In this document: in pieces, positions 1 through 64,000 of the stretch | Position numbering within the stretch: the stretch's first letter is position 1 | Layout of the letters: every line of letters begins with the position of its first letter | Source of the DNA: Verrucomicrobia bacterium LW23 | GTDB taxonomy: Bacteria > Verrucomicrobiota > Verrucomicrobiia > Methylacidiphilales > UBA1321 | Direction of reading: 5' to 3' | Length of the DNA stretch: 64,000 nucleotides | Assembly: GCA_003054695.1 (NCBI GenBank) | Contig: QAZA01000009.1 | Location: 1 to 64,000, forward strand | Position numbers and translations under genes: made by a program | Notes under the pieces: model-generated | What the model saw: only the letters and a program-made list of their open reading frames with translations | The model's database searches: none | Told to the model about the DNA's origin: nothing

Positions 1-196
1 GGCGAGGCTGAGGGAGTGCATTTGAAAAATGCATGACCGAAGACTCAACGCCGCCCTCGCTCAAAATCGCCTCCACCAATCTACCGGTTTATTCCGACAA
101 TTGGTCTAAGCCGCTGGCGCGCAATAGGTTACGCCAAAAAAGGAACAACAGTCCTGCCCAGTATCGAGAAAAGCCGGCAAAGGACGGCAATACGCT
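1..196. other. window edge, no gene seen
   Basis: No coding region is supported here. A short hairpin lies at about 18-34, with TGCATT and AATGCA arms and a 5-base loop. The segment lies downstream of the stop codon of the minus-strand beta-helix gene, so it may hold that gene's 3' end, but no clear terminator was found. The Gly/Ala-rich open frame running from here into the next gene on the plus strand is a shadow of the Pro/Ala tail on the other strand. Confidence 0.4.
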
Positions 197-3100
197 TTAC
201 CCCGTTGCCCCAGGATTCACCAGAACCGGCTCCGACGGCGCGCTTCCTGGCGCAGCCTCGGGTGCCGGTGACACTTGCCGAGGCGCGGGCGCGCTTTCCT
301 GCGGTCGCAACGTCGGTGGCGCGGGAGCAGGCGCCGAGCTCGCCTGGGGAGGTGCATTTGTGGCCGACGGCGCCGGTGGTGCAGGAGCGGGTGCTGGAGC
401 GGGTGCAGCAGGAGGAGGAGCAGGAGCATTGCCCGGCGTCTCCGGTGCTGCCACGGAGGGCGCGCCTCCCGTCTGCGCAGCTGGCGGCGTCTTCGCCGCA
501 GACGGCTTTGCCTCGGGTGCCGCGTTTGTTGCCTTAGGCGCGGGCGGCGCCGTTGCAGGCGATGCGGATGTCTGCCCACGTCCTTCTCCTGCCGCCGGTT
601 GTGGCGTCGGTTGAGCCGTCGGCTGTGGAGTAGCGGAGCCTCCGCTGGGAGGCGGCGATCTTGGCGAGTTTGTCGCCGGAACAGCCGCAGGTACCGCCGC
701 CGCAGGCGCACCCGCCGCTGGTGCTGGAGCTGGTGCCGAGGTCGGCCCTGGTGCCGGCGATGATGCCGGAGCCGGTGCAGCCGCATTCGTCGCAGGCGCA
801 ACCGGCGCTGGCGCCGGTGCGGGGGCTGGCGGCGCACTCGCGGCCGGTGCCGCTACCGGCGCGGGTGCAGAGGACGGCGCGGGAGTCGCGGGCGCAGTCG
901 CCTCCCGTTCCAGCGTCTCCAGCACCAGCACGGCCCGTCCCAGGCGCGAGCTCTTGCGCGCCGTGCCTCGCAACACATAACGCAACGCCCGGTCCGCCAC
1001 CTTCAGCCTTCGCGCCATACGCGTGTCGCGCTTTACCACCACAAGCATCGGCGTCTCCCCGCGCGCGGAGGTGGTGGCAAAAAGTTCTACGCCCGTCCAG
1101 TCGCCCACCTTCGTTTCCTCAATAAGGTCGGCCGGAATCTGAGGCAGCATGTCGCCCAGCACCCCCGTCAGCGCCACATTCCTCGCGTCAATCGTATCGG
1201 CCGCCGACTGCAGTGCGCCCACCTCCGCCGGCGCATACGCTTTCGTCGAAAGCGCCTCGCCCGGTATCCCCAGAAAATGCACCGGCAGCGGCACCGCGCG
1301 AGCCCCCGGCCCGCCGCCCGGCGCACCTTCCGCGGGCGCCATAAAAAACGGCAGGGCCTTGCGCCAGTCGTACGCCCGCGCATACACAGGGTCGCCGCTT
1401 GCCGCCGCGGCCGACACATCTTCGGATTTCAGCCCTGCCGCCTCTCGAAATCGACGCCAGTCATCCTCCGGCCAGCGCCGACCCAGCCGCTGGGCCCGGC
1501 TTGTCCACAGCGTCAGCCAATCTTTGTCCCACGGCAGGGGAGGATCTCCCACGAAATTGCCGGAGGCCGACGCAAAGCCGGCGTACGCCACCTGTGCCAT
1601 ATTGTCGTCCAAAAACGTCCGCTGCGCATCCGTATAATTGCCGAAGAGATTGCGGCAGAACAGGTTATTCACCAGCCGAACCCGCCCCGGCGGCGAGCTG
1701 CAATACACACCCACCGAGTCGTGATAGCCAATAATGTTCCCGTCCAGCTCCAGCGAAACATCTCCACGCGTCGCCACACCCGCCCCGTCCGGCGTCCCGC
1801 CCGGCCCGCCCGGCCGATCGTACCAGCTTGCCAGTACCGTGCATTGACGGAGAACAAAAGTTCTCATGGTGTCGTCCGCCGGTGACAGCTGCACCGACTG
1901 CCAGCTAAAGTTCAGCAGCACGCAATTCTCCATTACCCCCGCGTCCGCACTTCCGCCCGAAATCTCCACGGAACCCAGTGAACCATTCAGGATCAAACAG
2001 TTACGAATCATGCAACCGCCGGATGAAAGGCTAAGCAACGCCTTGCGGGGCGATCGCCCCGGAACAAGATTACCCTGGCCGTCGTACACATTCATATCGC
2101 GACCATCCAGCACAAAGCCATCTATAATGGTGCCTGTATGATCTTCCTCCCCTCGAACAATGGCCCCTGCCAACGGCCCGGCCGCCACGCTCAGGCGCGA
2201 TGCAAACCGCCACGGAATCCTCTCCGTAAACTCGGAGTTGTAGCCACCGCGCAACGTCACAAACGGCACATCCACCCGCCATCCGCCCCGCGTGCCCGGC
2301 CGCGCGTACTCCCCCGCGGCCACATGCACCACGTCCCCCGGCAGCGCCAGTTCAATCGCCTCCTGAGGATCGCCAAACGGTTTCTCCCGGCTGCCGTCGC
2401 CGCCCTGGCTGCCGCTGCGCACAAACCAGTCGCGTCCCCCCGTGGGCGTGGCCTGCGCAGGCACCACAAGCTCCTCCAGCACAAGCGCGCCCTTATGCGG
2501 CACAGAGGCGCCCCCGTCCCACTTGCACACGCCCTTAAAATAGAACTCCCGCGCGGCGTTGCTGGGCGGCGGTTGCAACGCAAGTGTTTTGTCCAAAAGA
2601 GCTTCCGTGGGTGCCCCACGGCGGATAAACACAAGCGGCGGATTCTCCACCGGCCCCAGCGGCGAGGGAATCAGCTCAAACGCGCGATAATCCTTCTCCG
2701 CAACCCCAGCAAATGTAAAGCCTTTCACCTCGCGGCCCACAATGCCGAAAAGGGCAACGTCCCTGTTGTTAAGCGACTGAGCCCGAATGAGAAACGTCGA
2801 ATATGGCACCGTCCAGTACGACTTCACCAGCGGCCCCGCAAACTGCACCGGGTAGGTCGCGCTCTTCGAGCCCGCCGCCTGCCCCTTCAGCACCATCTTC
2901 AGCGCCTGCAATGCGTCGTAAGCCATCGCAAACCCTTGCGGCCCTTTGCCTTCCGTCGGTGCGTTAAGCCCCAGCGCCTGCCGAAAACGCGCCCACTCCT
3001 CAGGCTTCACCTTGCTTACCACATCCGCAGCACGATTAATCGCATACTCCATCCAACCCCGGTCCACTTCAAGCAACTCCGGATCCCCGACGCGATTATT

Positions 3101-4102
3101 CTCGCACAACTTAAAACCTAAGTCATTGATATCGTTGAAATTACCGGTGTCGATAAGCGCCTGGCGCCCGTCACTTGCAAACCGCACGTGAGCCAGCCCG
3201 CTCAGGCAAAAAAGATTATCTTTTAGCGACACACGGTCTGCACTTGTATGCACCTCAATCGCCGCGCCGTCACACATCAAAAACAGATTGCCCGTAATCT
3301 CCGCCCGCGTTCCCCCCCAAAGCTTCAGCCCAGCCCCGGGGTCGTCACCGCGACCGTACTGAGCGCTCCAGCAAAACATAAAGCTGTTGCCTGAGATAAC
3401 AGTCGGCTTTTCCTGGCTGTTGCCTCGCAGCTCCAGCAAATGCGGACCCGCCATGTTCATCACCACATTGTTTTCAAACCGCGAGCCCTCCCCCGCCAAA
3501 ATCACACCCGTTCCGGAGCCGTTGATAATCAAACAGTTGCGAATCTCCACCTCCGGCGATGTCAGCGAAATGATAGGGTCCCGGCTCGATCGTTGCACCT
3601 CCAGGCTGGCACGCGGATCGGCGCTGGCATAGGTGTTCCTGTTCTGTTGATCAAACACAATGCCATCTATTATGCAACCGGAGTGATCGCGCCCCCCAAT
3701 CAGCATCGTCCCCGTATTGCGCGCCCGCGAGCCCGCCTGAAACGCGAATCGCGTCACATACTTCCACGGCGCTCTCTCCGTAAATGTGCCATTGTAGCCG
3801 CCCAGAATGCGAAGCCGCGGCGTATCGAGCGTCCAGTTGGCGGTATCCAGTCGCCCCGTATAAGTTCCCTCGGCAACATGGATGTAATCACCCTCTTTTG
3901 CCTGCTCTAAAGCCCAGTAGATATCCTTATAGGGCCTGAGTATCGTCCCATCCGCATCGTCACCGGAGTTCGCTTTGACAAACCAGTCGCGCGCTGCGTG
4001 TGCCTGGACGACGCCCCCAAAAATGGCCGCGAACAGCACAAAACAGGCCAGCGCCCGGCGAAGCGGGCGAACAAAGCGCGTTTCACGGGGCGGATGCGTC
4101 AT
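197..4102 (-). CDS. secreted tandem beta-helix (DUF1565-like) protein with Pro/Ala tail
   Basis: A protein of about 1300 residues. I chose the ATG at 4102 because it directly precedes a signal peptide (basic start, hydrophobic core, cut near VQAHA-AR); an in-frame TTG at 4198 would bury it. Two homologous halves follow. Each begins with RDWFV, then a DUF1565-like block (PGD..HVA.G.Y), a GGYN..FTER.PW motif and an IIDG...RNCLI.NGS stretch typical of right-handed parallel beta-helices. About 240 C-terminal residues are almost entirely Pro, Ala, Ser and Thr, ending without a recognised anchor. Beta-helix proteins of this type commonly bind or cleave polysaccharides, but no catalytic residues can be assigned, so substrate and enzymatic role are unknown. 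The tail could be a wall-spanning spacer or a glycosylated region; that is inference. Confidence 0.85.
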   Translation of the reverse strand: MTHPPRETRFVRPLRRALACFVLFAAIFGGVVQAHAARDWFVKANSGDDADGTILRPYKDIYWALEQAKEGDYIHVAEGTYTGRLDTANWTLDTPRLRILGGYNGTFTERAPWKYVTRFAFQAGSRARNTGTMLIGGRDHSGCIIDGIVFDQQNRNTYASADPRASLEVQRSSRDPIISLTSPEVEIRNCLIINGSGTGVILAGEGSRFENNVVMNMAGPHLLELRGNSQEKPTVISGNSFMFCWSAQYGRGDDPGAGLKLWGGTRAEITGNLFLMCDGAAIEVHTSADRVSLKDNLFCLSGLAHVRFASDGRQALIDTGNFNDINDLGFKLCENNRVGDPELLEVDRGWMEYAINRAADVVSKVKPEEWARFRQALGLNAPTEGKGPQGFAMAYDALQALKMVLKGQAAGSKSATYPVQFAGPLVKSYWTVPYSTFLIRAQSLNNRDVALFGIVGREVKGFTFAGVAEKDYRAFELIPSPLGPVENPPLVFIRRGAPTEALLDKTLALQPPPSNAAREFYFKGVCKWDGGASVPHKGALVLEELVVPAQATPTGGRDWFVRSGSQGGDGSREKPFGDPQEAIELALPGDVVHVAAGEYARPGTRGGWRVDVPFVTLRGGYNSEFTERIPWRFASRLSVAAGPLAGAIVRGEEDHTGTIIDGFVLDGRDMNVYDGQGNLVPGRSPRKALLSLSSGGCMIRNCLILNGSLGSVEISGGSADAGVMENCVLLNFSWQSVQLSPADDTMRTFVLRQCTVLASWYDRPGGPGGTPDGAGVATRGDVSLELDGNIIGYHDSVGVYCSSPPGRVRLVNNLFCRNLFGNYTDAQRTFLDDNMAQVAYAGFASASGNFVGDPPLPWDKDWLTLWTSRAQRLGRRWPEDDWRRFREAAGLKSEDVSAAAASGDPVYARAYDWRKALPFFMAPAEGAPGGGPGARAVPLPVHFLGIPGEALSTKAYAPAEVGALQSAADTIDARNVALTGVLGDMLPQIPADLIEETKVGDWTGVELFATTSARGETPMLVVVKRDTRMARRLKVADRALRYVLRGTARKSSRLGRAVLVLETLEREATAPATPAPSSAPAPVAAPAASAPPAPAPAPAPVAPATNAAAPAPASSPAPGPTSAPAPAPAAGAPAAAVPAAVPATNSPRSPPPSGGSATPQPTAQPTPQPAAGEGRGQTSASPATAPPAPKATNAAPEAKPSAAKTPPAAQTGGAPSVAAPETPGNAPAPPPAAPAPAPAPAPPAPSATNAPPQASSAPAPAPPTLRPQESAPAPRQVSPAPEAAPGSAPSEPVLVNPGATG

Positions 4103-4489
4103 GTGCGGGTTATGTGTGAGGGAAAGATAGGCGGTGTTTCGGTACGATGCAAGAATCGCCTTTGCAAAGGTAACAGGCGAGTCGAAAACGCATAACAAAG
4201 GAGAAAAAGATGGCTTTTAATACAGATGAATATAAGCTCACGCACGAATGCAGAAAAACTCGCGTAAACATGGCTAATCGAACGGCATCAGACCACTATT
4301 CACATATTTGTATCTTGTACTGCATTTCGCAAGGTATTCATTTGCATTATAAGATATTAGGTAAAAAGACGCCCGTCCCCCCTTCAATCATCTCTCATCT
4401 TCATCTAATGCTGTCCTTTCACACTCTCATCCGCTAAAACATAGTCGGTCTCCTCTTTAGCCCGGCACCAACCGCGCACGCCCTCGCGA
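4103..4489. promoter_or_regulatory. divergent intergenic region, beta-helix gene / tamB
   Basis: About 390 bases separate the start codons of two divergently transcribed genes. The middle (roughly 4200-4400) is clearly more AT-rich than its surroundings, as expected of promoters. TA-rich stretches near 4348-4362 could hold a -10 element for tamB, but no -35/-10 pair can be picked with confidence. No Shine-Dalgarno sequence is evident before either start. Confidence 0.45.
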
Positions 4490-7400
4490 ATGCCTGATCC
4501 CAACGCACATAACCCAAAGCACGACAAGCTGTTAGGTGGCAACGCCAGCGCTTCGCGCGGCACGCCTGTGGTCTCACGCGGTGGGGAGGCGCGGCCCGGC
4601 CTCTTTCGTCGCCTCTGCGCTCTGTGGCCCTGGTTTCTTGGCGCGTTTGGTGTAATGCTTGTCTTGCTGTTCTTTATGCACGGCATGCTTCTGCGAATGG
4701 CTATTACTTATGGTGTCAATTGGGTGGCGGAAGGACAGAAATGGGATATCAAATATACGTTGGAAGGTAACCCCGTTTATGGCGTTACCTTTAATGATGT
4801 AGATATTGTCCCTCGTGAGCCAGGTCCGGTCGAAAAAATCAAGGCCAGACACCTCGCTGTACAGTACAGCCTCATCGGCCTGATCTTCTCCGGCTTGCCC
4901 CGCTTTGCCACAAACCTGGAGGCAAAGGATGTGGAAGTTGTTCTGGATCTTGAGTTTAAGGATCCCCATGCCAAGGCGTCCGACGCCCCGTTGATGCTCC
5001 CTCCCATCCCGATTCCAGGCAAAATCGCGATAACAAATGTTAACTTTCGCGGTAAACAGAAGGCGGGCGATGTCGTGGTAAAAGACCTCAATCTTAACGT
5101 CGAAGACAACGTGCCAGGCAGCCTTCGCCTTGGCTTCCTTCAGTTACCAGGCGTTGGCCAGTGGGATGATCTTTCCGCCGGGATTGCATGGAAGGACCGC
5201 GTGTTAACATTAAGTAAACTGGCGTTGCCTCCGCGGGTTTTGATCGAGAAGCTGGCGCTTGACACTCGCGAGGCTGAACTAGGTCGCGTCAAACTGAGCT
5301 TTCTGGGAAATACCTTTGACGGTACGACGCAATTTGTTGCCGCTGTTGAACCTGGAGAGGAAGATCAGAAGCTCTCGGCCACAGTCAAAGTGGAGAATGT
5401 CTCCCTGGATGCCATCCGCGAATCCATCGGTTCGGATACGCCAGTGACCGGAAAAATCGCCGCAGTTAACATGGAGTTTACCGGCCTCATTAACGATGTG
5501 AAAAGCTGGGTGGTGGACATGAACGCCCGCCTGAGCACGGTCGAAATGATGGTGCGGAGCGGTCGCGCCCGGGTGGATCGGGGCGAAATGTTGTTACGCA
5601 TGGAGAAGGGAGTGGTTGATATTAAAGGGGTTACGCTTGATGTCAACCAGGCGACCCGCTTTGTGGCCAAGGGCAAAATTGATGTCACTGGCCCGATTCG
5701 TTACGACCTGGAAGCGAGGGGCGGTATCGACAACCTGGCGGTGTTTGAGCCGCTTCTCTCGGCCCTGGGCGTTCGCGATCGGATTGCCGGCCGTTTAACA
5801 GTTGACTGGCAAGGACTTGGAGAGATGGACCCAAAGGTTGGCCTGCCTTCGATGAAGAATAACGGCACCTGTAACCTCAACGTCTCCGATCTCGTCGCTG
5901 GCCCCGCAAAGGTCTCAGCGATAACGGTTAAGGGAAGGTACTCGCCCGAGGAAATTGTCTTCCCGATCGTTCAGTTAACCTCAGGCGATTTCGACTTTAA
6001 CGCCGCGGTAAACTGGCGCGATAAACTGCTGACCATCGCTCCTATCTCATTGATACAGAAGGTTCCTGTCGCCAAAACCTTGCTATCGGGCAGCATAAGC
6101 GCGCCTTTTGACCGCGACCATCTTGCAGACCCGGCAAAACTTATCGGCCCGAACGGCCAGATTGCCTCCAATCTCAAGGCTGAGGGAATTGACGTCAGGC
6201 AAATAGCCAGGAGTTTTGAGCTGGAAGTACCTGTAGATGCAACGCTGGATGCAACGGTTGTGACAAGCGGTCGCCTCTCGCAGATGCTTGGGGCCATCCG
6301 CGTGCGCTTGTCCAGAATCGTGGCCGATTCAAGTCCTGGCCTGGAGCCCGCAATATGTGTCGTGGAGGGAGATTTTAAGGATAACCAGTTTTCTCTCAAC
6401 GCACAAGTTACTCAGGCTCAGTTACCTCCGGTGGTCCTGCGGATGGCGATGCCTGTGAACATCGCGGATACAATCGCGACGGGAAAGTTGTCGCCGGAGG
6501 GGCAGTTGGGCGTAAACCTTGCCGTTTCGGGCCAGTCCACAAAAGTGGAAGGCAACGCGACGTTGCATTTGGTTGCCCCGTACGATTACGAGGCAAAGCT
6601 AAAGGGAGGCATTGCCAATCTGGGGGCATTTCAACCGCTGCTTAATGCGTTTGGTGTTACGCAAGTAGTTGCGGGTAAGGCGAATGTATCGGTGGAAGGC
6701 AAGGGCTCGTTCCCGCAGGGTGGTGATCTGGCGCACTGGGGGAGCACCGATATATCGCTGGAAAAGATTGGCTTTGGCGAGGTCAAGGGGGTCGATGTTC
6801 GGCTGAAAGGATCGTATGACCCGGAGAAAATTTTCTTTCCCGGCATGCGTGTTTCGGGGCGTGACCTGAGCCTTTCGGGAGATTTAGCATGGCAGCAGAA
6901 GAAGTTATCTGTACTCAACATTTCGTTGCGTCACCAGAAACGAGAACTCGGTTTTGGCGAAGTAGAGGCACCGCTCGATTTTGCAAAGTTGGGGACGCCG
7001 GCCGACATGCTTCGCGCCCCGAACAGGATTTCCGCGAGAGTGCGCACGGAACCTCTTGATATTACCACACTTGCAACTTCGGTAGGGCTTTCGCTCCCGG
7101 GCAGCGGCAACGTGCAGGCCACGCTGGATGTTGATGGATCGGTGGAAAGCCTGGAGGCCAGCATGACACTTCGCGCCAAGAACCTGAAAGCCAAGGCTTT
7201 AAGTGGAATCGAACCCGCTGCGTTCGGCATGGACCTCCGGCTTAGGGACAAGAAGCTGACCCTGGTTGCAGAGGGTACCCAACCGCGCATTCCACCGCTG
7301 CGAATCGCCGGTGAGTTGCCGTGCGACGTGGAGCAGATTTTGAGGGACGGCTCCGTTGACCGCAATGGGCCAATAAAACTGGAGGCCCGCTTCCGCTTGC

Positions 7401-8584
7401 CGGATCTGAAACTTGCCGAGCAGCTTGTGCCGGAAATTGTTGAGGCGCAAGGGAATGTGTCGGTGGATGTTAAGGTGGACGGGACAATCAATCAGCCTCG
7501 ACTTCAGGGGCATGCGGAGGCGAACGCTCCGCTAGTTCGATTTAGCAACATTACGCTACCTCTGATCACGAACGTGCGCGGTCGTATCCTCTTTAATGAG
7601 AAGAAGATGGACATTGAGCAGTGTACGGGTCTCATCGCTGGCGGGCCGTTCAGGCTGACAGGTGGCGCGAACTTTGAGGATCTTGTTGACCCGAAGTTGA
7701 ATTTTACGTTTACAGCAAGTGACCTTCTGTTAACTCGCGACGATAACATGATTGTGCGAAGCGATGCCAATCTTACTCTCGCCGGGCCGCTAAATGAAGC
7801 GAATGTGACAGGAAGTATAGCGCTGGTGAAGAGCCGTTTTCAGAAGGAAATTGATATTCTGCCCATCGGTTTGCCGGGGCGTCCTGCCCCCCAGGCGCCT
7901 GCGAGTACCTTGCCAGATATTGGGGTGAAGATACCGCCGGTGAACAACTGGAACCTGGATGTTGCCATTACAACGAAGGATCCGTTCCGTATTATCAGCA
8001 ATCGTGCGGACGGTAACGTATTGATTGACCTTCGGGTAACCGGCAAGGGCGAGAATCCGCAAGTAAATGGGCGCGTGACGCTTAGGCAGATTGAAGCGGC
8101 TCTTCCCTTCAGCCAGTTGCGAATTCCCAATGGGTTGATTTTGTTTAGTGGCGGGCTTAATGCGCGGCTGGAGATTCGCGGGCGGTCGAAGGTGAACGAC
8201 TATGACATTACGGTACAGATTTACGGGACGGTGCTGGATCCGAAGGTGCTTTTCTTCAGTACACCGCCACTGCCGCAGGAAGACATTGTGTCACTTATCG
8301 CAACCGGCTCAACGACCTCGGAGCTGATGTCGGGCGGTAATGTGATTGCGGGCAAGGCAACATGGCTTGTTTTCATGAAGTTGTATGACAAGATTTTTGG
8401 TCCGCGTAAAAGGAGTTCGGATGACGACTTTATCAACCGGATTTCGGTGACGCCTACGGCCGATTCGAAGGGCTATGGGATTCGCACGACATTCAAGATA
8501 AATGACCAGATTTTGCTATTGGGAGATGTGGGCGTTGACGGCAATTTCAAGGGTGGTATCAAGTATTTAATTCGTTTTAGATGA
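4490..8584 (+). CDS. tamB: TamB-like inner-membrane protein of outer-membrane biogenesis
   Basis: A 1364-residue protein with one N-terminal transmembrane anchor (about residues 43-62, FLGAFGVMLVLLFFMHGMLL) and then a long chain of AsmA/TamB-type repeats rich in alternating beta-strand patterns. The C-terminal ~350 residues match the TamB (DUF490) domain: a beta-rich region with LFSGG, IYGTVLDPK, FFSTPPLPQEDI and a final run ending in an aromatic/basic tail. TamB proteins bridge the periplasm and help deliver outer-membrane proteins or transport phospholipids to the outer membrane. The length is typical (1200-1500). The stop codon overlaps the start of the next gene in ATGA, so the pair is translationally coupled and probably one machine. 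Confidence 0.9.
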   Translation: MPDPNAHNPKHDKLLGGNASASRGTPVVSRGGEARPGLFRRLCALWPWFLGAFGVMLVLLFFMHGMLLRMAITYGVNWVAEGQKWDIKYTLEGNPVYGVTFNDVDIVPREPGPVEKIKARHLAVQYSLIGLIFSGLPRFATNLEAKDVEVVLDLEFKDPHAKASDAPLMLPPIPIPGKIAITNVNFRGKQKAGDVVVKDLNLNVEDNVPGSLRLGFLQLPGVGQWDDLSAGIAWKDRVLTLSKLALPPRVLIEKLALDTREAELGRVKLSFLGNTFDGTTQFVAAVEPGEEDQKLSATVKVENVSLDAIRESIGSDTPVTGKIAAVNMEFTGLINDVKSWVVDMNARLSTVEMMVRSGRARVDRGEMLLRMEKGVVDIKGVTLDVNQATRFVAKGKIDVTGPIRYDLEARGGIDNLAVFEPLLSALGVRDRIAGRLTVDWQGLGEMDPKVGLPSMKNNGTCNLNVSDLVAGPAKVSAITVKGRYSPEEIVFPIVQLTSGDFDFNAAVNWRDKLLTIAPISLIQKVPVAKTLLSGSISAPFDRDHLADPAKLIGPNGQIASNLKAEGIDVRQIARSFELEVPVDATLDATVVTSGRLSQMLGAIRVRLSRIVADSSPGLEPAICVVEGDFKDNQFSLNAQVTQAQLPPVVLRMAMPVNIADTIATGKLSPEGQLGVNLAVSGQSTKVEGNATLHLVAPYDYEAKLKGGIANLGAFQPLLNAFGVTQVVAGKANVSVEGKGSFPQGGDLAHWGSTDISLEKIGFGEVKGVDVRLKGSYDPEKIFFPGMRVSGRDLSLSGDLAWQQKKLSVLNISLRHQKRELGFGEVEAPLDFAKLGTPADMLRAPNRISARVRTEPLDITTLATSVGLSLPGSGNVQATLDVDGSVESLEASMTLRAKNLKAKALSGIEPAAFGMDLRLRDKKLTLVAEGTQPRIPPLRIAGELPCDVEQILRDGSVDRNGPIKLEARFRLPDLKLAEQLVPEIVEAQGNVSVDVKVDGTINQPRLQGHAEANAPLVRFSNITLPLITNVRGRILFNEKKMDIEQCTGLIAGGPFRLTGGANFEDLVDPKLNFTFTASDLLLTRDDNMIVRSDANLTLAGPLNEANVTGSIALVKSRFQKEIDILPIGLPGRPAPQAPASTLPDIGVKIPPVNNWNLDVAITTKDPFRIISNRADGNVLIDLRVTGKGENPQVNGRVTLRQIEAALPFSQLRIPNGLILFSGGLNARLEIRGRSKVNDYDITVQIYGTVLDPKVLFFSTPPLPQEDIVSLIATGSTTSELMSGGNVIAGKATWLVFMKLYDKIFGPRKRSSDDDFINRISVTPTADSKGYGIRTTFKINDQILLLGDVGVDGNFKGGIKYLIRFR

Positions 8585-10953
8585 ACGACTTACTGCGCAC
8601 GTGGCTGACCAGACGGAGCCGGGCGATCGCCGCACTTGTGGTGATTGCCGGGGTGCTGCCGTTTTTTGCCATGGCGCAAAGTTCGGCACCGGAGCCGTCC
8701 AACCCTATGCCGTACGCCCCGGAGAACGCGCCCGCGCCCTCCACGCCTTCATCGCCAAACCAGGGGCTAAACCCGATGCCGGACCTGGGAAGCTCGGCGC
8801 AGCCGCCGGAACCGATGAACTCTACCGTGGACGACGAGCGGTTGCCCGGCGAGACGCCGGAGGAGGCGGCGGCGCGGCGGGAGCGCTGGAAGAAGATTGA
8901 GGTGCCGGAGGCTTTGGATTCGAAGCCTTTTGACGAGGAGGCTGAGGCAGGGAGCTCGTCGCTGCATCCTGTTGATGTGGAACGACGTGCGCGGGTGAGT
9001 GGGGTCTCTTCGGACGCTCGTGTGCAGTTTGTGGGGAATGCGAGCATTCCTGAGACGGAACTGCTGGAAGTTATTCAGGATCAACGGGATAACATGGGGA
9101 CTGAAGGTTTGACGCTGGCGACGGCGGACGACGCGGCCTTTTATGTGGCGCAGTATTACCGGCGCAAAGGTTACATGAAGGTGCGCGTGTTGTATCGCAT
9201 TGAGGGAGCGCGACTTGTGCTGGATGTGGACGAGGGCGAGCTGGTGCGGCTGGGGAATGTGGTGTTTATTGGCAACGCCTCCTACGACGGCACGAAGCTG
9301 GGCGAGTATATACTGGGGCCGACGCACGAGCGGAAATCGACGTACAAGGATGGGCTGCCGTTTATACGGGCGGATATCGACCTGGGATTGCAGCGAGCGC
9401 AAGGATTTTACAGGTCGGAGGGGTATCCCTATGCCACTATTTCGTCCAGCTTCAGGCTGTCGCGGGATGGGCGTTCCATGGACATGACGGTTACGGTGAA
9501 TGAGGGGCCGCGTTACTTGTTGGGGCCGTTCTACTTCGAGGGAAATGGGCGGCTTTCGCCGGATGATATTCAGAAGGAGTTGGCGACGGGGAAGCCGATT
9601 CCATATTCAGAGTTGTCTATCAACACGTTACAGCGAAAAGTTGAGGATATTTACCGCAACAGCGGGTACTATACGCGCACGGTGGAGGTGAAGGTGGCGA
9701 AGCCGAAGGGGCGTAAATCAGGCGCGCTTGCGGTAACGTTTAACGTGGAGCAGGGCCCGTTGTATCGTATTGGGGATGTGCATGTTACGGGTGCCAAGGA
9801 TATCCGGTCCGAGTTTGTGGAGAAGCGCTTTCGGCGGATGCGCGGGCACGTATATGATCCGCGGGACGTTGAGGACACCTACAAGAGGATGGTACAGGCG
9901 GGACTCTATACTCAGTTTGTGATTGAACCCGTGCCGCGGCCGGATGGGACGCTTGATTTGAACATTGCGGTGAAGGAGGCGAAGCCGCGCGAGTTTGGTA
10001 TTTACGGCGGCTACGGCACGTACGAGGGCCCGTATTTTGGCGTTAACTACCGTAACCGCAATTTCTTTGGTAGTGCGCGATCGTTTGAGGCGGTAGTCGA
10101 GGGCTCGGCGCGGGGCGGCAAGGCTGAGGTTATCTATCTTGATCCGTGGTTTCTGGATACGGATCTGGAGTTGAAGAGCCGGCTCTACTCGATGTATCGC
10201 TATGAGGATCAATATAGTAAGATAGAGACGGGGCTTCGCAACGATTTGTCCTGGGACGTAGATCGGTATTGGCGAGTGGGCGCCTTTCAGTGGGCGCGAC
10301 AGGTTAATATTCTTCAGTCGGACATTGATGAGCAGGACCTGGGGCCGACCAGTTATTTCGCAAACAGCATTGGTGTTACGCAGACGTACGACCGGCGCAA
10401 TAACAAGGCAAATCCCACAAGTGGTTATCACTTCACGACTTCCTTTGATATGGCGAACAGCGCGATTGCAAGCGACATCGAGTATGTGCGCTTTGTGTAC
10501 CGCTCGGGCGTGTATGTGCCGCTGGGGAAGGTGGTGCTGGCGTTTGGGGCTCAGGGCGGGTTGATTTCGCCGATCAAAAACAGCGAGCTGCCGGTGGATG
10601 AGCGGTTTTATCTGGGGGGCAGCACGACGATTCGCAGCTTTGCGGAGCGCGAGATGGGGCCGCGCGACCGGAGCGGGAATTTTATCGGGGGAAACTCGTA
10701 TATGGTTTATAATGCGGAGGTTATCTTTCCCATTTGGGGCGACTTGAAAGGCGCGGTGTTTGCGGATATGGGTGCGCTTTACGAGAATTCCGGCGACTTT
10801 CTCTCCTTTAACGATATGCGGTACGCTCTGGGTGCCGGCCTGCGCTACGGTTTGCCGATTGGCGCGATGCGTCTGGATTATGGCTGGAATCCCGATATGC
10901 GGCCGAATGAAGATGTGGGCGCGCTGCACTTTGGTTTCGGCATGGCGTTTTGA
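8581..10953 (+). CDS. BamA/TamA-family outer-membrane protein (POTRA repeats + Omp85 barrel)
   Basis: A 790-residue Omp85-family protein. Residues about 1-33 form a signal peptide (AIAALVVIAGVLPFFAMAQ). A Pro/Glu-rich linker follows, then about four POTRA domains between residues 140 and 470, recognisable by repeated patterns such as VQFVGNASI, YYRRKGYMKVRV, GNVVFIGN, RSEGYPYA and YRIGDVHVTG. The C-terminal half is the 16-strand barrel: FGIYGGYGTYEG, the lid-loop stretch YLGGSTTIRSF, and a final strand ending HFGFGMAF with the C-terminal Phe typical of outer-membrane proteins. Coupling by ATGA overlap to tamB suggests it is the outer-membrane partner of TamB. It could instead be the cell's main BamA, which this window cannot settle. 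Confidence 0.9.
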   Translation: MNDLLRTWLTRRSRAIAALVVIAGVLPFFAMAQSSAPEPSNPMPYAPENAPAPSTPSSPNQGLNPMPDLGSSAQPPEPMNSTVDDERLPGETPEEAAARRERWKKIEVPEALDSKPFDEEAEAGSSSLHPVDVERRARVSGVSSDARVQFVGNASIPETELLEVIQDQRDNMGTEGLTLATADDAAFYVAQYYRRKGYMKVRVLYRIEGARLVLDVDEGELVRLGNVVFIGNASYDGTKLGEYILGPTHERKSTYKDGLPFIRADIDLGLQRAQGFYRSEGYPYATISSSFRLSRDGRSMDMTVTVNEGPRYLLGPFYFEGNGRLSPDDIQKELATGKPIPYSELSINTLQRKVEDIYRNSGYYTRTVEVKVAKPKGRKSGALAVTFNVEQGPLYRIGDVHVTGAKDIRSEFVEKRFRRMRGHVYDPRDVEDTYKRMVQAGLYTQFVIEPVPRPDGTLDLNIAVKEAKPREFGIYGGYGTYEGPYFGVNYRNRNFFGSARSFEAVVEGSARGGKAEVIYLDPWFLDTDLELKSRLYSMYRYEDQYSKIETGLRNDLSWDVDRYWRVGAFQWARQVNILQSDIDEQDLGPTSYFANSIGVTQTYDRRNNKANPTSGYHFTTSFDMANSAIASDIEYVRFVYRSGVYVPLGKVVLAFGAQGGLISPIKNSELPVDERFYLGGSTTIRSFAEREMGPRDRSGNFIGGNSYMVYNAEVIFPIWGDLKGAVFADMGALYENSGDFLSFNDMRYALGAGLRYGLPIGAMRLDYGWNPDMRPNEDVGALHFGFGMAF

Positions 10954-10986
10954 GTGCCGGGTCGTCCGGCGCGCCGTTGTAAGTGC

Positions 10987-11439
10987 CTAATTGTCAGCTA
11001 TAAGCAGAATGTGGGTGCCGATGGCGCGCGGCGTGGTAAGGTCGGGTGGGGCGTGGGAGAAGGCGATGCGGACGCGGCGCAGGGAGGGGTTCGAGCGCTC
11101 GCCGGTGGAGTCGCGCGAGAGGGAGTCTTCGACGGTGATGTCGGCACGGTAAATGCGTTGCAACTCGTTGGATGCAAGGATGTTGCCTTCGGCGTCGAAC
11201 CACATGGGGTTGTTGACCAGGGAGGGCAGGAGATCGTAGCGGGTGGTGCGGGCGATGGCGGAGATGTGGCGAAGGGCGACAGAGCGGGCGTTGTCCTCCG
11301 AAGCTTTGCGCATGTGGTTGAGGCCCAGGGGGATGAGGCTAAGCAGGAGGGTAAGGCAGAAGGTGCAGAGCGCGAGCGAAATAAGCACCTCCGCCAGGGA
11401 GAAGGCGGACGTCGTGCGAGGACGGATGGTGCGAATCAT
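10987..11439 (-). CDS. type IV pseudopilin-like protein, Verru_Chthon cassette B-like
   Basis: A 150-residue protein starting with a short basic leader and the prepilin signature FSLAEVLISLALCTFCL: the peptidase cut would fall before the Phe, with Glu at +5 and a hydrophobic N-terminal helix. The rest is a small globular pseudopilin body. The sequence and length resemble the Verru_Chthon cassette protein B family, which in Verrucomicrobia normally sits with pilin-like partners A, C and D. None of those is present here; the gene is alone, convergent with the outer-membrane gene and divergent from mpl. Role as a surface fibre or secretion pseudopilin is inferred. Confidence 0.75.
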   Translation of the reverse strand: MIRTIRPRTTSAFSLAEVLISLALCTFCLTLLLSLIPLGLNHMRKASEDNARSVALRHISAIARTTRYDLLPSLVNNPMWFDAEGNILASNELQRIYRADITVEDSLSRDSTGERSNPSLRRVRIAFSHAPPDLTTPRAIGTHILLIADN

Positions 11440-11689
11440 GGCAGCGAGTGGTGGTTGTTTGTTTGTGGAAGGCAGACTGGCAGATTGAGGTTGCTTTTCG
11501 AGTCTTAAGTTTATATCGGCGGTAAGGGGTTGGGGACTCCATGGATGTGTTGAGGGGATCTTACTTTTTTACGTTTGTATTAAACTAGCGCTCGCCAGCG
11601 GTGGCCCGGGGTGGTATAGCGTGGCTGGCGGCAAACGTGCGTGTTTATGTGCAATGCGCGGTATGGCCTTTATTTTCAGCGGATTCCGA

Positions 11690-13120
11690 ATGCAAAACAT
11701 TTCCACTTCTTCGCGCGTTTCGTTTCATTTTATGGGCATTTGCGGTACGGCCATGGGGGCTGTGGCTGCAATGCTTCACGACTCGGGGCACACGGTTACC
11801 GGGTCGGACGAAAACGTGTATCCGCCCATGTCTACGTTCCTGGAGTCCAAGGGTATACGCATTATGGCGGGGTACTCGCCGGGGAATTTGCCGAAGGACG
11901 AGAATGCGGTGCTTGTGGTGGGCAACACCATCAAGCGGGGGAATGTGGAGCTGGAGGCGGCGTTGGATGCGCGGCGCTTTTGCACGTGCTTGCCGGAGGT
12001 GCTGAAGCATCATTTTCTGCGCTATACGCACAATCTTGTTGTTACGGGTACGCACGGGAAAACTACGACGACGTCGTTGCTGGCGTGGATCTTCCAGCAC
12101 GCGGGCAAGGAGCCTTCGTGGCTGATCGGGGGGATTCCGTACAATCTGGATCAGGGGTGCAAGCGGCAGGGCGGCCGCCATTGGATCTTGGAGGGCGATG
12201 AGTACGACACGGCTTTTTTCGACAAGCGCAGCAAGTTTGTGCACTATTTGCCGGAGTTGTTGATTATCAACAACATCGAGTTTGATCATGCCGATATTTT
12301 TGAGGACCTGACGGCGATTCAGAAGTCGTTTCGGAATGTGGTGCGGATTGTGCCGCGCAATGGGACGATTCTGGTAAACGCGGACGACCCGAACGCGATT
12401 GCGGTGACGACGGACAGCCCGGCGCCGGTGCTGGAGGTGGGCTTCTCGCCAAACGCGGCCATTCGCATTGAGAATTTGCGGGAAGGCGATGAGTCCCAAA
12501 CATTTACGTTGCTGGGGACGGAGTTTCGCCTGCCGATGTCCGGGGCATTTAATGCGCGCAACGCAGCGATGGCGATTGCGGCGGCGCATTTCTATCAGCT
12601 GCCGTTACCTGTTATTGCGGAGGCACTTGCGCAGTTCAAGGGCGTCAAGCGCCGGCAGGAGGTGCGCGGGGAGAAGAATGGGGTGACGGTGATCGACGAC
12701 TTTGGACACCACCCGACGGCGCTGCGCGAGACGATTCGCGGGCTGCGGAGCAAGTACCCGCGGCGGCGCCTGTGGGCGGTGTTTGAGCCGCGCAGCAATA
12801 CGACGCGGCGCGCGGTGTTTCAGAGCACGTTGCCGGAGGCGCTGAGCCATGCCGACGGCGTGTATGTGGCGCAGGTGGCCAAGCTGGAGCAAATTCCTGC
12901 GGAGCAACGACTTAACCCCGAGAAGGTGGTGGCTGACATCAACGCGGCCGGGGTACCGGCATACTATGAGGCGAACGCTGACGCGATTGTGGCGTCGCTG
13001 AGCACGAAGGTGTTGCGGGGGGATGTGGTAGCGGTGTTTTCCAACGGCGGGTTCGGCGGCATTCACGAAAAGCTGCTGACCTCGCTGAGCGTGCTGGACG
13101 GCGCGGCGGTGGCGAGCTGA
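11690..13120 (+). CDS. mpl: UDP-N-acetylmuramate:tripeptide ligase (Mpl, murein recycling)
   Basis: A 476-residue Mur-ligase-family protein. The N-terminal Rossmann motif is MGICGTAMGAVAAML, the ATP loop is TGTHGKTTTTSLLAW, and LEGDEYDTAFFDKRSK plus NNIEFDHADIF are the Mpl-type central motifs that separate it from MurC. DDFGHHPTALRETI marks the start of the C-terminal domain. Mpl attaches the recovered tripeptide L-Ala-gamma-D-Glu-meso-DAP to UDP-MurNAc in the cytoplasm, so its presence implies DAP-type peptidoglycan and wall recycling. The ATG at 11690 is preferred because it lies just before the first beta strand; earlier in-frame starts add about 23 unconserved residues. No strong ribosome-binding site is visible. 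Confidence 0.9.
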   Translation: MQNISTSSRVSFHFMGICGTAMGAVAAMLHDSGHTVTGSDENVYPPMSTFLESKGIRIMAGYSPGNLPKDENAVLVVGNTIKRGNVELEAALDARRFCTCLPEVLKHHFLRYTHNLVVTGTHGKTTTTSLLAWIFQHAGKEPSWLIGGIPYNLDQGCKRQGGRHWILEGDEYDTAFFDKRSKFVHYLPELLIINNIEFDHADIFEDLTAIQKSFRNVVRIVPRNGTILVNADDPNAIAVTTDSPAPVLEVGFSPNAAIRIENLREGDESQTFTLLGTEFRLPMSGAFNARNAAMAIAAAHFYQLPLPVIAEALAQFKGVKRRQEVRGEKNGVTVIDDFGHHPTALRETIRGLRSKYPRRRLWAVFEPRSNTTRRAVFQSTLPEALSHADGVYVAQVAKLEQIPAEQRLNPEKVVADINAAGVPAYYEANADAIVASLSTKVLRGDVVAVFSNGGFGGIHEKLLTSLSVLDGAAVAS

Positions 13121-13292
13121 GGAGGCGCGGCGTTGTTGCGCTGTGTGGCGTAGAGGGAAAATGATGGCGATGGCGCGTCGGGGCTTGCCACGGCGCCAAA
13201 TCGATGTAGTGATGTGTAATGGGCTGGTTGTGCGCGGCGTGCCCGTGTGTGGCGCGTTGGGCCGGTCGGCCGACATTGGAGTTCACATCATC

Positions 13293-13538
13293 ATGGATCC
13301 CTCGCTGGATATGGAGTATGAGGTGATTTTGTCGCGCTCGCCCGCGGTGAGCGTGACGCAGGTGCGGCGGCTGCTGTCGCAGGAGTTGAAGTGCTCCGGC
13401 GCGCTGGCGTCCAAAATTGTAAGTGAGGTGGAGGAGTTGGGGAAGGCGCCATGTTTTGTGGGGCCGCGGCAGGATGCAGAGCAGCTGGTGAAAGTGCTTC
13501 AGTCGCAAAGTGTTGTGGCGTACATGTCGCCCATTTAG
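13293..13538 (+). CDS. small protein with ribosomal L7/L12 C-terminal-like fold
   Basis: An 81-residue protein. The ATG at 13293 has GGAG at 13278-13281; the open frame extends back to 13143, but those earlier ~50 residues look unconserved. The sequence reads as strand-helix-helix-strand-helix-strand: YEVILS, then V..VRRLLSQEL, ALASKIVSEVEELGKAP, a strand CFVG, a helix with DAEQLVKVLQS, and a last strand VVAYMSPI. That order and the spacing of Val, Pro and Ala-Glu residues resemble the L7/L12 C-terminal (ClpS-like) fold. L7/L12-like domains often bind other proteins, but the partner is unknown. It sits between mpl and a PA14-like gene on the same strand. The fold match is by eye. Confidence 0.6.
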   Translation: MDPSLDMEYEVILSRSPAVSVTQVRRLLSQELKCSGALASKIVSEVEELGKAPCFVGPRQDAEQLVKVLQSQSVVAYMSPI

Positions 13539-13613
13539 CCGGGGCTGGTGCGAAGGAGTGGCGGTGCGATTTCCATTGACGCGCGGGGGTTGCGCGGCTT
13601 TGCTGGGTAAGGA

Positions 13614-14519
13614 ATGATTGCCGATATTTATGCTTTGGGGCGGCGCTTTGCGCTTCCGTGTGCCTGCGCGCTGGCTGTGGCGTTGTGCGTGGGGCCGATG
13701 CGTGTGCAGGGCCAGGACAAGCCGGCGCCCAAGCCTGCCGCCTCCAAGTCGGCGCCTGCGGCCAGGGAGGATCGCGGGGCGCTTAGCCAGTATGGCTCGG
13801 CGGAGTTCAGCGAGTCGGCGTTGATCGGCATTTTGTATGATCTGAAGCAGAATCAGAAGCACCAGAAGCTTCAGATTGACGTGACGAAATATAACCAGAT
13901 CACCAATGAGTTTGTCTCCAGCAACTGGGACGAAGGCGTGCTGAACCGGTACTACCGGGTAACGCGGCCCATGTACACAACGCAAGTATTTATCCCGCTG
14001 GGACCTGCGTCGGACGGGCCGAAAGCGTTCGGGGTGGAGAAGATTGTGAAGCCCAACTTCTGGATGATTCACTACAAGGGGCAAGTGGCGCCGCCCACGT
14101 CTGGCCGCTGGCGCTTTTGGGGCTACGGCAGCGAGGTGTGCTGCGTGGCGGTAAATGGCAAAACGGTGCTGGTGAGCAACTGGCTGGAGCAGAAGCCGAT
14201 GCCGATGCCGGACGTGCCGTGGAAGTCCGAGGCACCGCAGGGCCAGCCGATGCACCTGGGGCATCTTATCGGCGGCAGCTGGATTGAGCTGAAAGCGGGG
14301 GAAGTGATTGACCTGGACGTACTTATAGGCGAGCGCGGCGGCGGCAATTTCAGCGCCGTGCTGCTGGTGGAGAAGGAGGGGGAGACCTACGAGATGCGCA
14401 ACGGCAAGCCGGTGTTCCCGATCTTTCAGCTGGCGCCGTACAATACGCCGGATCCCCGCCCGGGCCAGCCTGCACCACCTTTCGCACGCAACGGGCCCAT
14501 CTGGAAGGGTGTGCAGTAA
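13614..14519 (+). CDS. secreted PA14-like domain protein
   Basis: A 301-residue exported protein with a signal peptide (about residues 1-34, cut near VQGQD), a short Pro/Ala/Lys linker and one globular domain. The stretch FWMIHYKGQVAPPTSGRW, then RFWGYGSEVCCVAVNGKTV, fits the PA14 pattern in which a sheet-rich domain carries a surface site with an NGK/dG turn. PA14 domains usually bind carbohydrates. The C-terminus is Pro-rich (PDPRPGQPAPPF). AAGGA abuts the start codon, which is closer than usual. No enzyme domain is attached, so a binding or structural role on the cell surface is the most that can be inferred. Confidence 0.7.
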   Translation: MIADIYALGRRFALPCACALAVALCVGPMRVQGQDKPAPKPAASKSAPAAREDRGALSQYGSAEFSESALIGILYDLKQNQKHQKLQIDVTKYNQITNEFVSSNWDEGVLNRYYRVTRPMYTTQVFIPLGPASDGPKAFGVEKIVKPNFWMIHYKGQVAPPTSGRWRFWGYGSEVCCVAVNGKTVLVSNWLEQKPMPMPDVPWKSEAPQGQPMHLGHLIGGSWIELKAGEVIDLDVLIGERGGGNFSAVLLVEKEGETYEMRNGKPVFPIFQLAPYNTPDPRPGQPAPPFARNGPIWKGVQ

Positions 14520-14548
14520 GACCAATTCCAGACGTTAATCGGCCCCAC

Positions 14549-15628
14549 TCACGGGTTTGGGCTTAGCGGCGGCGGCCGGGCGGGTACGCGGGCATCGTGG
14601 GTGCGGTGGGCGGCGTGCGCGGCCAGGGATGTTTCCGCGGCGCGGGGCTCGGCGTACTGCAGGTAGGTGCGCAAGTCCACAATGCCCTGGATGGCCCATT
14701 GCAGAGGTAGCACAACGAAGAAGGTGAAGGCGAGCAGCATTGTCATGACGGCAATGCAGATGCCGGAAAGCCAGAAGAGAAAATCCTGGTCCGACGAGAA
14801 GCCGAAGATTTTCGCGAGGATAAAGATGGGAATAGCCAGCAAAAAGGCGCCGAGGTAGACGAACTGCATCCCTGTCATCACCCCGATGTGGCAGGCGGCG
14901 GCGGCGCAGGCAAAGCCAATAAAGCGCCGCACCAGGCTGCGCACGGTGGACACCGCGACGGCGAGTGCCGAATAGCACAGGCTGGCCCACACCACGCACA
15001 GCAGCGCAAAGCACTCGATAAACGGGTTGGAGCCGGACTGGAAGTAGTGCAGCACCACGTAGGGCATCAGTGTGGTGGCGATGAGCGCCGCCTGGATGGC
15101 TTTGGCAATCCACTTGCCGATCATCACGCCGGTGGGGCCCATAGCGGTAAAGATGAGCAGCTCCATGGCGCCGGAGCGGCGGTCTTCGTCCATGGAAAAG
15201 AGCGCGATCCCGGGCAGGACGACCAGGAGGGTGATGCTGGTGATGGTCCAGAACGCCACCAGTACGCGCTCCTTGGAGTCGCCGGCGGTGACTCCGGGCA
15301 CCGCGACGTCGTAGGCCAGGGCGGCCATAATGGCAACGTGCAGGCCGGTAAGGGCCCAGATCAGCGCGTAGCTGCGCAGGCCGCGCCGGGCTTCCAGCAA
15401 CACGCCGGGGTGGATCCGGTCCGTCCAGTCCGCCTCGGGCGGGAGCTTGTCGAACATGCGGCCCAGCACGGACCAGAACGTGTAGTGCTGATACCACACA
15501 TGCTGAAGCTTCTGGTAGCCGGGCGTCGCTCCAGGCAACGGCGGCGCAGAGGGCGGTGGCAACGCTCCGCCCTCCGGCAGCGCCGGCGCCGGCTGCAGGT
15601 GCGGCGGGGGAAGGGGGGGCGGCGGCAT
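14549..15628 (-). CDS. ABC-2-type membrane protein (paralog 3 of 3)
   Basis: A 359-residue polytopic membrane protein, last in transcription order of a three-gene set. A Pro-rich head (about 35 residues) carries LPGATPGYQKLQHVWYQHY, followed by the set's shared signature DWTDRIHPGVLLEARRGLRS, then about six membrane segments. In the middle lies a second shared motif: DRRSGAMELLIFTAMGPTG, then GKW, and then NPF near the next segment. ABC-2-type permeases often carry such an RS..E.L..TP motif that marks the domain between helices 2 and 3. The neighbouring genes encode two paralogs, but no ATPase is encoded in the window. Substrate unknown. Confidence 0.7.
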   Translation of the reverse strand: MPPPPLPPPHLQPAPALPEGGALPPPSAPPLPGATPGYQKLQHVWYQHYTFWSVLGRMFDKLPPEADWTDRIHPGVLLEARRGLRSYALIWALTGLHVAIMAALAYDVAVPGVTAGDSKERVLVAFWTITSITLLVVLPGIALFSMDEDRRSGAMELLIFTAMGPTGVMIGKWIAKAIQAALIATTLMPYVVLHYFQSGSNPFIECFALLCVVWASLCYSALAVAVSTVRSLVRRFIGFACAAAACHIGVMTGMQFVYLGAFLLAIPIFILAKIFGFSSDQDFLFWLSGICIAVMTMLLAFTFFVVLPLQWAIQGIVDLRTYLQYAEPRAAETSLAAHAAHRTHDARVPARPPPLSPNP

Positions 15629-15667
15629 GGGGAGTGCAGGGTGTACTTCGGGGCCGGTACGGTACGC

Positions 15668-16726
15668 TCAGGGCTGCGCGGGCGTAGTCGCTTGCGATGT
15701 TGCGCCTGCGGGATGTCGGTCCGGTCCCCCCGGTTCATCCACCTTGTGCAGGTAGTGGTGACGTTCCGCCAAAGCTTCGCAGCCATGCTGCAGGGACAAG
15801 GCGATAACGGTATGGAAAGAGATAGCCGCGCCAACGAGCAAAACAAGCCCCCAGTGCTGCGGGCTGCCGCCTCCCATTCCCAGGTTAAACAGCCTCGATC
15901 CGGTAAGAAAATGGAGGCAGCCAAAGGCGAACTGGATGAGGAGCAGGGTGAGGCCAAACCTCACGATAACCCCAGAAGGAAGACCAAACAGCCGTGTCTC
16001 CAGCGATCGCCTGGCGGAGGCACTTATGGCCGTGGCCGAGATGCAACTGCTTATCCACACAAGCCCGGCCAGCTGGATGCAGGAGGTGAGCGGATTGGCG
16101 CCGTTAATAAAGTAGAGCAGCACCACATGCGGCAGCAGCGTGGTGGTGATAAGCATCGCCTGCAAAGTAAAGGCCATCCACTTGCCCACCACAATGCTGG
16201 GCGGGCCCATGGGGGTAAAGCACAGGAGCTCCAGCGCGCCGGAGCGGCGGTCTCTATCCAGCGCAAAAACGCCCGCCCATGGCATGCAAAGCAGGTATGT
16301 CGCGGCGATGGACCAGAAATTTTCCATCAGCGAGGATCCGTCGTCGAGAATGGCGTGCAGCTCGCTTGCGAATGAATAATGCCTGGATACGTCCCAAGCC
16401 AGCGCGGCCGCCATGGCAAGTTGTATCCCCAGGATGGTGTAGACCAGGTTGTAGCTGCGCAGCCCGCGCTGCACCTCCAGCACCACGGCGGGGTGGATGC
16501 GATCGCTCCACTCCACCTCCGGCGGCGCGGAGGCCCAGGTGCGGCTGATCGCATCCCAGTAGCTGAAGTTGCGGTACCAGGCGCGGCGCAGCACCTGGTA
16601 GCCCGGGTTTGCCCCGGGAAAAAGCGGATACGTATAGCCATCCGTCTTCTCCGCCACCGCACCCGGCGCAAGATGCGACAGCCGCGGCGGCGGCAGCGCG
16701 GGCAGGGGCGGCGAGGGCGGGGCCAT
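15668..16726 (-). CDS. ABC-2-type membrane protein (paralog 2 of 3)
   Basis: A 352-residue polytopic membrane protein in the middle of the three-gene set. Its head PLFPGANPGYQVLRRAWYRN aligns with the head of paralog 3, and WSDRIHPAVVLEVQRGLRSY with the shared signature. The central motif is RRSGALELLCFTPMGPPS followed by GKW and NPL. About six membrane segments can be read. It starts 7 bases after the stop of the upstream paralog, so all three genes are likely one transcript. The tail after the last membrane segment is hydrophilic and rich in His, Gly and Pro. Function beyond ABC-2-like transport is not evident. Confidence 0.7.
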   Translation of the reverse strand: MAPPSPPLPALPPPRLSHLAPGAVAEKTDGYTYPLFPGANPGYQVLRRAWYRNFSYWDAISRTWASAPPEVEWSDRIHPAVVLEVQRGLRSYNLVYTILGIQLAMAAALAWDVSRHYSFASELHAILDDGSSLMENFWSIAATYLLCMPWAGVFALDRDRRSGALELLCFTPMGPPSIVVGKWMAFTLQAMLITTTLLPHVVLLYFINGANPLTSCIQLAGLVWISSCISATAISASARRSLETRLFGLPSGVIVRFGLTLLLIQFAFGCLHFLTGSRLFNLGMGGGSPQHWGLVLLVGAAISFHTVIALSLQHGCEALAERHHYLHKVDEPGGPDRHPAGATSQATTPAQP

Positions 16727-16733
16727 AGCGTTA

Positions 16734-18434
16734 TTAAGCTGTAGTGCTGGTGCCGGCGGCAGGCAGGGGCGCAGCCGGCGCGGATGCTGCGGACTGAGGT
16801 GGATTCGCCGCCGCTTTCGGCACAGAGCCGGCCAGCCCCAGCAGCCGGTAGTGCTCCCTTACTGCAAGCAAAAGAAGCACCGGCAGAGGCCACATGGCCA
16901 GGTAGGCGACGTACGCCTCATCGGCTGCGGACTCGCGAATGAAAATGGAGGCGAGCTGAAGAGGCGGCACGGGATAAGCGTAAACGCCGAAGTTGCCGAT
17001 AAACCACGCCCTGTCCAGCGCCTCCAGAATCGTGGCCACGCCCGAGAAGATAGCGGTAAACAGTACGAGGCCCAGCACCGCTTGCGCCATGCTCATGCGC
17101 CCCCAGCCCACCCGTTCTTTCGCCACGTTTAGCACGTAGATAAGCAAAAAGTAGAAGCAGAACGCCCCGGCCGCCACAGGGATGGCGCCCAGGCTATACT
17201 CCTCCAGGCGCAACGAGGCAGTGTTCCAGATCGACCCATGCGAAAACTGGAGGTAGGGCAGCGTTGCGGAGAGGCTCCAGATGGTAAGCGTGGCCACCAC
17301 CCAGGGCGTTGCGCCCTGCCAGCCTGGCAGTAACGGCCAGCTCATCAGCCGGCGCCAGGGCGACGTACTGAGCGCCGCGACAACCATCGGCGTCGGTAGT
17401 TGCGTGGGCATGCGGCCACTCGCCGGCGTGTCGTCGCCGCCGTGCCCTCGCCCGCGTTGCAGGGGCGTCGAGCCGTTCCACGCGCTCACAACGTCCTCCA
17501 GCATCATCGGCAGCATCACCAGCAGCCCAAAGATGACCTGTACGGACATGACGACAAACGCCTCCGATCTGTACACAACGGCGGCGCCAAAAAAGAGCGT
17601 GGTGGCAAGCGTCGCTACACGGGGGATCCACGCCCCCCGGTACGACGGCCCGGCGATGGACGCCGCGGCAAAGCCCAGCATGGCCGGGGTTGCCGGCAAC
17701 AGCACGCCGGTTGAAGTAAAAAAGAGCTCCTCCCAGCTGCCGGAGGCGTTCCAGACGATTATCGCGCCGATGCCGATACACGTTGCCCAGCCCAGCAAAA
17801 TAGCCACGAGGACCGCCAGCAACAGTCGCAGGACGATGGATGGAATTGCGGAGATTGCCACACCGGCCGCGCAGACTGCCGTGGCCGCCGCCGCCAGCGC
17901 AACCAGCGCCACGCTCTCCACCACCGGGTTGGTGCCCATCAACATGTAACGCAGGCACAGGTACGGCGACATCGTGCAGGCCAGCAGGAGAGCCTGCAGG
18001 GCATAGCCACTCCACTTGCCCGCCACAATGCCCAGCGGCCCAAGTCGCGTCAGCAGAATAACTTCCAGCGAGCGGGTGCGGATATCTCCGGTGAGCGCAA
18101 ACAGGGCGGAAAAGGGCAGGGCGACGAGAAGCACCGGCACGGCCGCGATCCAGAAGGCCGCATCCCCCAGCTCCGCGGCGACCGAGCGCAACAAGTAGTG
18201 GAAGCCCAGCGTGTCCAGGAACTCGTCCACCATAAAGCTGACGATGAGCGACGCGATGAGCAGCAGGTGCAGCCCCAGAAAAATCAGCACAAACAGGCTG
18301 GTGCGTACATCGCGTCGCGCCTCCAGAATCACGCACGGGTGCACCCAGTCCGACCACTCCCGCCGCCCCCCGCCCGCCTCCGCCCGACTGAACGCCGGGT
18401 TACGGATCGTCGCATCATGGGGCGGCTGTGTCAT
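16734..18434 (-). CDS. large ABC-2-type membrane protein (paralog 1 of 3)
   Basis: A protein of about 566 residues, first in the set and longer than its paralogs because of extra membrane segments in the C-terminal half. The ATG at 18434 is preferred over an in-frame GTG at 18455. WSDWVHPCVILEARRDVRTS near residue 30 is the shared signature, and RSLEVILLTRLGPLGIV with GKW and NPV is the central motif. The C-terminal half repeats a membrane-segment block after a cytoplasmic loop rich in Gly, Arg and Thr, so it may have arisen by fusion or partial duplication. Ends in a Pro/Ala-rich tail. No ATPase gene is adjacent. Confidence 0.7.
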   Translation of the reverse strand: MTQPPHDATIRNPAFSRAEAGGGRREWSDWVHPCVILEARRDVRTSLFVLIFLGLHLLLIASLIVSFMVDEFLDTLGFHYLLRSVAAELGDAAFWIAAVPVLLVALPFSALFALTGDIRTRSLEVILLTRLGPLGIVAGKWSGYALQALLLACTMSPYLCLRYMLMGTNPVVESVALVALAAAATAVCAAGVAISAIPSIVLRLLLAVLVAILLGWATCIGIGAIIVWNASGSWEELFFTSTGVLLPATPAMLGFAAASIAGPSYRGAWIPRVATLATTLFFGAAVVYRSEAFVVMSVQVIFGLLVMLPMMLEDVVSAWNGSTPLQRGRGHGGDDTPASGRMPTQLPTPMVVAALSTSPWRRLMSWPLLPGWQGATPWVVATLTIWSLSATLPYLQFSHGSIWNTASLRLEEYSLGAIPVAAGAFCFYFLLIYVLNVAKERVGWGRMSMAQAVLGLVLFTAIFSGVATILEALDRAWFIGNFGVYAYPVPPLQLASIFIRESAADEAYVAYLAMWPLPVLLLLAVREHYRLLGLAGSVPKAAANPPQSAASAPAAPLPAAGTSTTA

Positions 18435-18517
18435 CGCGTAACCATAGTGCCACACCCCATATGTAAAAGACAGCCCGGAAATGGGGAGGAAACTGATTAT
18501 TTGGCCATGAAGTAGCG

Positions 18518-18865
18518 CTATAGGGTACTAGTGCTACGCCACCCTAATAATTGAGGATAAATGGATTTGAGTTTGCTTCTGGCGTCAGCGGTTTTGAACT
18601 GCCAGTTGACGGCGCGTTGGCGGGCGTTGGTGTGGTGGGACCAGGCGGCGGTTTCATGGCGGAGGTCGTCCGGGGTAGCGAAGCGGCGGGCGGCGATGCG
18701 CTTGACCAGGGCGCGTGCCCGTTCGGCGGGCAGTACCTCGTGGAAGGCGCCTTTGGTATCCGCCACGCCCTTTTTGGCGATGATCCCCCGCAACATCATC
18801 CGCTCCCGCTCCTCCAAACGATATATTTCTTTTGCTTGCTGGTAACCTCCTGGTCCCCCCAGCAT
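18518..18865 (-). pseudogene. IS630-family transposase remnant
   Basis: A 115-codon frame whose last ~60 residues match the end of IS630-type DDE transposases: LRHETAAWSHHTNARQRAVN followed by W.FKTADARSKLKSIYPQL, close to the usual AW...RN....WRFTTADARIKL.RLYP ending. Just before it, FHEVLPAERARALVKRI corresponds to the AFPPAEARRLL.R segment. The conserved Y-PKHGSWLNMAEIE stretch that normally follows is missing, so the sequence joins across an internal deletion. No N-terminal catalytic Asp residues are present and no terminal inverted repeats could be found. It is a decayed insertion sequence between the membrane-protein set and the oxidoreductase gene. Confidence 0.65.
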
Positions 18866-18937
18866 GCCACTTTTCGCGCCGCAAATCCATCATAATTATC
18901 TATATGTATAACAGTGGCGCATCACCTAGCGCGTGTG

Positions 18938-20332
18938 TCAAGCGGCAGGTCCGGCGGTGGTGGTGGCGGCTGGTGGGGAGTCGAGATCGCGCTTCACCAC
19001 TTTTCTGGCGTTGCGGCCGGTGCTGGGCATCACGTCCTTGTAGTTGATACGAGGGGAGATGGGCATGTATTTCTGCAATTGGCATATAGCGTAGAAGACC
19101 TTCATGCGCCACCAGAGGGGCCATTCCAGATCCGTCTTGCCGGCTACGATGGCGAGGATGGCGCGGGGCAGCTGCAGCCAGGGCGCGGGGTTCATAAACA
19201 CTTCGAACGCCGTATTGTCGTAGTACATGCGGATCATGTTGGCGTACGTATCCATCATGTGGTAGACAGCCTTGCTATACTGCTTTTGCTGCCAGCCCGT
19301 AAGTGGCGCCGAGAGGGGCGCCGCGGCCGAGAGGCTGGCGCCCACTCTCGCTGCAACTTCTTGCGCCAGAATGGTTTTGGCCGCAAGGCGCGCCGAGCGC
19401 ATGGCCAGCATCACGCCGGAGGAAAAGATCGGATCGATAAAGCCGCCCGCGTCGCCTGCCAGCAGGTAGCGGGGGCCGGCCAGCGTGCGATGGCGGTAGC
19501 AGTAGTCGCCGGTCACGTGGAAATCGGTGGCCCGCGTGGCGTTTTTGAAGCGGAAGCGGAGCTCTGTGCACGCCTGCACGGTGGCTTCAAACTCCTCTTG
19601 CGGCGTGCGGTTTTTGGCCTTGAAGCCCGCGAGGCTTTGCACCAGCCCTACGGACGTTTTCTCCTCGTCCAGCGGGATGATCCAGAACCAGCCGTCCTCA
19701 ATGCGCACAATGGTAATCATGCCCGCCGCCTCGCCCTCGTTGCGGCGCACGCCGGTAAAGTGGCTGTAGACGGCGACGCGTTTGGGGAAGCCGTTGTCGT
19801 GCCGCGGGATACCGAGGGTTTTGCCAACCAGGGCGTCGCGGCCGGTGGCGTCGATCATCCAGCGGGCGGCGGCGCTGTGCGTGGCGCCATCCTGCTCCCA
19901 GGCGATGCGCACGCCATCGGCGTCGGTCTCCACGTGAGTCACGCGCGCTTCTTCGTGGACCTCGGCGCCGCACTCGGCGGCGTGATCCAGCAGGAGCTCG
20001 TCAAAGCGGGCGCGCTCCACCTGAAACGTGCTGCCGTAGGGGCCGGGCAGGTTTTTGCTGAACCAGAAGCGGTGGACTTTGGTGGCGTTGCCCAGGTAAA
20101 ACTCGGCGCCGGGCTTGGGCATAAAGCCGCCGTTTTCCAGCTTGTTCCATACGCCCAGTTCGCGCAGGACGTCGTTGTTGTAGGGGAGGAGGGACTCGCC
20201 GATGTGAAAGCGCGGAAAGCGTTCGCGCTCAAGGAGAAGCACGCGCTTCCCGGCTTTTGCCAGGAAGGTGGCGGCGGTGCTTCCCGCAGGGCCGCCGCCG
20301 GCAATGACGACGTCGTAAGTAGCGTGGCTCAT
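18938..20332 (-). CDS. FAD-dependent oxidoreductase (geranylgeranyl reductase/halogenase-like)
   Basis: A 464-residue flavoprotein. The N-terminal dinucleotide motif is VVIAGGGPAGSTAATFLAKAG with an acidic strand end LLLERERFPRFHIGESLLP; FPRFHIGESLLP is characteristic of the group that includes geranylgeranyl reductases and FAD-dependent halogenases. The second FAD motif is LLAGDAGGFIDPIFSSGVMLA. The halogenase WxWxIP motif is replaced by GWFWIIPLDE, which is close, so chemistry (reduction versus halogenation) cannot be decided. It starts 18 bases after the stop of ctaB in the same direction, suggesting co-transcription with heme A biosynthesis. Confidence 0.75.
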   Translation of the reverse strand: MSHATYDVVIAGGGPAGSTAATFLAKAGKRVLLLERERFPRFHIGESLLPYNNDVLRELGVWNKLENGGFMPKPGAEFYLGNATKVHRFWFSKNLPGPYGSTFQVERARFDELLLDHAAECGAEVHEEARVTHVETDADGVRIAWEQDGATHSAAARWMIDATGRDALVGKTLGIPRHDNGFPKRVAVYSHFTGVRRNEGEAAGMITIVRIEDGWFWIIPLDEEKTSVGLVQSLAGFKAKNRTPQEEFEATVQACTELRFRFKNATRATDFHVTGDYCYRHRTLAGPRYLLAGDAGGFIDPIFSSGVMLAMRSARLAAKTILAQEVAARVGASLSAAAPLSAPLTGWQQKQYSKAVYHMMDTYANMIRMYYDNTAFEVFMNPAPWLQLPRAILAIVAGKTDLEWPLWWRMKVFYAICQLQKYMPISPRINYKDVMPSTGRNARKVVKRDLDSPPAATTTAGPAA

Positions 20333-20350
20333 AGAGGGGCTGCGGCAGAC

Positions 20351-21907
20351 TTAGCCGGTTTTGGTGAGAACGGCGGCGATGAGGATGAGCGGCAGGTAAA
20401 AGATGGATGCGAGAAACAGCTGCCGGGCCCGCAGGTTAACCGGGAAGCTGAAAAAGCGCACGCACATGACGGCGAACCCGGTGCTGAGCGCAAACGCGAT
20501 AAAGGCGAACGCGATGTGGCAAGTGCCCAAAAAGCTGGGCGTCATGCTTACGGGGATGAGCAGCAGCGAGTAGAAGACCGCGGAGCCGGCGGTCCGCCCG
20601 CCCGAGTGATCGCCAAGCGACGACATTTTGAAGCCGGCGCCTGAGTATTCATCGCGGTACAGCCATGCTATGGCCAGAAAGTGTGGCATTTGCCACAGCA
20701 CCAGGATGAAGAAAAGCGCAAGTGCCTGTAAATCCAAGGAGTTACGCGCGGCGGCCCAGCCGATGACGGGCGGAATGGCGCCGGGCACCGCACCAATGAT
20801 GGTGTTGAGAGGCGTTATGCGCTTAAGGGGCGTGTAGACAAAGACATAGATGAGCAATGTCAGGATGGCCAGCGCTGCCGCCATCCAGTTGACCAGGATG
20901 CCCAGCCACAGTGTGCCAAACAGGGCCGCCGCAATGGCCGCCGGCGCTACGTCGTTGGCGGAGAGGCGGCCGCGCGCCAGTGGGCGGTCCTCCGTGCGGG
21001 GCATCTGGGCGTCGAACTCGCGCTCGCGGTACTGGTTAAGGGCGGACGCAGCGGCGGCGACAAGGCCGGTGCCAAACAGGGTGTGCCCCAGCATGATGAT
21101 GGAAACCGTGCCCTCCGGCATGCCCAGATAGAACCCGACCAGGGTGGTGAGCAGCACCATCAGGGTAAGGCGCGCTTTGGTAAGCTCCGCGACATCGCCG
21201 AGAAACGACATTTTTTCGCTCGCGTCATCATCGTCGGCGGAGAGTGCCATGGCGACGGTTCCTCCCGCGCCTGAATGCGCGCCGCCACGGTCGCGATCAC
21301 GGTCGCTGCGGGGGCGACGCGGAGAGGCATCGGCAGTGCGGTGGTGATCCTGGCGGCGGGCGTTGCTCTGGCCGCCGCCGGAGTCGGAAGTGCGGCGCGA
21401 GGGATTGCCTCCATGGCTTGTGCCTGGAGAGGCGGACGCACTGCCGCCAGCGTTGCCCGAGCCGCCGCCGCGCTGGTCGCGAGGGCTGCGGTCGCGGTCG
21501 CGCCCGGTCTGGGCGTCGCGGTCGCGGGCGGATGGAGCTTCGCGGTTGCGATCCCGGTCCTTATCTCGCTCGCGCTCGCGATCCCGAGTTCTGTCCCGGT
21601 CCGGCCGCTCGCCGCGCTCCCGGCGTTGCGGGCCGCCGGCATTGGCCTGGGCCGCAGGCGCCGGGGGGGCTGGTGCGGAGGAAGAGCTGTCGCCCTGCGA
21701 AGGGGCCTGGGCGGGCGTCGCCGCGGATCGCTCTGGCGTCCGTTCTGTCGACGACGATGAGGCGGAAGCGCTTGTGCCCAGCGTACTTGCGTCATCGGAG
21801 GCCGCGCCCGGGGACGCTGAGGGGGAGCCGGCGGCACTGCTTTGGGCAGAGGGCCGGGAGGGGCCGCGTCCGCCGCCGCGGGCGGGGGTGCTGGTGGGAG
21901 ATTTCAT
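20351..21907 (-). CDS. ctaB: protoheme IX farnesyltransferase with Arg/Asp-rich N-terminal extension
   Basis: The last ~300 residues are a complete UbiA-family heme O synthase: LTKARLTLMVLLTTLVGFYL opens the core, NQYREREFDAQMPRTEDRP is the first Asp-rich substrate/Mg motif, YRDEYSGAGFKM the second, and about eight membrane segments follow. Ahead of it lie about 220 residues of low complexity: Ser/Pro/Ala, then a run of DR/ER/RD repeats, then Gly/Ser. Two starts have Shine-Dalgarno-like sequences: ATG 21907 (AAAGGA, 9-base gap) and ATG 21250 (GGAGG, 10-base gap), the latter giving a normal-length CtaB. The enzyme converts heme B to heme O in the membrane, directly before CtaA. Codon third positions stay GC-rich throughout the extension, so I annotate the longer form. 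Confidence 0.8.
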   Translation of the reverse strand: MKSPTSTPARGGGRGPSRPSAQSSAAGSPSASPGAASDDASTLGTSASASSSSTERTPERSAATPAQAPSQGDSSSSAPAPPAPAAQANAGGPQRRERGERPDRDRTRDRERERDKDRDRNREAPSARDRDAQTGRDRDRSPRDQRGGGSGNAGGSASASPGTSHGGNPSRRTSDSGGGQSNARRQDHHRTADASPRRPRSDRDRDRGGAHSGAGGTVAMALSADDDDASEKMSFLGDVAELTKARLTLMVLLTTLVGFYLGMPEGTVSIIMLGHTLFGTGLVAAAASALNQYREREFDAQMPRTEDRPLARGRLSANDVAPAAIAAALFGTLWLGILVNWMAAALAILTLLIYVFVYTPLKRITPLNTIIGAVPGAIPPVIGWAAARNSLDLQALALFFILVLWQMPHFLAIAWLYRDEYSGAGFKMSSLGDHSGGRTAGSAVFYSLLLIPVSMTPSFLGTCHIAFAFIAFALSTGFAVMCVRFFSFPVNLRARQLFLASIFYLPLILIAAVLTKTG

Positions 21908-21931
21908 GGCGTGAGGTCCTTTCATCTCCGT

Positions 21932-23122
21932 TTACGCGGCGCGGGGGGTGCCGTGATGATGGTGAGCCAGTCCGGTCGGCGCCGCGCCTTTCTCAGGCGC
22001 AGCCGCCGCTGCCGGCTGTCGGCACAGGTGTTGCAGGCGCAGGGCAATGGCGATTTGCACGGTGCCAAACATCAGCAGCAGGGTGCCGCAGGCCACGTGC
22101 AGGGTGGCGATGTCGGCGGCTTTGCCGCTCCAGATGGTGGCGGCGCCCAGGCAAAACTGCACAAATACCAGGGTGGACCATATCAGAGCGCTGCGGCGCA
22201 GCACGGCGGGCATGCGGCGGGCGCGCAGGGCGGCGACGCAATAGGCGGCGGCGGCCAGCGTAATCAGCACAGCCATAAGGCGATGCGACATGTGCACCCA
22301 GATTTGCTCGCGCGTGATGGGGAAGACGACGGCATCGGTGCTGTTGTCGCGGCGCTCGTTAATGATGGCCAGGGCGGCGTCGCTGGTATCGGGCCACACT
22401 TTGCCGTAGGCCAGGGGGAAGTCCGGCACGGCCAGGCCCAGGTGCTCCTTGCCCACGTGCGCGTGGCGCATGGTAGCGCCCAGCGTTAGCTGCACAAAAA
22501 TACAGACGGTAATAGCCAGCAGCGAGCGCGAGACCCAGAGCGGGACAAGCGGAGCCGCGGCGGACGACGATAAAGCAGGCGCAGCAGCGCCGCCCGCTGA
22601 TGCCGCCCGGGCGGCAATATTGCGGGAAGTCACTACCCACCAATGAGATGTAAAGAGTGCCATAAGGCAGATAAGCGAGAAAAACGCCTGCGCAAGGCAG
22701 CCGTGGAAAATGCCGAAACGGGTATCAACAAGGTGCACGCGAAGACCACCGAGCACCCCCTGGATGATCACGGCCACCAGCGCAATGACGGAGAGTGTCA
22801 TGAGCCAGCCGCGGCGATCGGTTTTGAACTTGTAGACGACGAGCCCGACATAGATGACGAGCCCGATGGTGACAAAGCCGACAAAGCTGGCGATCAGCCG
22901 GTGCGTGTGTTCCTGGATAATATCCAGGCTCTCGAACCATTTGCTGATGGGCAGCAGGAACATGTTGTAGCCAAAGCTGTTAGGCCAGTCCGGCACCGCC
23001 ATCCCCGCCGCGTGGCTGGTGACGACTCCCCCACTGGTAATCAGGACGAAAATGGAGCCCGCCAAAAACAACAGATAGCGGTGCAACCAGGCAATGCGAT
23101 AGAGGGGAGACGACGAAGACAT
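21932..23122 (-). CDS. ctaA: heme A synthase
   Basis: A 396-residue, eight-helix COX15/CtaA protein. It begins with HRYLLFLAGSIFVLITSGGVVTS..AGMAVPDWPNSFG, where the GG.VTS..AG.A..DWP pattern is the family signature. IIQEHTHRLIAS supplies one conserved heme-ligating His pair region, and the second half carries TLGATMRHAHVGKEHLGL and HMSHRLMAV. CtaA oxidises the heme O methyl group made by CtaB, giving heme A for aa3-type cytochrome oxidase, so the organism is expected to respire oxygen. It is first in a unit with ctaB (start within 25 bases of its stop) and the FAD oxidoreductase. No oxidase subunit genes are in the window. Confidence 0.92.
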   Translation of the reverse strand: MSSSSPLYRIAWLHRYLLFLAGSIFVLITSGGVVTSHAAGMAVPDWPNSFGYNMFLLPISKWFESLDIIQEHTHRLIASFVGFVTIGLVIYVGLVVYKFKTDRRGWLMTLSVIALVAVIIQGVLGGLRVHLVDTRFGIFHGCLAQAFFSLICLMALFTSHWWVVTSRNIAARAASAGGAAAPALSSSAAAPLVPLWVSRSLLAITVCIFVQLTLGATMRHAHVGKEHLGLAVPDFPLAYGKVWPDTSDAALAIINERRDNSTDAVVFPITREQIWVHMSHRLMAVLITLAAAAYCVAALRARRMPAVLRRSALIWSTLVFVQFCLGAATIWSGKAADIATLHVACGTLLLMFGTVQIAIALRLQHLCRQPAAAAAPEKGAAPTGLAHHHHGTPRAA

Positions 23123-23642
23123 GCGACGTGAGCGCGCGTGAGAGCGGGGGAAGGCCGAAGCTAAGGCTTAAACAGAGGGGGAAAAGCCGTAAAGCGAGGC
23201 GAGGGGATTGGGGAGGGAAAAGTGTAGAAAAAAATGTGGCAATCAAGAATCCTCCCCGGCAAAAAATCCATAGCCCGGGCACGGGCGACGGAAAGGGCGG
23301 AATTTTGCCAGTATCCCAGACCACGCCGCAGTGTCAAACGCGATTTCTATGTCGTTGCATTAGGCGCGCTAATGCAGGAATTGGGAGAGGGGCGCTCCAG
23401 TCTGGCGGAATCCCGGCATCCTGTTCACGCAGCCCGGCTAATGCTCCGCCGCCCTGTCTCGCCTGGAGCCCGTCCATTACTGGCCACGATGGTGGATTGG
23501 CGAGGCATTCCTTAGGCGCCTGGATTCAACGAATTCAAAAGAGAGTCGCTTTTTGCCCCGGGACGACGTGTGAACATTGTTTGTCCTTGATGAAACCCGG
23601 CGTTCTGCCATTCTCCAGATCCGTAGACAAGGCTATAGTACT
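23123..23642. promoter_or_regulatory. divergent intergenic region ctaA / LuxR regulator
   Basis: About 520 bases between divergent genes. It contains the promoters of the ctaA unit and of the regulator, but no -35/-10 pair stands out. AT-rich patches lie at 23220-23275 and around 23620-23642. No repeat, RNA gene or open frame with normal codon use was found; the frames crossing it are short. An alternative TTG start for the LuxR gene at 23577 would shorten the region by 66 bases. Confidence 0.4.
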
Positions 23643-24461
23643 ATGGGACACCTGAGTTATCGCGGACTTCAGCGCTTCTCCAACGCCGTGCTCAAACTCT
23701 ACGACTCTCCCGAGCCTGAGCGTATCCATGAAAGGATGATTGAGTCCGTGGCTGCGCTGTTAATAGGCGACTGGGTTTCCTGGCATGTGGTGGACCCTAT
23801 CACCAACGCACATCGGCTCTTCTGCAATGTGGAAATGCCTGCTAGTGCGGCGCTCCAGAATCGCCTGCAGGAGGTCGTGTTTCAGAATCCAATCGTTCCC
23901 TACGTAATGAATGGGGGAGCCAAGGTGGCTGGCGATGTAAGGGAAATCATCAGCCCTTACGATCTGGTATCTAAAAGGGAATTCCAAAGAACAGATCTTT
24001 ATAACGATGTGTTGCGGGAGATAGGGATGACCGAGCACCTCGTCACTCTGGTTCCTGCGGGACTCGTTGACCTGGGGCCCAACCCCCACCGCCTTGATGT
24101 GCTCGCATCGTCGCTTTTTCCTGCTGTCCACCGCAGAGGGCACTTTCGTCAGGATGAACGCGAGCTGTTGAAACTGCTCCGGCCGCACCTGATGAAAGCG
24201 TATCAGGCGGCTCACTTTCAACTGAGGCTTCGGGGCAACGGCGTAACGGTAACCGATCCCCGCGCACTGATGGTTTACGGACTGACTCAGCGCGAAGTGG
24301 AGGTTTTGCACTGGATGCGCGAGGGCAAAACCGACAAGGAGATCGCGGTGATTCTGGGCATCAGCTTTCGCACCGTCAATCTGCATGTCGCGGCGATTCT
24401 CCGCAAACTTGGCGTCGAGACACGCCTAGGTGCTGTGCTGAAGACGTTTGGCAAGGCGTGA
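23643..24461 (+). CDS. LuxR-type transcriptional regulator
   Basis: A 272-residue protein with a C-terminal LuxR/NarL helix-turn-helix: LTQREVEVLHWMREGKTDKE, then IAVILGISFRTVNLHVAAIL and RKLGV. The N-terminal ~190 residues have no receiver aspartate and no autoinducer motif that I recognise; they look like a mixed alpha/beta sensor with several conserved Trp, Phe and Asp residues. ATG 23643 is preferred over a TTG at 23577. It sits divergent from ctaA, so a role in respiratory gene control is possible, though nothing in the sequence proves it. Confidence 0.75.
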   Translation: MGHLSYRGLQRFSNAVLKLYDSPEPERIHERMIESVAALLIGDWVSWHVVDPITNAHRLFCNVEMPASAALQNRLQEVVFQNPIVPYVMNGGAKVAGDVREIISPYDLVSKREFQRTDLYNDVLREIGMTEHLVTLVPAGLVDLGPNPHRLDVLASSLFPAVHRRGHFRQDERELLKLLRPHLMKAYQAAHFQLRLRGNGVTVTDPRALMVYGLTQREVEVLHWMREGKTDKEIAVILGISFRTVNLHVAAILRKLGVETRLGAVLKTFGKA

Positions 24462-24530
24462 GCAGGGCGGCGCGGCGCGGTTTCCCCCGGCCGGAGGCCA
24501 AACCAGGGACCAGGGGCCAGGGATACGCCC

Positions 24531-25100
24531 TTACGGCCGCGGCACGGTTATCCCTCTCTGCCCCATGTATTTACCGTGGCGGTCGGCGTAGGAGACTTCG
24601 CACTCGCTGACAGCGGCGAGGAAGAGGACCTGGGCGAGGCCCTCGTTGGCGTAGATGCAGGCGGGGAGCGGCGTGGTGTTGGAGATCTCCAGGGTGACGT
24701 GCCCTTCCCAGCCGGGCTCGAAGGGGGTGACGTTGACGATGATGCCGCAGCGGGCGTAGGTGCTTTTGCCCAGGCAAATAGTCATGGTGTCGCGCGGAAT
24801 GCGGAAGTATTCCACGCTGCGGGCCAGCGCAAAGCTGTTGGGGGGGACGATGCAGATGTCCGTCTGCATGTTGACGAGGGATTTTTCGTCAAAGTTCTTC
24901 GGGTCGATCATCGTGTTGAACACGTTGGTGAAGACGCGAAATTCGTCCGATACGCGCAGGTCGTAGCCGTAGCTGGAGAGCCCGTAGCTGACGACCGGCG
25001 TGCCGCCCTCCACCTTGCGCACCTGGCGGTCGACAAACGGCTCGATCATGCCGTGCTCCAGGGCCATTTTGCGGATCCACGTGTCAGGCTGTATTCCCAT
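24531..25100 (-). CDS. dcd: dCTP deaminase
   Basis: A 189-residue enzyme converting dCTP to dUTP as a source of dTMP. Signature motifs are intact: SSYGYDLRV near residue 42, [10 protein letters not shown] (the Arg of the active site), [17 protein letters not shown] with the catalytic Glu, and [13 protein letters not shown] at the C-terminus. Length is normal (about 190). It is the last gene of a minus-strand run with the unknown gene before it, 72 bases apart, and faces the LuxR gene across a 69-base gap rich in GGCC repeats. Confidence 0.93.
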
Positions 25101-25172
25101 AATGCACGCCTTTGGTAGCGCGTTGGCGGCGGGGATGCGAGCGCAAAGTTTGCGCGGCGCGTGGGCGGCTGC

Positions 25173-26000
25173 TCACAGGGGCTTGTCGTCTCGCGCCAGT
25201 TCGGCGTCCAGCGCGGCTTCCATCTCCGTAAAGTGTTGCGGGGGAATGGCATCCAGGGCGGAGCGCAGGGGCCAGACGATGCCGCCGACGGACGTGGCGG
25301 TTTGCGCCTCGGCCTGCTGCAGGGCGTCGCCCACGTGATCGGCGTCGCGTTTGCGGAAGGGCAGAGCGCGCAGGGCGCGGTTGAAGTAGGCGGCTGCCGT
25401 GCGCAGCATGTCCTTGTTGCCCTGCAGGATGCTAAGGAGCGCTTTGTTGACGGGCGTGGTGTTGGTGGTGGCGACGACCCGATCCATGGCGGCGCGCACG
25501 CGAAGGGCGGCGGGCGCCCCGGCCGGGTGCAGTTTTTTGGTGCGCAGCGCGTACTCGATGAGCCGGGCCGTGTGGTAGGCGCGCCCTGCGGACTCCACAA
25601 AACGTTTGATGCGAAGCACTTGCAGCGCACGTGCAAGCAGGGTAACGAGGCGGAACGGGATGCTGATGAGAGCGAAAAGGCAGCCGCCCACGCAGCCCAG
25701 GCAGCTGCCGCGCTCCTCGGTAAGGATGTGGACTTGCTCGGAGCTGAGCTTTTCCCCATGGCCGGCGGCCAGCTGGTACACCATGCGGCGCCGCAGGTAG
25801 TCAGCAGCCAGGCCATCCACAATCGGCACGGGGATCCACCCCGTAAGCATGCCGTAGATGAGGTGGAGGATGATGATGTCGTGGGACTCCGCGCTGATGC
25901 CGGGCTCTGCCGCGGGGGACGGCGTGCGCACAGTCGCGGGCGTAAGCGCGGGAGGGCGCGGTGCGCTGTCGCTGGGCGGGGTATCCTGGTTGTCGGCCAT
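25173..26000 (-). CDS. conserved hypothetical protein with Cys-rich membrane patch
   Basis: A 275-residue protein not recognised. The ATG at 26000 is chosen over an upstream in-frame start at 26033. After a Pro/Ser-rich head, residues about 40-80 include two hydrophobic stretches (IIILHLIYGMLTGWIPVPIV). A motif SCLGCVGGCLFALISIPFRL puts three cysteines just before a hydrophobic segment, which could hold metal or a disulfide, or interact with the membrane. The C-terminal half is helical and charged (DAELARDD). It lies between the fused penicillin-binding protein (85 bases upstream) and dcd on the same strand, so it may be cotranscribed with them. No function is proposed. Confidence 0.6.
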   Translation of the reverse strand: MADNQDTPPSDSAPRPPALTPATVRTPSPAAEPGISAESHDIIILHLIYGMLTGWIPVPIVDGLAADYLRRRMVYQLAAGHGEKLSSEQVHILTEERGSCLGCVGGCLFALISIPFRLVTLLARALQVLRIKRFVESAGRAYHTARLIEYALRTKKLHPAGAPAALRVRAAMDRVVATTNTTPVNKALLSILQGNKDMLRTAAAYFNRALRALPFRKRDADHVGDALQQAEAQTATSVGGIVWPLRSALDAIPPQHFTEMEAALDAELARDDKPL

Positions 26001-26084
26001 CGCGTACTTTACGCGAGTGACAAGATGGCGCAAGGGGAGGAGGCGGGAAATAATCTGCGGCGGTGCCTCATAGTCGCTCTTATC

Positions 26085-29000
26085 TTACTCTGTCTCGCGT
26101 ACCGTGCGGGGACGGGGGGCGGGGCGAACGGGCGGGGCGACGGGGATATCAGCGCCGGCGGGGTCCAGCTCCTCGACGACCTTCTTTTTGGGCGCGCGCT
26201 TGCGGCTGCCCTGGGGGGCGGGGAACATGGTGGAGAAAACTTTGGCCGCCAGGCCGCCGGCGTCGGAGCCACCGTGCAGGTCCTGGTCAAAGTCACCTTC
26301 CACCATTACGGAGAAGGCGTACTGCGGGTTATCGGCGGGGAAGTAGCCGCCCAGCCAGGCAATCTGGCGGGGCTTCTTTTTGGAGCCCACCTGCGCCGTA
26401 CCGGTTTTACAAGCCACCTTAAGGTGGGGGACAGTGTTGCCGACAAGGCTGGCGGTACCGGACTGGGCGACGGTTTGCATCGCCTCCTTGATGGCCGCCT
26501 GGATGTCGGGCGGCGGCATGGGGATCTGCCTGATGATCTCGGGCTGAAAGACATGGAAGGGGCGGCCGTTGGCGTCCTCCAGAGAGGCGGCCATGCGCGG
26601 TTTGTAGAGAACGCCACCGTTGGCAAGCGCGGCCATGGCGTTGGCCATTTGCAGCGGGGTGGCCAGCACGTCGCCCTGGCCGATGGAGGCGTTGGCGATA
26701 TCGCCGCCGCCCATGTTGCGCTGGTGGCGCGCGCGGACGAACTCGGGCGTGGGGAACATGCCGGGCACCTCGCCGGGCAGGTCGATGCCGGTCTTTTGGC
26801 CAAAGCCCCAGGTGTGGGCCATCTCCAGCATCGCATCGCGGCCGGCGCGGTTCACACCCATGTCCAGGAAGTAGGTGTTAATCGACCAGCGGAACGCCTC
26901 CTTAAAGGCGTAGTTGCCAACCTCCTTGGGCAGGTTGTAGTGCGTGGTGCCCACGTCAAAATAGCCGGGGCAGTTGACGACGCGCCGGGGATCGAACTTG
27001 CCGATGGAGGCGGCCGCCAGCACGGTAAACGTCTTGAACACGGAGCCCGGCGGGTTGCGGTGGGCGATGACGTTGTTGCGCAGCGGATTCTTTTTGCCGG
27101 ACCCGGGGGAGGAAGGCGCGGTGAGGGCTGTCCACACCTCCTCCGGCAGGGACGGGATCCAGTCATTAGGGTTAAAGTTGGGCTTGGAGGCCGAGACGAC
27201 GATGGCGCCGGAGTGCACGTCCACCACCACAATGGCGCCGGAGCGTATCTTGTCGATATGCAGCTCGGCCGCGGCCTGGAACTTGTGGTTGAGGGTGGTG
27301 CGCAGCGTTTTGCCGGGCAGCGCGGCGGAGTCGACGATGACGCGATCGACGTAGCCCTCGGGCGTGGTCGCAATCGTTACATGGCCGTCGGTGCCTTTGA
27401 GGTCGTTGTTATACACCTGTTCGAGCCCCGCGCCCCCGTTAAAGTCCTCGTACATTACCTCGCCCGCCTTGTACTCGCCACGGCTTACACCCTGCGATTT
27501 GCGTAAATAGCCCAGCACGTGCGAGGCCATGGTGCTTTGCGGGTACACGCGGCGCGGAATGCCCTGGAGGAAAAAGCCCTCACCCACCAGCGGGCTGTTC
27601 GGGAACGCGTCAATCTGCTCGGGGGAGATATCTTCGGCGATCGTCAGCGGCTGAAAGCGTTTGAACGTAAAGAGCGACTGCAGCTCGTCGTCCGGGATAG
27701 TGATGGGCTTGCGCGTCCAGTTGGCGGCCTTGTTGATCTTGGCGCGAGCCCAGGCGATGGCCGTGCTTTCGCTCGGCGCGATATCCGGCCCCGGCCACGG
27801 CAGCACAATGTTGTAGGTCTGGCGCATGGTGGCCAGCAGCTCGCCGTCGTTGGTAATGATGTTGCCCCGCATGGCCGGCAGCCGGTACTTGGCAATGCGC
27901 GGGATAACTGCCGCGGCTTTGGGGACGCTGGGGCCCTCTTCGTCCGTATCCACGTCTGCGGTCTCGTCGTCGTCCTCCATGCTGGGCGTCTGCAGCGAGG
28001 CCATCATGGTAAAGTTGCTGGTGCCGGTATCCTGGAAATTCTGCGGGCTGGTCAGCGCGTTGCTGCGCATCCACACACCAATGCAATCCTGCTTGGGCAC
28101 AAAGCCCACGACGCCCTCGATGGTGCCCTTTTTGCGGTTGAGGTTCACCTTCACGAGATCCTTGGCCGAGGGAGGGGCAAAAGTGCCGCCCTTGGGCTCG
28201 ATCATCATCACTTTCTCCATAATCCCGGCCCACAGGGGGATGGCGGAGGCGCGGGCAATCTTTTTGTTGCCGATGGCGCGGGAGCTGTCAAAGCCCATCC
28301 ACACGGCGCTGATCATCGAGGGCGTGTAGCCCACGTAATAGGCATCGCGGTAGCCCGTGCTGTACGCGGGCATGCCGGCCACGGGCGCCGGAATGTTGAA
28401 GTCCTTCTTTAACCGGCGGCCCTGGCCTTCGCCGCTGGCGCTCAGCAACGTTTGCTGCATGGCCTGCGTGTCCGACGGGCTGGCCCAGCTTTTCTCCGCG
28501 GCGGTGGGGTCTTCCTGGTAAATAACCTCGCCTTTTTGGTTGGTGACAGAGGAGATAAGGTGAAGCTTTTTGGTCGCGCCGTCGTGGTTAAACACCTGGT
28601 ACAGGTTGCAGATCTCCCACAGTGTGAGGTTGGAAAGATCGATGCGCTTGGGGGTGTCCAGGTTGCCCGCTACCACGCCGGAGTTACGAAGCCAGTCAAA
28701 AAACGGGTTGAGCCCCATGTGCAGCGCCAGGCGGATGGCGACGTGCTGGTTGCCGCTGACGGTCGCGTCGTACAGCGTCATAAAGCGCGTGCCGATATCC
28801 CGCTGCGGGTTGCCCAGGGCGGCCTCTTGCGCGCTCAGCACGTCGTCGGGGTTAAAATAGGTGGCGTTGATCATCGACGCCGGGCTGAAATTGAGCGACT
28901 GGAACGCCTTGAGGAACAGAAGCGGATAGATGAGCGCCCCGTTCTCGCGCCGGGCCTGAGTGGCGCGGTCAAACTGGCTTTCCATGAAGCTGCGGCCGCC

Positions 29001-30173
29001 GATCAGCACGCGCACGGCGCCTGTCTTGGAGTCCGCAACGATGCACGCGCCTTGCAGCGGATTGGCCTTGAAGTCGACCGCCTCGCGCAGCTTGGCAATG
29101 TCGTCCTCAATCTTTTTGGCCTGCTCCTCCAGCACCTGCTGGGCGGCGCGCTGCATGCGCATGTCGATGGTGGTGACGATGTTAAGGCCGGCCGGTATGC
29201 TCGTTTCGTCGTCGCCGCCGGTGCTGGGCAGAATCTGCAGCAGCTCCTTCAACGCAAGGCTGGCATAGTAGCTGCGCACGCCGGGTGGTTTCTCCGGGTA
29301 AATGCGGATGTTGGTGGAGCGCGCCGTCTGCTCCTCCTCGGGCGTGATGTAGCCGAGCTCGCGCATCTTGGCCAGGGCCACGTTGCGGCGGTCGCGCGCT
29401 TTCTCCGGGGCGCGGCGCGGGCTGGTGGAGTTGGGGGAGCGGATGATGCCGGCCAGCATCGCCATCTCGCCAATCGTCAGGTCCGATGCACTTTTGTTGA
29501 AGTAGCCGCGCGCCGCCGAGGCCAGGCCGAAGTGGCCTTTGCCGAAGTAAATGCGGTTGAGGTAGTAATCCAGGATTTTATCCTTGGATAGCTTTTGCTC
29601 GATACGCAGCGCCACAAAAAACTCGGTGAGCTTACGGTCCAGCGTACGCGAGAAGTTGTTCATCAGGTGCTTGGCCAGCTGCTGCGAGATGGTGGAGCCG
29701 CCCTGGCGAAGCTGGCCGGAGGCAAGGTTGCGCACCAGCGCGCGGACAAGGCCGATGTAGTCGATGCCCTGGTGATAATAAAAGCGCTCATCTTCCACAG
29801 CCACAACGGCATCGCGCATTTTCTGCGGAATCTGGTCGTGGGTGAGGATGGTGCGATCCTCCGTAAAGATGCGGCCGATTTCCTCGCCGGAGCGGTCGTA
29901 CATCATCGTGGTGACGGGCAGGTCGTCGAGCGCGGAGATGTTGTACTCGGCGGCGATCCTGTCGTACCGGTCGATGACAATCAGCGCCATGGCGCCGACG
30001 ATGCCGGTGATGATGCCCGTGCCCCATGCGGCCAGGATGATGAGATGCCGGATGGTTTGCCAGAGACGCGAAGGCTTGCGGGACTTGTGCGAGGGGGGCG
30101 TTATCGGGTCGTGACGATCACGAGGCTGCCGCGCGAGTTTCTTTCGCGGGAGCGTCGACATCCGATCGTGCAT
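26085..30173 (-). CDS. fused class A + class B penicillin-binding protein (GT51, dead transpeptidase, PBP2-type transpeptidase)
   Basis: A 1362-residue protein with one membrane anchor (about 41-68) and three enzyme units. Residues about 90-265 are a complete GT51 glycosyltransferase: VAVEDERFYYHQGID with the catalytic Glu at 127, GGSTISQQLAKHL, and KILDYYLNRIYFG. Residues about 372-650 align with a class A transpeptidase, but SxxK is replaced by ALIY (413-416, in NGALIYPLL where PGSSFKPF is usual) and KTG by MPA (601-603, before YRDAYYVGYTP); SGN survives at 473-475. Residues about 755-1310 are a class B PBP2/FtsI-like unit with a dimerisation region (RGNIITNDGELLA) and intact SVFK (1044-1047), SIN (1097-1099) and KTG (1256-1258). 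It would polymerise and cross-link peptidoglycan in one chain. ATG 30161 is an alternative start. Same strand as the pseudoprotease upstream and the Cys-patch gene and dcd downstream. Confidence 0.9.
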   Translation of the reverse strand: MHDRMSTLPRKKLARQPRDRHDPITPPSHKSRKPSRLWQTIRHLIILAAWGTGIITGIVGAMALIVIDRYDRIAAEYNISALDDLPVTTMMYDRSGEEIGRIFTEDRTILTHDQIPQKMRDAVVAVEDERFYYHQGIDYIGLVRALVRNLASGQLRQGGSTISQQLAKHLMNNFSRTLDRKLTEFFVALRIEQKLSKDKILDYYLNRIYFGKGHFGLASAARGYFNKSASDLTIGEMAMLAGIIRSPNSTSPRRAPEKARDRRNVALAKMRELGYITPEEEQTARSTNIRIYPEKPPGVRSYYASLALKELLQILPSTGGDDETSIPAGLNIVTTIDMRMQRAAQQVLEEQAKKIEDDIAKLREAVDFKANPLQGACIVADSKTGAVRVLIGGRSFMESQFDRATQARRENGALIYPLLFLKAFQSLNFSPASMINATYFNPDDVLSAQEAALGNPQRDIGTRFMTLYDATVSGNQHVAIRLALHMGLNPFFDWLRNSGVVAGNLDTPKRIDLSNLTLWEICNLYQVFNHDGATKKLHLISSVTNQKGEVIYQEDPTAAEKSWASPSDTQAMQQTLLSASGEGQGRRLKKDFNIPAPVAGMPAYSTGYRDAYYVGYTPSMISAVWMGFDSSRAIGNKKIARASAIPLWAGIMEKVMMIEPKGGTFAPPSAKDLVKVNLNRKKGTIEGVVGFVPKQDCIGVWMRSNALTSPQNFQDTGTSNFTMMASLQTPSMEDDDETADVDTDEEGPSVPKAAAVIPRIAKYRLPAMRGNIITNDGELLATMRQTYNIVLPWPGPDIAPSESTAIAWARAKINKAANWTRKPITIPDDELQSLFTFKRFQPLTIAEDISPEQIDAFPNSPLVGEGFFLQGIPRRVYPQSTMASHVLGYLRKSQGVSRGEYKAGEVMYEDFNGGAGLEQVYNNDLKGTDGHVTIATTPEGYVDRVIVDSAALPGKTLRTTLNHKFQAAAELHIDKIRSGAIVVVDVHSGAIVVSASKPNFNPNDWIPSLPEEVWTALTAPSSPGSGKKNPLRNNVIAHRNPPGSVFKTFTVLAAASIGKFDPRRVVNCPGYFDVGTTHYNLPKEVGNYAFKEAFRWSINTYFLDMGVNRAGRDAMLEMAHTWGFGQKTGIDLPGEVPGMFPTPEFVRARHQRNMGGGDIANASIGQGDVLATPLQMANAMAALANGGVLYKPRMAASLEDANGRPFHVFQPEIIRQIPMPPPDIQAAIKEAMQTVAQSGTASLVGNTVPHLKVACKTGTAQVGSKKKPRQIAWLGGYFPADNPQYAFSVMVEGDFDQDLHGGSDAGGLAAKVFSTMFPAPQGSRKRAPKKKVVEELDPAGADIPVAPPVRPAPRPRTVRETE

Positions 30174-30429
30174 AAAAGGGAACGGCCCGGGGAGGGGCGA
30201 TGGCGAAAAATGTTAAGGCGAGGGGCGCCGGGCCAGATGGCAGTGCCGGGCACGGGAAGGATATTAGCGGAAAACCGGCCCGGGCGCAACTGTATCATTC
30301 ATCCGTATCAGGACGCTCAGCCGGAGCGCTTTACGCACACATTTAGGGTAAAAGCGATGTAAAGTAGGGGAGAAATCGACTTCGCGGCGCCGCTGCGTGC
30401 CTCCAGGCCCGGCCGGGGCCGGCTGGGGC

Positions 30430-32829
30430 CTATTCGCTCTCCATCAGCACGGGCACAACGGTTTCCATAGGCGCGCTTTCCACCGCCGCATTGCTTTTCT
30501 CCTCCACCACGGGCTCGATGTCGTCCTCCACCGGCGTGCGGGGAATCGGCTGCGCGGGAGCGAGCAGTATGCCATCCTGCACCTGGCTTTTGAAGGACGG
30601 CAGCGGCTTTTGCGCTGAGGTAAGCTGACCTGCGCCGGGCTGCGTCTGCTGCGTGCCTGCCTGCGTCGTCTCCGGCAAGGGCGCGTCGATAGGCGGAATG
30701 CGCGAGGGCGGGGGTGGGCCTGCGGGCATGGCGGAGGCCTTCGGCACGTAGCCCAGCTGCCAGCACATGTTGCCCAGCAGGGCGCAGCGCCAAAACTGCC
30801 GCAACGCCTCCAGTTTGTCGTCCATGCGACGGCTGCTGCGCAGGTACGAGGCGCGCTCGTACACAAGCTCTAAAATGTTGGTGTTGAGGCCGATAAGCTC
30901 CGCCATCGCAATACCGCGCCGCGCCGCAACGTCGGCGTACTGCGTCATAGCCTGCAGGGTGGCCTGCTGGGGGATGACCCACTCTTGCCGGGCGGAGTCA
31001 AAATAGCCGCCCATCTTGAGGTACTTGTGATCCAGCACGGAGACTTCGCAGTAATCGTTCACCCACTTCAGGCAGCGCGATGTATCGCTCAGCTTCACCG
31101 CCGCGGCCACCAGCTGGCCCTGCGCCGTGTTCATGTTGGTGGAGCGCGGCCGAGCGTAGGCGCCGCTCGGTTGCCAGCCGACGTTATGGTCGATCTTGGT
31201 ATTGGACTGCATGGAGAGCGCGTTGCTGACGCGCGACTCCCACTCTTTCTGAATCTCCTCCATCACGCGGGCGTAGGTGGAGAGGCGCGGGTCCAGCAGA
31301 ATCATATTGCCCAGCTGGTTGGCGTTATGCTTAAGCCCCTGCGCAAACAGTTCGGACGCACCTATTTGCGTTGGGATGAGCTGCTGCAGCCACACGGTCG
31401 CGCGGTTATACACGGCCACGTCGTCCTTGTGTACCAGCGGGTAAAGCTCCTTGTACGCCTCAAAGCTTTGCACCAGGTACTCGGTCTCCTCCACCGCCGT
31501 AAACATGCGGGTAATGGCCAGCTCCTTCTGCGCCTCCGTGGCGGTGCTGCGGGGGTGAAAGGCTTGCTGGGCAAAGATTTGTGAGCCTTCGAGGCGGGCG
31601 TTGATGGCGTAGCCCCAGTCGTGCGTCTCCGCAAAGCACACGCCGCTGTGCAGCTCGTTGTTGTCGACAGGCGGCTTGTACATCAGCTCGCGCACGCGGG
31701 CAATCAGCTGCGTTGCGCGGGCGTCCACGGTCTTGAAGTCGAGGTTGGCATTGCGCCACGCCTGCACTGCCTTCCACTTGGCGTTGGCCATTTGCAGCTT
31801 GCCCCAGCTTACGTAAAGGAGGCCGGCCTGGTAGGCGTCCATGCCTTCGTCGTAATTGTCAAACAGCTCGCGCCACAGCGTTTTCAGCTCCGGGCCGCCG
31901 GTTTTGTCCAGGCGATCGAGGTTGCGCTGCCAGGTGCCGGCTACCGTCTGCAGCTTGTTCATCTCCTTGCTGCACTGGTTGTTCAGATAGTCCCACAAGG
32001 CGCCGCGGTAGCCGTTGCCGCTGGTGGTGCTGGGCGGGGCGGGCAGCTTGCAGCGCAGCGTCTTTTCGGTCGCTTCGAGGAGGTCGGAGGCAAAGATAAT
32101 CTCCAGCCCCAGCGTTTTGGCGTAGTTCTCGATGCTGACGGTCTCACCGGCCGCATTCTTTTCAAAGCGTTGCAGGTTGGGGATAACGACGCGCTTCATC
32201 CCGGCGGCCGCGGCGGCGTCCAGGCGCGAGGCCATACCATTCACCGGGCCGAGGGACGTATCGGGGTTGAGAGAGCCGATGATGACGGTGTCCTTGGGAA
32301 ACACAACATCCGACGCCGTGGCGATCATGCCAACGCTCAGCGCCACACCTACACCCGGGCCGTCCACCTCGGGAATCTCCCGAACCGTCCAGCGCGAGGC
32401 GCGCCAGGGCTCCTGCCACACAATGGCGCTGCTGAGTGCGGAGATCCACAGCTGGGATTTCAGGACGTTCAACTGAGCGCCCTCCTGCGTATCAGGAAAG
32501 CGAAACACCAGCACGTCGTCGCCCATGGAGCTGCTGGCCGAGGCGTAGTCCCACCGCAGGCGCAACGGCGAGATGGCGGCCTTGGACTGGGACGATACAT
32601 ACAAGGGAAGCGGCACGCGCTGCTCAATCGCCTTCTCGGTCTTGATCAGCAGCGGAGGCTCCGTATTCTGCTGCTGCGCACGCGACGAGACTGCGCAAAC
32701 TGCTGCGAGAAAGAGAGTTACGGCAAGCGCGCAAAGGCGGGCAGCGTGACGACAAGCCTCCCTGGCCGCAAAACTGCGCGGCCGGTGCGGTTGCGAGGGG
32801 CAAAGCAGGGCAGGGGAGGGCGATCTCAT
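30430..32829 (-). CDS. exported Lon-like pseudoprotease with long helical domain
   Basis: A 799-residue exported protein. The ATG at 32829 leads into a basic segment and a signal peptide (about residues 31-51, cut near SSRAQ). Residues about 100-260 read as the proteolytic domain of Lon (S16): VDGPGVGVALSVGMIATASD, then IIGSLNPDTSLGPVNGMASR and AGMKRVVIPN. In active Lon these are DGPSAG and GGLKEK; here the Ser is Gly159 and the Lys position is Ala200, so the catalytic dyad is lost. The following ~480 residues are mostly helical and unfamiliar, and a Pro/Ala/Thr/Gln-rich tail closes the protein. A scaffold or binding role is more likely than proteolysis. It is 256 bases upstream of the fused penicillin-binding protein on the same strand, so a link to wall synthesis is possible but unproven. 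Confidence 0.65.
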   Translation of the reverse strand: MRSPSPALLCPSQPHRPRSFAAREACRHAARLCALAVTLFLAAVCAVSSRAQQQNTEPPLLIKTEKAIEQRVPLPLYVSSQSKAAISPLRLRWDYASASSSMGDDVLVFRFPDTQEGAQLNVLKSQLWISALSSAIVWQEPWRASRWTVREIPEVDGPGVGVALSVGMIATASDVVFPKDTVIIGSLNPDTSLGPVNGMASRLDAAAAAGMKRVVIPNLQRFEKNAAGETVSIENYAKTLGLEIIFASDLLEATEKTLRCKLPAPPSTTSGNGYRGALWDYLNNQCSKEMNKLQTVAGTWQRNLDRLDKTGGPELKTLWRELFDNYDEGMDAYQAGLLYVSWGKLQMANAKWKAVQAWRNANLDFKTVDARATQLIARVRELMYKPPVDNNELHSGVCFAETHDWGYAINARLEGSQIFAQQAFHPRSTATEAQKELAITRMFTAVEETEYLVQSFEAYKELYPLVHKDDVAVYNRATVWLQQLIPTQIGASELFAQGLKHNANQLGNMILLDPRLSTYARVMEEIQKEWESRVSNALSMQSNTKIDHNVGWQPSGAYARPRSTNMNTAQGQLVAAAVKLSDTSRCLKWVNDYCEVSVLDHKYLKMGGYFDSARQEWVIPQQATLQAMTQYADVAARRGIAMAELIGLNTNILELVYERASYLRSSRRMDDKLEALRQFWRCALLGNMCWQLGYVPKASAMPAGPPPPSRIPPIDAPLPETTQAGTQQTQPGAGQLTSAQKPLPSFKSQVQDGILLAPAQPIPRTPVEDDIEPVVEEKSNAAVESAPMETVVPVLMESE

Positions 32830-33138
32830 TAGTGAAAAGCACGCGGGCGGAAGGAAAGTTGCAGAGACCCGGTGCGCTGTATCTCTCAATAGTAGCGGGG
32901 TTGCGGAAAAAGTCCACGATTCTCCGAGAATTGGCCTGGAGCAAAGCGCAACCGACAGTACGAATACATAGCTAACCGCCTTAGTGCAAGACAGTTATCC
33001 TGTGTAAACGATTGCGGACCTGTTGCGGCGCTTTTTTGATGCGACGAGAGCCGGGTCGCATCCCGCCACACGAACAAGCTCCGCTTGTAATAAGCCGGCC
33101 CCAAGGCGCGATCTTGGCTGAACGACAGGAGGTTACGA
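32830..33138. promoter_or_regulatory. divergent intergenic region with strong ribosome-binding site
   Basis: About 310 bases between the divergent pseudoprotease and the small secreted protein gene. AGGAGG at 33127-33132, six bases before the ATG at 33139, is the clearest Shine-Dalgarno sequence in the window and fixes that start. A small hairpin, ACAAGC-TCC-GCTTGT, lies near 33074-33088 upstream of it. No RNA gene or further frame is supported. Confidence 0.5.
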
Positions 33139-33630
33139 ATGGACCGGCGGCTTTTGATACACTTTTGTGCTTTGAGCATGCTACTTTGCAACACGCGCTC
33201 GTACGCAAATCCATCGTCGCATGCGGCAGCACCGCAACGCGGGGCGGAGCCGGCGGCATCTCCAGGAATGGCCTTCGGGGAATCGAAGCGTTACAAGGGG
33301 CACCTTACCGTGGGGAAGGGCTACAGCTTTTTTACCGAGCTTGATAACTCGAAGTCGTACTGGAACACTGGCATGCCCAGATCGCCGCAGAGCGTCGCAA
33401 GGCAGCTTAAAGCCTTCAGGAAACCGTATCTCAGTGGCATCTTCGCAACGGGAGGATGGGCAATGTACATAGACTGTACCGGGTATTTGATGTATCGAAG
33501 AGAAGCCGATGGCCGGGTGTGGGAGGATTTGCACGTGACGGAAATTCACGAGGTGGGGCAGCCCAAAGCCGAGTTCCGTCGGGCGCGGAATCTTCCACCC
33601 GCCAGGGAAGACATACGCCCAGGAATGTGA
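33139..33630 (+). CDS. small secreted protein coupled to ATP-grasp gene
   Basis: A 163-residue protein with a signal peptide (about residues 1-23, cut after NTRSYA). AGGAGG six bases before the ATG sets the start. The mature part has a Pro/Ala linker, then a compact domain with KGYSFFTELDNSKSYWNTG, ATGGWAMYIDCTGYLMYRRE and a basic C-terminus. No family is recognised. Its stop codon overlaps the next gene's GTG start in GTGA, so the two are translationally coupled and probably functionally linked. Whether this protein is a substrate of the ATP-grasp enzyme is open; its export signal argues against an ordinary modified-peptide precursor. Confidence 0.7.
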   Translation: MDRRLLIHFCALSMLLCNTRSYANPSSHAAAPQRGAEPAASPGMAFGESKRYKGHLTVGKGYSFFTELDNSKSYWNTGMPRSPQSVARQLKAFRKPYLSGIFATGGWAMYIDCTGYLMYRREADGRVWEDLHVTEIHEVGQPKAEFRRARNLPPAREDIRPGM

Positions 33631-34862
33631 CAACGCAATCACACCCCTTTGTACTCATCGGCATCCCCGGCCACAAGCGCACGCTTGCGACCGCGGCGGC
33701 GGCGCGGGATAAAGCGCTGCCCCTTGTGGTTGTGCCGTGGCTGGATGTGCTTGCCGCTGTTGGTGATGTAACGCAAGGCGCGGGCAATCCCCCCTGGGCC
33801 CGCGACATCCCCCCGGGCGCGATCGTCAAGCTGGACTCCCCCGGGCAATGCTTTGAGACGGAGCGGATGCTTCTGCGCCTGGGCGAGGAGGATGCGTTTG
33901 ACAACGACACCCACGGGGCGCTGCCGCCTGTCTATCGCTGCATCAGCCGCCGGGAGATCGACGCGATGCAGCCCGACCGTGGGGCGATTGCGCCGATGTG
34001 GCAGTGGTTTCTGGGCTGGATACTTGCCCTGCGGCACGTGCGGGACGTGCTGAAGCCGCGCGGAGTGCACTGGGTCAATCCACCGGAGGACCTGCTTACG
34101 ATGTTTGATAAGCAGTTGTGCCAGATGACGTTAGAAACGGCTGGAGTGCCGACGCCGCCGTCGCACTGCCTCCTTGGCGACGGCCAGGCGCTTTTGAGCA
34201 GGATGCGGGAAAAGCAGCTCCGCGCCGTCTTCATCAAGCCCTGCGCCGGCTCGTCGGCATCCGGCGTTATTGCCTTGCGCATGGGCCCCGCCGCGGCCGG
34301 TTACCCGCTGGTCGCGGTCTCTTCCCTGGAGATGGTGCGCGGGGAGGGGAGCGCCGGCGAGGTGGTGCGCTGGTACAACTCCCGCAAAGTGCGCCGTTAT
34401 GCAGGCCAGGCGGAAGTGCTTCCGCTGCTGGAGTTTGCGCGTGCCGAACGCTCGCTGGTGGAGGAGTGGATGCCCAAGGACAGCTTTGCGGGGCAGACGT
34501 ACGACCTGCGCATCGTGGTCATCGCGGGGAGGGCGACTCACGTGGCCGTGCGACTGAGCCGGCACCCCATCACCAACCTGCACCTGGGCGGCACCCGCGG
34601 CGATGTGGCGGCACTGCGCGCGCACATTGGCGAGGCTGCATGGACCCGTGCGCTGGAGACGGCGGAGGCGGTCGTCGCCCGCGCCTTCCCGCGCTGCCAG
34701 TGCGTGGGTATCGACCTGATGCTCAGCGCCCGCACGCGCCGCCCTTACGTGTTGGAAGTCAACGCTTTCGGAGATTTTCTTCCCGGATTACCCGGGCTGT
34801 ATTCCAGTCGCGACACCTACGCCGAACAGCTCGCAGCGCTGCCGACAAGCCGACTTCACTAA
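33627..34862 (+). CDS. ATP-grasp domain protein (STM4014-like)
   Basis: A 411-residue protein starting at the GTG that overlaps the upstream stop. The N-terminus (HPFVLIGIPGHKRTLATAAA, then VVPWLDVLA) recalls the STM4014 family opening (IGNPGNRR...). DKQLCQMTLETAGVPTPPSH begins an ATP-grasp fold, VFIKPCAGSSASGVIAL is the nucleotide-binding loop, VEEWMPKDSFAGQTYDLRIV the central motif, and CQCVGIDLMLSARTRRPYVLEVNAFGDF the C-terminal metal/ATP site with Asp, Glu and Asn. ATP-grasp enzymes join a carboxylate to an amine or thiol via an acyl phosphate. The STM4011-4013 and 4015 neighbours usual for STM4014 are absent. Substrate unknown. Confidence 0.75.
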   Translation: MTTQSHPFVLIGIPGHKRTLATAAAARDKALPLVVVPWLDVLAAVGDVTQGAGNPPWARDIPPGAIVKLDSPGQCFETERMLLRLGEEDAFDNDTHGALPPVYRCISRREIDAMQPDRGAIAPMWQWFLGWILALRHVRDVLKPRGVHWVNPPEDLLTMFDKQLCQMTLETAGVPTPPSHCLLGDGQALLSRMREKQLRAVFIKPCAGSSASGVIALRMGPAAAGYPLVAVSSLEMVRGEGSAGEVVRWYNSRKVRRYAGQAEVLPLLEFARAERSLVEEWMPKDSFAGQTYDLRIVVIAGRATHVAVRLSRHPITNLHLGGTRGDVAALRAHIGEAAWTRALETAEAVVARAFPRCQCVGIDLMLSARTRRPYVLEVNAFGDFLPGLPGLYSSRDTYAEQLAALPTSRLH

Positions 34863-34914
34863 GGAAAGAAAAGGAAAAGAAATAGACAACAATATATAAA
34901 CCATCATCTCTATC

Positions 34915-35059
34915 CCCCCCTTAGCGGCCTATGCGTCCTCGGCGCCCTTTGCGCGAAAAACGCCCAGGCGCTAAGCTCCACCGATCCACATACTGTCTGG
35001 CAAAACGGCAGGGGGGTTAGCGCGAAGGACGCAAAGGACGCGAAGACCGCGAAGGGGGG
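34915..35059. repeat. imperfect palindromic element D
   Basis: A 145-base element: 40-base arms at 34915-34954 and 35020-35059 match at about 32 of 40 positions when folded. The left end starts CCCCCCTTAGCGGCC, and the right arm contains GCGAAGGACGCAAAGGACGC, a purine-biased text that recurs in intergenic regions of some PVC-phylum genomes. The element lies between the ends of two convergent genes (ATP-grasp and RDD). The left terminus matches that of element C. Confidence 0.6.
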
Positions 35060-35112
35060 AAGGAAGAAAGTTGAAGGAGGAAGTAATTTTCTCCTTCGAT
35101 TACCTTTTTCCC

Positions 35113-35883
35113 TTACACCCGCTTCGAGAGCTCCTCCAGCCACGCCTGCGGGGGGAGGGGAGAGGATTGGAGGTCGGTGCTGCGCACGGCGGGCATGAGG
35201 GAGGATTTAACCTGAGCGGCCAGCTTCTCCTTCACCTCCGGGTCCAGCTTGCCGGCGCGGTGCAGGTAGCGTTGCAGCAGTTCTAACTCGTTGGGAGCCA
35301 GTACAATGCGGGTAATGGCTGCGGCGTTGGTGCCGGGTTCGGGCTCGGGGTTGGCCAGGAAGATGCTCCAGTCGATCGGGATCTCGCGGATGACGAGGGT
35401 GCGCGCGGCGAGATCGCCGGGGCGCTGGCCCCGAGGGTGGAAGAAGATGAATGCCATGCCGACGAGGGCCATGATGGCCGAGGTATCGATGGGGCGCAGG
35501 AAGTTACGCATAAACACCTCCAGCACGCCCACGGGGGAGCCATCCATCTTGATGACGCGCAGGTTCATGATGCGCTTGCCGGGCGTCTGGCCGTTCCACA
35601 GCCACTCAAACAGCGTAAAGTAAAACCACTCGGAGACAAACACGATAAGGAAGAACAGGACCGTAAAGCCGGTCACCCCCAGGTCGGGCTCGCCGGAGCC
35701 AACGTAGCGGTAGCTGAGCGTTACGATAATGTAGAGGACAAAGACGACGCTGTACCGCACCAGCAGGTCGATCATCAGCGCCAGCCCGCGGCTGCCCACG
35801 TTGGCGATCTCCAGCTTAAGATCCACCTGCTCCGGTGTGGCAAGGTTCGCGGCGGATTCATCCCATAGAGAAACTTGTTGCAT
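35113..35883 (-). CDS. RDD-family membrane protein
   Basis: A 256-residue protein with an RDD domain. IANVGSRGLALMIDLLVRYS opens it with the Arg-x-x-Ala...Asp signature. About four membrane segments follow, then WNGQTPGKRIMNLRVIKMDG, where the GQTPGKR...LRV core is diagnostic, and R.GDLAARTLVI near the last segment. The last ~80 residues are cytosolic and charged. RDD proteins are thought to be transporters or ion exchangers, but their activity is mostly unproven. It follows the kinase-cyclase gene on the same strand, with palindromic element A in the gap. Confidence 0.85.
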   Translation of the reverse strand: MQQVSLWDESAANLATPEQVDLKLEIANVGSRGLALMIDLLVRYSVVFVLYIIVTLSYRYVGSGEPDLGVTGFTVLFFLIVFVSEWFYFTLFEWLWNGQTPGKRIMNLRVIKMDGSPVGVLEVFMRNFLRPIDTSAIMALVGMAFIFFHPRGQRPGDLAARTLVIREIPIDWSIFLANPEPEPGTNAAAITRIVLAPNELELLQRYLHRAGKLDPEVKEKLAAQVKSSLMPAVRSTDLQSSPLPPQAWLEELSKRV

Positions 35884-36023
35884 GGTCAGGTCGGTCAGTC
35901 GGTAATCAAGCTCCCAGCCTACCGGGGCGGAGAGTGGGGGACAACCACGAATTGCACGAATCGCACGAATCGGGAGCGAAAAAGAACGATGGTGCTTGTG
36001 CGAACTGGTCTGAGATCGTCCCC

Positions 36024-36114
36024 CTTGGCGGAACTTTCCGTCCTTGGGGATATTATCTGTAATACCTTGAATCTAAGGCAGATAACATCGCCAAGGACGG
36101 AAAGTTCCGCCAAG
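36024..36114. repeat. palindromic element A
   Basis: A 91-base near-perfect palindrome. Left arm 36024-36059 begins CTTGGCGGAACTTTCCGTCC; right arm 36079-36114 ends GGACGGAAAGTTCCGCCAAG. The 36-base arms match at 34 positions when folded; a 19-base loop separates them and can itself pair (CCTT/AAGG). A related copy, element B, lies about 20 kb away. The element sits between the kinase-cyclase stop and the RDD start, and as RNA would form a long hairpin in that transcript. GCACGAAT-type short repeats flank it at 35945-35975. Confidence 0.8.
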
Positions 36115-36174
36115 ACTGAATGAGGCATGGAGCTTTCCTGTCGCGAGTCAACTTCACTCCCCCCCTCCACGCCC

Positions 36175-38799
36175 TTACTGCTGGTACAGGCTGCTCACAA
36201 ACTTTTGCCGGTCGTGCTCGTTGGGGATCTCCGGCAGGAGAGCTTCGATGAGCTCGTCGATGCTGTTGGTGCGGGCGGAGGCGCGCTTGACGAGGACTTT
36301 GGCGATGGGGCCGACGATCTTGGCCAGGCGGCCGGAGACGATCTCCAGCTCCTCCTGCGTAAAGGAGGGGGTGGCGGGGATGACGCTGCTGGCCGGGCGC
36401 TGGGGCTCGGCGGGCGCCGGCGCAATGCTTTGCTGCGGAGCAGGTTGCGGCGCGGGCGGGCGGGGCGGCGCCACAAACGTGGGCTGGGCGGGGGCGGCGG
36501 CAGGTGCGTTAACAAGCGGGAGCTCCACCCGGCTGCGGTTGGGTTGCGGCGGCACGCTGGTGGACGGCGCGCCAGGCAGTACAATGCGCTGCTGGCTGGC
36601 GGAAAGGGAGGTGAGTCCACCCCGCGCATTGAGGCTGGTGACCGACGCCGACGGCGCGATGGTGCTGGGCAGGGAGGTATCGCGCTGAAACCGCTGCCGG
36701 TCCTCGGGCTTGGTAATTTCCATCGCCAGCGCCTCAATCAGGCCAGTAAGCGTGGCGTTGCTCGCCGCGGCCTTTTTGACCAGCGCTCGTGCCACGGGGC
36801 CCACATACTTGGCCAGCTGCTTTTCCAGGGTGGACAGCAGTTCAGGGTTCCAACCCGGGGGGATGGAGCTGGGCGGCCTGGATGGGGCAAAGGCCTGGTC
36901 CGGCGCTACCGATTTGGCGAAGTCGGAGAAAATCTCCGTGGCGGTGCCAGGCTGCTGCTGCTCGGCATTGGGCAGGGAAAGCGTGGTGGGGACCCGTTCG
37001 GCCTCGATATCCAGCACCTCGGGGGCCTTGGGCGTGGGGGTGGCCGGCTTGATGATCTTGGCCTTCTCCTCCAGCACGGGCAGGGGCTCGGGCAGGTAGG
37101 GTTCCAGCTCGGTGTCGCGGTACTCGTACAGCACGTGCTCCATCTCGTGCTTGTCCAGGCGGGCGCCGAGGTAGCGGCAGCATTTGCGGTAGTACTCCGC
37201 CACGCAGGCCACATTCTCGTAGTAGTTGCGGGAGATGCAGAGCTGGTTGCCGGCGGAGAAGCTCATGATCCGCTGGGCGGTGTTGATGCCGTTGCCGATC
37301 GGATTCTTCTTGCCGTGGATGTCTTCGATCAGCTTGACCGGGCCGGAGTGGATGCCCAGGCGCACGGCGATGTCGTAGTTGGACTGGTGGCACAGCGCCA
37401 GGATGGAGCGCTGGAAGATCAGCGCGGCGATCAGCGCTTCCTCGTGGTCCTGCATAAAGCAGACGGCCGCGCCGTCGCCGGTATCCAGGATAATGCGCTG
37501 ATCTGCGTCAACGCGCGTCTGTTTGTCGCCCTCGGTGATGTACTCCAGGATGCCTTTTTCCTCGGCCGCTTTGGTCAGCGAGTAGTCCAGGTAATCGTTA
37601 AAGATCCGTTTGACGGCATACTGCGGCTCCAGATCGAGCTTGGAGTAGCCGACGATATCGAGGAACAGCACGGCGCACTGGCGGGAGGCAGGCTGGCGCG
37701 CGGCCGCCGTCTTCGACATCTTGACGGTGGCGGGCGCAAAACCGGCGGCGGTGGACTGCGGCGCCACGGGGGTGATGGACGAGGTGGGCGGGGGGACGGG
37801 GGTGCGCGGCGGCAGCTCGATGCCCGAGCGGCGCGCGCGGTCGGCGGAGATATCGGGGAGATCGCCCTTGCCGTACAGAAAAGGCTCTGCCGCAAGGCCT
37901 TGCGCCGTTCCGCCTGCATGCTGCAGGTTGTGGTGGGCCAGCTCGAGATCCTGCAGCAGATCCTGGGCAGTCTGGTAGCGGTCCTCGCGCGTCTTGGCCA
38001 TCATCTTCATCACCACGGCGGTCGTCGCGTCGGAGATATCCGGCCGCAGGCTGCGTGGGTTGGGCGTCGGCTTTTTGATGAGCGCGGCGATGATATTATA
38101 GTGCGTCTCGAGGTCGTACGGCAGGTTGAGCGTGAGGGCGTGGTACAGCGTCGCGCCCAGGCTGTAGATGTCGTCGCGCGTGTCGCTCGTCTTGGCGTCG
38201 GAGGCCTGCTCCGGCGACATGTAGGCCGGCGTGCCCATAAACGCGTTGTTCTGCGTCAGGCTCATCGCCCCGGCGTTGCTGATTTTGGCCAGGCCCAGGT
38301 CCGACAGCTTGGCGCGGCCGCGGCCGTCCAGCATGATGTTGTCGGGTTTGATGTCGCGATGGACCACGTGGTTCTCGTTCGCGACGATGAGGGCGTGCGC
38401 AATATCCGCGCCAATGCGCAGGATGTGGCTCTCCGCGATAGCTTTGCCGCCCTCCCCCCCCTTTTTGGCACGGCCGATGGCATCGCCAAGCGTGCCGCCG
38501 GCCACGTACTCCAGCACGATGTAGCACAGGCCGGACGCCGGGTCCTGGTCCACGTCGATAACGCTGACGACGTTGGGATCGCGAATGCGCGCCATGATCT
38601 GCGCCTCGCGAAGGAAACGCTCCGCGAGATCGGGATTGGACTGCGTGAGCGAAAGCGGCAGTACCTTAACGGCGACGTAACTTTGCAGCGTGGTGTGCAG
38701 GGCCCGATAGACGACGCCCATGGCACCACTGCCCAGGACGTCGTAGATCTGGTACTTGCCCAGCATGTCTCCTTCGCGGAGTCCGATTTCGTCGATCAT
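36175..38799 (-). CDS. Ser/Thr protein kinase fused to class III nucleotidyl cyclase-like domain
   Basis: An 874-residue signalling protein. Residues 16-290 are an STPK: GSGAMGVVY loop, Lys45 in VAVK, HRDIKPDN at 147-154, DLG at 167-169 and GTPAYMSPEQ. After a linker, residues about 373-560 resemble a class III adenylate/guanylate cyclase: LFLDIVGYS with metal Asp380, GDG with Asp442, and GNGINTAQRI holding the Asn506 and Arg510 expected at the transition-state site, so it may be active. The C-terminal ~230 residues hold two copies of a ~55-residue module (VGP.A..LVK.A...  ..LIEAL...I....DRQ.F) separated by a Pro-rich region; I recall this module as DUF8082-like at kinase ends. No membrane segment is seen. 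The neighbour upstream is a heme-binding sensor. Confidence 0.85.
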   Translation of the reverse strand: MIDEIGLREGDMLGKYQIYDVLGSGAMGVVYRALHTTLQSYVAVKVLPLSLTQSNPDLAERFLREAQIMARIRDPNVVSVIDVDQDPASGLCYIVLEYVAGGTLGDAIGRAKKGGEGGKAIAESHILRIGADIAHALIVANENHVVHRDIKPDNIMLDGRGRAKLSDLGLAKISNAGAMSLTQNNAFMGTPAYMSPEQASDAKTSDTRDDIYSLGATLYHALTLNLPYDLETHYNIIAALIKKPTPNPRSLRPDISDATTAVVMKMMAKTREDRYQTAQDLLQDLELAHHNLQHAGGTAQGLAAEPFLYGKGDLPDISADRARRSGIELPPRTPVPPPTSSITPVAPQSTAAGFAPATVKMSKTAAARQPASRQCAVLFLDIVGYSKLDLEPQYAVKRIFNDYLDYSLTKAAEEKGILEYITEGDKQTRVDADQRIILDTGDGAAVCFMQDHEEALIAALIFQRSILALCHQSNYDIAVRLGIHSGPVKLIEDIHGKKNPIGNGINTAQRIMSFSAGNQLCISRNYYENVACVAEYYRKCCRYLGARLDKHEMEHVLYEYRDTELEPYLPEPLPVLEEKAKIIKPATPTPKAPEVLDIEAERVPTTLSLPNAEQQQPGTATEIFSDFAKSVAPDQAFAPSRPPSSIPPGWNPELLSTLEKQLAKYVGPVARALVKKAAASNATLTGLIEALAMEITKPEDRQRFQRDTSLPSTIAPSASVTSLNARGGLTSLSASQQRIVLPGAPSTSVPPQPNRSRVELPLVNAPAAAPAQPTFVAPPRPPAPQPAPQQSIAPAPAEPQRPASSVIPATPSFTQEELEIVSGRLAKIVGPIAKVLVKRASARTNSIDELIEALLPEIPNEHDRQKFVSSLYQQ

Positions 38800-39012
38800 A
38801 TCAAGGTGCGGCCGGGCCGTTCCCGCCTCGGTAAATGGGGGAGGCGGCGGCGACGGGCTGCGGTTAAATGAGAACGCGTTGAAAAGGCGCTATAGCATTT
38901 TATCGCGGCAGAGAAAAGAAGATCTTATTTGTACCGAATTGGATGTTAACCGAGCTAACAAAACGGGAGGGTAAGCCACGCGGCGCGGCGCTGCGTGGCG
39001 ACGGCACAAATG

Positions 39013-40077
39013 TTACCCTTCCAGCATCTTCATGGCTTTGGCGAGGCTGCGGTACATGCGGTTAAACGCATCGGTGAGAGTCGAGATTTCGTCGCTGCCG
39101 TTTACGGGAAGCTCCGGCGCGTCCATGTTGCCGTTGCTTACGTCGTTCGCCATCTCGGAGAGGCGGCGGGCGGGCAGGATGACGGTAAAGTAGAGGAGAA
39201 TGTTGAGGATGATCGACACCACCACAAACATGGCGGTAAGCGAGGTGACCAGCGTGTAGAACGCATTGTTGGCCATGTTAACCGGTACGGACATCGGCAC
39301 GCTTACAATCTGGGCGCCGATAATCTCGTTCAGCTTCCAGCCAAAGCCGCCCAGCTGGGGGTAGTCGCGCAGCATGGTGGCGGGGGCGCGCTCGGGGGTG
39401 TCGTGGCAGCGCAGGCAGTTGGGGTCGACAATCTTGAGAGGGCGCGCCAGGTAAAGCGTCTCGCCGATGCCCTCGGCGTGGCGCTGGCCAAAATGGTCCT
39501 TCTTGTCGGGGTTGTTGCGGAATGTGTTCACAACTTCGGCCTCCCAGTCACTCGCCTTGTGCAGCGGATTTGTAGGATTAAGAGTCGCTTCCTTGTACGT
39601 ATATTCCGGATATTTTTTGCGAAGGAAATCAAAGTTGGAGGTGGCCGCAAACGCCGGCACGGTTTCCGCGATAAACTTGTCCGGGTAGTCGGTCTCGGAC
39701 TTGGTGACGGTGGCTTCCACCCTTTTGCGGGTTTCCTCCAGCTTGGCCATCTGGTCCTTGTACTGCTTTGTCAGCAGCTCGCGCGTGGCGGGGTCCAGGT
39801 TTTCCGGCAGCTTCAGCTCCGGCGGCGCGGCTTTCAGCGTGGCCAGTGTGGACTTCAGCTCATTCATCAGCGCCGTGCCTGTGTTGAGCTTGGAGGCGAT
39901 GTGCGTGCTGGTATAGGCGCGGGTGGCCAGGGTGGTTTCCATCATCAGCCCGGCCTGATCGATAACCGTGCGACGCGCGTTTTCCTGAAACTGGTTGTAC
40001 GCAAAGTAGCTGGCAATGGACAAGCCCAGCGCAAATACACCGAAGAAAATGAGATTGAACTTTAAGGTAAGGTTCAC
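39013..40077 (-). CDS. membrane heme sensor, Tll0287-like (DUF3365) + HAMP
   Basis: A 354-residue membrane protein. The start codon read here is GTG at 40077. Membrane segments lie at about 7-27 and 275-300. Between them is a Tll0287-like extracytoplasmic domain with the c-type heme motif CLRCH (Cys221, Cys224, His225), plus a charged helical insert at about 95-125. After the second segment comes a HAMP-like region (LPARRLSEMANDVSNGN...ELPVNGSDEISTLTDAFNRM) and then the end; no output domain is attached. Such proteins are proposed redox or gas sensors. The next gene on the same strand, 213 bases on, is the kinase-cyclase, so a sensor-effector pair is likely. Confidence 0.8.
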   Translation of the reverse strand: MNLTLKFNLIFFGVFALGLSIASYFAYNQFQENARRTVIDQAGLMMETTLATRAYTSTHIASKLNTGTALMNELKSTLATLKAAPPELKLPENLDPATRELLTKQYKDQMAKLEETRKRVEATVTKSETDYPDKFIAETVPAFAATSNFDFLRKKYPEYTYKEATLNPTNPLHKASDWEAEVVNTFRNNPDKKDHFGQRHAEGIGETLYLARPLKIVDPNCLRCHDTPERAPATMLRDYPQLGGFGWKLNEIIGAQIVSVPMSVPVNMANNAFYTLVTSLTAMFVVVSIILNILLYFTVILPARRLSEMANDVSNGNMDAPELPVNGSDEISTLTDAFNRMYRSLAKAMKMLEG

Positions 40078-40388
40078 GGTTTCAATGTATGGGCAAGAAT
40101 GGAAAGAAGGGAAGCGAATTCCGACAGATAATGTGGACTATCGCCACTGCCGAGCGACCACGCCTCCATGAAGGGTTAACGCACTGTTGCTTCAACCTTG
40201 CAGACTTTTTGCTGTGGTGTGCGATCGCGCCTCGGATTTTCGCAAAGGTCGGCATTGCCAGGCGCGGCCGTCATGAGTAAACCTACAGCTTCCGACACCG
40301 CGCAGGTGCTTCATCCTTTTGTTAGTTAACGTGCTTATGCATAAAGCAAAGGTGATGCCCTGGCGCCGTTTGTAGAAGTACATCTTAT
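40078..40388. promoter_or_regulatory. divergent intergenic region heme sensor / SGNH hydrolase
   Basis: About 310 bases between divergent genes. It contains moderately AT-rich sequence at 40090-40200 and 40310-40388, where promoters are expected. No clear -35/-10 pair, repeat or RNA gene was recognised. Confidence 0.35.
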
Positions 40389-41012
40389 ATGCTCATTCAA
40401 CCCCAAGATCGCATCGTCTTCTACGGCGACAGCATTACTGACGCCGGCCGCAATCGCGAACAGGAAACCCACCTCGGCAATGGCTACGCCCACTTCATCG
40501 GCGCCCGCCTCAAAGCCAAATTCCCGCAGTTCGACCTCTACACCGCCAACAAGGGCATCAGCGGCAACCGCATTTACGACCTGGAAGACCGGCTGGAGGC
40601 CGACGTGCTGGCCCTCAAGCCCACGCTCGTCTCCATCCTCATCGGCATCAACGACACCTGGCGCAAGTACGACTCCGGCATCGAGTCGCCCATCCCCGCC
40701 TTCCGCGCCGCCTACGCGCGTATACTGGATCGCCTGGCCGCCGCTGGCTCCCGCGCCGTCCTGCTGGAGCCCTTTCTGCTGCCCCAGCCCGCCGACCGCG
40801 CGAAGTGGCGCGAGGACCTGGACCCCCGCATTACCGTCGTGCGCGACCTTGCCTGGGAGCGCCGCCTGCCGCTGCTGCCCCTGGATGGCCTGTTTGCCAG
40901 CGCCGCCACCGGCACCGGCTTCCCCTACTGGCTGCCCGATGGCGTCCACCCCAGCCCCGCCGGTCATGGCCTGATAGCGCAGAAGTGGCTGGAGCTCGCC
41001 GGGGCGGATTAA
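40389..41012 (+). CDS. SGNH/GDSL-family hydrolase
   Basis: A 207-residue esterase-type protein. Block I FYGDSITDAG carries the nucleophile Ser15, block II is NKGISGNRI (Gly), block III ILIGINDTW (Asn) and block V LPDGVHPSPAGHGLIAQ holds the Asp-x-x-His pair. All four conserved residues of SGNH hydrolases are present. It has no signal peptide, so it is probably cytoplasmic. Relatives act on acetylated sugars or lipids; the substrate cannot be read here. It is followed by a structured intergenic region and the MFS transporter gene. Confidence 0.9.
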   Translation: MLIQPQDRIVFYGDSITDAGRNREQETHLGNGYAHFIGARLKAKFPQFDLYTANKGISGNRIYDLEDRLEADVLALKPTLVSILIGINDTWRKYDSGIESPIPAFRAAYARILDRLAAAGSRAVLLEPFLLPQPADRAKWREDLDPRITVVRDLAWERRLPLLPLDGLFASAATGTGFPYWLPDGVHPSPAGHGLIAQKWLELAGAD

Positions 41013-41354
41013 GTATTAGATATTGCAACCACAGTGGTTTGCGTAGCCGCAGCGCCTGGCAGCAGGCGCTTGCCGGCACACCACTGCATTGACATTGCAG
41101 GGCGTTGCTGGAATGATGTCGGCCGAAGAACGCGGGATTTGCAGGCGCTTTGCCCGGCTGCATGCGCTGCCCAGCCGCCTGGCTGCCCGGCTGCATGCGC
41201 CTGACGTCCCGCGTTCGCTCTGTCCGCATCGGCGGCGCGCCTCCTGTCAGCTTCGTGTTGCCGAGCCCGGTTGTCAGCTGCCCGCTTTCCGCGGGCGGCG
41301 GCGATCGGCCATGCCTGTGCTGCCCTTTTCCATCGCGGCGCCGGCATCCCCGCC
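41013..41354. repeat. hairpin-rich intergenic region with 17-bp direct repeats
   Basis: A 342-base gap with several nested structures. AGCGCCTG-gcag-CAGGCGCT at 41051-41070 is a perfect 8-bp hairpin, flanked by GTGGT (41034-41038) and ACCAC (41080-41084). Further on, GAACGCGGGA (41128-41137) pairs with TCCCGCGTTC (41207-41216), and inside it CAGGCGC (41142-41148) with GCGCCTG (41197-41203). The 17-base sequence TGCCCGGCTGCATGCGC occurs twice, at 41151-41167 and 41184-41200. No gene is supported. It may act as a terminator for the hydrolase gene, a REP-like element or a leader of the MFS mRNA. Confidence 0.5.
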
Positions 41355-43094
41355 ATGAGCCTGAACTCTTCTCAACCCAACCCGTCGTCCCCGTCTCAGC
41401 CGCCCGCGCCGTCTCCTGGCGACGCATCCGGCTCGTCACCGTCTTCGGCGCCGCCGCCCGCACCCGCCGCCGCTCCGCTCCACCTCCAGCCCCCCACGGA
41501 GGAGCAGGCAGCGGTGCCGCCGACCAGCGTCTCCCTCGCATCCGCCGCCACGCCGGTACTGGCACCCGTGTATGCGGCCAGCACGGTGCATCCGGGCGGG
41601 TCGCATGCGCCGTCCGGCACCCCCACAGCTGCGGCCGCATCGGCTTCCGCCACGTCAAGCCCTGCGTTCCCCGCCACCGAGGTTCCCGCCACGGACGACA
41701 GCCCCTTTGCCACCGCGCCTGTGGCCGTGATGCCGGCGGGCGTGCACAACGCGTACATCTTCCAGATCTTCAACACCATCTCGTGGTCGATCATTATCGC
41801 CACGCCGATGCTCCTCTTCTTCAAGCACTTGGGCGCGCGGGAGACGATCCTGGGCATTGTCGCCGCCCTGCCGCCGCTATGCATGATATTGCAGATCCCC
41901 GCCGCGCGTATTGTGGAGCAGGTGGGCTATCGCACTTTTGTGCTGCGCGGGTGGACGACGCGCACCGTATTGATCCTGGGCATGGTGGCCACCGCGTGGC
42001 TTCCGTCGGCTATCGATAACACCACACGCATGTGCCTGATGCTGTTCTTCTTGTTCGGGTTCAACGTCTCGCGCGGCATCTCAACGGCAGGCTTTTTGCC
42101 GTGGATTACCCAGCTTGTTCCGGAGGGCGTGCGGGGGCGGTTTATCTCGATAGACCAGCTCAGCTCCTCCCTGGCCGGCGTGGCCACGCTGGCGCTCACC
42201 TCGGTCGTGCTCAGCGGCATGCATCTCTCCGACCGCGTGGACGGCGAGGCGATGGGCAAGATTGTGTACGGCGGTATCTTTCTGGCCGCGGGCATCGCCG
42301 CCACCGTCAGCCTCGTCTTCCTGCAGCGCATCCCCGACGTGCCGATTACGCCCGAGGCGCGCAGCAGCGGCGAGCCCGTGCCGTGGCGCGCCATGCTGAA
42401 CTACAAGCCGTTTTTCCGGCTGACGCTGTTTAACATTGTATGCGTAACTGCCTTAAGCTCAGGCGGTTTTGCTTGGGTGCCCTTGTTTAAGGAGAAGTTT
42501 TTGCTTTCGGACAGCTTTCTGCTGGGCAACGCGGCCTGCGGCGGCGTGTGCGCAGCCTTGTGCCTGCTCTATTTTGGGCGCATTGCGGACGTTACCGGCA
42601 GCAAGCCGCTGCTGTGGTTCTCGTGCCTGATGCTTACCATGCATTTTATCGGCTGGGCGCTCATCTCGGCCGCCGTAGTGCCGTTTAACTATGGCACGCT
42701 GGCGTTCCAGATCTTCACCTCCGCTGTCGGCAACAGCCTGTTTGGCCTGGCCAACGTACGTTTGCTGATGGCGACCGTCCCTGTCATGGGCCGCAGCCAC
42801 TTTTTCGCGCTCAACGCCGTCATCAACAGCACCATGGCCGGCCTCTCCCCCGTGTTTTGCGGCGTGATGATGGATTTGATGAAGGACACCCAAGTTAACT
42901 GGGGCTACTGGCACTGGAACAAGTTCAGCATCGTCTACGTCGCCTTCGCCATCATCTTTTACGTCGCATGGTGCCTCGTCACCCGCCTGGAGGAAACGCG
43001 CGCCATGAGCACCGAGACCTTCTTCCGCGAGCTCCTCATCCGCAGCCCCGCCCGCGCCGTCTCCCGCCTCATCGCCCGCCGTCCGTTTACGTAG
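41355..43094 (+). CDS. MFS transporter with Pro-rich N-terminus
   Basis: A 579-residue major-facilitator protein. The ATG at 41355 is chosen over an upstream TTG at 41271. The first ~125 residues are Pro, Ser and Ala rich and likely disordered; then about 12 hydrophobic helices, starting NAYIFQIFNTISWSIIIATP. A short cytoplasmic loop after helix 2 (HLGARETILGI) is in the place of the MFS motif A. The middle loop separates two six-helix halves. The neighbours are an SGNH hydrolase and a cytochrome P450, so export or import of a small oxidised metabolite is one possibility, but nothing proves the substrate. Confidence 0.75.
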   Translation: MSLNSSQPNPSSPSQPPAPSPGDASGSSPSSAPPPAPAAAPLHLQPPTEEQAAVPPTSVSLASAATPVLAPVYAASTVHPGGSHAPSGTPTAAAASASATSSPAFPATEVPATDDSPFATAPVAVMPAGVHNAYIFQIFNTISWSIIIATPMLLFFKHLGARETILGIVAALPPLCMILQIPAARIVEQVGYRTFVLRGWTTRTVLILGMVATAWLPSAIDNTTRMCLMLFFLFGFNVSRGISTAGFLPWITQLVPEGVRGRFISIDQLSSSLAGVATLALTSVVLSGMHLSDRVDGEAMGKIVYGGIFLAAGIAATVSLVFLQRIPDVPITPEARSSGEPVPWRAMLNYKPFFRLTLFNIVCVTALSSGGFAWVPLFKEKFLLSDSFLLGNAACGGVCAALCLLYFGRIADVTGSKPLLWFSCLMLTMHFIGWALISAAVVPFNYGTLAFQIFTSAVGNSLFGLANVRLLMATVPVMGRSHFFALNAVINSTMAGLSPVFCGVMMDLMKDTQVNWGYWHWNKFSIVYVAFAIIFYVAWCLVTRLEETRAMSTETFFRELLIRSPARAVSRLIARRPFT

Positions 43095-43101
43095 GCCTTG
43101 C

Positions 43102-43116
43102 CCGCAGCATCTGCGG
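43102..43116. terminator. hairpin after the MFS gene
   Basis: CCGCAG-CAT-CTGCGG forms a perfect 6-bp stem beginning 8 bases after the MFS stop codon. No run of T follows, so it is a weak candidate terminator or mRNA-end hairpin. Confidence 0.3.
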
Positions 43117-43238
43117 TTCCGTTGCGATCGATAGCAATGATTTTTTCGTGAAATCACACGTGAGATGCACTAGATTCCTGCGTCCGGCCCAACATTGCAT
43201 GTAATCGCACACCCGCCCAACGCGTCCGCTATCTGTGT

Positions 43239-44645
43239 ATGACCTCGCTCCCTCCTGGCTCTCCATCGCAGTCACCATCGCCGGCCAGTCCGAAAGCACC
43301 GCTTGCCCCGCGTGCGCTGCGGGGGTGGAGCGTCAGCCATCTCTTTCGCTTTCAGCGCAACCCCATGACGTTTCTGCGCGATGTGGCGGCGGAGTGCGGG
43401 CCGGTCGGCACCTTCCGCTTCGGGCCGCGCCGGTTTACGCTGTTGAGTGATCCGGACCTGATTGGCCAGGTGCTGATGAAACAGCACAAGTGCTTCGAAA
43501 AGAGCCGTGCCCTGAAAGCCGCGCGCCGCATTATGGGCAACGGCCTGCTTACCAGCGAGCACGAGGAGCACACGCGCAACCGCCGGCTCATGCAGCCCGC
43601 CTTCCACATGCAGCGCATCATGGCCTACGCCGACTGCATGGTGCGCTTTGCCCACGAGAACCAGGCGCGCTGGACGGACGGCGCCGAGATCGATATCGCC
43701 GCCGACATGATGGGGCTGACCCTGCGCATTGCCGGCAAAACGCTGTTTAACTCCGACACCACCGCCCTGGCCGAGCGTGTCAGCCACTCGCTGGGCCTGC
43801 TGATGGATCACTTTCCGCTGCTGCAAATTCCCGGCATCGAGTATATCTTTAAACTGCCCCTGCCCCTCGTGCAACGCATCCGCGCCGCCAAGCGGGAGCT
43901 GGACGAAATGGTGCTGGCCATCATTACCGAACGCCGCCTCATCGGCCGCGACGAAGGCGACTTGCTCAGCATGCTCCTGGCCTCCCAGGAAGACGACGAA
44001 GCCGGCACCCGCAGCGGCATGTCCGACCAGCAGGTGCGCGACGAAGTCCTCACCCTCTTTTTGGCCGGCCACGAGACAACCGCCGCCGCGCTGAGCTGGA
44101 CCTGGTACCTGCTGACCCAGCACCCCGATGTTGCCGCGCGAACGCGGGAGGAGATCCGCACCGTGCTGGGCGACGCGGCGCCGACCATGGCCGACTCTCG
44201 CCGCCTGCCGTTTACCGAGGCCGTCCTCACGGAGTCGATGCGCCTTTACCCGCCCGCGTGGACCCTCGCGCGCTCCGTGACCCAGGATGTGGAGCTTGCC
44301 GGCCTGCCCGGCGTTACCCTGGCGCGTGGAAGCACGGTGTTTATGACGCAGGCGGTGATGCACCGGCAGGAACGCTACTTTCCGGAGCCGGACCGCTTTC
44401 TGCCCGACCGCTGGACGCCGGAGTTTCGCGAGAGGCTGCCGCGCTACGCGTACTTTCCCTTCGGCGGCGGCCCGCGCGCGTGCATCGGGGAGTCCTTCGC
44501 CTGGATGGAGCTGATTCTGGTGATGGCGACACTGGCCCGCCACTGGACGATGGAGCTTGTCCCCTCGCACCGCGTCGTCTTCCAGCCCGCCGTTACCCTG
44601 CGCCCGCGCAATGGCATACGGGTCAGGCTTCGGCGGGTGGATTGA
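43239..44645 (+). CDS. cytochrome P450
   Basis: A 468-residue P450. The I-helix has FLAGHETTAAAL, the K-helix ESMRLYPP with ExxR, the meander EPDRFLPDRW, and the heme loop FPFGGGPRACIGESFA supplies the Cys ligand. There is no N-terminal membrane anchor, so it is a soluble bacterial P450 that needs separate redox partners; none is encoded nearby. The ETT...PP..W..AR pattern fits the group of bacterial enzymes related to CYP102/fatty-acid or terpene hydroxylases, but the substrate is unknown. It sits between an MFS transporter and, convergently, a PhyH dioxygenase, which hints at an oxidative tailoring pathway. Confidence 0.92.
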   Translation: MTSLPPGSPSQSPSPASPKAPLAPRALRGWSVSHLFRFQRNPMTFLRDVAAECGPVGTFRFGPRRFTLLSDPDLIGQVLMKQHKCFEKSRALKAARRIMGNGLLTSEHEEHTRNRRLMQPAFHMQRIMAYADCMVRFAHENQARWTDGAEIDIAADMMGLTLRIAGKTLFNSDTTALAERVSHSLGLLMDHFPLLQIPGIEYIFKLPLPLVQRIRAAKRELDEMVLAIITERRLIGRDEGDLLSMLLASQEDDEAGTRSGMSDQQVRDEVLTLFLAGHETTAAALSWTWYLLTQHPDVAARTREEIRTVLGDAAPTMADSRRLPFTEAVLTESMRLYPPAWTLARSVTQDVELAGLPGVTLARGSTVFMTQAVMHRQERYFPEPDRFLPDRWTPEFRERLPRYAYFPFGGGPRACIGESFAWMELILVMATLARHWTMELVPSHRVVFQPAVTLRPRNGIRVRLRRVD

Positions 44646-44667
44646 TTGACGCGAGCGGGGAGTAGTG

Positions 44668-45489
44668 CTACTCGTTGCCCAGCGCGCGGCGGCTATGGTG
44701 GTTCCAGCCGCGCAGCACAAGGCGGGCGTTGGGGTGGCGGTTGCCTTCCTCCACGCGATCGTCGCCGGGGTGCAACTGCGTCAGCACGGTTTTGCGGATG
44801 TGCGGGGAGACGTTGGGCTTGCTGCCATGCAGGGTAAAGTAGTGGAAAAAGGCGATGTCGCCCGGCTCCGCCTCCAGCGCCACAGCGCCGTCCAGCGGGT
44901 ACTGATCCAGAAACTCCGAGCGGGACTGCCCGTTGGTGTTCTCCACCCGGCCCAGCCGGTGCGAGCCCGGGTAGACGCGCAGGCACCCCATCTCGTCGGT
45001 GGCGCGGGTGACGTGAATGATGCCGGCGATCATTTTGTCCTTGATGGTGGGGAAGTACGGCCAGTCCTGATGCATGGGAAACGGCGAGCCTTTTTCGCTG
45101 GGCTTTTGGAACAACTTGCTGTGGTGCAGGATGATATCCGGCCCGATCAGCTCCTGCACCACGTCCAGAAACCGCGGATTCATGAAGGCGCGCAGCCAGG
45201 CGGCGGAGTAAATCTGGACATTGTGCGTGTGGTAGATAACCGTGTTTTTGGAGCCCACCCGCGCGCTCTCCTCGCCGCCCCACACCGCGTTCTCCGCCCC
45301 AAAACTGTTCATCTGCGCGACGATGCGATCGAAGTCGATTTCCAGCTCCCGCATCTCTTCGGGTGAGAAAACGCCTTTGGCGAGATAATACCCATTCTCC
45401 TCAAAAAAGCTTCGCGCGGAGGAAGTTGCGCCGGAGGCCGAGGCGGAGGTGTGCGATGTAACGGACGGTTCCTGTAAGGTGGTGCTCAT
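44668..45489 (-). CDS. phytanoyl-CoA dioxygenase-family (PhyH) oxygenase
   Basis: A 273-residue Fe(II)/2-oxoglutarate oxygenase; the ATG at 45489 is preferred over a start at 45573. FPMHQDWPYFPT gives the His-x-Asp iron pair, and FFHYFTLHGSKPNVSPHIRK gives the distal His and the 2-oxoglutarate-binding Arg. CLRVYPGSHRLG is typical of PhyH proteins. These enzymes hydroxylate small molecules such as ectoine, mitomycin-type precursors and fatty acyl-CoAs; the substrate is unknown. It is convergent with the P450 gene, with 22 bases between the stops. Confidence 0.88.
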   Translation of the reverse strand: MSTTLQEPSVTSHTSASASGATSSARSFFEENGYYLAKGVFSPEEMRELEIDFDRIVAQMNSFGAENAVWGGEESARVGSKNTVIYHTHNVQIYSAAWLRAFMNPRFLDVVQELIGPDIILHHSKLFQKPSEKGSPFPMHQDWPYFPTIKDKMIAGIIHVTRATDEMGCLRVYPGSHRLGRVENTNGQSRSEFLDQYPLDGAVALEAEPGDIAFFHYFTLHGSKPNVSPHIRKTVLTQLHPGDDRVEEGNRHPNARLVLRGWNHHSRRALGNE

Positions 45490-45630
45490 GCCGCTCAAGA
45501 TAAGACAGAGCGGCGGTGCAATTCCACATATCACACTGGTGTAAGCAGTCGCTTTGTGGTAGAAAAACACCACTTATGCGCCCGAAACTGTCGATCCGAG
45601 GCGTTCGCTCGCCTTTCCGCCCACGGACCC

Positions 45631-48210
45631 TTAGTTGCTGTTAAATGTGGAGGTGGAGAGCGAGGCGCCGGGGAAGGCCTTGAGTGTAAACGTAAGGAAT
45701 ACGGACGTATCGTCGCGCGGCACGCCATCGATATAGACGTTGGACTGCGAACGCTTGAGCGTCAGCGAGACAATCCAGGACGACATGTCGTGATGCACGC
45801 TATATTGCTGCGAGCGGATCATATCCAGCTTTTGCGTGGAGCCGTTTGTTGTCGTAACGGTGTTTGTACTGTCGTCCGTATCCAGAATCAGGTTGCCGGA
45901 AAACTGCCAGTGCTCGTTCAAACGATAGAAGCCGTTGATGGAGAAAAGATTGGAATCCGGATAGAGAAGGCTGTCCTGAATAAAGCGATGACCCACGCCA
46001 AGCTGCAAAGCGCGCATGGGCATGAAGATAAGGTCCGTATCAAACTGCGTAATGGTTCCCAGCGTGGGATCAAACGCCGCTTTGGAGTTAAGCGTTACCC
46101 ATGGAACGGGGCGGAAACGGAAGTCGCTGACAATACTGCTAAGGTTACGCAGCGAGCTGTTGGATCGCTCATCAAGCAGGGAAGAACTCGTCCTTACATT
46201 CGCATCCGTAAGATATTGCAGATTGCTTTGCGTGGAGCTGAAGTTATTGCGGAAGTCGTAATCGACCGCCAGCATCCAGTCAATAAGATCCCAGTTGGCG
46301 CCATCGCGCTTGGTTTGAATCTTGTTACGTATACCCATACGGACTACGCCCATGGTGGGAATGTCGTCAATAGTGTTATACGCGGGGAAGTTGATGGACG
46401 GCAGGCTTGTGGATGCAAAAGGCAGGCGATCGTCCATACCGCGGATGTCTTCGGGATCCAGCGTTGTATAGACGAACTGCGCATTGGTAAAGGGCTCGAA
46501 GACATGGCGTATGCCATCAATACCAAACTGTTGCGATTTGATCTCCGGCCAGGCACGCGAGACTTTGAATGAAGACTCAAACCCGGCGTTAAAGACAAAG
46601 CGCGCGGCGTCGTCCGTATCCTTGTTTCCCTCGGAGTCGTAGTCGTTCAGGTTCAGGTTGTTGTCCGACCAGTAGGTGCCGCGAACGCCGACACGGGGCG
46701 TGAAGGAAAGGAAGTTGAAATACTGGCGCGGATAGAGGAACTGATGGAACGTATCGTAACGAAAGTTGCTATAGCCAGTGCCGGTCCGCTGCGGGTTATT
46801 ATCCACAAGCTTGGCAAAGCGGCGCTCAAAGTTAACCATGCCGGTTTCGCCTTCATACGTAATGGGCGTATCAAACAAACGGCCGCGCTTCGCCTCCCAC
46901 TTTACTTCCGGCTTACGTTCAACGGCCTCAAAAAAGCTGTTGATCTGCATACGCACCAGCATGTTTACCGTCCAGTTAGGTGTATACTGCACGGCTTCCA
47001 CCACGTTATCCGGCTCGCGGTTAAGGGAGTAGAGGGAGGGGAAAAAATCGAGCGTTACGTAGGGATCGCTCCACACGTTAATGTCGGTAAGGTACCAGCT
47101 GTCCTGCATGTAGGAGGAGCGGCCCTTTAGCGATACATCAAAACGGGTAGCACTGTTGACATTGGCGTAGCGATAATTGGCGGCATCGGAGCTTAGATCA
47201 AAGTCCTGCTCGTAAATGTTATCCTGCGCAACGTAGCTGGTAAAATCAAAGAACTTGTCTTTGGTATCCTTGGGATTGCCTACATACTGGACATTCACGC
47301 CACCCGCAAATCCGCGGTTTTGGCGATAGTCCAGATTAAGCATCATGCTGAACTTGTCATTCAGGATAATGCCGTAGCGATTGAGCAGAAAATAGCCAAA
47401 TGCATCCGAGTAGCCGGGCAGCCAGGAGTATCCCTCCTTATCGCTGCGCAGCGACTGCACATAAACGGGCAGCCACATAAAGGGTACATCGCCAATGTAG
47501 AAGGTGACGTTGCGAAGAACGACCTTCTCATTCTCATACACATTAACGGTGTTGGCCTTGAAGCGGAACGTGGGGCTATACACATTCTCCGTGGAGAAAA
47601 CGCCCTTGCGAATCTGCTGCACGTTCGGCTTCTCCGGCAGCGTGCGCAGGGTGAGGCCGGAGCTGAGGATCGGCCCGCCCGCCAGGCGAAAGTCGAGGCT
47701 TTTGCGCTCCTTTGTATCCCAGTTATAGTCAATGGATTCGCCGCGATAAATATCGGTTGCGGTGTAAATGCGCACGTTGCCGCGACAATACAAGTCCCGC
47801 GTCTTATTGTTTATCATCACGTAATCCGCAAAAATCTCGTCGCCGCGAGCGCGGATTTGCACGTTGCCGGTAACCACGGCAAGGCCGGTCGCCGGGTCGG
47901 CGTTGATGTCGCCGTCGGAGCGGATCTCGATGCTTTCGCCGCTGGGAGCCGCCGCGGCCGCCGCCTCCTCGTCGGAGATAAGGGGCGTAAACTGCGGCGC
48001 CGGCACGGTCGGGTCGAAGCCCTCGTTGGGATCCGGCGGCATGGCGGGGATTTCCTCGGGCGGCGGCGGAATGATGGGGGGATCGTAGAGCGTCGGCCCC
48101 AGCTGCGGCGACGACGGTGCCTGGGGATCCTGCGCCACACCGGAGGCGGCGGCCAGGGCCAGGAGGAGGGTCGCTATCGCAAGCTGGAGGATGTATCGAG
48201 GCAAGGGCAC
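45631..48210 (-). CDS. lptD: LPS-assembly protein LptD-like
   Basis: An 859-residue outer-membrane protein. A GTG at 48210 starts a signal peptide (ILQLAIATLLLALAAASGVAQ), followed by an acidic Pro-rich linker. Residues about 110-190 are an OstA/LptA-like jellyroll (GLAVVTGNVQIRARGDEIFADYV and RDLYCRGNVRIYT.). The remaining ~650 residues are barrel strands rich in Trp, Tyr and Asn, with VPFMWLPVYVQ and WLPGY that mark LptD. LptD inserts lipopolysaccharide into the outer leaflet. The C-terminal end is SLSTSTFNSN rather than the usual Phe. Next on the strand is a PhyH gene; nadA lies upstream. No LptE or LptA gene is near. Confidence 0.85.
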   Translation of the reverse strand: MPLPRYILQLAIATLLLALAAASGVAQDPQAPSSPQLGPTLYDPPIIPPPPEEIPAMPPDPNEGFDPTVPAPQFTPLISDEEAAAAAAPSGESIEIRSDGDINADPATGLAVVTGNVQIRARGDEIFADYVMINNKTRDLYCRGNVRIYTATDIYRGESIDYNWDTKERKSLDFRLAGGPILSSGLTLRTLPEKPNVQQIRKGVFSTENVYSPTFRFKANTVNVYENEKVVLRNVTFYIGDVPFMWLPVYVQSLRSDKEGYSWLPGYSDAFGYFLLNRYGIILNDKFSMMLNLDYRQNRGFAGGVNVQYVGNPKDTKDKFFDFTSYVAQDNIYEQDFDLSSDAANYRYANVNSATRFDVSLKGRSSYMQDSWYLTDINVWSDPYVTLDFFPSLYSLNREPDNVVEAVQYTPNWTVNMLVRMQINSFFEAVERKPEVKWEAKRGRLFDTPITYEGETGMVNFERRFAKLVDNNPQRTGTGYSNFRYDTFHQFLYPRQYFNFLSFTPRVGVRGTYWSDNNLNLNDYDSEGNKDTDDAARFVFNAGFESSFKVSRAWPEIKSQQFGIDGIRHVFEPFTNAQFVYTTLDPEDIRGMDDRLPFASTSLPSINFPAYNTIDDIPTMGVVRMGIRNKIQTKRDGANWDLIDWMLAVDYDFRNNFSSTQSNLQYLTDANVRTSSSLLDERSNSSLRNLSSIVSDFRFRPVPWVTLNSKAAFDPTLGTITQFDTDLIFMPMRALQLGVGHRFIQDSLLYPDSNLFSINGFYRLNEHWQFSGNLILDTDDSTNTVTTTNGSTQKLDMIRSQQYSVHHDMSSWIVSLTLKRSQSNVYIDGVPRDDTSVFLTFTLKAFPGASLSTSTFNSN

Positions 48211-48327
48211 AGCTGGGTGGGAGGGGGGTGAGGGGCCGGGTTGGCTACGTTAGGGAGGTGCCGGCGCGTGGCCAAGCGAAATCGCCCCGCGGTGGGCGCG
48301 CGGGGCCGGGCGCATATCCGCCGCGGG

Positions 48328-49251
48328 TTAGTTGCGGCTCCAGTCGAGCATCCGCTCAATCGGCGCAAGTGCCTTTTGTTGAAGATCTTGCGGCATCACA
48401 AGCTCGGGTTCGCCGGTCTCCAGCGCTTCCAGCACTTTCTCCAGGGTGTTCATCTTCATGTAGCGGCAGTCCGCGCAGGCGCAGCGCTCGGTGGGGCCGG
48501 GGATGAAAGTTTTGTGCGGGAGCTCGCGGCGCAGGCGGTGCAGCATGCCCGATTCGGTGACGATGATGAATGCTTCGGCCGGGTTGTCTCGGCAGTAGTG
48601 CACCATCTTTTCGGTCGAGCACACTTCGTCCGCCAGCATGCGCACGGCGCGCGAGCTCTCCGGGTGGGCCACGACGGGCGCGTCGGGGTACTCGCGGCGG
48701 ATGCGGGTGATGCTGTTGTGAGTAAACTCGATGTGGACGTAGCAGTTGCCTTGCCACATCTTCATGGGGCGGCCGGTTTGCTCCTGCACCCATTCGCCCA
48801 GGTTCTGGTCCGGAACGAACAGGATGTCCTTTTCCTTAGGAATGCGCTGTACGATTTTGAGCGCGTTGCCCGAGGTGCAGATAACGTCGCTGATGGCCTT
48901 GACCTCCGCCGTGCAATTAATGTAGGCGACGACGTAGGTGTTGGGGTTGCGCGCTTTCATTGCCGCCAGCGAGGGCGCGTCGCACGAGTCCGCCAGCGAG
49001 CAGCCGGCGTTGAGATCGGGCAGCACCACCTTGGTGTTGGGGTTGACGATTTTGGCCGTCTCGGCCATGAAATGGACGCCGCAAAAGAGGATCATGTCCG
49101 CCCTGGCATCGCGCGCCTGGTAAGAGAGGCCGAGCGAGTCGCCCACGTAGTCCGCAACTTCCTGGATTTCGCGGCTTTGGTAGTTGTGGGCGAGGATCAC
49201 GGCGTTCTTGGCTTTTTTGAGAGCGATGATTTCTTCCTGCAGCGGATTCAT
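48328..49251 (-). CDS. nadA: quinolinate synthase A
   Basis: A 307-residue enzyme making quinolinate from iminoaspartate and dihydroxyacetone phosphate in de novo NAD synthesis. AHNYQ, DSLGLS, VHFMAE and DLNAGCSLADSC are all in place. The likely [4Fe-4S] ligands are Cys84, Cys170 (WQGNCYVH) and a Cys of CACADCRYMKMNTL (259 or 262). Other motifs: HPESS and TESGM. Length is normal. The neighbouring genes nadB and nadC are not in the window. Confidence 0.93.
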   Translation of the reverse strand: MNPLQEEIIALKKAKNAVILAHNYQSREIQEVADYVGDSLGLSYQARDARADMILFCGVHFMAETAKIVNPNTKVVLPDLNAGCSLADSCDAPSLAAMKARNPNTYVVAYINCTAEVKAISDVICTSGNALKIVQRIPKEKDILFVPDQNLGEWVQEQTGRPMKMWQGNCYVHIEFTHNSITRIRREYPDAPVVAHPESSRAVRMLADEVCSTEKMVHYCRDNPAEAFIIVTESGMLHRLRRELPHKTFIPGPTERCACADCRYMKMNTLEKVLEALETGEPELVMPQDLQQKALAPIERMLDWSRN

Positions 49252-49509
49252 AAGGGTTCAGGCGGTGTTCTTACGCATTTGTGCAACGGATTAGCAGGCG
49301 GGCTCTGAGTTTTCAAGCGTTTATGTATAAAAACGCTGATTTAACAGTGCCCACCTCGCATTGCGGCGAAGGAACAGATTTATAAGCTGATTAGACGCAA
49401 TTGGGTTCCCAAATGTTGCATCCTTTGGGAAGATATAAGCGGTGGGAAAGTTAAGTCATGCAATGTAAGGGTCGTGCCGCGAGGGGGAGCGATTAGGCGG
49501 GCTTATCTC

Positions 49510-50055
49510 CTACAGCCCGTGCTCCTGGTAAAAATCATCTTCTTCCGTGGATGTGTTGGGGATGAGGAAGCCCTGGCCCAGGTGGCCGCCGCGTTCGCGC
49601 CAGTCCGTAATATACTGGCGAAAGCGTTCCATCGGCACAGCAAACGCGTAGTCGCCCGGGTTAATGAACAGGCCGCGGACGACCGCCGCGCCGCCTGGGG
49701 CCGAGGGGGCGGCGGCGAGCGCTGCGTCGCCCAGGCCCAGGCAGTAGTCCACCGCCTTGAGGCAGGGGATGGAGAAGTTGGGCATCGGCGCAGGGCTCTC
49801 GTAGTCCTCGCGGCAGCCCCTGCGTAAATCGGTGAGGTTGTGCAGTTTATCCGGGCTTGTGAAGAGCAGGAGGTAGGGGCCGTCGTCCATATCCACCCGC
49901 GCCGCCTCCGGCGCATGCCGGGTGCCGATGTTGAGGAAATACCACTCCGCGCGGGCCAGGAGAGCTCCCATCAGGATTTCCATTTGCTCGTCGGGATCGG
50001 CAGCGAGCCGGGCGCGTCGCACGCCGAGGTCGAACTGGTCGGGAATGGTGGCCAT
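49510..50055 (-). CDS. hypothetical protein, possibly SseB-like
   Basis: A 181-residue protein; the ATG at 50055 is preferred because the longer frame upstream has Pro/Arg-rich, unconserved text. It is mixed alpha/beta with DEQMEILMGALLARAEWYFL near the start, then GPYLLLFTSPDKLHNLTDL in the middle and a later stretch with GLFINPGDYAFAVPMERF. The LLLFTSP...L pattern is reminiscent of SseB N-terminal domains, where a small domain reads ..LLAFTS.E.L. This is a weak, by-eye resemblance. It sits divergent from the DUF4912 gene. Confidence 0.5.
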   Translation of the reverse strand: MATIPDQFDLGVRRARLAADPDEQMEILMGALLARAEWYFLNIGTRHAPEAARVDMDDGPYLLLFTSPDKLHNLTDLRRGCREDYESPAPMPNFSIPCLKAVDYCLGLGDAALAAAPSAPGGAAVVRGLFINPGDYAFAVPMERFRQYITDWRERGGHLGQGFLIPNTSTEEDDFYQEHGL

Positions 50056-50595
50056 GGGTGAGTGGAGGAGGGGGAGAGTGCGCGAGGAGCGGGGCGGTGG
50101 TGAATCCCAGTATACGCAGTTACACAAGGGCTGCAAGGCCATGGGGTGCGGCCGGGGACGAACGGTCGGGAGCAAGGATGAGCGGTGGCTGTGGAGGGGC
50201 GGGCGGTCCCGGTTGTTGGACATTTGTTTAAACCGGCCGACATTATTACCGCTATTCATGCATCGCCGGTCTTCATAAGCCTGCCAAAGACGTGGGGTTC
50301 CGCGACTATCTGCCATTTTTGCGATAAAATGGATGATGCTGCAAAAGGTGTTTATTGCACATCAACGACCCGTTGGCGACGGAAGGAAATTCCGCTTAAC
50401 TTCCTCTGCCCGCGATATTTTCACAAACTTTCGCTGGTCATAAGCATAGAAAGCAGCCTACAAAGGTGGAGCGCCGTGAGCGGGCCGATTCCTGGCTGTT
50501 GCACAGCCGTGACCAAGGATTGGCACACAAAGTGCTCAGGGGGCATTGCCATCTCCACCGCTTTCGATTTGATTCCCACAAGAATCCCAAATCCT
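50056..50595. promoter_or_regulatory. long divergent intergenic/leader region of the DUF4912 gene
   Basis: About 540 bases between divergent genes, more AT-rich from about 50230. It contains two clean hairpins: CCATTTT-tgcgat-AAAATGG at 50313-50332 and GGCTGT-tgc-ACAGCC at 50494-50508. Both could lie in the 5' leader of the DUF4912 mRNA if its promoter is near 50250-50300. No match to a known riboswitch was recognised. A longer in-frame start for the DUF4912 protein at 50185 is possible but lacks normal codon use. Confidence 0.4.
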
Positions 50596-51882
50596 ATGTC
50601 TTCTAAAATCACCATCCCCCCGCGCAAAAGCTCTTCCAAACGCGATCCCGTCAAAGTTGCCGCACGTGGCGGGGCCGTGAAACCGCCGGCACCCGAACCC
50701 AGCCCGGCCGATCCGGTGCTGTCGACCGAGGCCGCCTCGCTCGATCTCTCGGACCGCAAGTTTGTTCTCACGCCCCCCGTCAAAGCGCAATCCAGCGCCC
50801 CCCCCGAGTTTGAGTACCTGGGCGAGCTGCCCGACAGCTACGGCACCAAAAAGCTCTACCTGGTGGCGCGCGATCCTTATTTCCTCTTCGCCTACTGGGA
50901 CCTGACCTGGCAGCAGTACCAGGAGGCCTCGCGTAACTCGCACGACGGCAAGGTGTTCCTGGAGATCTACTACCCGGGCGGCACCCGCGCGCAGCAGATT
51001 CAGCTGCACGAGGCGGCGAAAAACTGGTACATCCACGTTAACCAGCCTGCCACCCGCTTTTACGCGCAGCTGGGCTATTACCGGCATGACGGCGGCTTTG
51101 AAGTCATTGCCCGCTCCGGCGAGACAAGCACGCCGCGCGACAACTTCTCGCCCCGCACGGAGGCGCAGTTCGTCACGATCCCGCCTTTCAAGAGCTTCAA
51201 GGAGATTAAGGAGCTGGTGCAGACACAGCTGGCGCTGAATTACCTGCCGGCCGAGGAAATTCTCCAAACCCTGCTGAAGCTGCAGACCGAAGGCGTGCCC
51301 ATGCCCTTCCCCGTGGCCGAGGGCACCCCGCTTACCGAGGACCAACAGTCCGCGCTGCTCGACTACATCGGCGGCGGTGACATTATCCGCCAGGTGCGCG
51401 TGGGCTCGCTGGACATCACCGAAGTGCTGCGCCGCCGCCTGCTGGAGCAAATGTCCAGCGGCCAGTGGCCGGCAGCCGCGGTGCCCCCTGGCCAGCTGCC
51501 CGCCTTCTCCTGGCCCACCAGCGGCCAGTGGGTCAGCAGCGTCAGTTCGCCCTTTGGCGCCAGCTTTGGCGCGCAAAAGGAGCGCGGCTTCTTCATGCAC
51601 GTGAACGCGGAGCTGATCATCTACGGCGGCACCGACCCGAAGGCGCGCGTCAAGATCGACGGCAAGCACATCACCCTGCGCGAGGACGGCACCTTCAGCT
51701 ACCACTTCGTCTTTCCGGACGGCCAGTACTTCATTCCCATCGAGGCCACCAGCCCCGACGAGGTGGAGACCCGCAGCGCCCTGCTGAGCTTCATGCGCCT
51801 GAGCGACTATAATGGCGACGTGAAAGCCACCGGCCAGCCCCCGCTGCCCGGCCCCATCGGCAAGGTGGAGGTGGAGGAGTAA
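50596..51882 (+). CDS. DUF4912 protein
   Basis: A 428-residue cytoplasmic protein; ATG 50596 follows a poorly coding stretch. A basic, Ser/Lys-rich head (MSSKITIPPRKSSSKRDP) leads to the DUF4912 domain (LPDSYGTKKLYLVARDPYFL, AYWDLT, NWYIHVNQPATRFYAQLGYY). C-terminal to it are a helical region (VQTQLALNYLPAEEILQTLL) and a second beta-rich domain (VNAELIIYGGTDPKARVKIDG..ITLREDGTFSYHF) that looks like a carbohydrate-binding or CBM48-type fold by eye. DUF4912 proteins in Verrucomicrobia and cyanobacteria often sit near glycogen genes; none is here. Function unknown. Confidence 0.75.
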   Translation: MSSKITIPPRKSSSKRDPVKVAARGGAVKPPAPEPSPADPVLSTEAASLDLSDRKFVLTPPVKAQSSAPPEFEYLGELPDSYGTKKLYLVARDPYFLFAYWDLTWQQYQEASRNSHDGKVFLEIYYPGGTRAQQIQLHEAAKNWYIHVNQPATRFYAQLGYYRHDGGFEVIARSGETSTPRDNFSPRTEAQFVTIPPFKSFKEIKELVQTQLALNYLPAEEILQTLLKLQTEGVPMPFPVAEGTPLTEDQQSALLDYIGGGDIIRQVRVGSLDITEVLRRRLLEQMSSGQWPAAAVPPGQLPAFSWPTSGQWVSSVSSPFGASFGAQKERGFFMHVNAELIIYGGTDPKARVKIDGKHITLREDGTFSYHFVFPDGQYFIPIEATSPDEVETRSALLSFMRLSDYNGDVKATGQPPLPGPIGKVEVEE

Positions 51883-51916
51883 GGCTCCGATTTAGGCATA
51901 TTCAGCAACGCACCGT

Positions 51917-51945
51917 GGTCCGCCGCCCGATAGGGTCGGCGGACC
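51917..51945 (+). terminator. strong hairpin after DUF4912 gene
   Basis: GGTCCGCCG at 51917-51925 pairs with CGGCGGACC at 51937-51945, and CCC/GGG with a GATA loop extends it, with one T bulge. It begins 34 bases after the stop codon. Only a short T-rich patch (CGTTTAG) follows, so it is best seen as a hairpin that ends or protects the transcript rather than a textbook intrinsic terminator. Confidence 0.5.
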
Positions 51946-52079
51946 TTCAGCGTTTAGCCAGCGCCGGCGCGCTTATGGCGATTGGATATCGTTCCTGTTG
52001 CAAGGGAACGCTGTACACATTTCGCTCCGCCTTTCTGTTTCTTTATATCCACGCTGTGCTGTATTGATTTTGCAGTCCG

Positions 52080-52195
52080 AATCCCCCTTAGCGGCTTTAT
52101 CCCCCTTCGCGTGATAAATTTCCCCTCGCTGTGCATACTGCGTGAATGCAAGGGAGTATATCACGCGAAGGGGGGCAAAGCCGCTAAGGGGGATT
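52080..52195. repeat. palindromic element C
   Basis: A 116-base element with 39-base arms at 52080-52118 and 52157-52195 that match at 36 of 39 positions. The left arm starts AATCCCCCTTAGCGGCTTT and the right arm ends AAAGCCGCTAAGGGGGATT. The loop can also pair (TGCAT/ATGCA), so the whole sequence could fold into one long hairpin. It lies between the DUF4912 gene and the APH-fold kinase gene. An in-frame start at 52142 for the kinase would fall inside it, one reason to prefer the later start. Confidence 0.75.
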
Positions 52196-52219
52196 GGGAG
52201 TAGTAGCCCGGGTTTTGGT

Positions 52220-53296
52220 ATGACCGCCATCATGGCTCCAGCCTTGCCTGCGGGTATCGCACGCCACTTTGGCGCGACGCCGGAGCGATGCGCCTTTGTG
52301 GCGAAGGTGCAGAATGCTATCTTTCGCGTTTCGGGCGGGGCGCAAGATACGATCCTTCGCCTTACCCCGCGCACCCATCGCAGCTCCGCGCAGGTGATGG
52401 CGGAGATCGACTTTCTGCGCCATGTGCACGCGGAGGGCGTGCCGGTGTGTGCTCCCATCCCCACGGTGGACGGGGACTGGACGGTGCAGGGCGTTCTGGA
52501 GGACGGTCAACCCGTTACCGCCGTGGCCTTTACGCTTGCGCCCGGCGATATCGGCGCCCAAGCGCACTGGCACGCCGCCACCTTCCGCGCCTGGGGCGAG
52601 CTTTTGGGGCGCCTGCATCTGGCGGCGCTTTCCTACGAGGCCCCTCCGAATGCTCCGCAGCGGCACGGGTGGGTGAAGAACGCGTTTGATCTGGAGAGTG
52701 TCGATAGCGGGGAAGGCGCCGATACGGGCACCGCCGCGCTGCATCTGCTGGAGTTGGAGAGCGAGCTGCAGAACGCCCTCCCGCAGTCCCATGATTCATT
52801 CGGGCTGATCCACTCCGATCTCCACCTCTGGAACTTCGCCGTGCAATCCGCGCCCGCATCGGGCGGCGCCGGCCCCCTCCTCACGGCGTTCGATTTCGAT
52901 AACGCCGAGTACCACTGGTTCCTGGCGGACATCGCGACGGCTGTCTTCGAGGCCGCGACGTGCGCGTTCCAAACGCTTCCACGGCAGGAGTTTATCGCGG
53001 ATTTCCTGAGCCATCTTCTGGCCGGGTACGGGAAGCATCGCACCCTTTCGTTCTGCCAGCTGCGCCAGTTGCCTCAACTCATCAGGCTAAGGCAGATCCG
53101 CATCTTTTTTGTGCTGTCGCATCGCTGGCGCGATCGCCTGCGCGCGCAAACGCTCGGCCCCTTTCAGCAACGCTTTTTCAATGACTTACGCGACTCCGTC
53201 GTCCACAACCGGCCGTTTATGGAGGCGGCGACGCTCCAGCGAGTCCTCTCGCAAGCGAAGGCTTGCGAGGGCTGCGTCGATATGTGCGAGTTTTAG
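52220..53296 (+). CDS. APH-fold phosphotransferase (aminoglycoside/homoserine kinase-like)
   Basis: A 358-residue kinase-like protein. ATG 52220 starts just before a helix; ATG 52232 is an alternative. FVAKVQNAIFRVSGGAQDTI is the N-lobe, FGLIHSDLHLWNF is the catalytic loop (D with N three residues later), and LTAFDFDNAEYHWFLADIA holds the Mg-binding Asp (DFD). The length and motifs fit type II homoserine kinases and related APH enzymes; the nature of the substrate is unknown. The next gene, a receiver-PP2C phosphatase, begins 27 bases after its stop and is likely cotranscribed. Confidence 0.75.
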   Translation: MTAIMAPALPAGIARHFGATPERCAFVAKVQNAIFRVSGGAQDTILRLTPRTHRSSAQVMAEIDFLRHVHAEGVPVCAPIPTVDGDWTVQGVLEDGQPVTAVAFTLAPGDIGAQAHWHAATFRAWGELLGRLHLAALSYEAPPNAPQRHGWVKNAFDLESVDSGEGADTGTAALHLLELESELQNALPQSHDSFGLIHSDLHLWNFAVQSAPASGGAGPLLTAFDFDNAEYHWFLADIATAVFEAATCAFQTLPRQEFIADFLSHLLAGYGKHRTLSFCQLRQLPQLIRLRQIRIFFVLSHRWRDRLRAQTLGPFQQRFFNDLRDSVVHNRPFMEAATLQRVLSQAKACEGCVDMCEF

Positions 53297-53323
53297 TTTT
53301 TGCTTAACCTCCACCCGTTGGCT

Positions 53324-54568
53324 ATGCATAAAGCCATGGCCGACACTCCCGCCACCGCCGACCCCACCAGCGCCGCTCCCGCCGACGCCGCCAGCCTTTT
53401 TCTCCAGCCGGCCTGCCTCAAGCAGCCCAAGGACAGCATTATTGTGGTGGTGGACGACATCCCGCGCAACATTCAGGTCGTCGGCTCCATGCTGCGCGCC
53501 GCGGGGTACCAGATTGTGCCGGCTACCAGCGGCGCCCAGGCCCTGCGCAGCCTCGCCTCGCGCCCGGCGGACCTGGTGCTGTGCGACGTGATGATGCCCG
53601 AAATGGACGGCTTCGAGGTCACCCGCCGCATCCGCTCCAACCCCGCCACGGCGGATATCCCCGTCATCATGCTTACCGCGGCTACGGAGACCGACTATGT
53701 GGTGAAAGGTCTGGAGGCCGGCGCGGTGGACTACGTGGGCAAACCCTTTAACGCCACGGAGTTGCTGGCGCGCGTGCGGACGCATATCGAGCTTAAGCAC
53801 TCGCGCGAAGCCCTGCGCGATACCGCCAAACGCCTGGCCAGCGAGCTCGCCGAGTCCGCCAAATATGTGCGCTCCATCCTGCCGCCCCTGCGCAACGATC
53901 CGTTCCGCATCGACTGGGAGCTGATCCCCTGCTCGGAGCTGGGCGGCGACTCCTTCAGCTACGGGTGGATCGACACGGAGCACTTTGCGATGTACCTGCT
54001 GGACGTCTGCGGCCACGGCGTGGCCGCCGCGCTGCTGACGGTAGCCGCGCTTAACGTGCTGCGCAGTGGCACCCTGCCCGACGGCGCCGACCCGCGCCAG
54101 CCGGCCAAAGTGCTTAACGCGCTGAACGAAATCTTTCTGATGGATAAGCACAACGGCATGTACTTTACCGTATGGTACGGCGTCTATCATGCTCCCACGC
54201 GGCGACTTACGTATGCCAACGCCGGCCATCCGCCCGCGCTGGTCGTCGCCCCTGGCGCTGACGGGGCGCGCCAGTTAACGCAGCTGGACGGCGGCGGCCT
54301 GATCCTCGGCGTCATGTCGGGCATCGAGTACGAGCAGCACGAGGCCACCCTGCCCGAGCACGGCGAACTTTATCTCATCAGCGACGGCACCTACGAGGTC
54401 TCCTACCCGGATGGCACCATGGTGCCGATGAGCTATTTCCTCGACTTTTTTGTCCAGCCACCCGCAAGCGACTCCCGCTACCTGGATAACCTGGTAGCCC
54501 ACATGCGCGCCGCCCACGGTCCGGAACATTTTGACGATGACTTTACGGTCATCCGCTGCGAGTTTTAG
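53324..54568 (+). CDS. receiver + PP2C (RsbU/SpoIIE-type) phosphatase
   Basis: A 414-residue two-domain protein. The N-terminal receiver has the acid pair D44-D45 (VVVDD), phospho-acceptor D88 (LVLCDVMMPEMDG) and conserved Lys in YVGKPFN. After a linker helix, the PP2C domain carries GGDSFSYGW, VCGHGVAAALLT, ISDGTYEV and DDFTVI metal-binding motifs. Such proteins dephosphorylate STAS anti-sigma antagonists on receiver activation. STAS and HATPase genes at 60.5-63.2 kb are possible partners, although not adjacent. ATG 53324 is preferred; ATG 53336 is near it. No SD is clear. Confidence 0.85.
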   Translation: MHKAMADTPATADPTSAAPADAASLFLQPACLKQPKDSIIVVVDDIPRNIQVVGSMLRAAGYQIVPATSGAQALRSLASRPADLVLCDVMMPEMDGFEVTRRIRSNPATADIPVIMLTAATETDYVVKGLEAGAVDYVGKPFNATELLARVRTHIELKHSREALRDTAKRLASELAESAKYVRSILPPLRNDPFRIDWELIPCSELGGDSFSYGWIDTEHFAMYLLDVCGHGVAAALLTVAALNVLRSGTLPDGADPRQPAKVLNALNEIFLMDKHNGMYFTVWYGVYHAPTRRLTYANAGHPPALVVAPGADGARQLTQLDGGGLILGVMSGIEYEQHEATLPEHGELYLISDGTYEVSYPDGTMVPMSYFLDFFVQPPASDSRYLDNLVAHMRAAHGPEHFDDDFTVIRCEF

Positions 54569-54632
54569 AGGGAATCGACATTGTGGTGAAAATGATTGCG
54601 ATAACGCTTAATATCTCTAAGGTAGCGTTCGC

Positions 54633-55865
54633 ATGAAACGGATACTCCTGCTCGCCGCCTTGCTTGCGCTCGCGTTAACGGGGGGCGTCTGTAACTCCTC
54701 CGCGCAGGAGGCTCCGACGGCCGCTCCCCCCGCGTCGCCCCCCAGCCCCTACGCCAAGTGGAAAAACGGCCCGCCGAGCGATCCGTCGTTTTTCCCGCTG
54801 GCAGTGTGGCTGCAAAATCCCCGCCACGCGCCGCGCTTTAAGGAGGCGGGGATCAATACGTTTGTGGGCATATGGGGCGAGGTGAAGGAGGAGCATTTGG
54901 CGCAGATCAAGAGCGCGGGGATGAAGCTCATCTGCGAGCAAAGCCCCAGCTCTCTGCGCTACATCAACGATCCCACCATCATCGCCTGGATGCACGGCGA
55001 CGAGCCCGATAACGCGCAGCCTCTGCCCGACGGCAAAGGCTACGGCCCGCCCATCCCGCCCGCCACGATCATCGAGGGCTACGCCGCCGCCATCAAAGCC
55101 GATCCCACCCGCCCCGTGCTGCTTAACCTGGGGCTAAGCGTGGCCTACAATGAGTGGATCGGCCGCGGCACCCGCACCGGCCGCGCCGAGGACTACCCGG
55201 AGTACGTGAAGGGCGCCGACATCGTCTCGTTCGACATCTACCCGGTGGCCGGAAACCTGCCGGCAGTGGACGGCAAGCTGTGGTACGTGGCCAAAGGTGT
55301 GGACCACCTGATGCGCCTGAGCAACGGGCAGAAGATTGTGTGGAACTGCATCGAAACCAGCAAGATAGGCACGAAAGACCGCATCGCCACCCCCCACCAG
55401 CTGCGCTGCCAGGTCTGGATGTCCCTCATCCACGGCTCCACCGGCCTCATCTACTTCCTGCACGAGTTTGCGCCCTTCAAGGAGGCGGCCATTCTGGATA
55501 ACCCGGAGATGCTCGCCGCTGTTACGGCCATCAACAAGCAGATCCTTTCGCTCGCCCCGGTGCTTAACTCTCCCACGATCCCCGAGGGCGCGGAGGTGGC
55601 CACGACGTACGCCGGCCCGGATGGCGAGGCTCGGCCCACGGCCACCGACGTCGACATTATGGTCAAACGTCACTCCGGCATCACCTATCTCTTTGCCGTG
55701 GAGATGAAGGGTGTGACGACGGCGGCCACCTTCTCAGTGCCAGGCTTGAAACCGGGCGCCATACTCAGCGTCGTTGGCGAGAATCGCACAATCGAACTGA
55801 AGAACGGGGGCACGTTTTCCGATAGCTTCGAGGCCTGGGATGTGCGGATTTATGAGATAAAGTAA
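54633..55865 (+). CDS. secreted glycoside-hydrolase-like protein
   Basis: A 410-residue exported protein; a signal peptide (MKRILLLAALLALALTGGVC, with Cys20 that could make it a lipoprotein) is followed by a Pro/Ala/Ser linker. The body reads like a TIM barrel: FFPLAVWLQ, AGINTFVGIWG, IIAWMHGDEPDN, VSFDIYPV and LIYFLHEFAP. FPLAVWLQ and the E-P near DEPDN recall glycosidases acting on polysaccharides, with a Glu and an Asp as possible catalytic residues. The C-terminal ~100 residues are beta-rich, as in an accessory domain. Family and substrate cannot be named. AAGG upstream of the ATG supports the start. Confidence 0.65.
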   Translation: MKRILLLAALLALALTGGVCNSSAQEAPTAAPPASPPSPYAKWKNGPPSDPSFFPLAVWLQNPRHAPRFKEAGINTFVGIWGEVKEEHLAQIKSAGMKLICEQSPSSLRYINDPTIIAWMHGDEPDNAQPLPDGKGYGPPIPPATIIEGYAAAIKADPTRPVLLNLGLSVAYNEWIGRGTRTGRAEDYPEYVKGADIVSFDIYPVAGNLPAVDGKLWYVAKGVDHLMRLSNGQKIVWNCIETSKIGTKDRIATPHQLRCQVWMSLIHGSTGLIYFLHEFAPFKEAAILDNPEMLAAVTAINKQILSLAPVLNSPTIPEGAEVATTYAGPDGEARPTATDVDIMVKRHSGITYLFAVEMKGVTTAATFSVPGLKPGAILSVVGENRTIELKNGGTFSDSFEAWDVRIYEIK

Positions 55866-55915
55866 GTGATCTGAGACAAACTCGCAACGCAGTTCAGTCA
55901 CTCTCTGCGGTCCCC

Positions 55916-56005
55916 CTTGGCGAAACTTTCCGTCCTTGGCGATATTATCTGCAGATGCACGAAGCCAGGTCGGACATATCGCCAAGGGCGGAAAGTTTCG
56001 CCAAG
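55916..56005. repeat. palindromic element B
   Basis: A 90-base palindrome with 30-base arms: 55916-55945 starts CTTGGCGAAACTTTCCGTCC, and 55976-56005 ends GGGCGGAAAGTTTCGCCAAG; 29 of 30 positions match, the remaining T/G pair allowing a U-G wobble in RNA. It is nearly the same length as element A (91 bases) and shares its arm sequence. A and B differ at one stem position by G-C versus A-T, changed on both arms. Within the same gap, AACTCC-CTTGGC-GGAGTT (56045-56062) repeats the CCTTGGCGG theme on a small scale. It lies between the glycoside-hydrolase-like gene and hrpB. Confidence 0.8.
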
Positions 56006-56273
56006 ACAGAGGGGAAGCTTCTATCTTGACATGTAGACGCCTGGAACTCCCTTGGCGGAGTTGTAAATAAGACCAACTGGCATTCCCTTCTCCCCTCCGC
56101 GACCTTCGCCTCCTTCGCGCGAAGCCCCTGCACGCATCGCCTTGGGGAGGGGATGGCAAGGTAACGCGTGCAGGCGCTGCCGGTCGCCGGAATCCTTGGC
56201 AAGTGGCCCTCGGAGCTGTATGCTTCCCGTTTTCACTCTCCTTGCATTGCCCGCCCCGCCGACCCCGCCCGCC
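56006..56273. other. intergenic remainder before hrpB
   Basis: About 270 bases with no supported gene. It holds a small hairpin (56045-56062), a GCGAAG-type motif with CTTCGCGCGAAG near 56113-56124, and in-frame alternative starts for hrpB at 56142 and 56220. The region is probably the leader and promoter of hrpB plus degenerate copies of the repeat family. Confidence 0.35.
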
Positions 56274-58841
56274 ATGGATCCCCGCACGCTTCCCATCTAC
56301 GCCGTTGCCCCGCAGATTATCGCCGCCCTGCGCGCCGATTCGCGCCTGATTCTGCAGGCGCCCACGGGCTCCGGCAAATCCACGCAAACGCCTCAGATTG
56401 TGCTGGATGCGGGGCTTGCTGGCGATGGCCAGATCATCGTGCTGCAGCCGCGCCGCCTGGCCACGCGCATGCTGGCGCGCCGCGTGGCGCAGGAGCGCGG
56501 TGTAAAGCTCGGCGCGGAGGTAGGCTATCAGATTAAGCTGGAAGTAGTTGCGGGGCCGGAGACGCGCATCAAATTCGTGACGGAAGGCATTCTCCTGCGC
56601 CACATGCTGGCCGACCCCAAACTGCGCGGCGTCTCAACGCTCGTCTTCGACGAGTTCCACGAGCGCCACCTGTACGGCGACATTACCCTGGGCCGCGCCC
56701 TGCAACTGCAGCGCGAGCACCGGCCGGACCTCAAAATCGTGGTGATGTCCGCCACGCTTGAGGCGGCGTCTCTGGAGCGCTATCTGCAACCGTGCCAGGT
56801 GGTTACGTCGGAGGGCCGCACCTTCCCGGTCGAGATCCGCTACCTGCCCAGGCCCGACAACTCCCAGCCGTGGGACCTGGCCGCGTACGAGACGGAGCGC
56901 CTGCTGGCCAGCGGCATGGATGGCGACGTGCTCATCTTCATGCCCGGCGCGTACGAGATCTCCCGCACCATCGCCGCGTTGCGCAACGAGCGACGCTGCG
57001 GCGATTGCCTGCTGCTGCCCCTGCATGGCGAACTGCCTCCACGCCAACAGGATATGGCGCTGGAGCAGGCGGACCGCCGCAAGATCATTGTCTCCACCAA
57101 CGTGGCCGAGACGTCGCTGACGATCGACGGCATCCGTATCGTCGTGGATTCCGGCCTGGCGCGCATTGCCCGGTACGACCCGTACCGCGGCATCAACACG
57201 CTGCTGGTCGAGAAAATCAGCCAGGCCTCCTCGCAACAACGCACCGGCCGCGCCGGCCGCACCGCCCCGGGCGTCTCCCTGCGCCTGTGGACGGAGAAGG
57301 AGCACGCCGCGCGCATGCCGCAGGAGTTGCCCGAGGTGCGGCGGCTGGACCTGGCCGAAGTGGTGCTCTCCCTCAAAGCCGCGGGAATTGTGGATATCGC
57401 CGCATTCCCATGGCTGGAAGCCCCTGAGACCAAAGCGCTTATGACGGCCGAGGCGCTGCTGCGCGATCTCGGCGCCATTGCAGGCCCGCGGGGGGACCAG
57501 CGTGACGCTGGACCCAGTAAGCTGGATACGATTACGAAGCTTGGCCGCCGTATGCTGGCCTTCCCCGTCCACCCGCGCTATGCGCGTATGTTGTTGGCGG
57601 CGGCGGACTTAGGTTGCGTGCGGCAGGCGGCCCTCATTGCGTCGCTTACGCAGGGCCGCAGCTTTCTGATGCGCGCCGAAGGGCGCGAGATGGAGGAGGA
57701 TCGCGAAGTGTTTACGGACGGCGAAACCGAGTCGGACTTCTTTGTGATGATGCGCGCCTACCGCTGGGCGGAGCAGCGCAACTTTGAAGGCGGTGCCTGC
57801 CAACGCCTTGGCATCCATGCACTTACAGCGCGGCAAGTGGCGCAGACGTTCGAACAGTTTCTGGACATTGCCCGCGACGAAGGGCTCGATATCTCCGAGA
57901 AACGCGTGGAAGGCACCGCCGTGCGCCGCTGCGTGCTGGCCGGCTTTAGCGACCACCTCGCGCGCCGCGTGGACAAAGGCACGCTGCGCTGCGCCCTAAC
58001 CCGCAACCGCACCGGCGTGCTGGCGCGAGAGAGCGTGGTGCAGGAGGAGCCGCTGCTCGTCGCCGCCGAAGTGCGCGAGGTGCAGGGGCGCGGCGGCGAC
58101 CTGAGCGTGCTGCTGAGCATGGCCACGGCCGTGCGCGAGGAGTGGCTGCGCGAGCTCTTTCCCGACGACTTTACGGACCGCACCGAGACGATTCTGGACC
58201 CCGCCACGCGCCGCGTCCAGGCCGTCCGCTCGCGGCTCTTCCGCGACCTGCTGCTGGAGACGACGACCACCGACACGCGCGACCGCGACGCCGCCGCCGG
58301 CCTGCTGGCTCGCGAGGTGATTGCCGGCCGCTGCCCGCTGGCCAACTGGGACGACCAGGTGGAGCAGTGGATCTTGCGCGTCAACGCCTTACGCAAATGG
58401 TGGCCGGAGTTTAACCTGCCGGAAATCACGCCGGAGGACCGCATTGCGCTCATCGAGCAGATTTGCCATGGCGCGCTCAGCTACAAGGAGATCAAGGACC
58501 GCGCGGTGTGGCCGGTTGTCAAACAATGGCTCAGCGGCGAGCAACAGCGCCTGTTGGACGAGTACGCGCCCGAGCGCATCGAGCTGCCCAACGGCCGTCG
58601 CGCCAAGGTGACGTACAGCGCGGAGAGCCCGCCCGTCATCGCGGCGCGCATCCAGGATTTATACGGCGTCAAGGAAAGCATTTTGCTGGCCGGACGGCGC
58701 GTGCCCGCCACGCTGCAAGTGCTGGCGCCCAATTACCGGCCGATACAAATTACGGCAAACCTTGCAGTTTTCTGGCAGGAGTCGTATCCTAAGATCAAAC
58801 AGGAGCTGCAACGCAAATATCCGAAGCACGAGTGGCGATAG
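56274..58841 (+). CDS. hrpB: ATP-dependent helicase HrpB
   Basis: An 855-residue DEAH-type helicase. Motif I is APTGSGKST, motif II DEFHERHL (Phe in the Ala position, typical of HrpB), motif III SATLE, and motif VI QRTGRAGRTAPG. The middle and end match HrpB-specific regions: a helicase-associated domain near residues 390-600 and the HrpB C-terminal domain ending NYRPIQITANLAVFWQESYP then KYPKHEWR. ATG 56274 is preferred since HrpB usually opens with a short head before the first motif; starts at 56142 or 56220 would add poorly conserved text. RNA/DNA helicase of uncertain role, often non-essential. Confidence 0.92.
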   Translation: MDPRTLPIYAVAPQIIAALRADSRLILQAPTGSGKSTQTPQIVLDAGLAGDGQIIVLQPRRLATRMLARRVAQERGVKLGAEVGYQIKLEVVAGPETRIKFVTEGILLRHMLADPKLRGVSTLVFDEFHERHLYGDITLGRALQLQREHRPDLKIVVMSATLEAASLERYLQPCQVVTSEGRTFPVEIRYLPRPDNSQPWDLAAYETERLLASGMDGDVLIFMPGAYEISRTIAALRNERRCGDCLLLPLHGELPPRQQDMALEQADRRKIIVSTNVAETSLTIDGIRIVVDSGLARIARYDPYRGINTLLVEKISQASSQQRTGRAGRTAPGVSLRLWTEKEHAARMPQELPEVRRLDLAEVVLSLKAAGIVDIAAFPWLEAPETKALMTAEALLRDLGAIAGPRGDQRDAGPSKLDTITKLGRRMLAFPVHPRYARMLLAAADLGCVRQAALIASLTQGRSFLMRAEGREMEEDREVFTDGETESDFFVMMRAYRWAEQRNFEGGACQRLGIHALTARQVAQTFEQFLDIARDEGLDISEKRVEGTAVRRCVLAGFSDHLARRVDKGTLRCALTRNRTGVLARESVVQEEPLLVAAEVREVQGRGGDLSVLLSMATAVREEWLRELFPDDFTDRTETILDPATRRVQAVRSRLFRDLLLETTTTDTRDRDAAAGLLAREVIAGRCPLANWDDQVEQWILRVNALRKWWPEFNLPEITPEDRIALIEQICHGALSYKEIKDRAVWPVVKQWLSGEQQRLLDEYAPERIELPNGRRAKVTYSAESPPVIAARIQDLYGVKESILLAGRRVPATLQVLAPNYRPIQITANLAVFWQESYPKIKQELQRKYPKHEWR

Positions 58842-59102
58842 GCGTGACGTAGCAATTGTAAGACATGGAGAGCTGCGCGATGATCGACGCCAAAGAACAG
58901 CTGTCTCGCGCGGTTGCCGGCGCCGCGAGAGCCGCGATGCCGTGTGATACCTGGGATTTTGCACCTTCTGCCTGGCAGCAACCCCAAAAATGACAGCCGC
59001 GCATGCCGATGCAAGGGCCTATCAAGTATCAACTTTCGTTAGCAGCTCCTTTCAAACTTCAAGAATGGGAGGCGGCGAGGCTTTAAGCATTCGCCACAGA
59101 TT

Positions 59103-59468
59103 ATGAAAAGCCCTACGGTCAAACCTGCAGCGCTTTCTTTTTTGGGGCAAAGCTTGAAATTTCTGTGGGCCTTGTTCAGCACTTACCTTGTTTTGGCGGT
59201 GCTGTGCAGCCCTGTTCATATGCTTATTGTGTTTACGCTGTTGGCGTGGGATAGTCCGTATCCATTCTTCAGGGATTGTTTTTACGGTGGAGCAATGCTG
59301 TGTTTTGCTGTTCTTGTATTTTTACACATTTGGTTTGAGTCAAAACCGACGCAACAATTTTTTGTAGCCACGCTTTCCTTTATACTTTGTTTCGGCACCG
59401 GGCACTTGTTTTTCCTTGTCACGTCCACGGATCGAAATGTACCGGCAATGGTTGAGGAGAAGGCTTAG
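59103..59468 (+). CDS. small integral membrane protein
   Basis: A 121-residue protein not recognised. It has about three membrane segments (WALFSTYLVLAVLCSPVHML, then CFYGGAMLCFAVLVFLHI and FFVATLSFILCFGTGHLFFL) and short charged ends. Base composition is lower in GC than its neighbours. It precedes the AraC-family gene by 8 bases on the same strand, so it is probably cotranscribed with it; horizontal transfer is possible but unproven. Confidence 0.6.
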   Translation: MKSPTVKPAALSFLGQSLKFLWALFSTYLVLAVLCSPVHMLIVFTLLAWDSPYPFFRDCFYGGAMLCFAVLVFLHIWFESKPTQQFFVATLSFILCFGTGHLFFLVTSTDRNVPAMVEEKA

Positions 59469-59476
59469 CTGCCAGG

Positions 59477-60403
59477 ATGCCCGGTGTGAAATTCCATCTT
59501 TTTCCCCTTCGCTTTGGCACGCGGATTGAGCGCGCTCTTTGGGTGGGGTTTGCGGCCGACAGGATGGAGCGGCAGTACCGCCACGCCACGTTTGCGTTGC
59601 ATCAGCATCATTACCATGGGGTTGTGGAGATTGGCGGGGAGCGGTTTGCGCTGCGGCCGGGTGATGTGACGTTGTCGCCCCCTCACGTGGGCTCGAGCTA
59701 CGAGTTGCGGGATGCGAGTCATCATCTGTGCATCCACTTTTTTGTGGAGGCGGCGGCGGGAGGGGACACGGAGGTGGCGCCGGGCTTCTTCTTCCCTCTG
59801 CACGTGCCTGCGTCGGCCGGCGGCGCGGCGCTGGGCGACTCGATGCAGGCCATCCACGACATCACCCGCCACCCCGCGCGCACGGAGGCGGAGCGCGCGC
59901 TGATGGAAGCCGCCGCGACAGCCCGCCTGGAGGCGTTGCTGCTGGCCGGAGGGCTGCGTTTTGCGGATCTCGCGTCCGAATGCCCCTCAGCCCCTGCGGC
60001 CAATCGCTCCCCGGGCAGCGGCGGGTTGCAGGCGGCCTCCGGAGCGGCGCGCCGGCGTACATCCGACGCCGCGCTGGAGGCGGCGCGCGAGCGGCTGGAG
60101 CGGGACTATGCGAAGGCGATCCCGATTGCGGAGCTGGTGCGCGGCTCGGGCCTCAGCGCGCATTATTTTGCGGCGCGATTTCATCAGCGCTTTGGCGTAA
60201 CGGCGGCGGGCTATCTGCTCCGCGTGCGCATGGAGATGGCGCGTCACCTTCTTCTGACGACGGACCTGCCGGTAAAGGAGGTGGCCTACGAGTGCGGCAT
60301 TGCGGATCCGCAGTACTTCAACAAACAGTTTCGCCGCACCACGGGGCTAAGCCCCAGCGAGTTTCGCCTGCGCGGGACGGGGTCGGTGCCTCCACTGCCT
60401 TAG
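59477..60403 (+). CDS. AraC-family transcriptional regulator
   Basis: A 308-residue protein. The N-terminal cupin-like domain (HQHHYHGVVEIGGERFALRPG, then VTLSPPHVGSSYELRD) probably senses a ligand. After a linker rich in Ser, Ala and Gly, the C-terminal AraC domain has two helix-turn-helices: IPIAELVRGSGLSAHYFAAR then FHQRFG..., and VKEVAYECGIADPQYFNKQF then RRTTGLSPSEFR. AraC proteins often control sugar uptake or use; the target operon here is unclear. The gene is followed by a hairpin pair and the convergent STAS gene. Confidence 0.88.
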   Translation: MPGVKFHLFPLRFGTRIERALWVGFAADRMERQYRHATFALHQHHYHGVVEIGGERFALRPGDVTLSPPHVGSSYELRDASHHLCIHFFVEAAAGGDTEVAPGFFFPLHVPASAGGAALGDSMQAIHDITRHPARTEAERALMEAAATARLEALLLAGGLRFADLASECPSAPAANRSPGSGGLQAASGAARRRTSDAALEAARERLERDYAKAIPIAELVRGSGLSAHYFAARFHQRFGVTAAGYLLRVRMEMARHLLLTTDLPVKEVAYECGIADPQYFNKQFRRTTGLSPSEFRLRGTGSVPPLP

Positions 60404-60440
60404 AGTCGTTGACGCTCCAGTCCCAAAGTAGGATGCTGGG

Positions 60441-60505
60441 GCGTCCCTTCAGGACGCAGTCCCTCTTTCGTCATTACCCAGGGCTGCGGCAGGCATTGCC
60501 CTGGG
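60441..60505. terminator. two hairpins between convergent genes
   Basis: GCGTCC-cttca-GGACGC at 60441-60457 (6 bp) and CCCAGGGC with GCCCTGGG at 60477-60505 (8 bp, 13-base loop) lie between the AraC stop (60403) and the STAS stop (60562). Together they may form a bidirectional terminator. The CCCAGGGCT / GCCCTGGGCTA text also looks like a repeat-derived hairpin. There is no T-run. Confidence 0.4.
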
Positions 60506-60561
60506 CTACGAGTTGTGGCGCTTCGGAAAATGCCAGACTACATGCGCTGCGAAATCGCGCT

Positions 60562-60993
60562 TCAGGCGGCGCCTTGCACGCCCAGCACGTCATACGCGGT
60601 TTCGCGACTTTCAACGATCTGGTACGGGATGGCGAAGCCGGCGATGTCGAAGATGCGTTTGACTTCGGGGCGCAGGGCGCAGACGGCGAGTTTGCCGCCG
60701 ACGCGGTCGATGGTTTTGGCGGCGAGGAAGAGCTCGCGCAGGCCGGCGCTGCCGATGTAGTCGACGCCGGACATATCAATTACCAGTTTGGTGCCGCCGG
60801 TAAGGAACGGGGCAAGGGCCTTCTTGGCTTCGGCGGCGCCTTTGGGGTCCAGGGTGCCGGTCAGGAGGATGATGTCTGCGTCGCCGTGCTTGGTCACTTG
60901 GCTTTCCATAGGGCTGGGAGCGGGGAGAGATGCGGGAAGTGGTAGTGGGTCGGCCACCAGGGTATCGAAATCGGTACCTGATGTGGTTCGCAT
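60562..60993 (-). CDS. STAS-domain anti-sigma factor antagonist
   Basis: A 143-residue protein. After a disordered head of about 28 residues (MRTTSGTDFDTLVADPLPLP), a STAS domain follows: IILLTGTLDPKGAAEAKKAL, KLVIDMSGVDYIGSAGLREL and KLAVCALRPEVKRIFDIAGF. The Ser in DYIGSAGLR is the usual phosphorylation site of RsbV/SpoIIAA proteins. I chose ATG 60993 because GGAG at 61000-61003 is six bases ahead; the frame stays open upstream to 61626, and codon use changes abruptly just before 60993. Likely partner of a HATPase kinase such as the one at 61.98 kb. Confidence 0.8.
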   Translation of the reverse strand: MRTTSGTDFDTLVADPLPLPASLPAPSPMESQVTKHGDADIILLTGTLDPKGAAEAKKALAPFLTGGTKLVIDMSGVDYIGSAGLRELFLAAKTIDRVGGKLAVCALRPEVKRIFDIAGFAIPYQIVESRETAYDVLGVQGAA

Positions 60994-61979
60994 ATGATGC
61001 TCCGGCGCAGGGCCTTTTGGCAAGACTTCAGGCGAAAATGATAGCGGATTTATAGAATCGCCTCCCAAGGCGCTGTTCTCCGCTTCCCGCTCCGTCTCCA
61101 GGCCGGAGCCGGCGGCCAGGCTGGTAACGTTGGTGTGGGTGGGGTAAGTCTCCCCACGGGGGGCGGTCGGGCGGCCGTTGCCACCGCTATAATCGGTCAG
61201 CGGGTTGTTCGTGCCGTCTTCGGGCGTGGCGGTGGAGAGCAGGCGGGGATCGAGCGTGACGCCCGTGCCTGGCGCGTGCAGCTCGTCCTCCGGGCGCATG
61301 TGCATGTGGTGGCGCATTTCGAGGAACTCCTCGACAGTGCGGTTGTGGCTGGGGTGCGGCGACGACGACGGCATAGCGGTGGGGCTGGTTGTGTGCCCGT
61401 TCCGGATCGGCACGACGGTCATTTGTGTGGCGCAGCATCCCGGCCGGGGGATGAGCATGACCTTCGACTGCGATCTGGGCAGGCAGAAGATGCGGGGTTT
61501 GGCAATGTGTGGGCGCGGATAGAGAGGGGGAGGGGACATCCCCACCAGGGTAACCGCGGGGCGCGGCACGGTAGGGTGGGGCTTGGGTTGATGGCGCGGG
61601 GCAGGGGTGGATAGGGTCGCAGGCACTTCTCCTTAACGAACAGGGCCGGCCGTTGTTGCAGCGTAGGCCATTCGATTTTGTGCCCGGAATTAGAAAAAAA
61701 GGCGGCGGGGGGGAAGGGGACGGAGTCCGCGCGAGCGGCGATATCGAATGTACTTAAAGGCTCGCGCGCCTTCCAGATAAGAACTTATGCATCCGCAGCG
61801 CAAGCGCAAGGGCCGTCTCTCACTTTTGTGCTTCGCTTCTCGCCGCCCTTGCGATAAAGTACCGTGCCGGCCCATTGCTTCCTGCCTCCCCGGCGCTCCG
61901 CCACCACATCCTCCCCAGCGACGGCCCCCGCAGGGCCGTCAGCAACCGGGGTGCAACGCCCCGCGCTGCAGCTGTTGCT
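60994..61979. other. intergenic region with upstream open frame and AT-rich box
   Basis: About 990 bases without a firmly supported gene. On the minus strand, in frame with the STAS gene, an open stretch from 61626 to 60994 shows GC-rich third positions for part of its length (Pro/Ser-rich, with NRTVEEFLEMRHHMHMRPED), so a longer STAS protein cannot be ruled out. Just upstream of the chosen STAS start, a short AT-rich box (TATAAAT, TATCAT) near 61030-61052 could be its promoter. The divergent HATPase gene is expected to have its promoter nearer 61750-61980. Confidence 0.4.
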
Positions 61980-62678
61980 ATGCATCCATCACCAACCTCC
62001 GCCGCCGCCCCTGAGGGGACGGAATTGCTGGGCCATTTTGACCTGGCCGCGGAGGAGCGCACGCGCTGCGGGCTGCAGCTTACGCTCGATCCCCCGCCCA
62101 CGGCTGCCATCGACCGCGGGTTTTGCGATATTATCTCCCACTTTCTGGCCCAGTACGCGGGGCGCCTGCTGGCCGGCCTGCTGGAAGGCGCCGGGGCCGC
62201 ATCCACCTCCGCCGAGGTGCGCCAATTTGTCGACGACGTCTCCTATCTGGCCAACGAGCTGCTGGAAAACGCCGTCAAATACCGCTGCGGCGGCCCCGTG
62301 CACCTGGGCTTTTGCGTGGATGCCCACGAATTTGTGCTGGTCATCCGCAACGAGATGCAGACGCCGCGCGCCTCCGAGCTGCGCCGCCGCGCCGCGGAGA
62401 TTCTGGAACGCGACCCGGCCGACCTGCTTATTGAGCAGGCCGAGCGCAATGCGGAGGATCCCGAGAGCAGTGGCTCCGGCATCGGCTTCCTTACCCTGCT
62501 GGCCCACTATGGCGCCCGGCTGGGCTGGCGCCTGCAACCCATTGCCAACCCGGTTTGTGTAGCGGAGACTACCTGCGGGCAGGGCGCCGGCACAGGCGCC
62601 ACGCCGCTGGAGCTCTCCACCATGGCCACGCTGGCCCTGCCCTACGAGGCCGCAGGCAGGGAGGCCCCCACGGGCTGA
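61980..62678 (+). CDS. HATPase-fold anti-sigma/serine kinase-like protein
   Basis: A 232-residue protein with a GHKL ATPase fold. The N box is ANELLENAVKYR (about 91-102) and the G box SGSGIGFLTLLAHYG (about 164-178), while there is no His-phosphorylation domain. This matches RsbW/SpoIIAB-type kinases that phosphorylate STAS proteins or bind sigma factors; SiaB-like kinases are another possibility. ATG 61980 is preferred over a TTG at 61875. The head (30 residues) is Ser/Pro-rich. A STAS gene follows 161 bases later. Confidence 0.75.
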   Translation: MHPSPTSAAAPEGTELLGHFDLAAEERTRCGLQLTLDPPPTAAIDRGFCDIISHFLAQYAGRLLAGLLEGAGAASTSAEVRQFVDDVSYLANELLENAVKYRCGGPVHLGFCVDAHEFVLVIRNEMQTPRASELRRRAAEILERDPADLLIEQAERNAEDPESSGSGIGFLTLLAHYGARLGWRLQPIANPVCVAETTCGQGAGTGATPLELSTMATLALPYEAAGREAPTG

Positions 62679-62839
62679 GCATGCAGAGCACTTTTGCTCT
62701 GCGCCTGCAGATGCCCCGGACAGGGCGGGACTGGGCGTAAAGCCGGCCACCGCCGCAGGCCCCTCCCGCCCCGCCCCTCCAACCTGATCACCGCCGAACT
62801 TCCCCCTCCCTCCCACCCCACCTACCACAGCACTTGCCG

Positions 62840-63202
62840 ATGCAGACGGATATTCAAGGACCCAACTACCGCGCCTGGTACGACGCAGCGGCCGCCACCG
62901 TGCACCTGGAGGGCACCTTTCGCCTCAGCGACAGCCAGAGCTACGCGCCAATTCACGACCTGCTGGAGAGGGGGCTGGAGGCCCACCGCGAAGCACTCGT
63001 TGTCGACCTGCGGCAACTGCAGTTTCTCAACAGCTCCGGGCTGAACGTCCTGACCCGGTTCGCCATCTCCGCACGTAAATCGGGCGCCACCGGCATGACG
63101 GTGCTGGGCAGTACCGCCGTCTCCTGGCACAGCCGCAGCCTGCCCACGCTCCAGAGGCTTTTTCCCGCGCTGGTGCTGCGCATTGAACCGCCGGCGGCGT
63201 AG
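62840..63202 (+). CDS. STAS-domain protein
   Basis: A 120-residue single-domain STAS protein; ATG 62840 is preferred over a TTG at 62834. EALVVDLRQLQFLNSSGLNV carries the conserved Ser region (NSSG), and GMTVLGSTAVSWHSRSL fills the next strand. It follows the HATPase gene on the same strand and would be its natural substrate. There is no recognised sigma factor in the window. Confidence 0.78.
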   Translation: MQTDIQGPNYRAWYDAAAATVHLEGTFRLSDSQSYAPIHDLLERGLEAHREALVVDLRQLQFLNSSGLNVLTRFAISARKSGATGMTVLGSTAVSWHSRSLPTLQRLFPALVLRIEPPAA

Positions 63203-64000
63203 CGCGCGGAGCGGACCTACGCGCGCGCGCGTTATATATAGTGAGAGATAGTGAGAGGAAGAAGCGCGGGAGAGACAGGCGAAGATGTGCGGGAACCCTG
63301 CGCAACGCCGTGACGCGCGCGCGTTAAAGATGTGCGTGGCCACATAAGCCGCGGCGCCATTATTATTAGCGGGGGCGGGTGTCCATGTATTGCCGCGCCG
63401 CTGCGCCCATACTTTGCGGCCGGGCGCATTGCTATAAGCAAGCCATCGCTCTACATGGTGGGGCGCAACCCCATGTGCAATTGCTACTACGTAGCGTTCT
63501 GTCGCTCGGGCGTCCATCTGGCTGAAAAGGTGGCGCGTCGCATTTGTGATGCACTACAATTACAATCAATATTTCATCTCAGTTTATTTCTTGAAAAGGG
63601 AAAGAGAAGCCGCTTCAATACTATAATAATACCAACTACCGCAACATGCCACACATGCCGGCTTGGTCATCATCTGTCGTGAGTGCAACGGGCTACTCAG
63701 GCGCCTTTCTGTAACAAATACTCGTGTTTGGCTAAGCGCGCGAACGATCAATCGGCGTTTGTCGAACATCTCCTTTCATTGCAACCACCGGCGCTGCGTT
63801 GCCGTTTAATGCCGCTAAACGGAAAGGCAAAAGCCCCCCGCACGCGGTTTCGGTAACGGATGCGCAGTTGTGTTCTACATCACCACGAGTGAAAGCAGTG
63901 ATGACTGCAAGAAAGATGGGTAGAGCGGCACCTGCATCGCCAGTAACGGATAAACCTCGTGCATAAGGGGCAGGGCAATGCGGAAGCATCCATGCATTAG
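63203..64000. other. end of window, no convincing gene
   Basis: About 800 bases in which no frame shows normal codon use. Two alternating C-G runs, ACGCGCGCGCGCGTTA near 63219-63234 and ACGCGCGCGCGTTA near 63313-63326, occur 80-90 bases apart, with an AGTGAGAG-type short repeat between them at 63241-63257. From about 63550 the base composition becomes more AT-rich. Frames of 85 to 116 codons exist but look random. No tRNA or other RNA gene is recognised. Confidence 0.35.

Follow-up and report, generated by a model that had tools for sequence, protein, structure and literature searches.

The gene at positions 26085-30173 of the window (the whole 64,000-nucleotide stretch of DNA that was analysed; all window coordinates given here are on the minus strand) encodes a single chain of 1362 residues that joins a class A to a class B penicillin-binding protein (PBP). 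Judged from its sequence, the product is probably (roughly 0.7) a membrane-anchored chimeric peptidoglycan synthase, in which a GT51 domain would polymerise glycan chains and a PBP2-derived transpeptidase would cross-link them without RodA. A PBP2-type cross-linker normally belongs to a complex separate from such a polymerase, and the coupling of polymerisation to cross-linking is a central question of cell-wall growth. Here a GT51 polymerase and a PBP2 cross-linker appear to have been united in evolution and the polymerase's original cross-linker disabled, leaving a pair that looks hard-wired.

Domain layout of the fused chain

Translation of the fusion gene (P0001) gave one frame with an ATG start, 1362 uninterrupted codons and no internal stop, reading in order through a membrane anchor, a GT51 domain, a class A transpeptidase fold, a linker, a PBP2-type pedestal and a class B transpeptidase. 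The predicted membrane anchor is an N-terminal hydrophobic segment at residues ~41-70 (29964-30053), located by Kyte-Doolittle hydropathy in 19-residue windows. It is the sole segment of this kind: the scan revealed no second hydrophobic helix ahead of the class B unit (before residue 765), and the chain, with its one hydrophobic segment, gave no Pfam match to the SEDS family. The GT51 glycosyltransferase was matched by Pfam PF00912 (Transgly) at residues 96-270 (29364-29888), and the motif table places its catalytic glutamates at E127 and E184, both of which are present in every fusion sequence that covers them.

The linker (residues ~690-758, 27900-28106) is acidic, of low conservation and free of any hydrophobic helix. 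It leads into a PBP2-type dimerisation or pedestal domain (PF03717, PBP_dimer; residues 765-942, 27348-27881), followed by the class B transpeptidase (PF00905; residues 979-1307, 26253-27239) with the motifs SVFK at 1044-1047, SIN at 1097-1099 and KTG at 1256-1258. Across the fusions, the class B SxxK is kept throughout, SxN with a single exception (SYD in L022) and KTG again throughout, as KSG in L148.

Pfam and NCBIfam searches recovered GT51, PBP_dimer and both transpeptidase stretches. This agrees with a sequence-only reading of the same DNA, which had described a full GT51 domain and a class B unit with its own dimerisation region and exactly these three motifs, all in one 1362-residue chain; the open frame is conserved across relatives. 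Pfam Transpeptidase matches the protein twice, the stronger match being that at 979-1307. Of the NCBIfam models, PBP_1a_fam (TIGR02074) matches residues 107-656 with a bit score of 459.2, below the family cut-off of 508.75, and pbp2_mrdA (TIGR03423) matches residues 759-1317 with 396.6, below its cut-off of 455. A fixed stoichiometry and the proximity of the predicted activities follow from the anatomy of the chain.

The class A transpeptidase fold

The stretch behind GT51 (residues ~373-655, 28209-29057) was assigned as a class A-type transpeptidase fold, and as a pseudo-transpeptidase, from its Pfam Transpeptidase and PBP_1a_fam matches, its motifs, a structural model and alignment with PDB structures. 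An AlphaFold model of residues 78-720, built from 33 sequences, reached a pLDDT of 87 and a pTM of 0.82, and aligned with the structures of E. coli PBP1b and A. baumannii PBP1a at Z scores of 38-42. The model indicates that the pseudo-domain retains the PBP fold; because the underlying alignment included active class A PBPs, it speaks for fold compatibility only and says nothing about a working pocket.

The catalytic motifs were compared with those of stand-alone class A PBPs from the same genomes and from the order, the nearest of which retain GSTxKP, S(D/N)N and KTGTT. At the corresponding positions the window protein reads A-L-I-Y for SxxK (residues 413-416, 28926-28937), M-P-A for KTG (residues 601-603, 28365-28373) and G-N-Q for SxN (residues 474-476, 28746-28754). 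The SxxK lysine is absent from 18 of 18 readable fusions and the serine from most of them, while the KTG lysine is absent from all 19, with Met in its place in all but one. Where class A PBPs have RQxGSTxKP, the fusions read RRENGALLQP or something close to it, and the SxN position is degenerate across the fusions, its exact register depending on the alignment. The sequence-only reading had listed this stretch as a class A-type transpeptidase region; the fold is indeed present, but the loss of its catalytic motifs had been missed. By its motifs, the class A transpeptidase of the fusion is dead, and the chain is predicted to combine one polymerase with a single cross-linker instead of two, its class A cross-linking domain being a pseudo-transpeptidase.

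The intact modelled fold would also suit a chain in which both transpeptidase domains are active, the class A one through non-canonical residues, and the SxxK serine does persist in a few fusions (L146, L147, L150 and L151). With the SxxK and KTG lysines gone from every readable member, we regard such dual activity as very improbable. To our knowledge, no PBP transpeptidase works without the SxxK lysine.

The residues of the dead site are themselves conserved. Among ten aligned members, R409, E410, N411, G412, A413, G600, M601, S605, G607, Y608, R609 and D610 are retained, and the fusions share the altered motifs RRENGA and G-M-x-x-x-S-x-GYRDA. Mean column identity is 0.70 in the pseudo-domain and 0.70 in the class B domain. 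Estimates of dN/dS (NG86, three closely related pairs) came to ~0.11 for the pseudo-domain, 0.07-0.08 for GT51 and 0.04-0.10 for the class B domain, all of them rough, with dS near saturation in some pairs. Every domain of the fusion is under purifying selection, and since the altered motif positions are conserved, a retained role fits, not decay; the constrained pseudo-domain might retain binding of substrate or of a partner. Separately, a second class A-like PBP of the host genome with degenerate transpeptidase motifs (RPSGAMLYP, no KTG), this one unfused, was found at G000:C50:296353-296874 (L004).

The joint in relatives and the origin of the fusion

The same joint is read in one frame in 19 genes (the window gene and 18 further ones) from 17 Verrucomicrobiota genomes of six family-level groups, the fused relatives being ~37-49% identical to the query; the sequence-only reading had suggested searching for homologs with this domain order. 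The carriers counted are G000 to G005, G007 to G012, G065, G075 and G077, together with G083 and G107, which have two genes each; a class-wide sample contributed five more genomes to the set. Contig ends truncate the genes of G008 and G011; G017 was left out of the count, its contig stopping short of the joint.

The sequence-only reading had also raised the prospect that two neighbouring genes had been merged by a frameshift, or by a join in the assembly, somewhere between residues 650 and 755. Class A and class B genes do adjoin elsewhere: on an Ensifer adhaerens plasmid (NZ_CP118611.1, L045) they lie next to each other in the same order, as separate ORFs. This two-gene pair was the best match in the plasmid collection, where a search for fused homologues at 80% query coverage found none. 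Because the one-frame joint is conserved across the 19 genes, an artefact of this kind is ruled out for practical purposes; moreover, the linker lacks the hydrophobic start typical of a class B PBP, and GC3 is even along the gene, also across the joint.

An identical second copy of the fusion is present in the assembly, one copy lying at the start of contig C9 and the other, inverted relative to it, at the start of C10. Sampled ends of C9 1-149508 and C10 1-149508 (G000) match in inverted orientation at 100% and 99.9% identity, consistent with an apparently unmerged contig overlap (dovetail) of ~149.5 kb. Given the match at both sampled ends, one locus is likelier than two gene copies in the host genome.

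Among the matches listed in the sampled genomes, the class A/class B fusion occurs only in Verrucomicrobiota, and several of the named carriers among these matches were deposited as Candidatus Methylacidiphilales. Its occurrence is patchy. A strong match was obtained in 10 of 171 genera of the class sample, a figure that includes G018 (class B unit only) and G017, and in 3 of 388 genomes of the phylum sample, G018 among them; within the order of G107, three of five genomes carry the fusion.

Class B halves of the fusions are 40-53% identical to the query and stand-alone PBP2-type proteins 36% or less, with the exception of the unfused G018 protein at 43%. In trees, the class A halves fall into a single clade apart from 34 stand-alone class A PBPs (SH-aLRT 100). 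Likewise, the class B halves cluster with G018 in one clade (100/100); its sister sequences are stand-alone PBP2-type proteins of Verrucomicrobiae. Because the class A halves group together and the class B halves do likewise, one fusion, after which the gene descended vertically, was lost or was transferred, is the simplest and most likely account. A fusions-only clade excluding G018 gave an AU p of 0.46, which fits both a fission in G018 and a pre-fusion state.

The G018 relative (L046 7868-9784) is a protein of 638 aa in which a signal-peptide-like N-terminus replaces the class A half, so the class B unit is able to exist alone. G107 (L147/L151) and G083 (L150/L152), which belong to one genus, each carry two divergent fusion genes; the fusion has therefore duplicated.

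Predicted mechanism, genomic setting and known systems

The mechanism that we infer takes in enzymatic activity, chain hand-over, independence from SEDS proteins and a role for the pseudo-domain. The GT51 domain would convert lipid II to glycan chains, and the class A transpeptidase fold would contribute no cross-linking; its role would instead be structural, as an arm, or regulatory, as a surface. The growing chain would then be handed to the C-terminal PBP2-derived transpeptidase of the same polypeptide, which would form the peptide cross-links. An AlphaFold model of residues 375-1322, spanning the pseudo-domain and the class B unit and built from nine sequences, reached a pLDDT of only 39, so the geometry of this hand-over is without structural support. 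The PBP2 unit would partner its own GT51 domain and probably not RodA or FtsW; independence from RodA is likely because the PBP2 transmembrane helix, which stimulates E. coli RodA (PMC10449877), is missing here. If the chain is active, a PBP2-type transpeptidase can function without RodA, and the fusion would offer a single-chain system in which to test nascent-chain transfer between the two activities. One beta-lactam-labelled band of ~150 kDa is predicted, together with moenomycin-sensitive polymerisation.

The host also encodes a PBP2 above the TIGR03423 cut-off (L008), an FtsI/SpoVD-type class B PBP (L007), a PBP1A-family enzyme above its cut-off with intact motifs (L003) and PBP1C-like enzymes, and it keeps two SEDS (RodA/FtsW-type) proteins and MreB. 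The fusion is thus an addition to the normal set. The retained SEDS proteins and MreB, and a pedestal of the type that contacts partners in PBP2, would be in keeping with a class B unit that still serves RodA, the fusion being no more than a scaffold that tethers GT51 to the Rod machinery. We consider this unlikely, as a separate full PBP2 is present and the fused unit has lost the very helix through which RodA is stimulated in E. coli (PMC10449877).

Immediately 5' of the fusion lies a gene (30430-32889) whose product has an N-terminal hydrophobic stretch and a weak Lon/S16 Pfam match; a Lon/S16-like gene is also found upstream of the fusion in G012, G004, G002, G075 and G107. Compared with the Lon motifs, both the protease serine (DGPGVG for DGPSAG) and the lysine (NGMASR for GGLKEK) have apparently been lost. 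The product is probably a pseudo-protease, to judge by these substitutions, and presumably shares a function with the fusion. Directly downstream of the fusion in G012, G077, G075 and G107, which represent four families, is a Cache-PAS sensor gene (L047 14109-15350, L146 4070-5140, L147 5428-6921 and L148 1-1449), with a HisKA histidine kinase domain in two; no such gene lies beside the window copy. The neighbour genes hint at a regulated use of the fusion.

These sensors, and the position of the fusion as an extra to a complete normal PBP set, are also what might be expected of a condition-specific or beta-lactam-tolerant back-up synthase whose class B unit has low affinity, like MRSA PBP2A. 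Such a role appears improbable for the window protein, which is not adjoined by a sensor gene and has no motif feature that marks low affinity. It concerns the role of the protein and is compatible with polymerisation and cross-linking by one chain as proposed above.

In the open-licence PMC papers searched, we found no description of a GT51-class B fusion, nor of a class A PBP in which a conserved dead transpeptidase precedes a class B unit. All domains of the fusion are already known. Like class A PBPs (PBP1A family, TIGR02074), it has an N-terminal anchor helix, after it a GT51 domain that retains the catalytic glutamates, and then a transpeptidase fold, and stand-alone class A relatives in the order are ~33-36% identical to it. 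Unlike them, it has no active SxxK, SxN and KTG after GT51, having lost all three motifs, and it carries a whole class B unit behind. Similarly, it shares with class B PBP2 (MrdA, TIGR03423) a PBP_dimer pedestal followed by a complete transpeptidase with SxxK, SxN and KTG, and its nearest stand-alone relatives, G018 apart, are Verrucomicrobiae PBP2-like proteins of up to 36% identity. It departs from PBP2 in that the unit sits behind GT51 in the same chain and its own membrane helix before the pedestal is gone.

Single-ORF SEDS-PBP fusions, both natural and engineered, are already known (PMC10449877), and they too place a polymerase and a class B transpeptidase in one polypeptide. In the present chain, however, the multi-spanning SEDS polymerase is absent; the polymerase is GT51, and a dead class A transpeptidase stands between the predicted activities. 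In MRSA, the GT51 domain of PBP2 is thought to pair with the separate PBP2A transpeptidase when the transpeptidase of PBP2 itself is blocked (PMC12369386), which likewise combines a class A GT51 with a class B transpeptidase while the class A transpeptidase is out of action. There, two proteins are involved and the domain is silenced by a drug, whereas here the domain is mutated and everything lies in one chain. We lean slightly towards regarding the fusion as a third kind of peptidoglycan synthase, alongside class A PBPs and SEDS-class B pairs, in which GT51 would feed a PBP2-derived transpeptidase within one chain, independently of SEDS proteins and with a conserved, non-catalytic class A domain.
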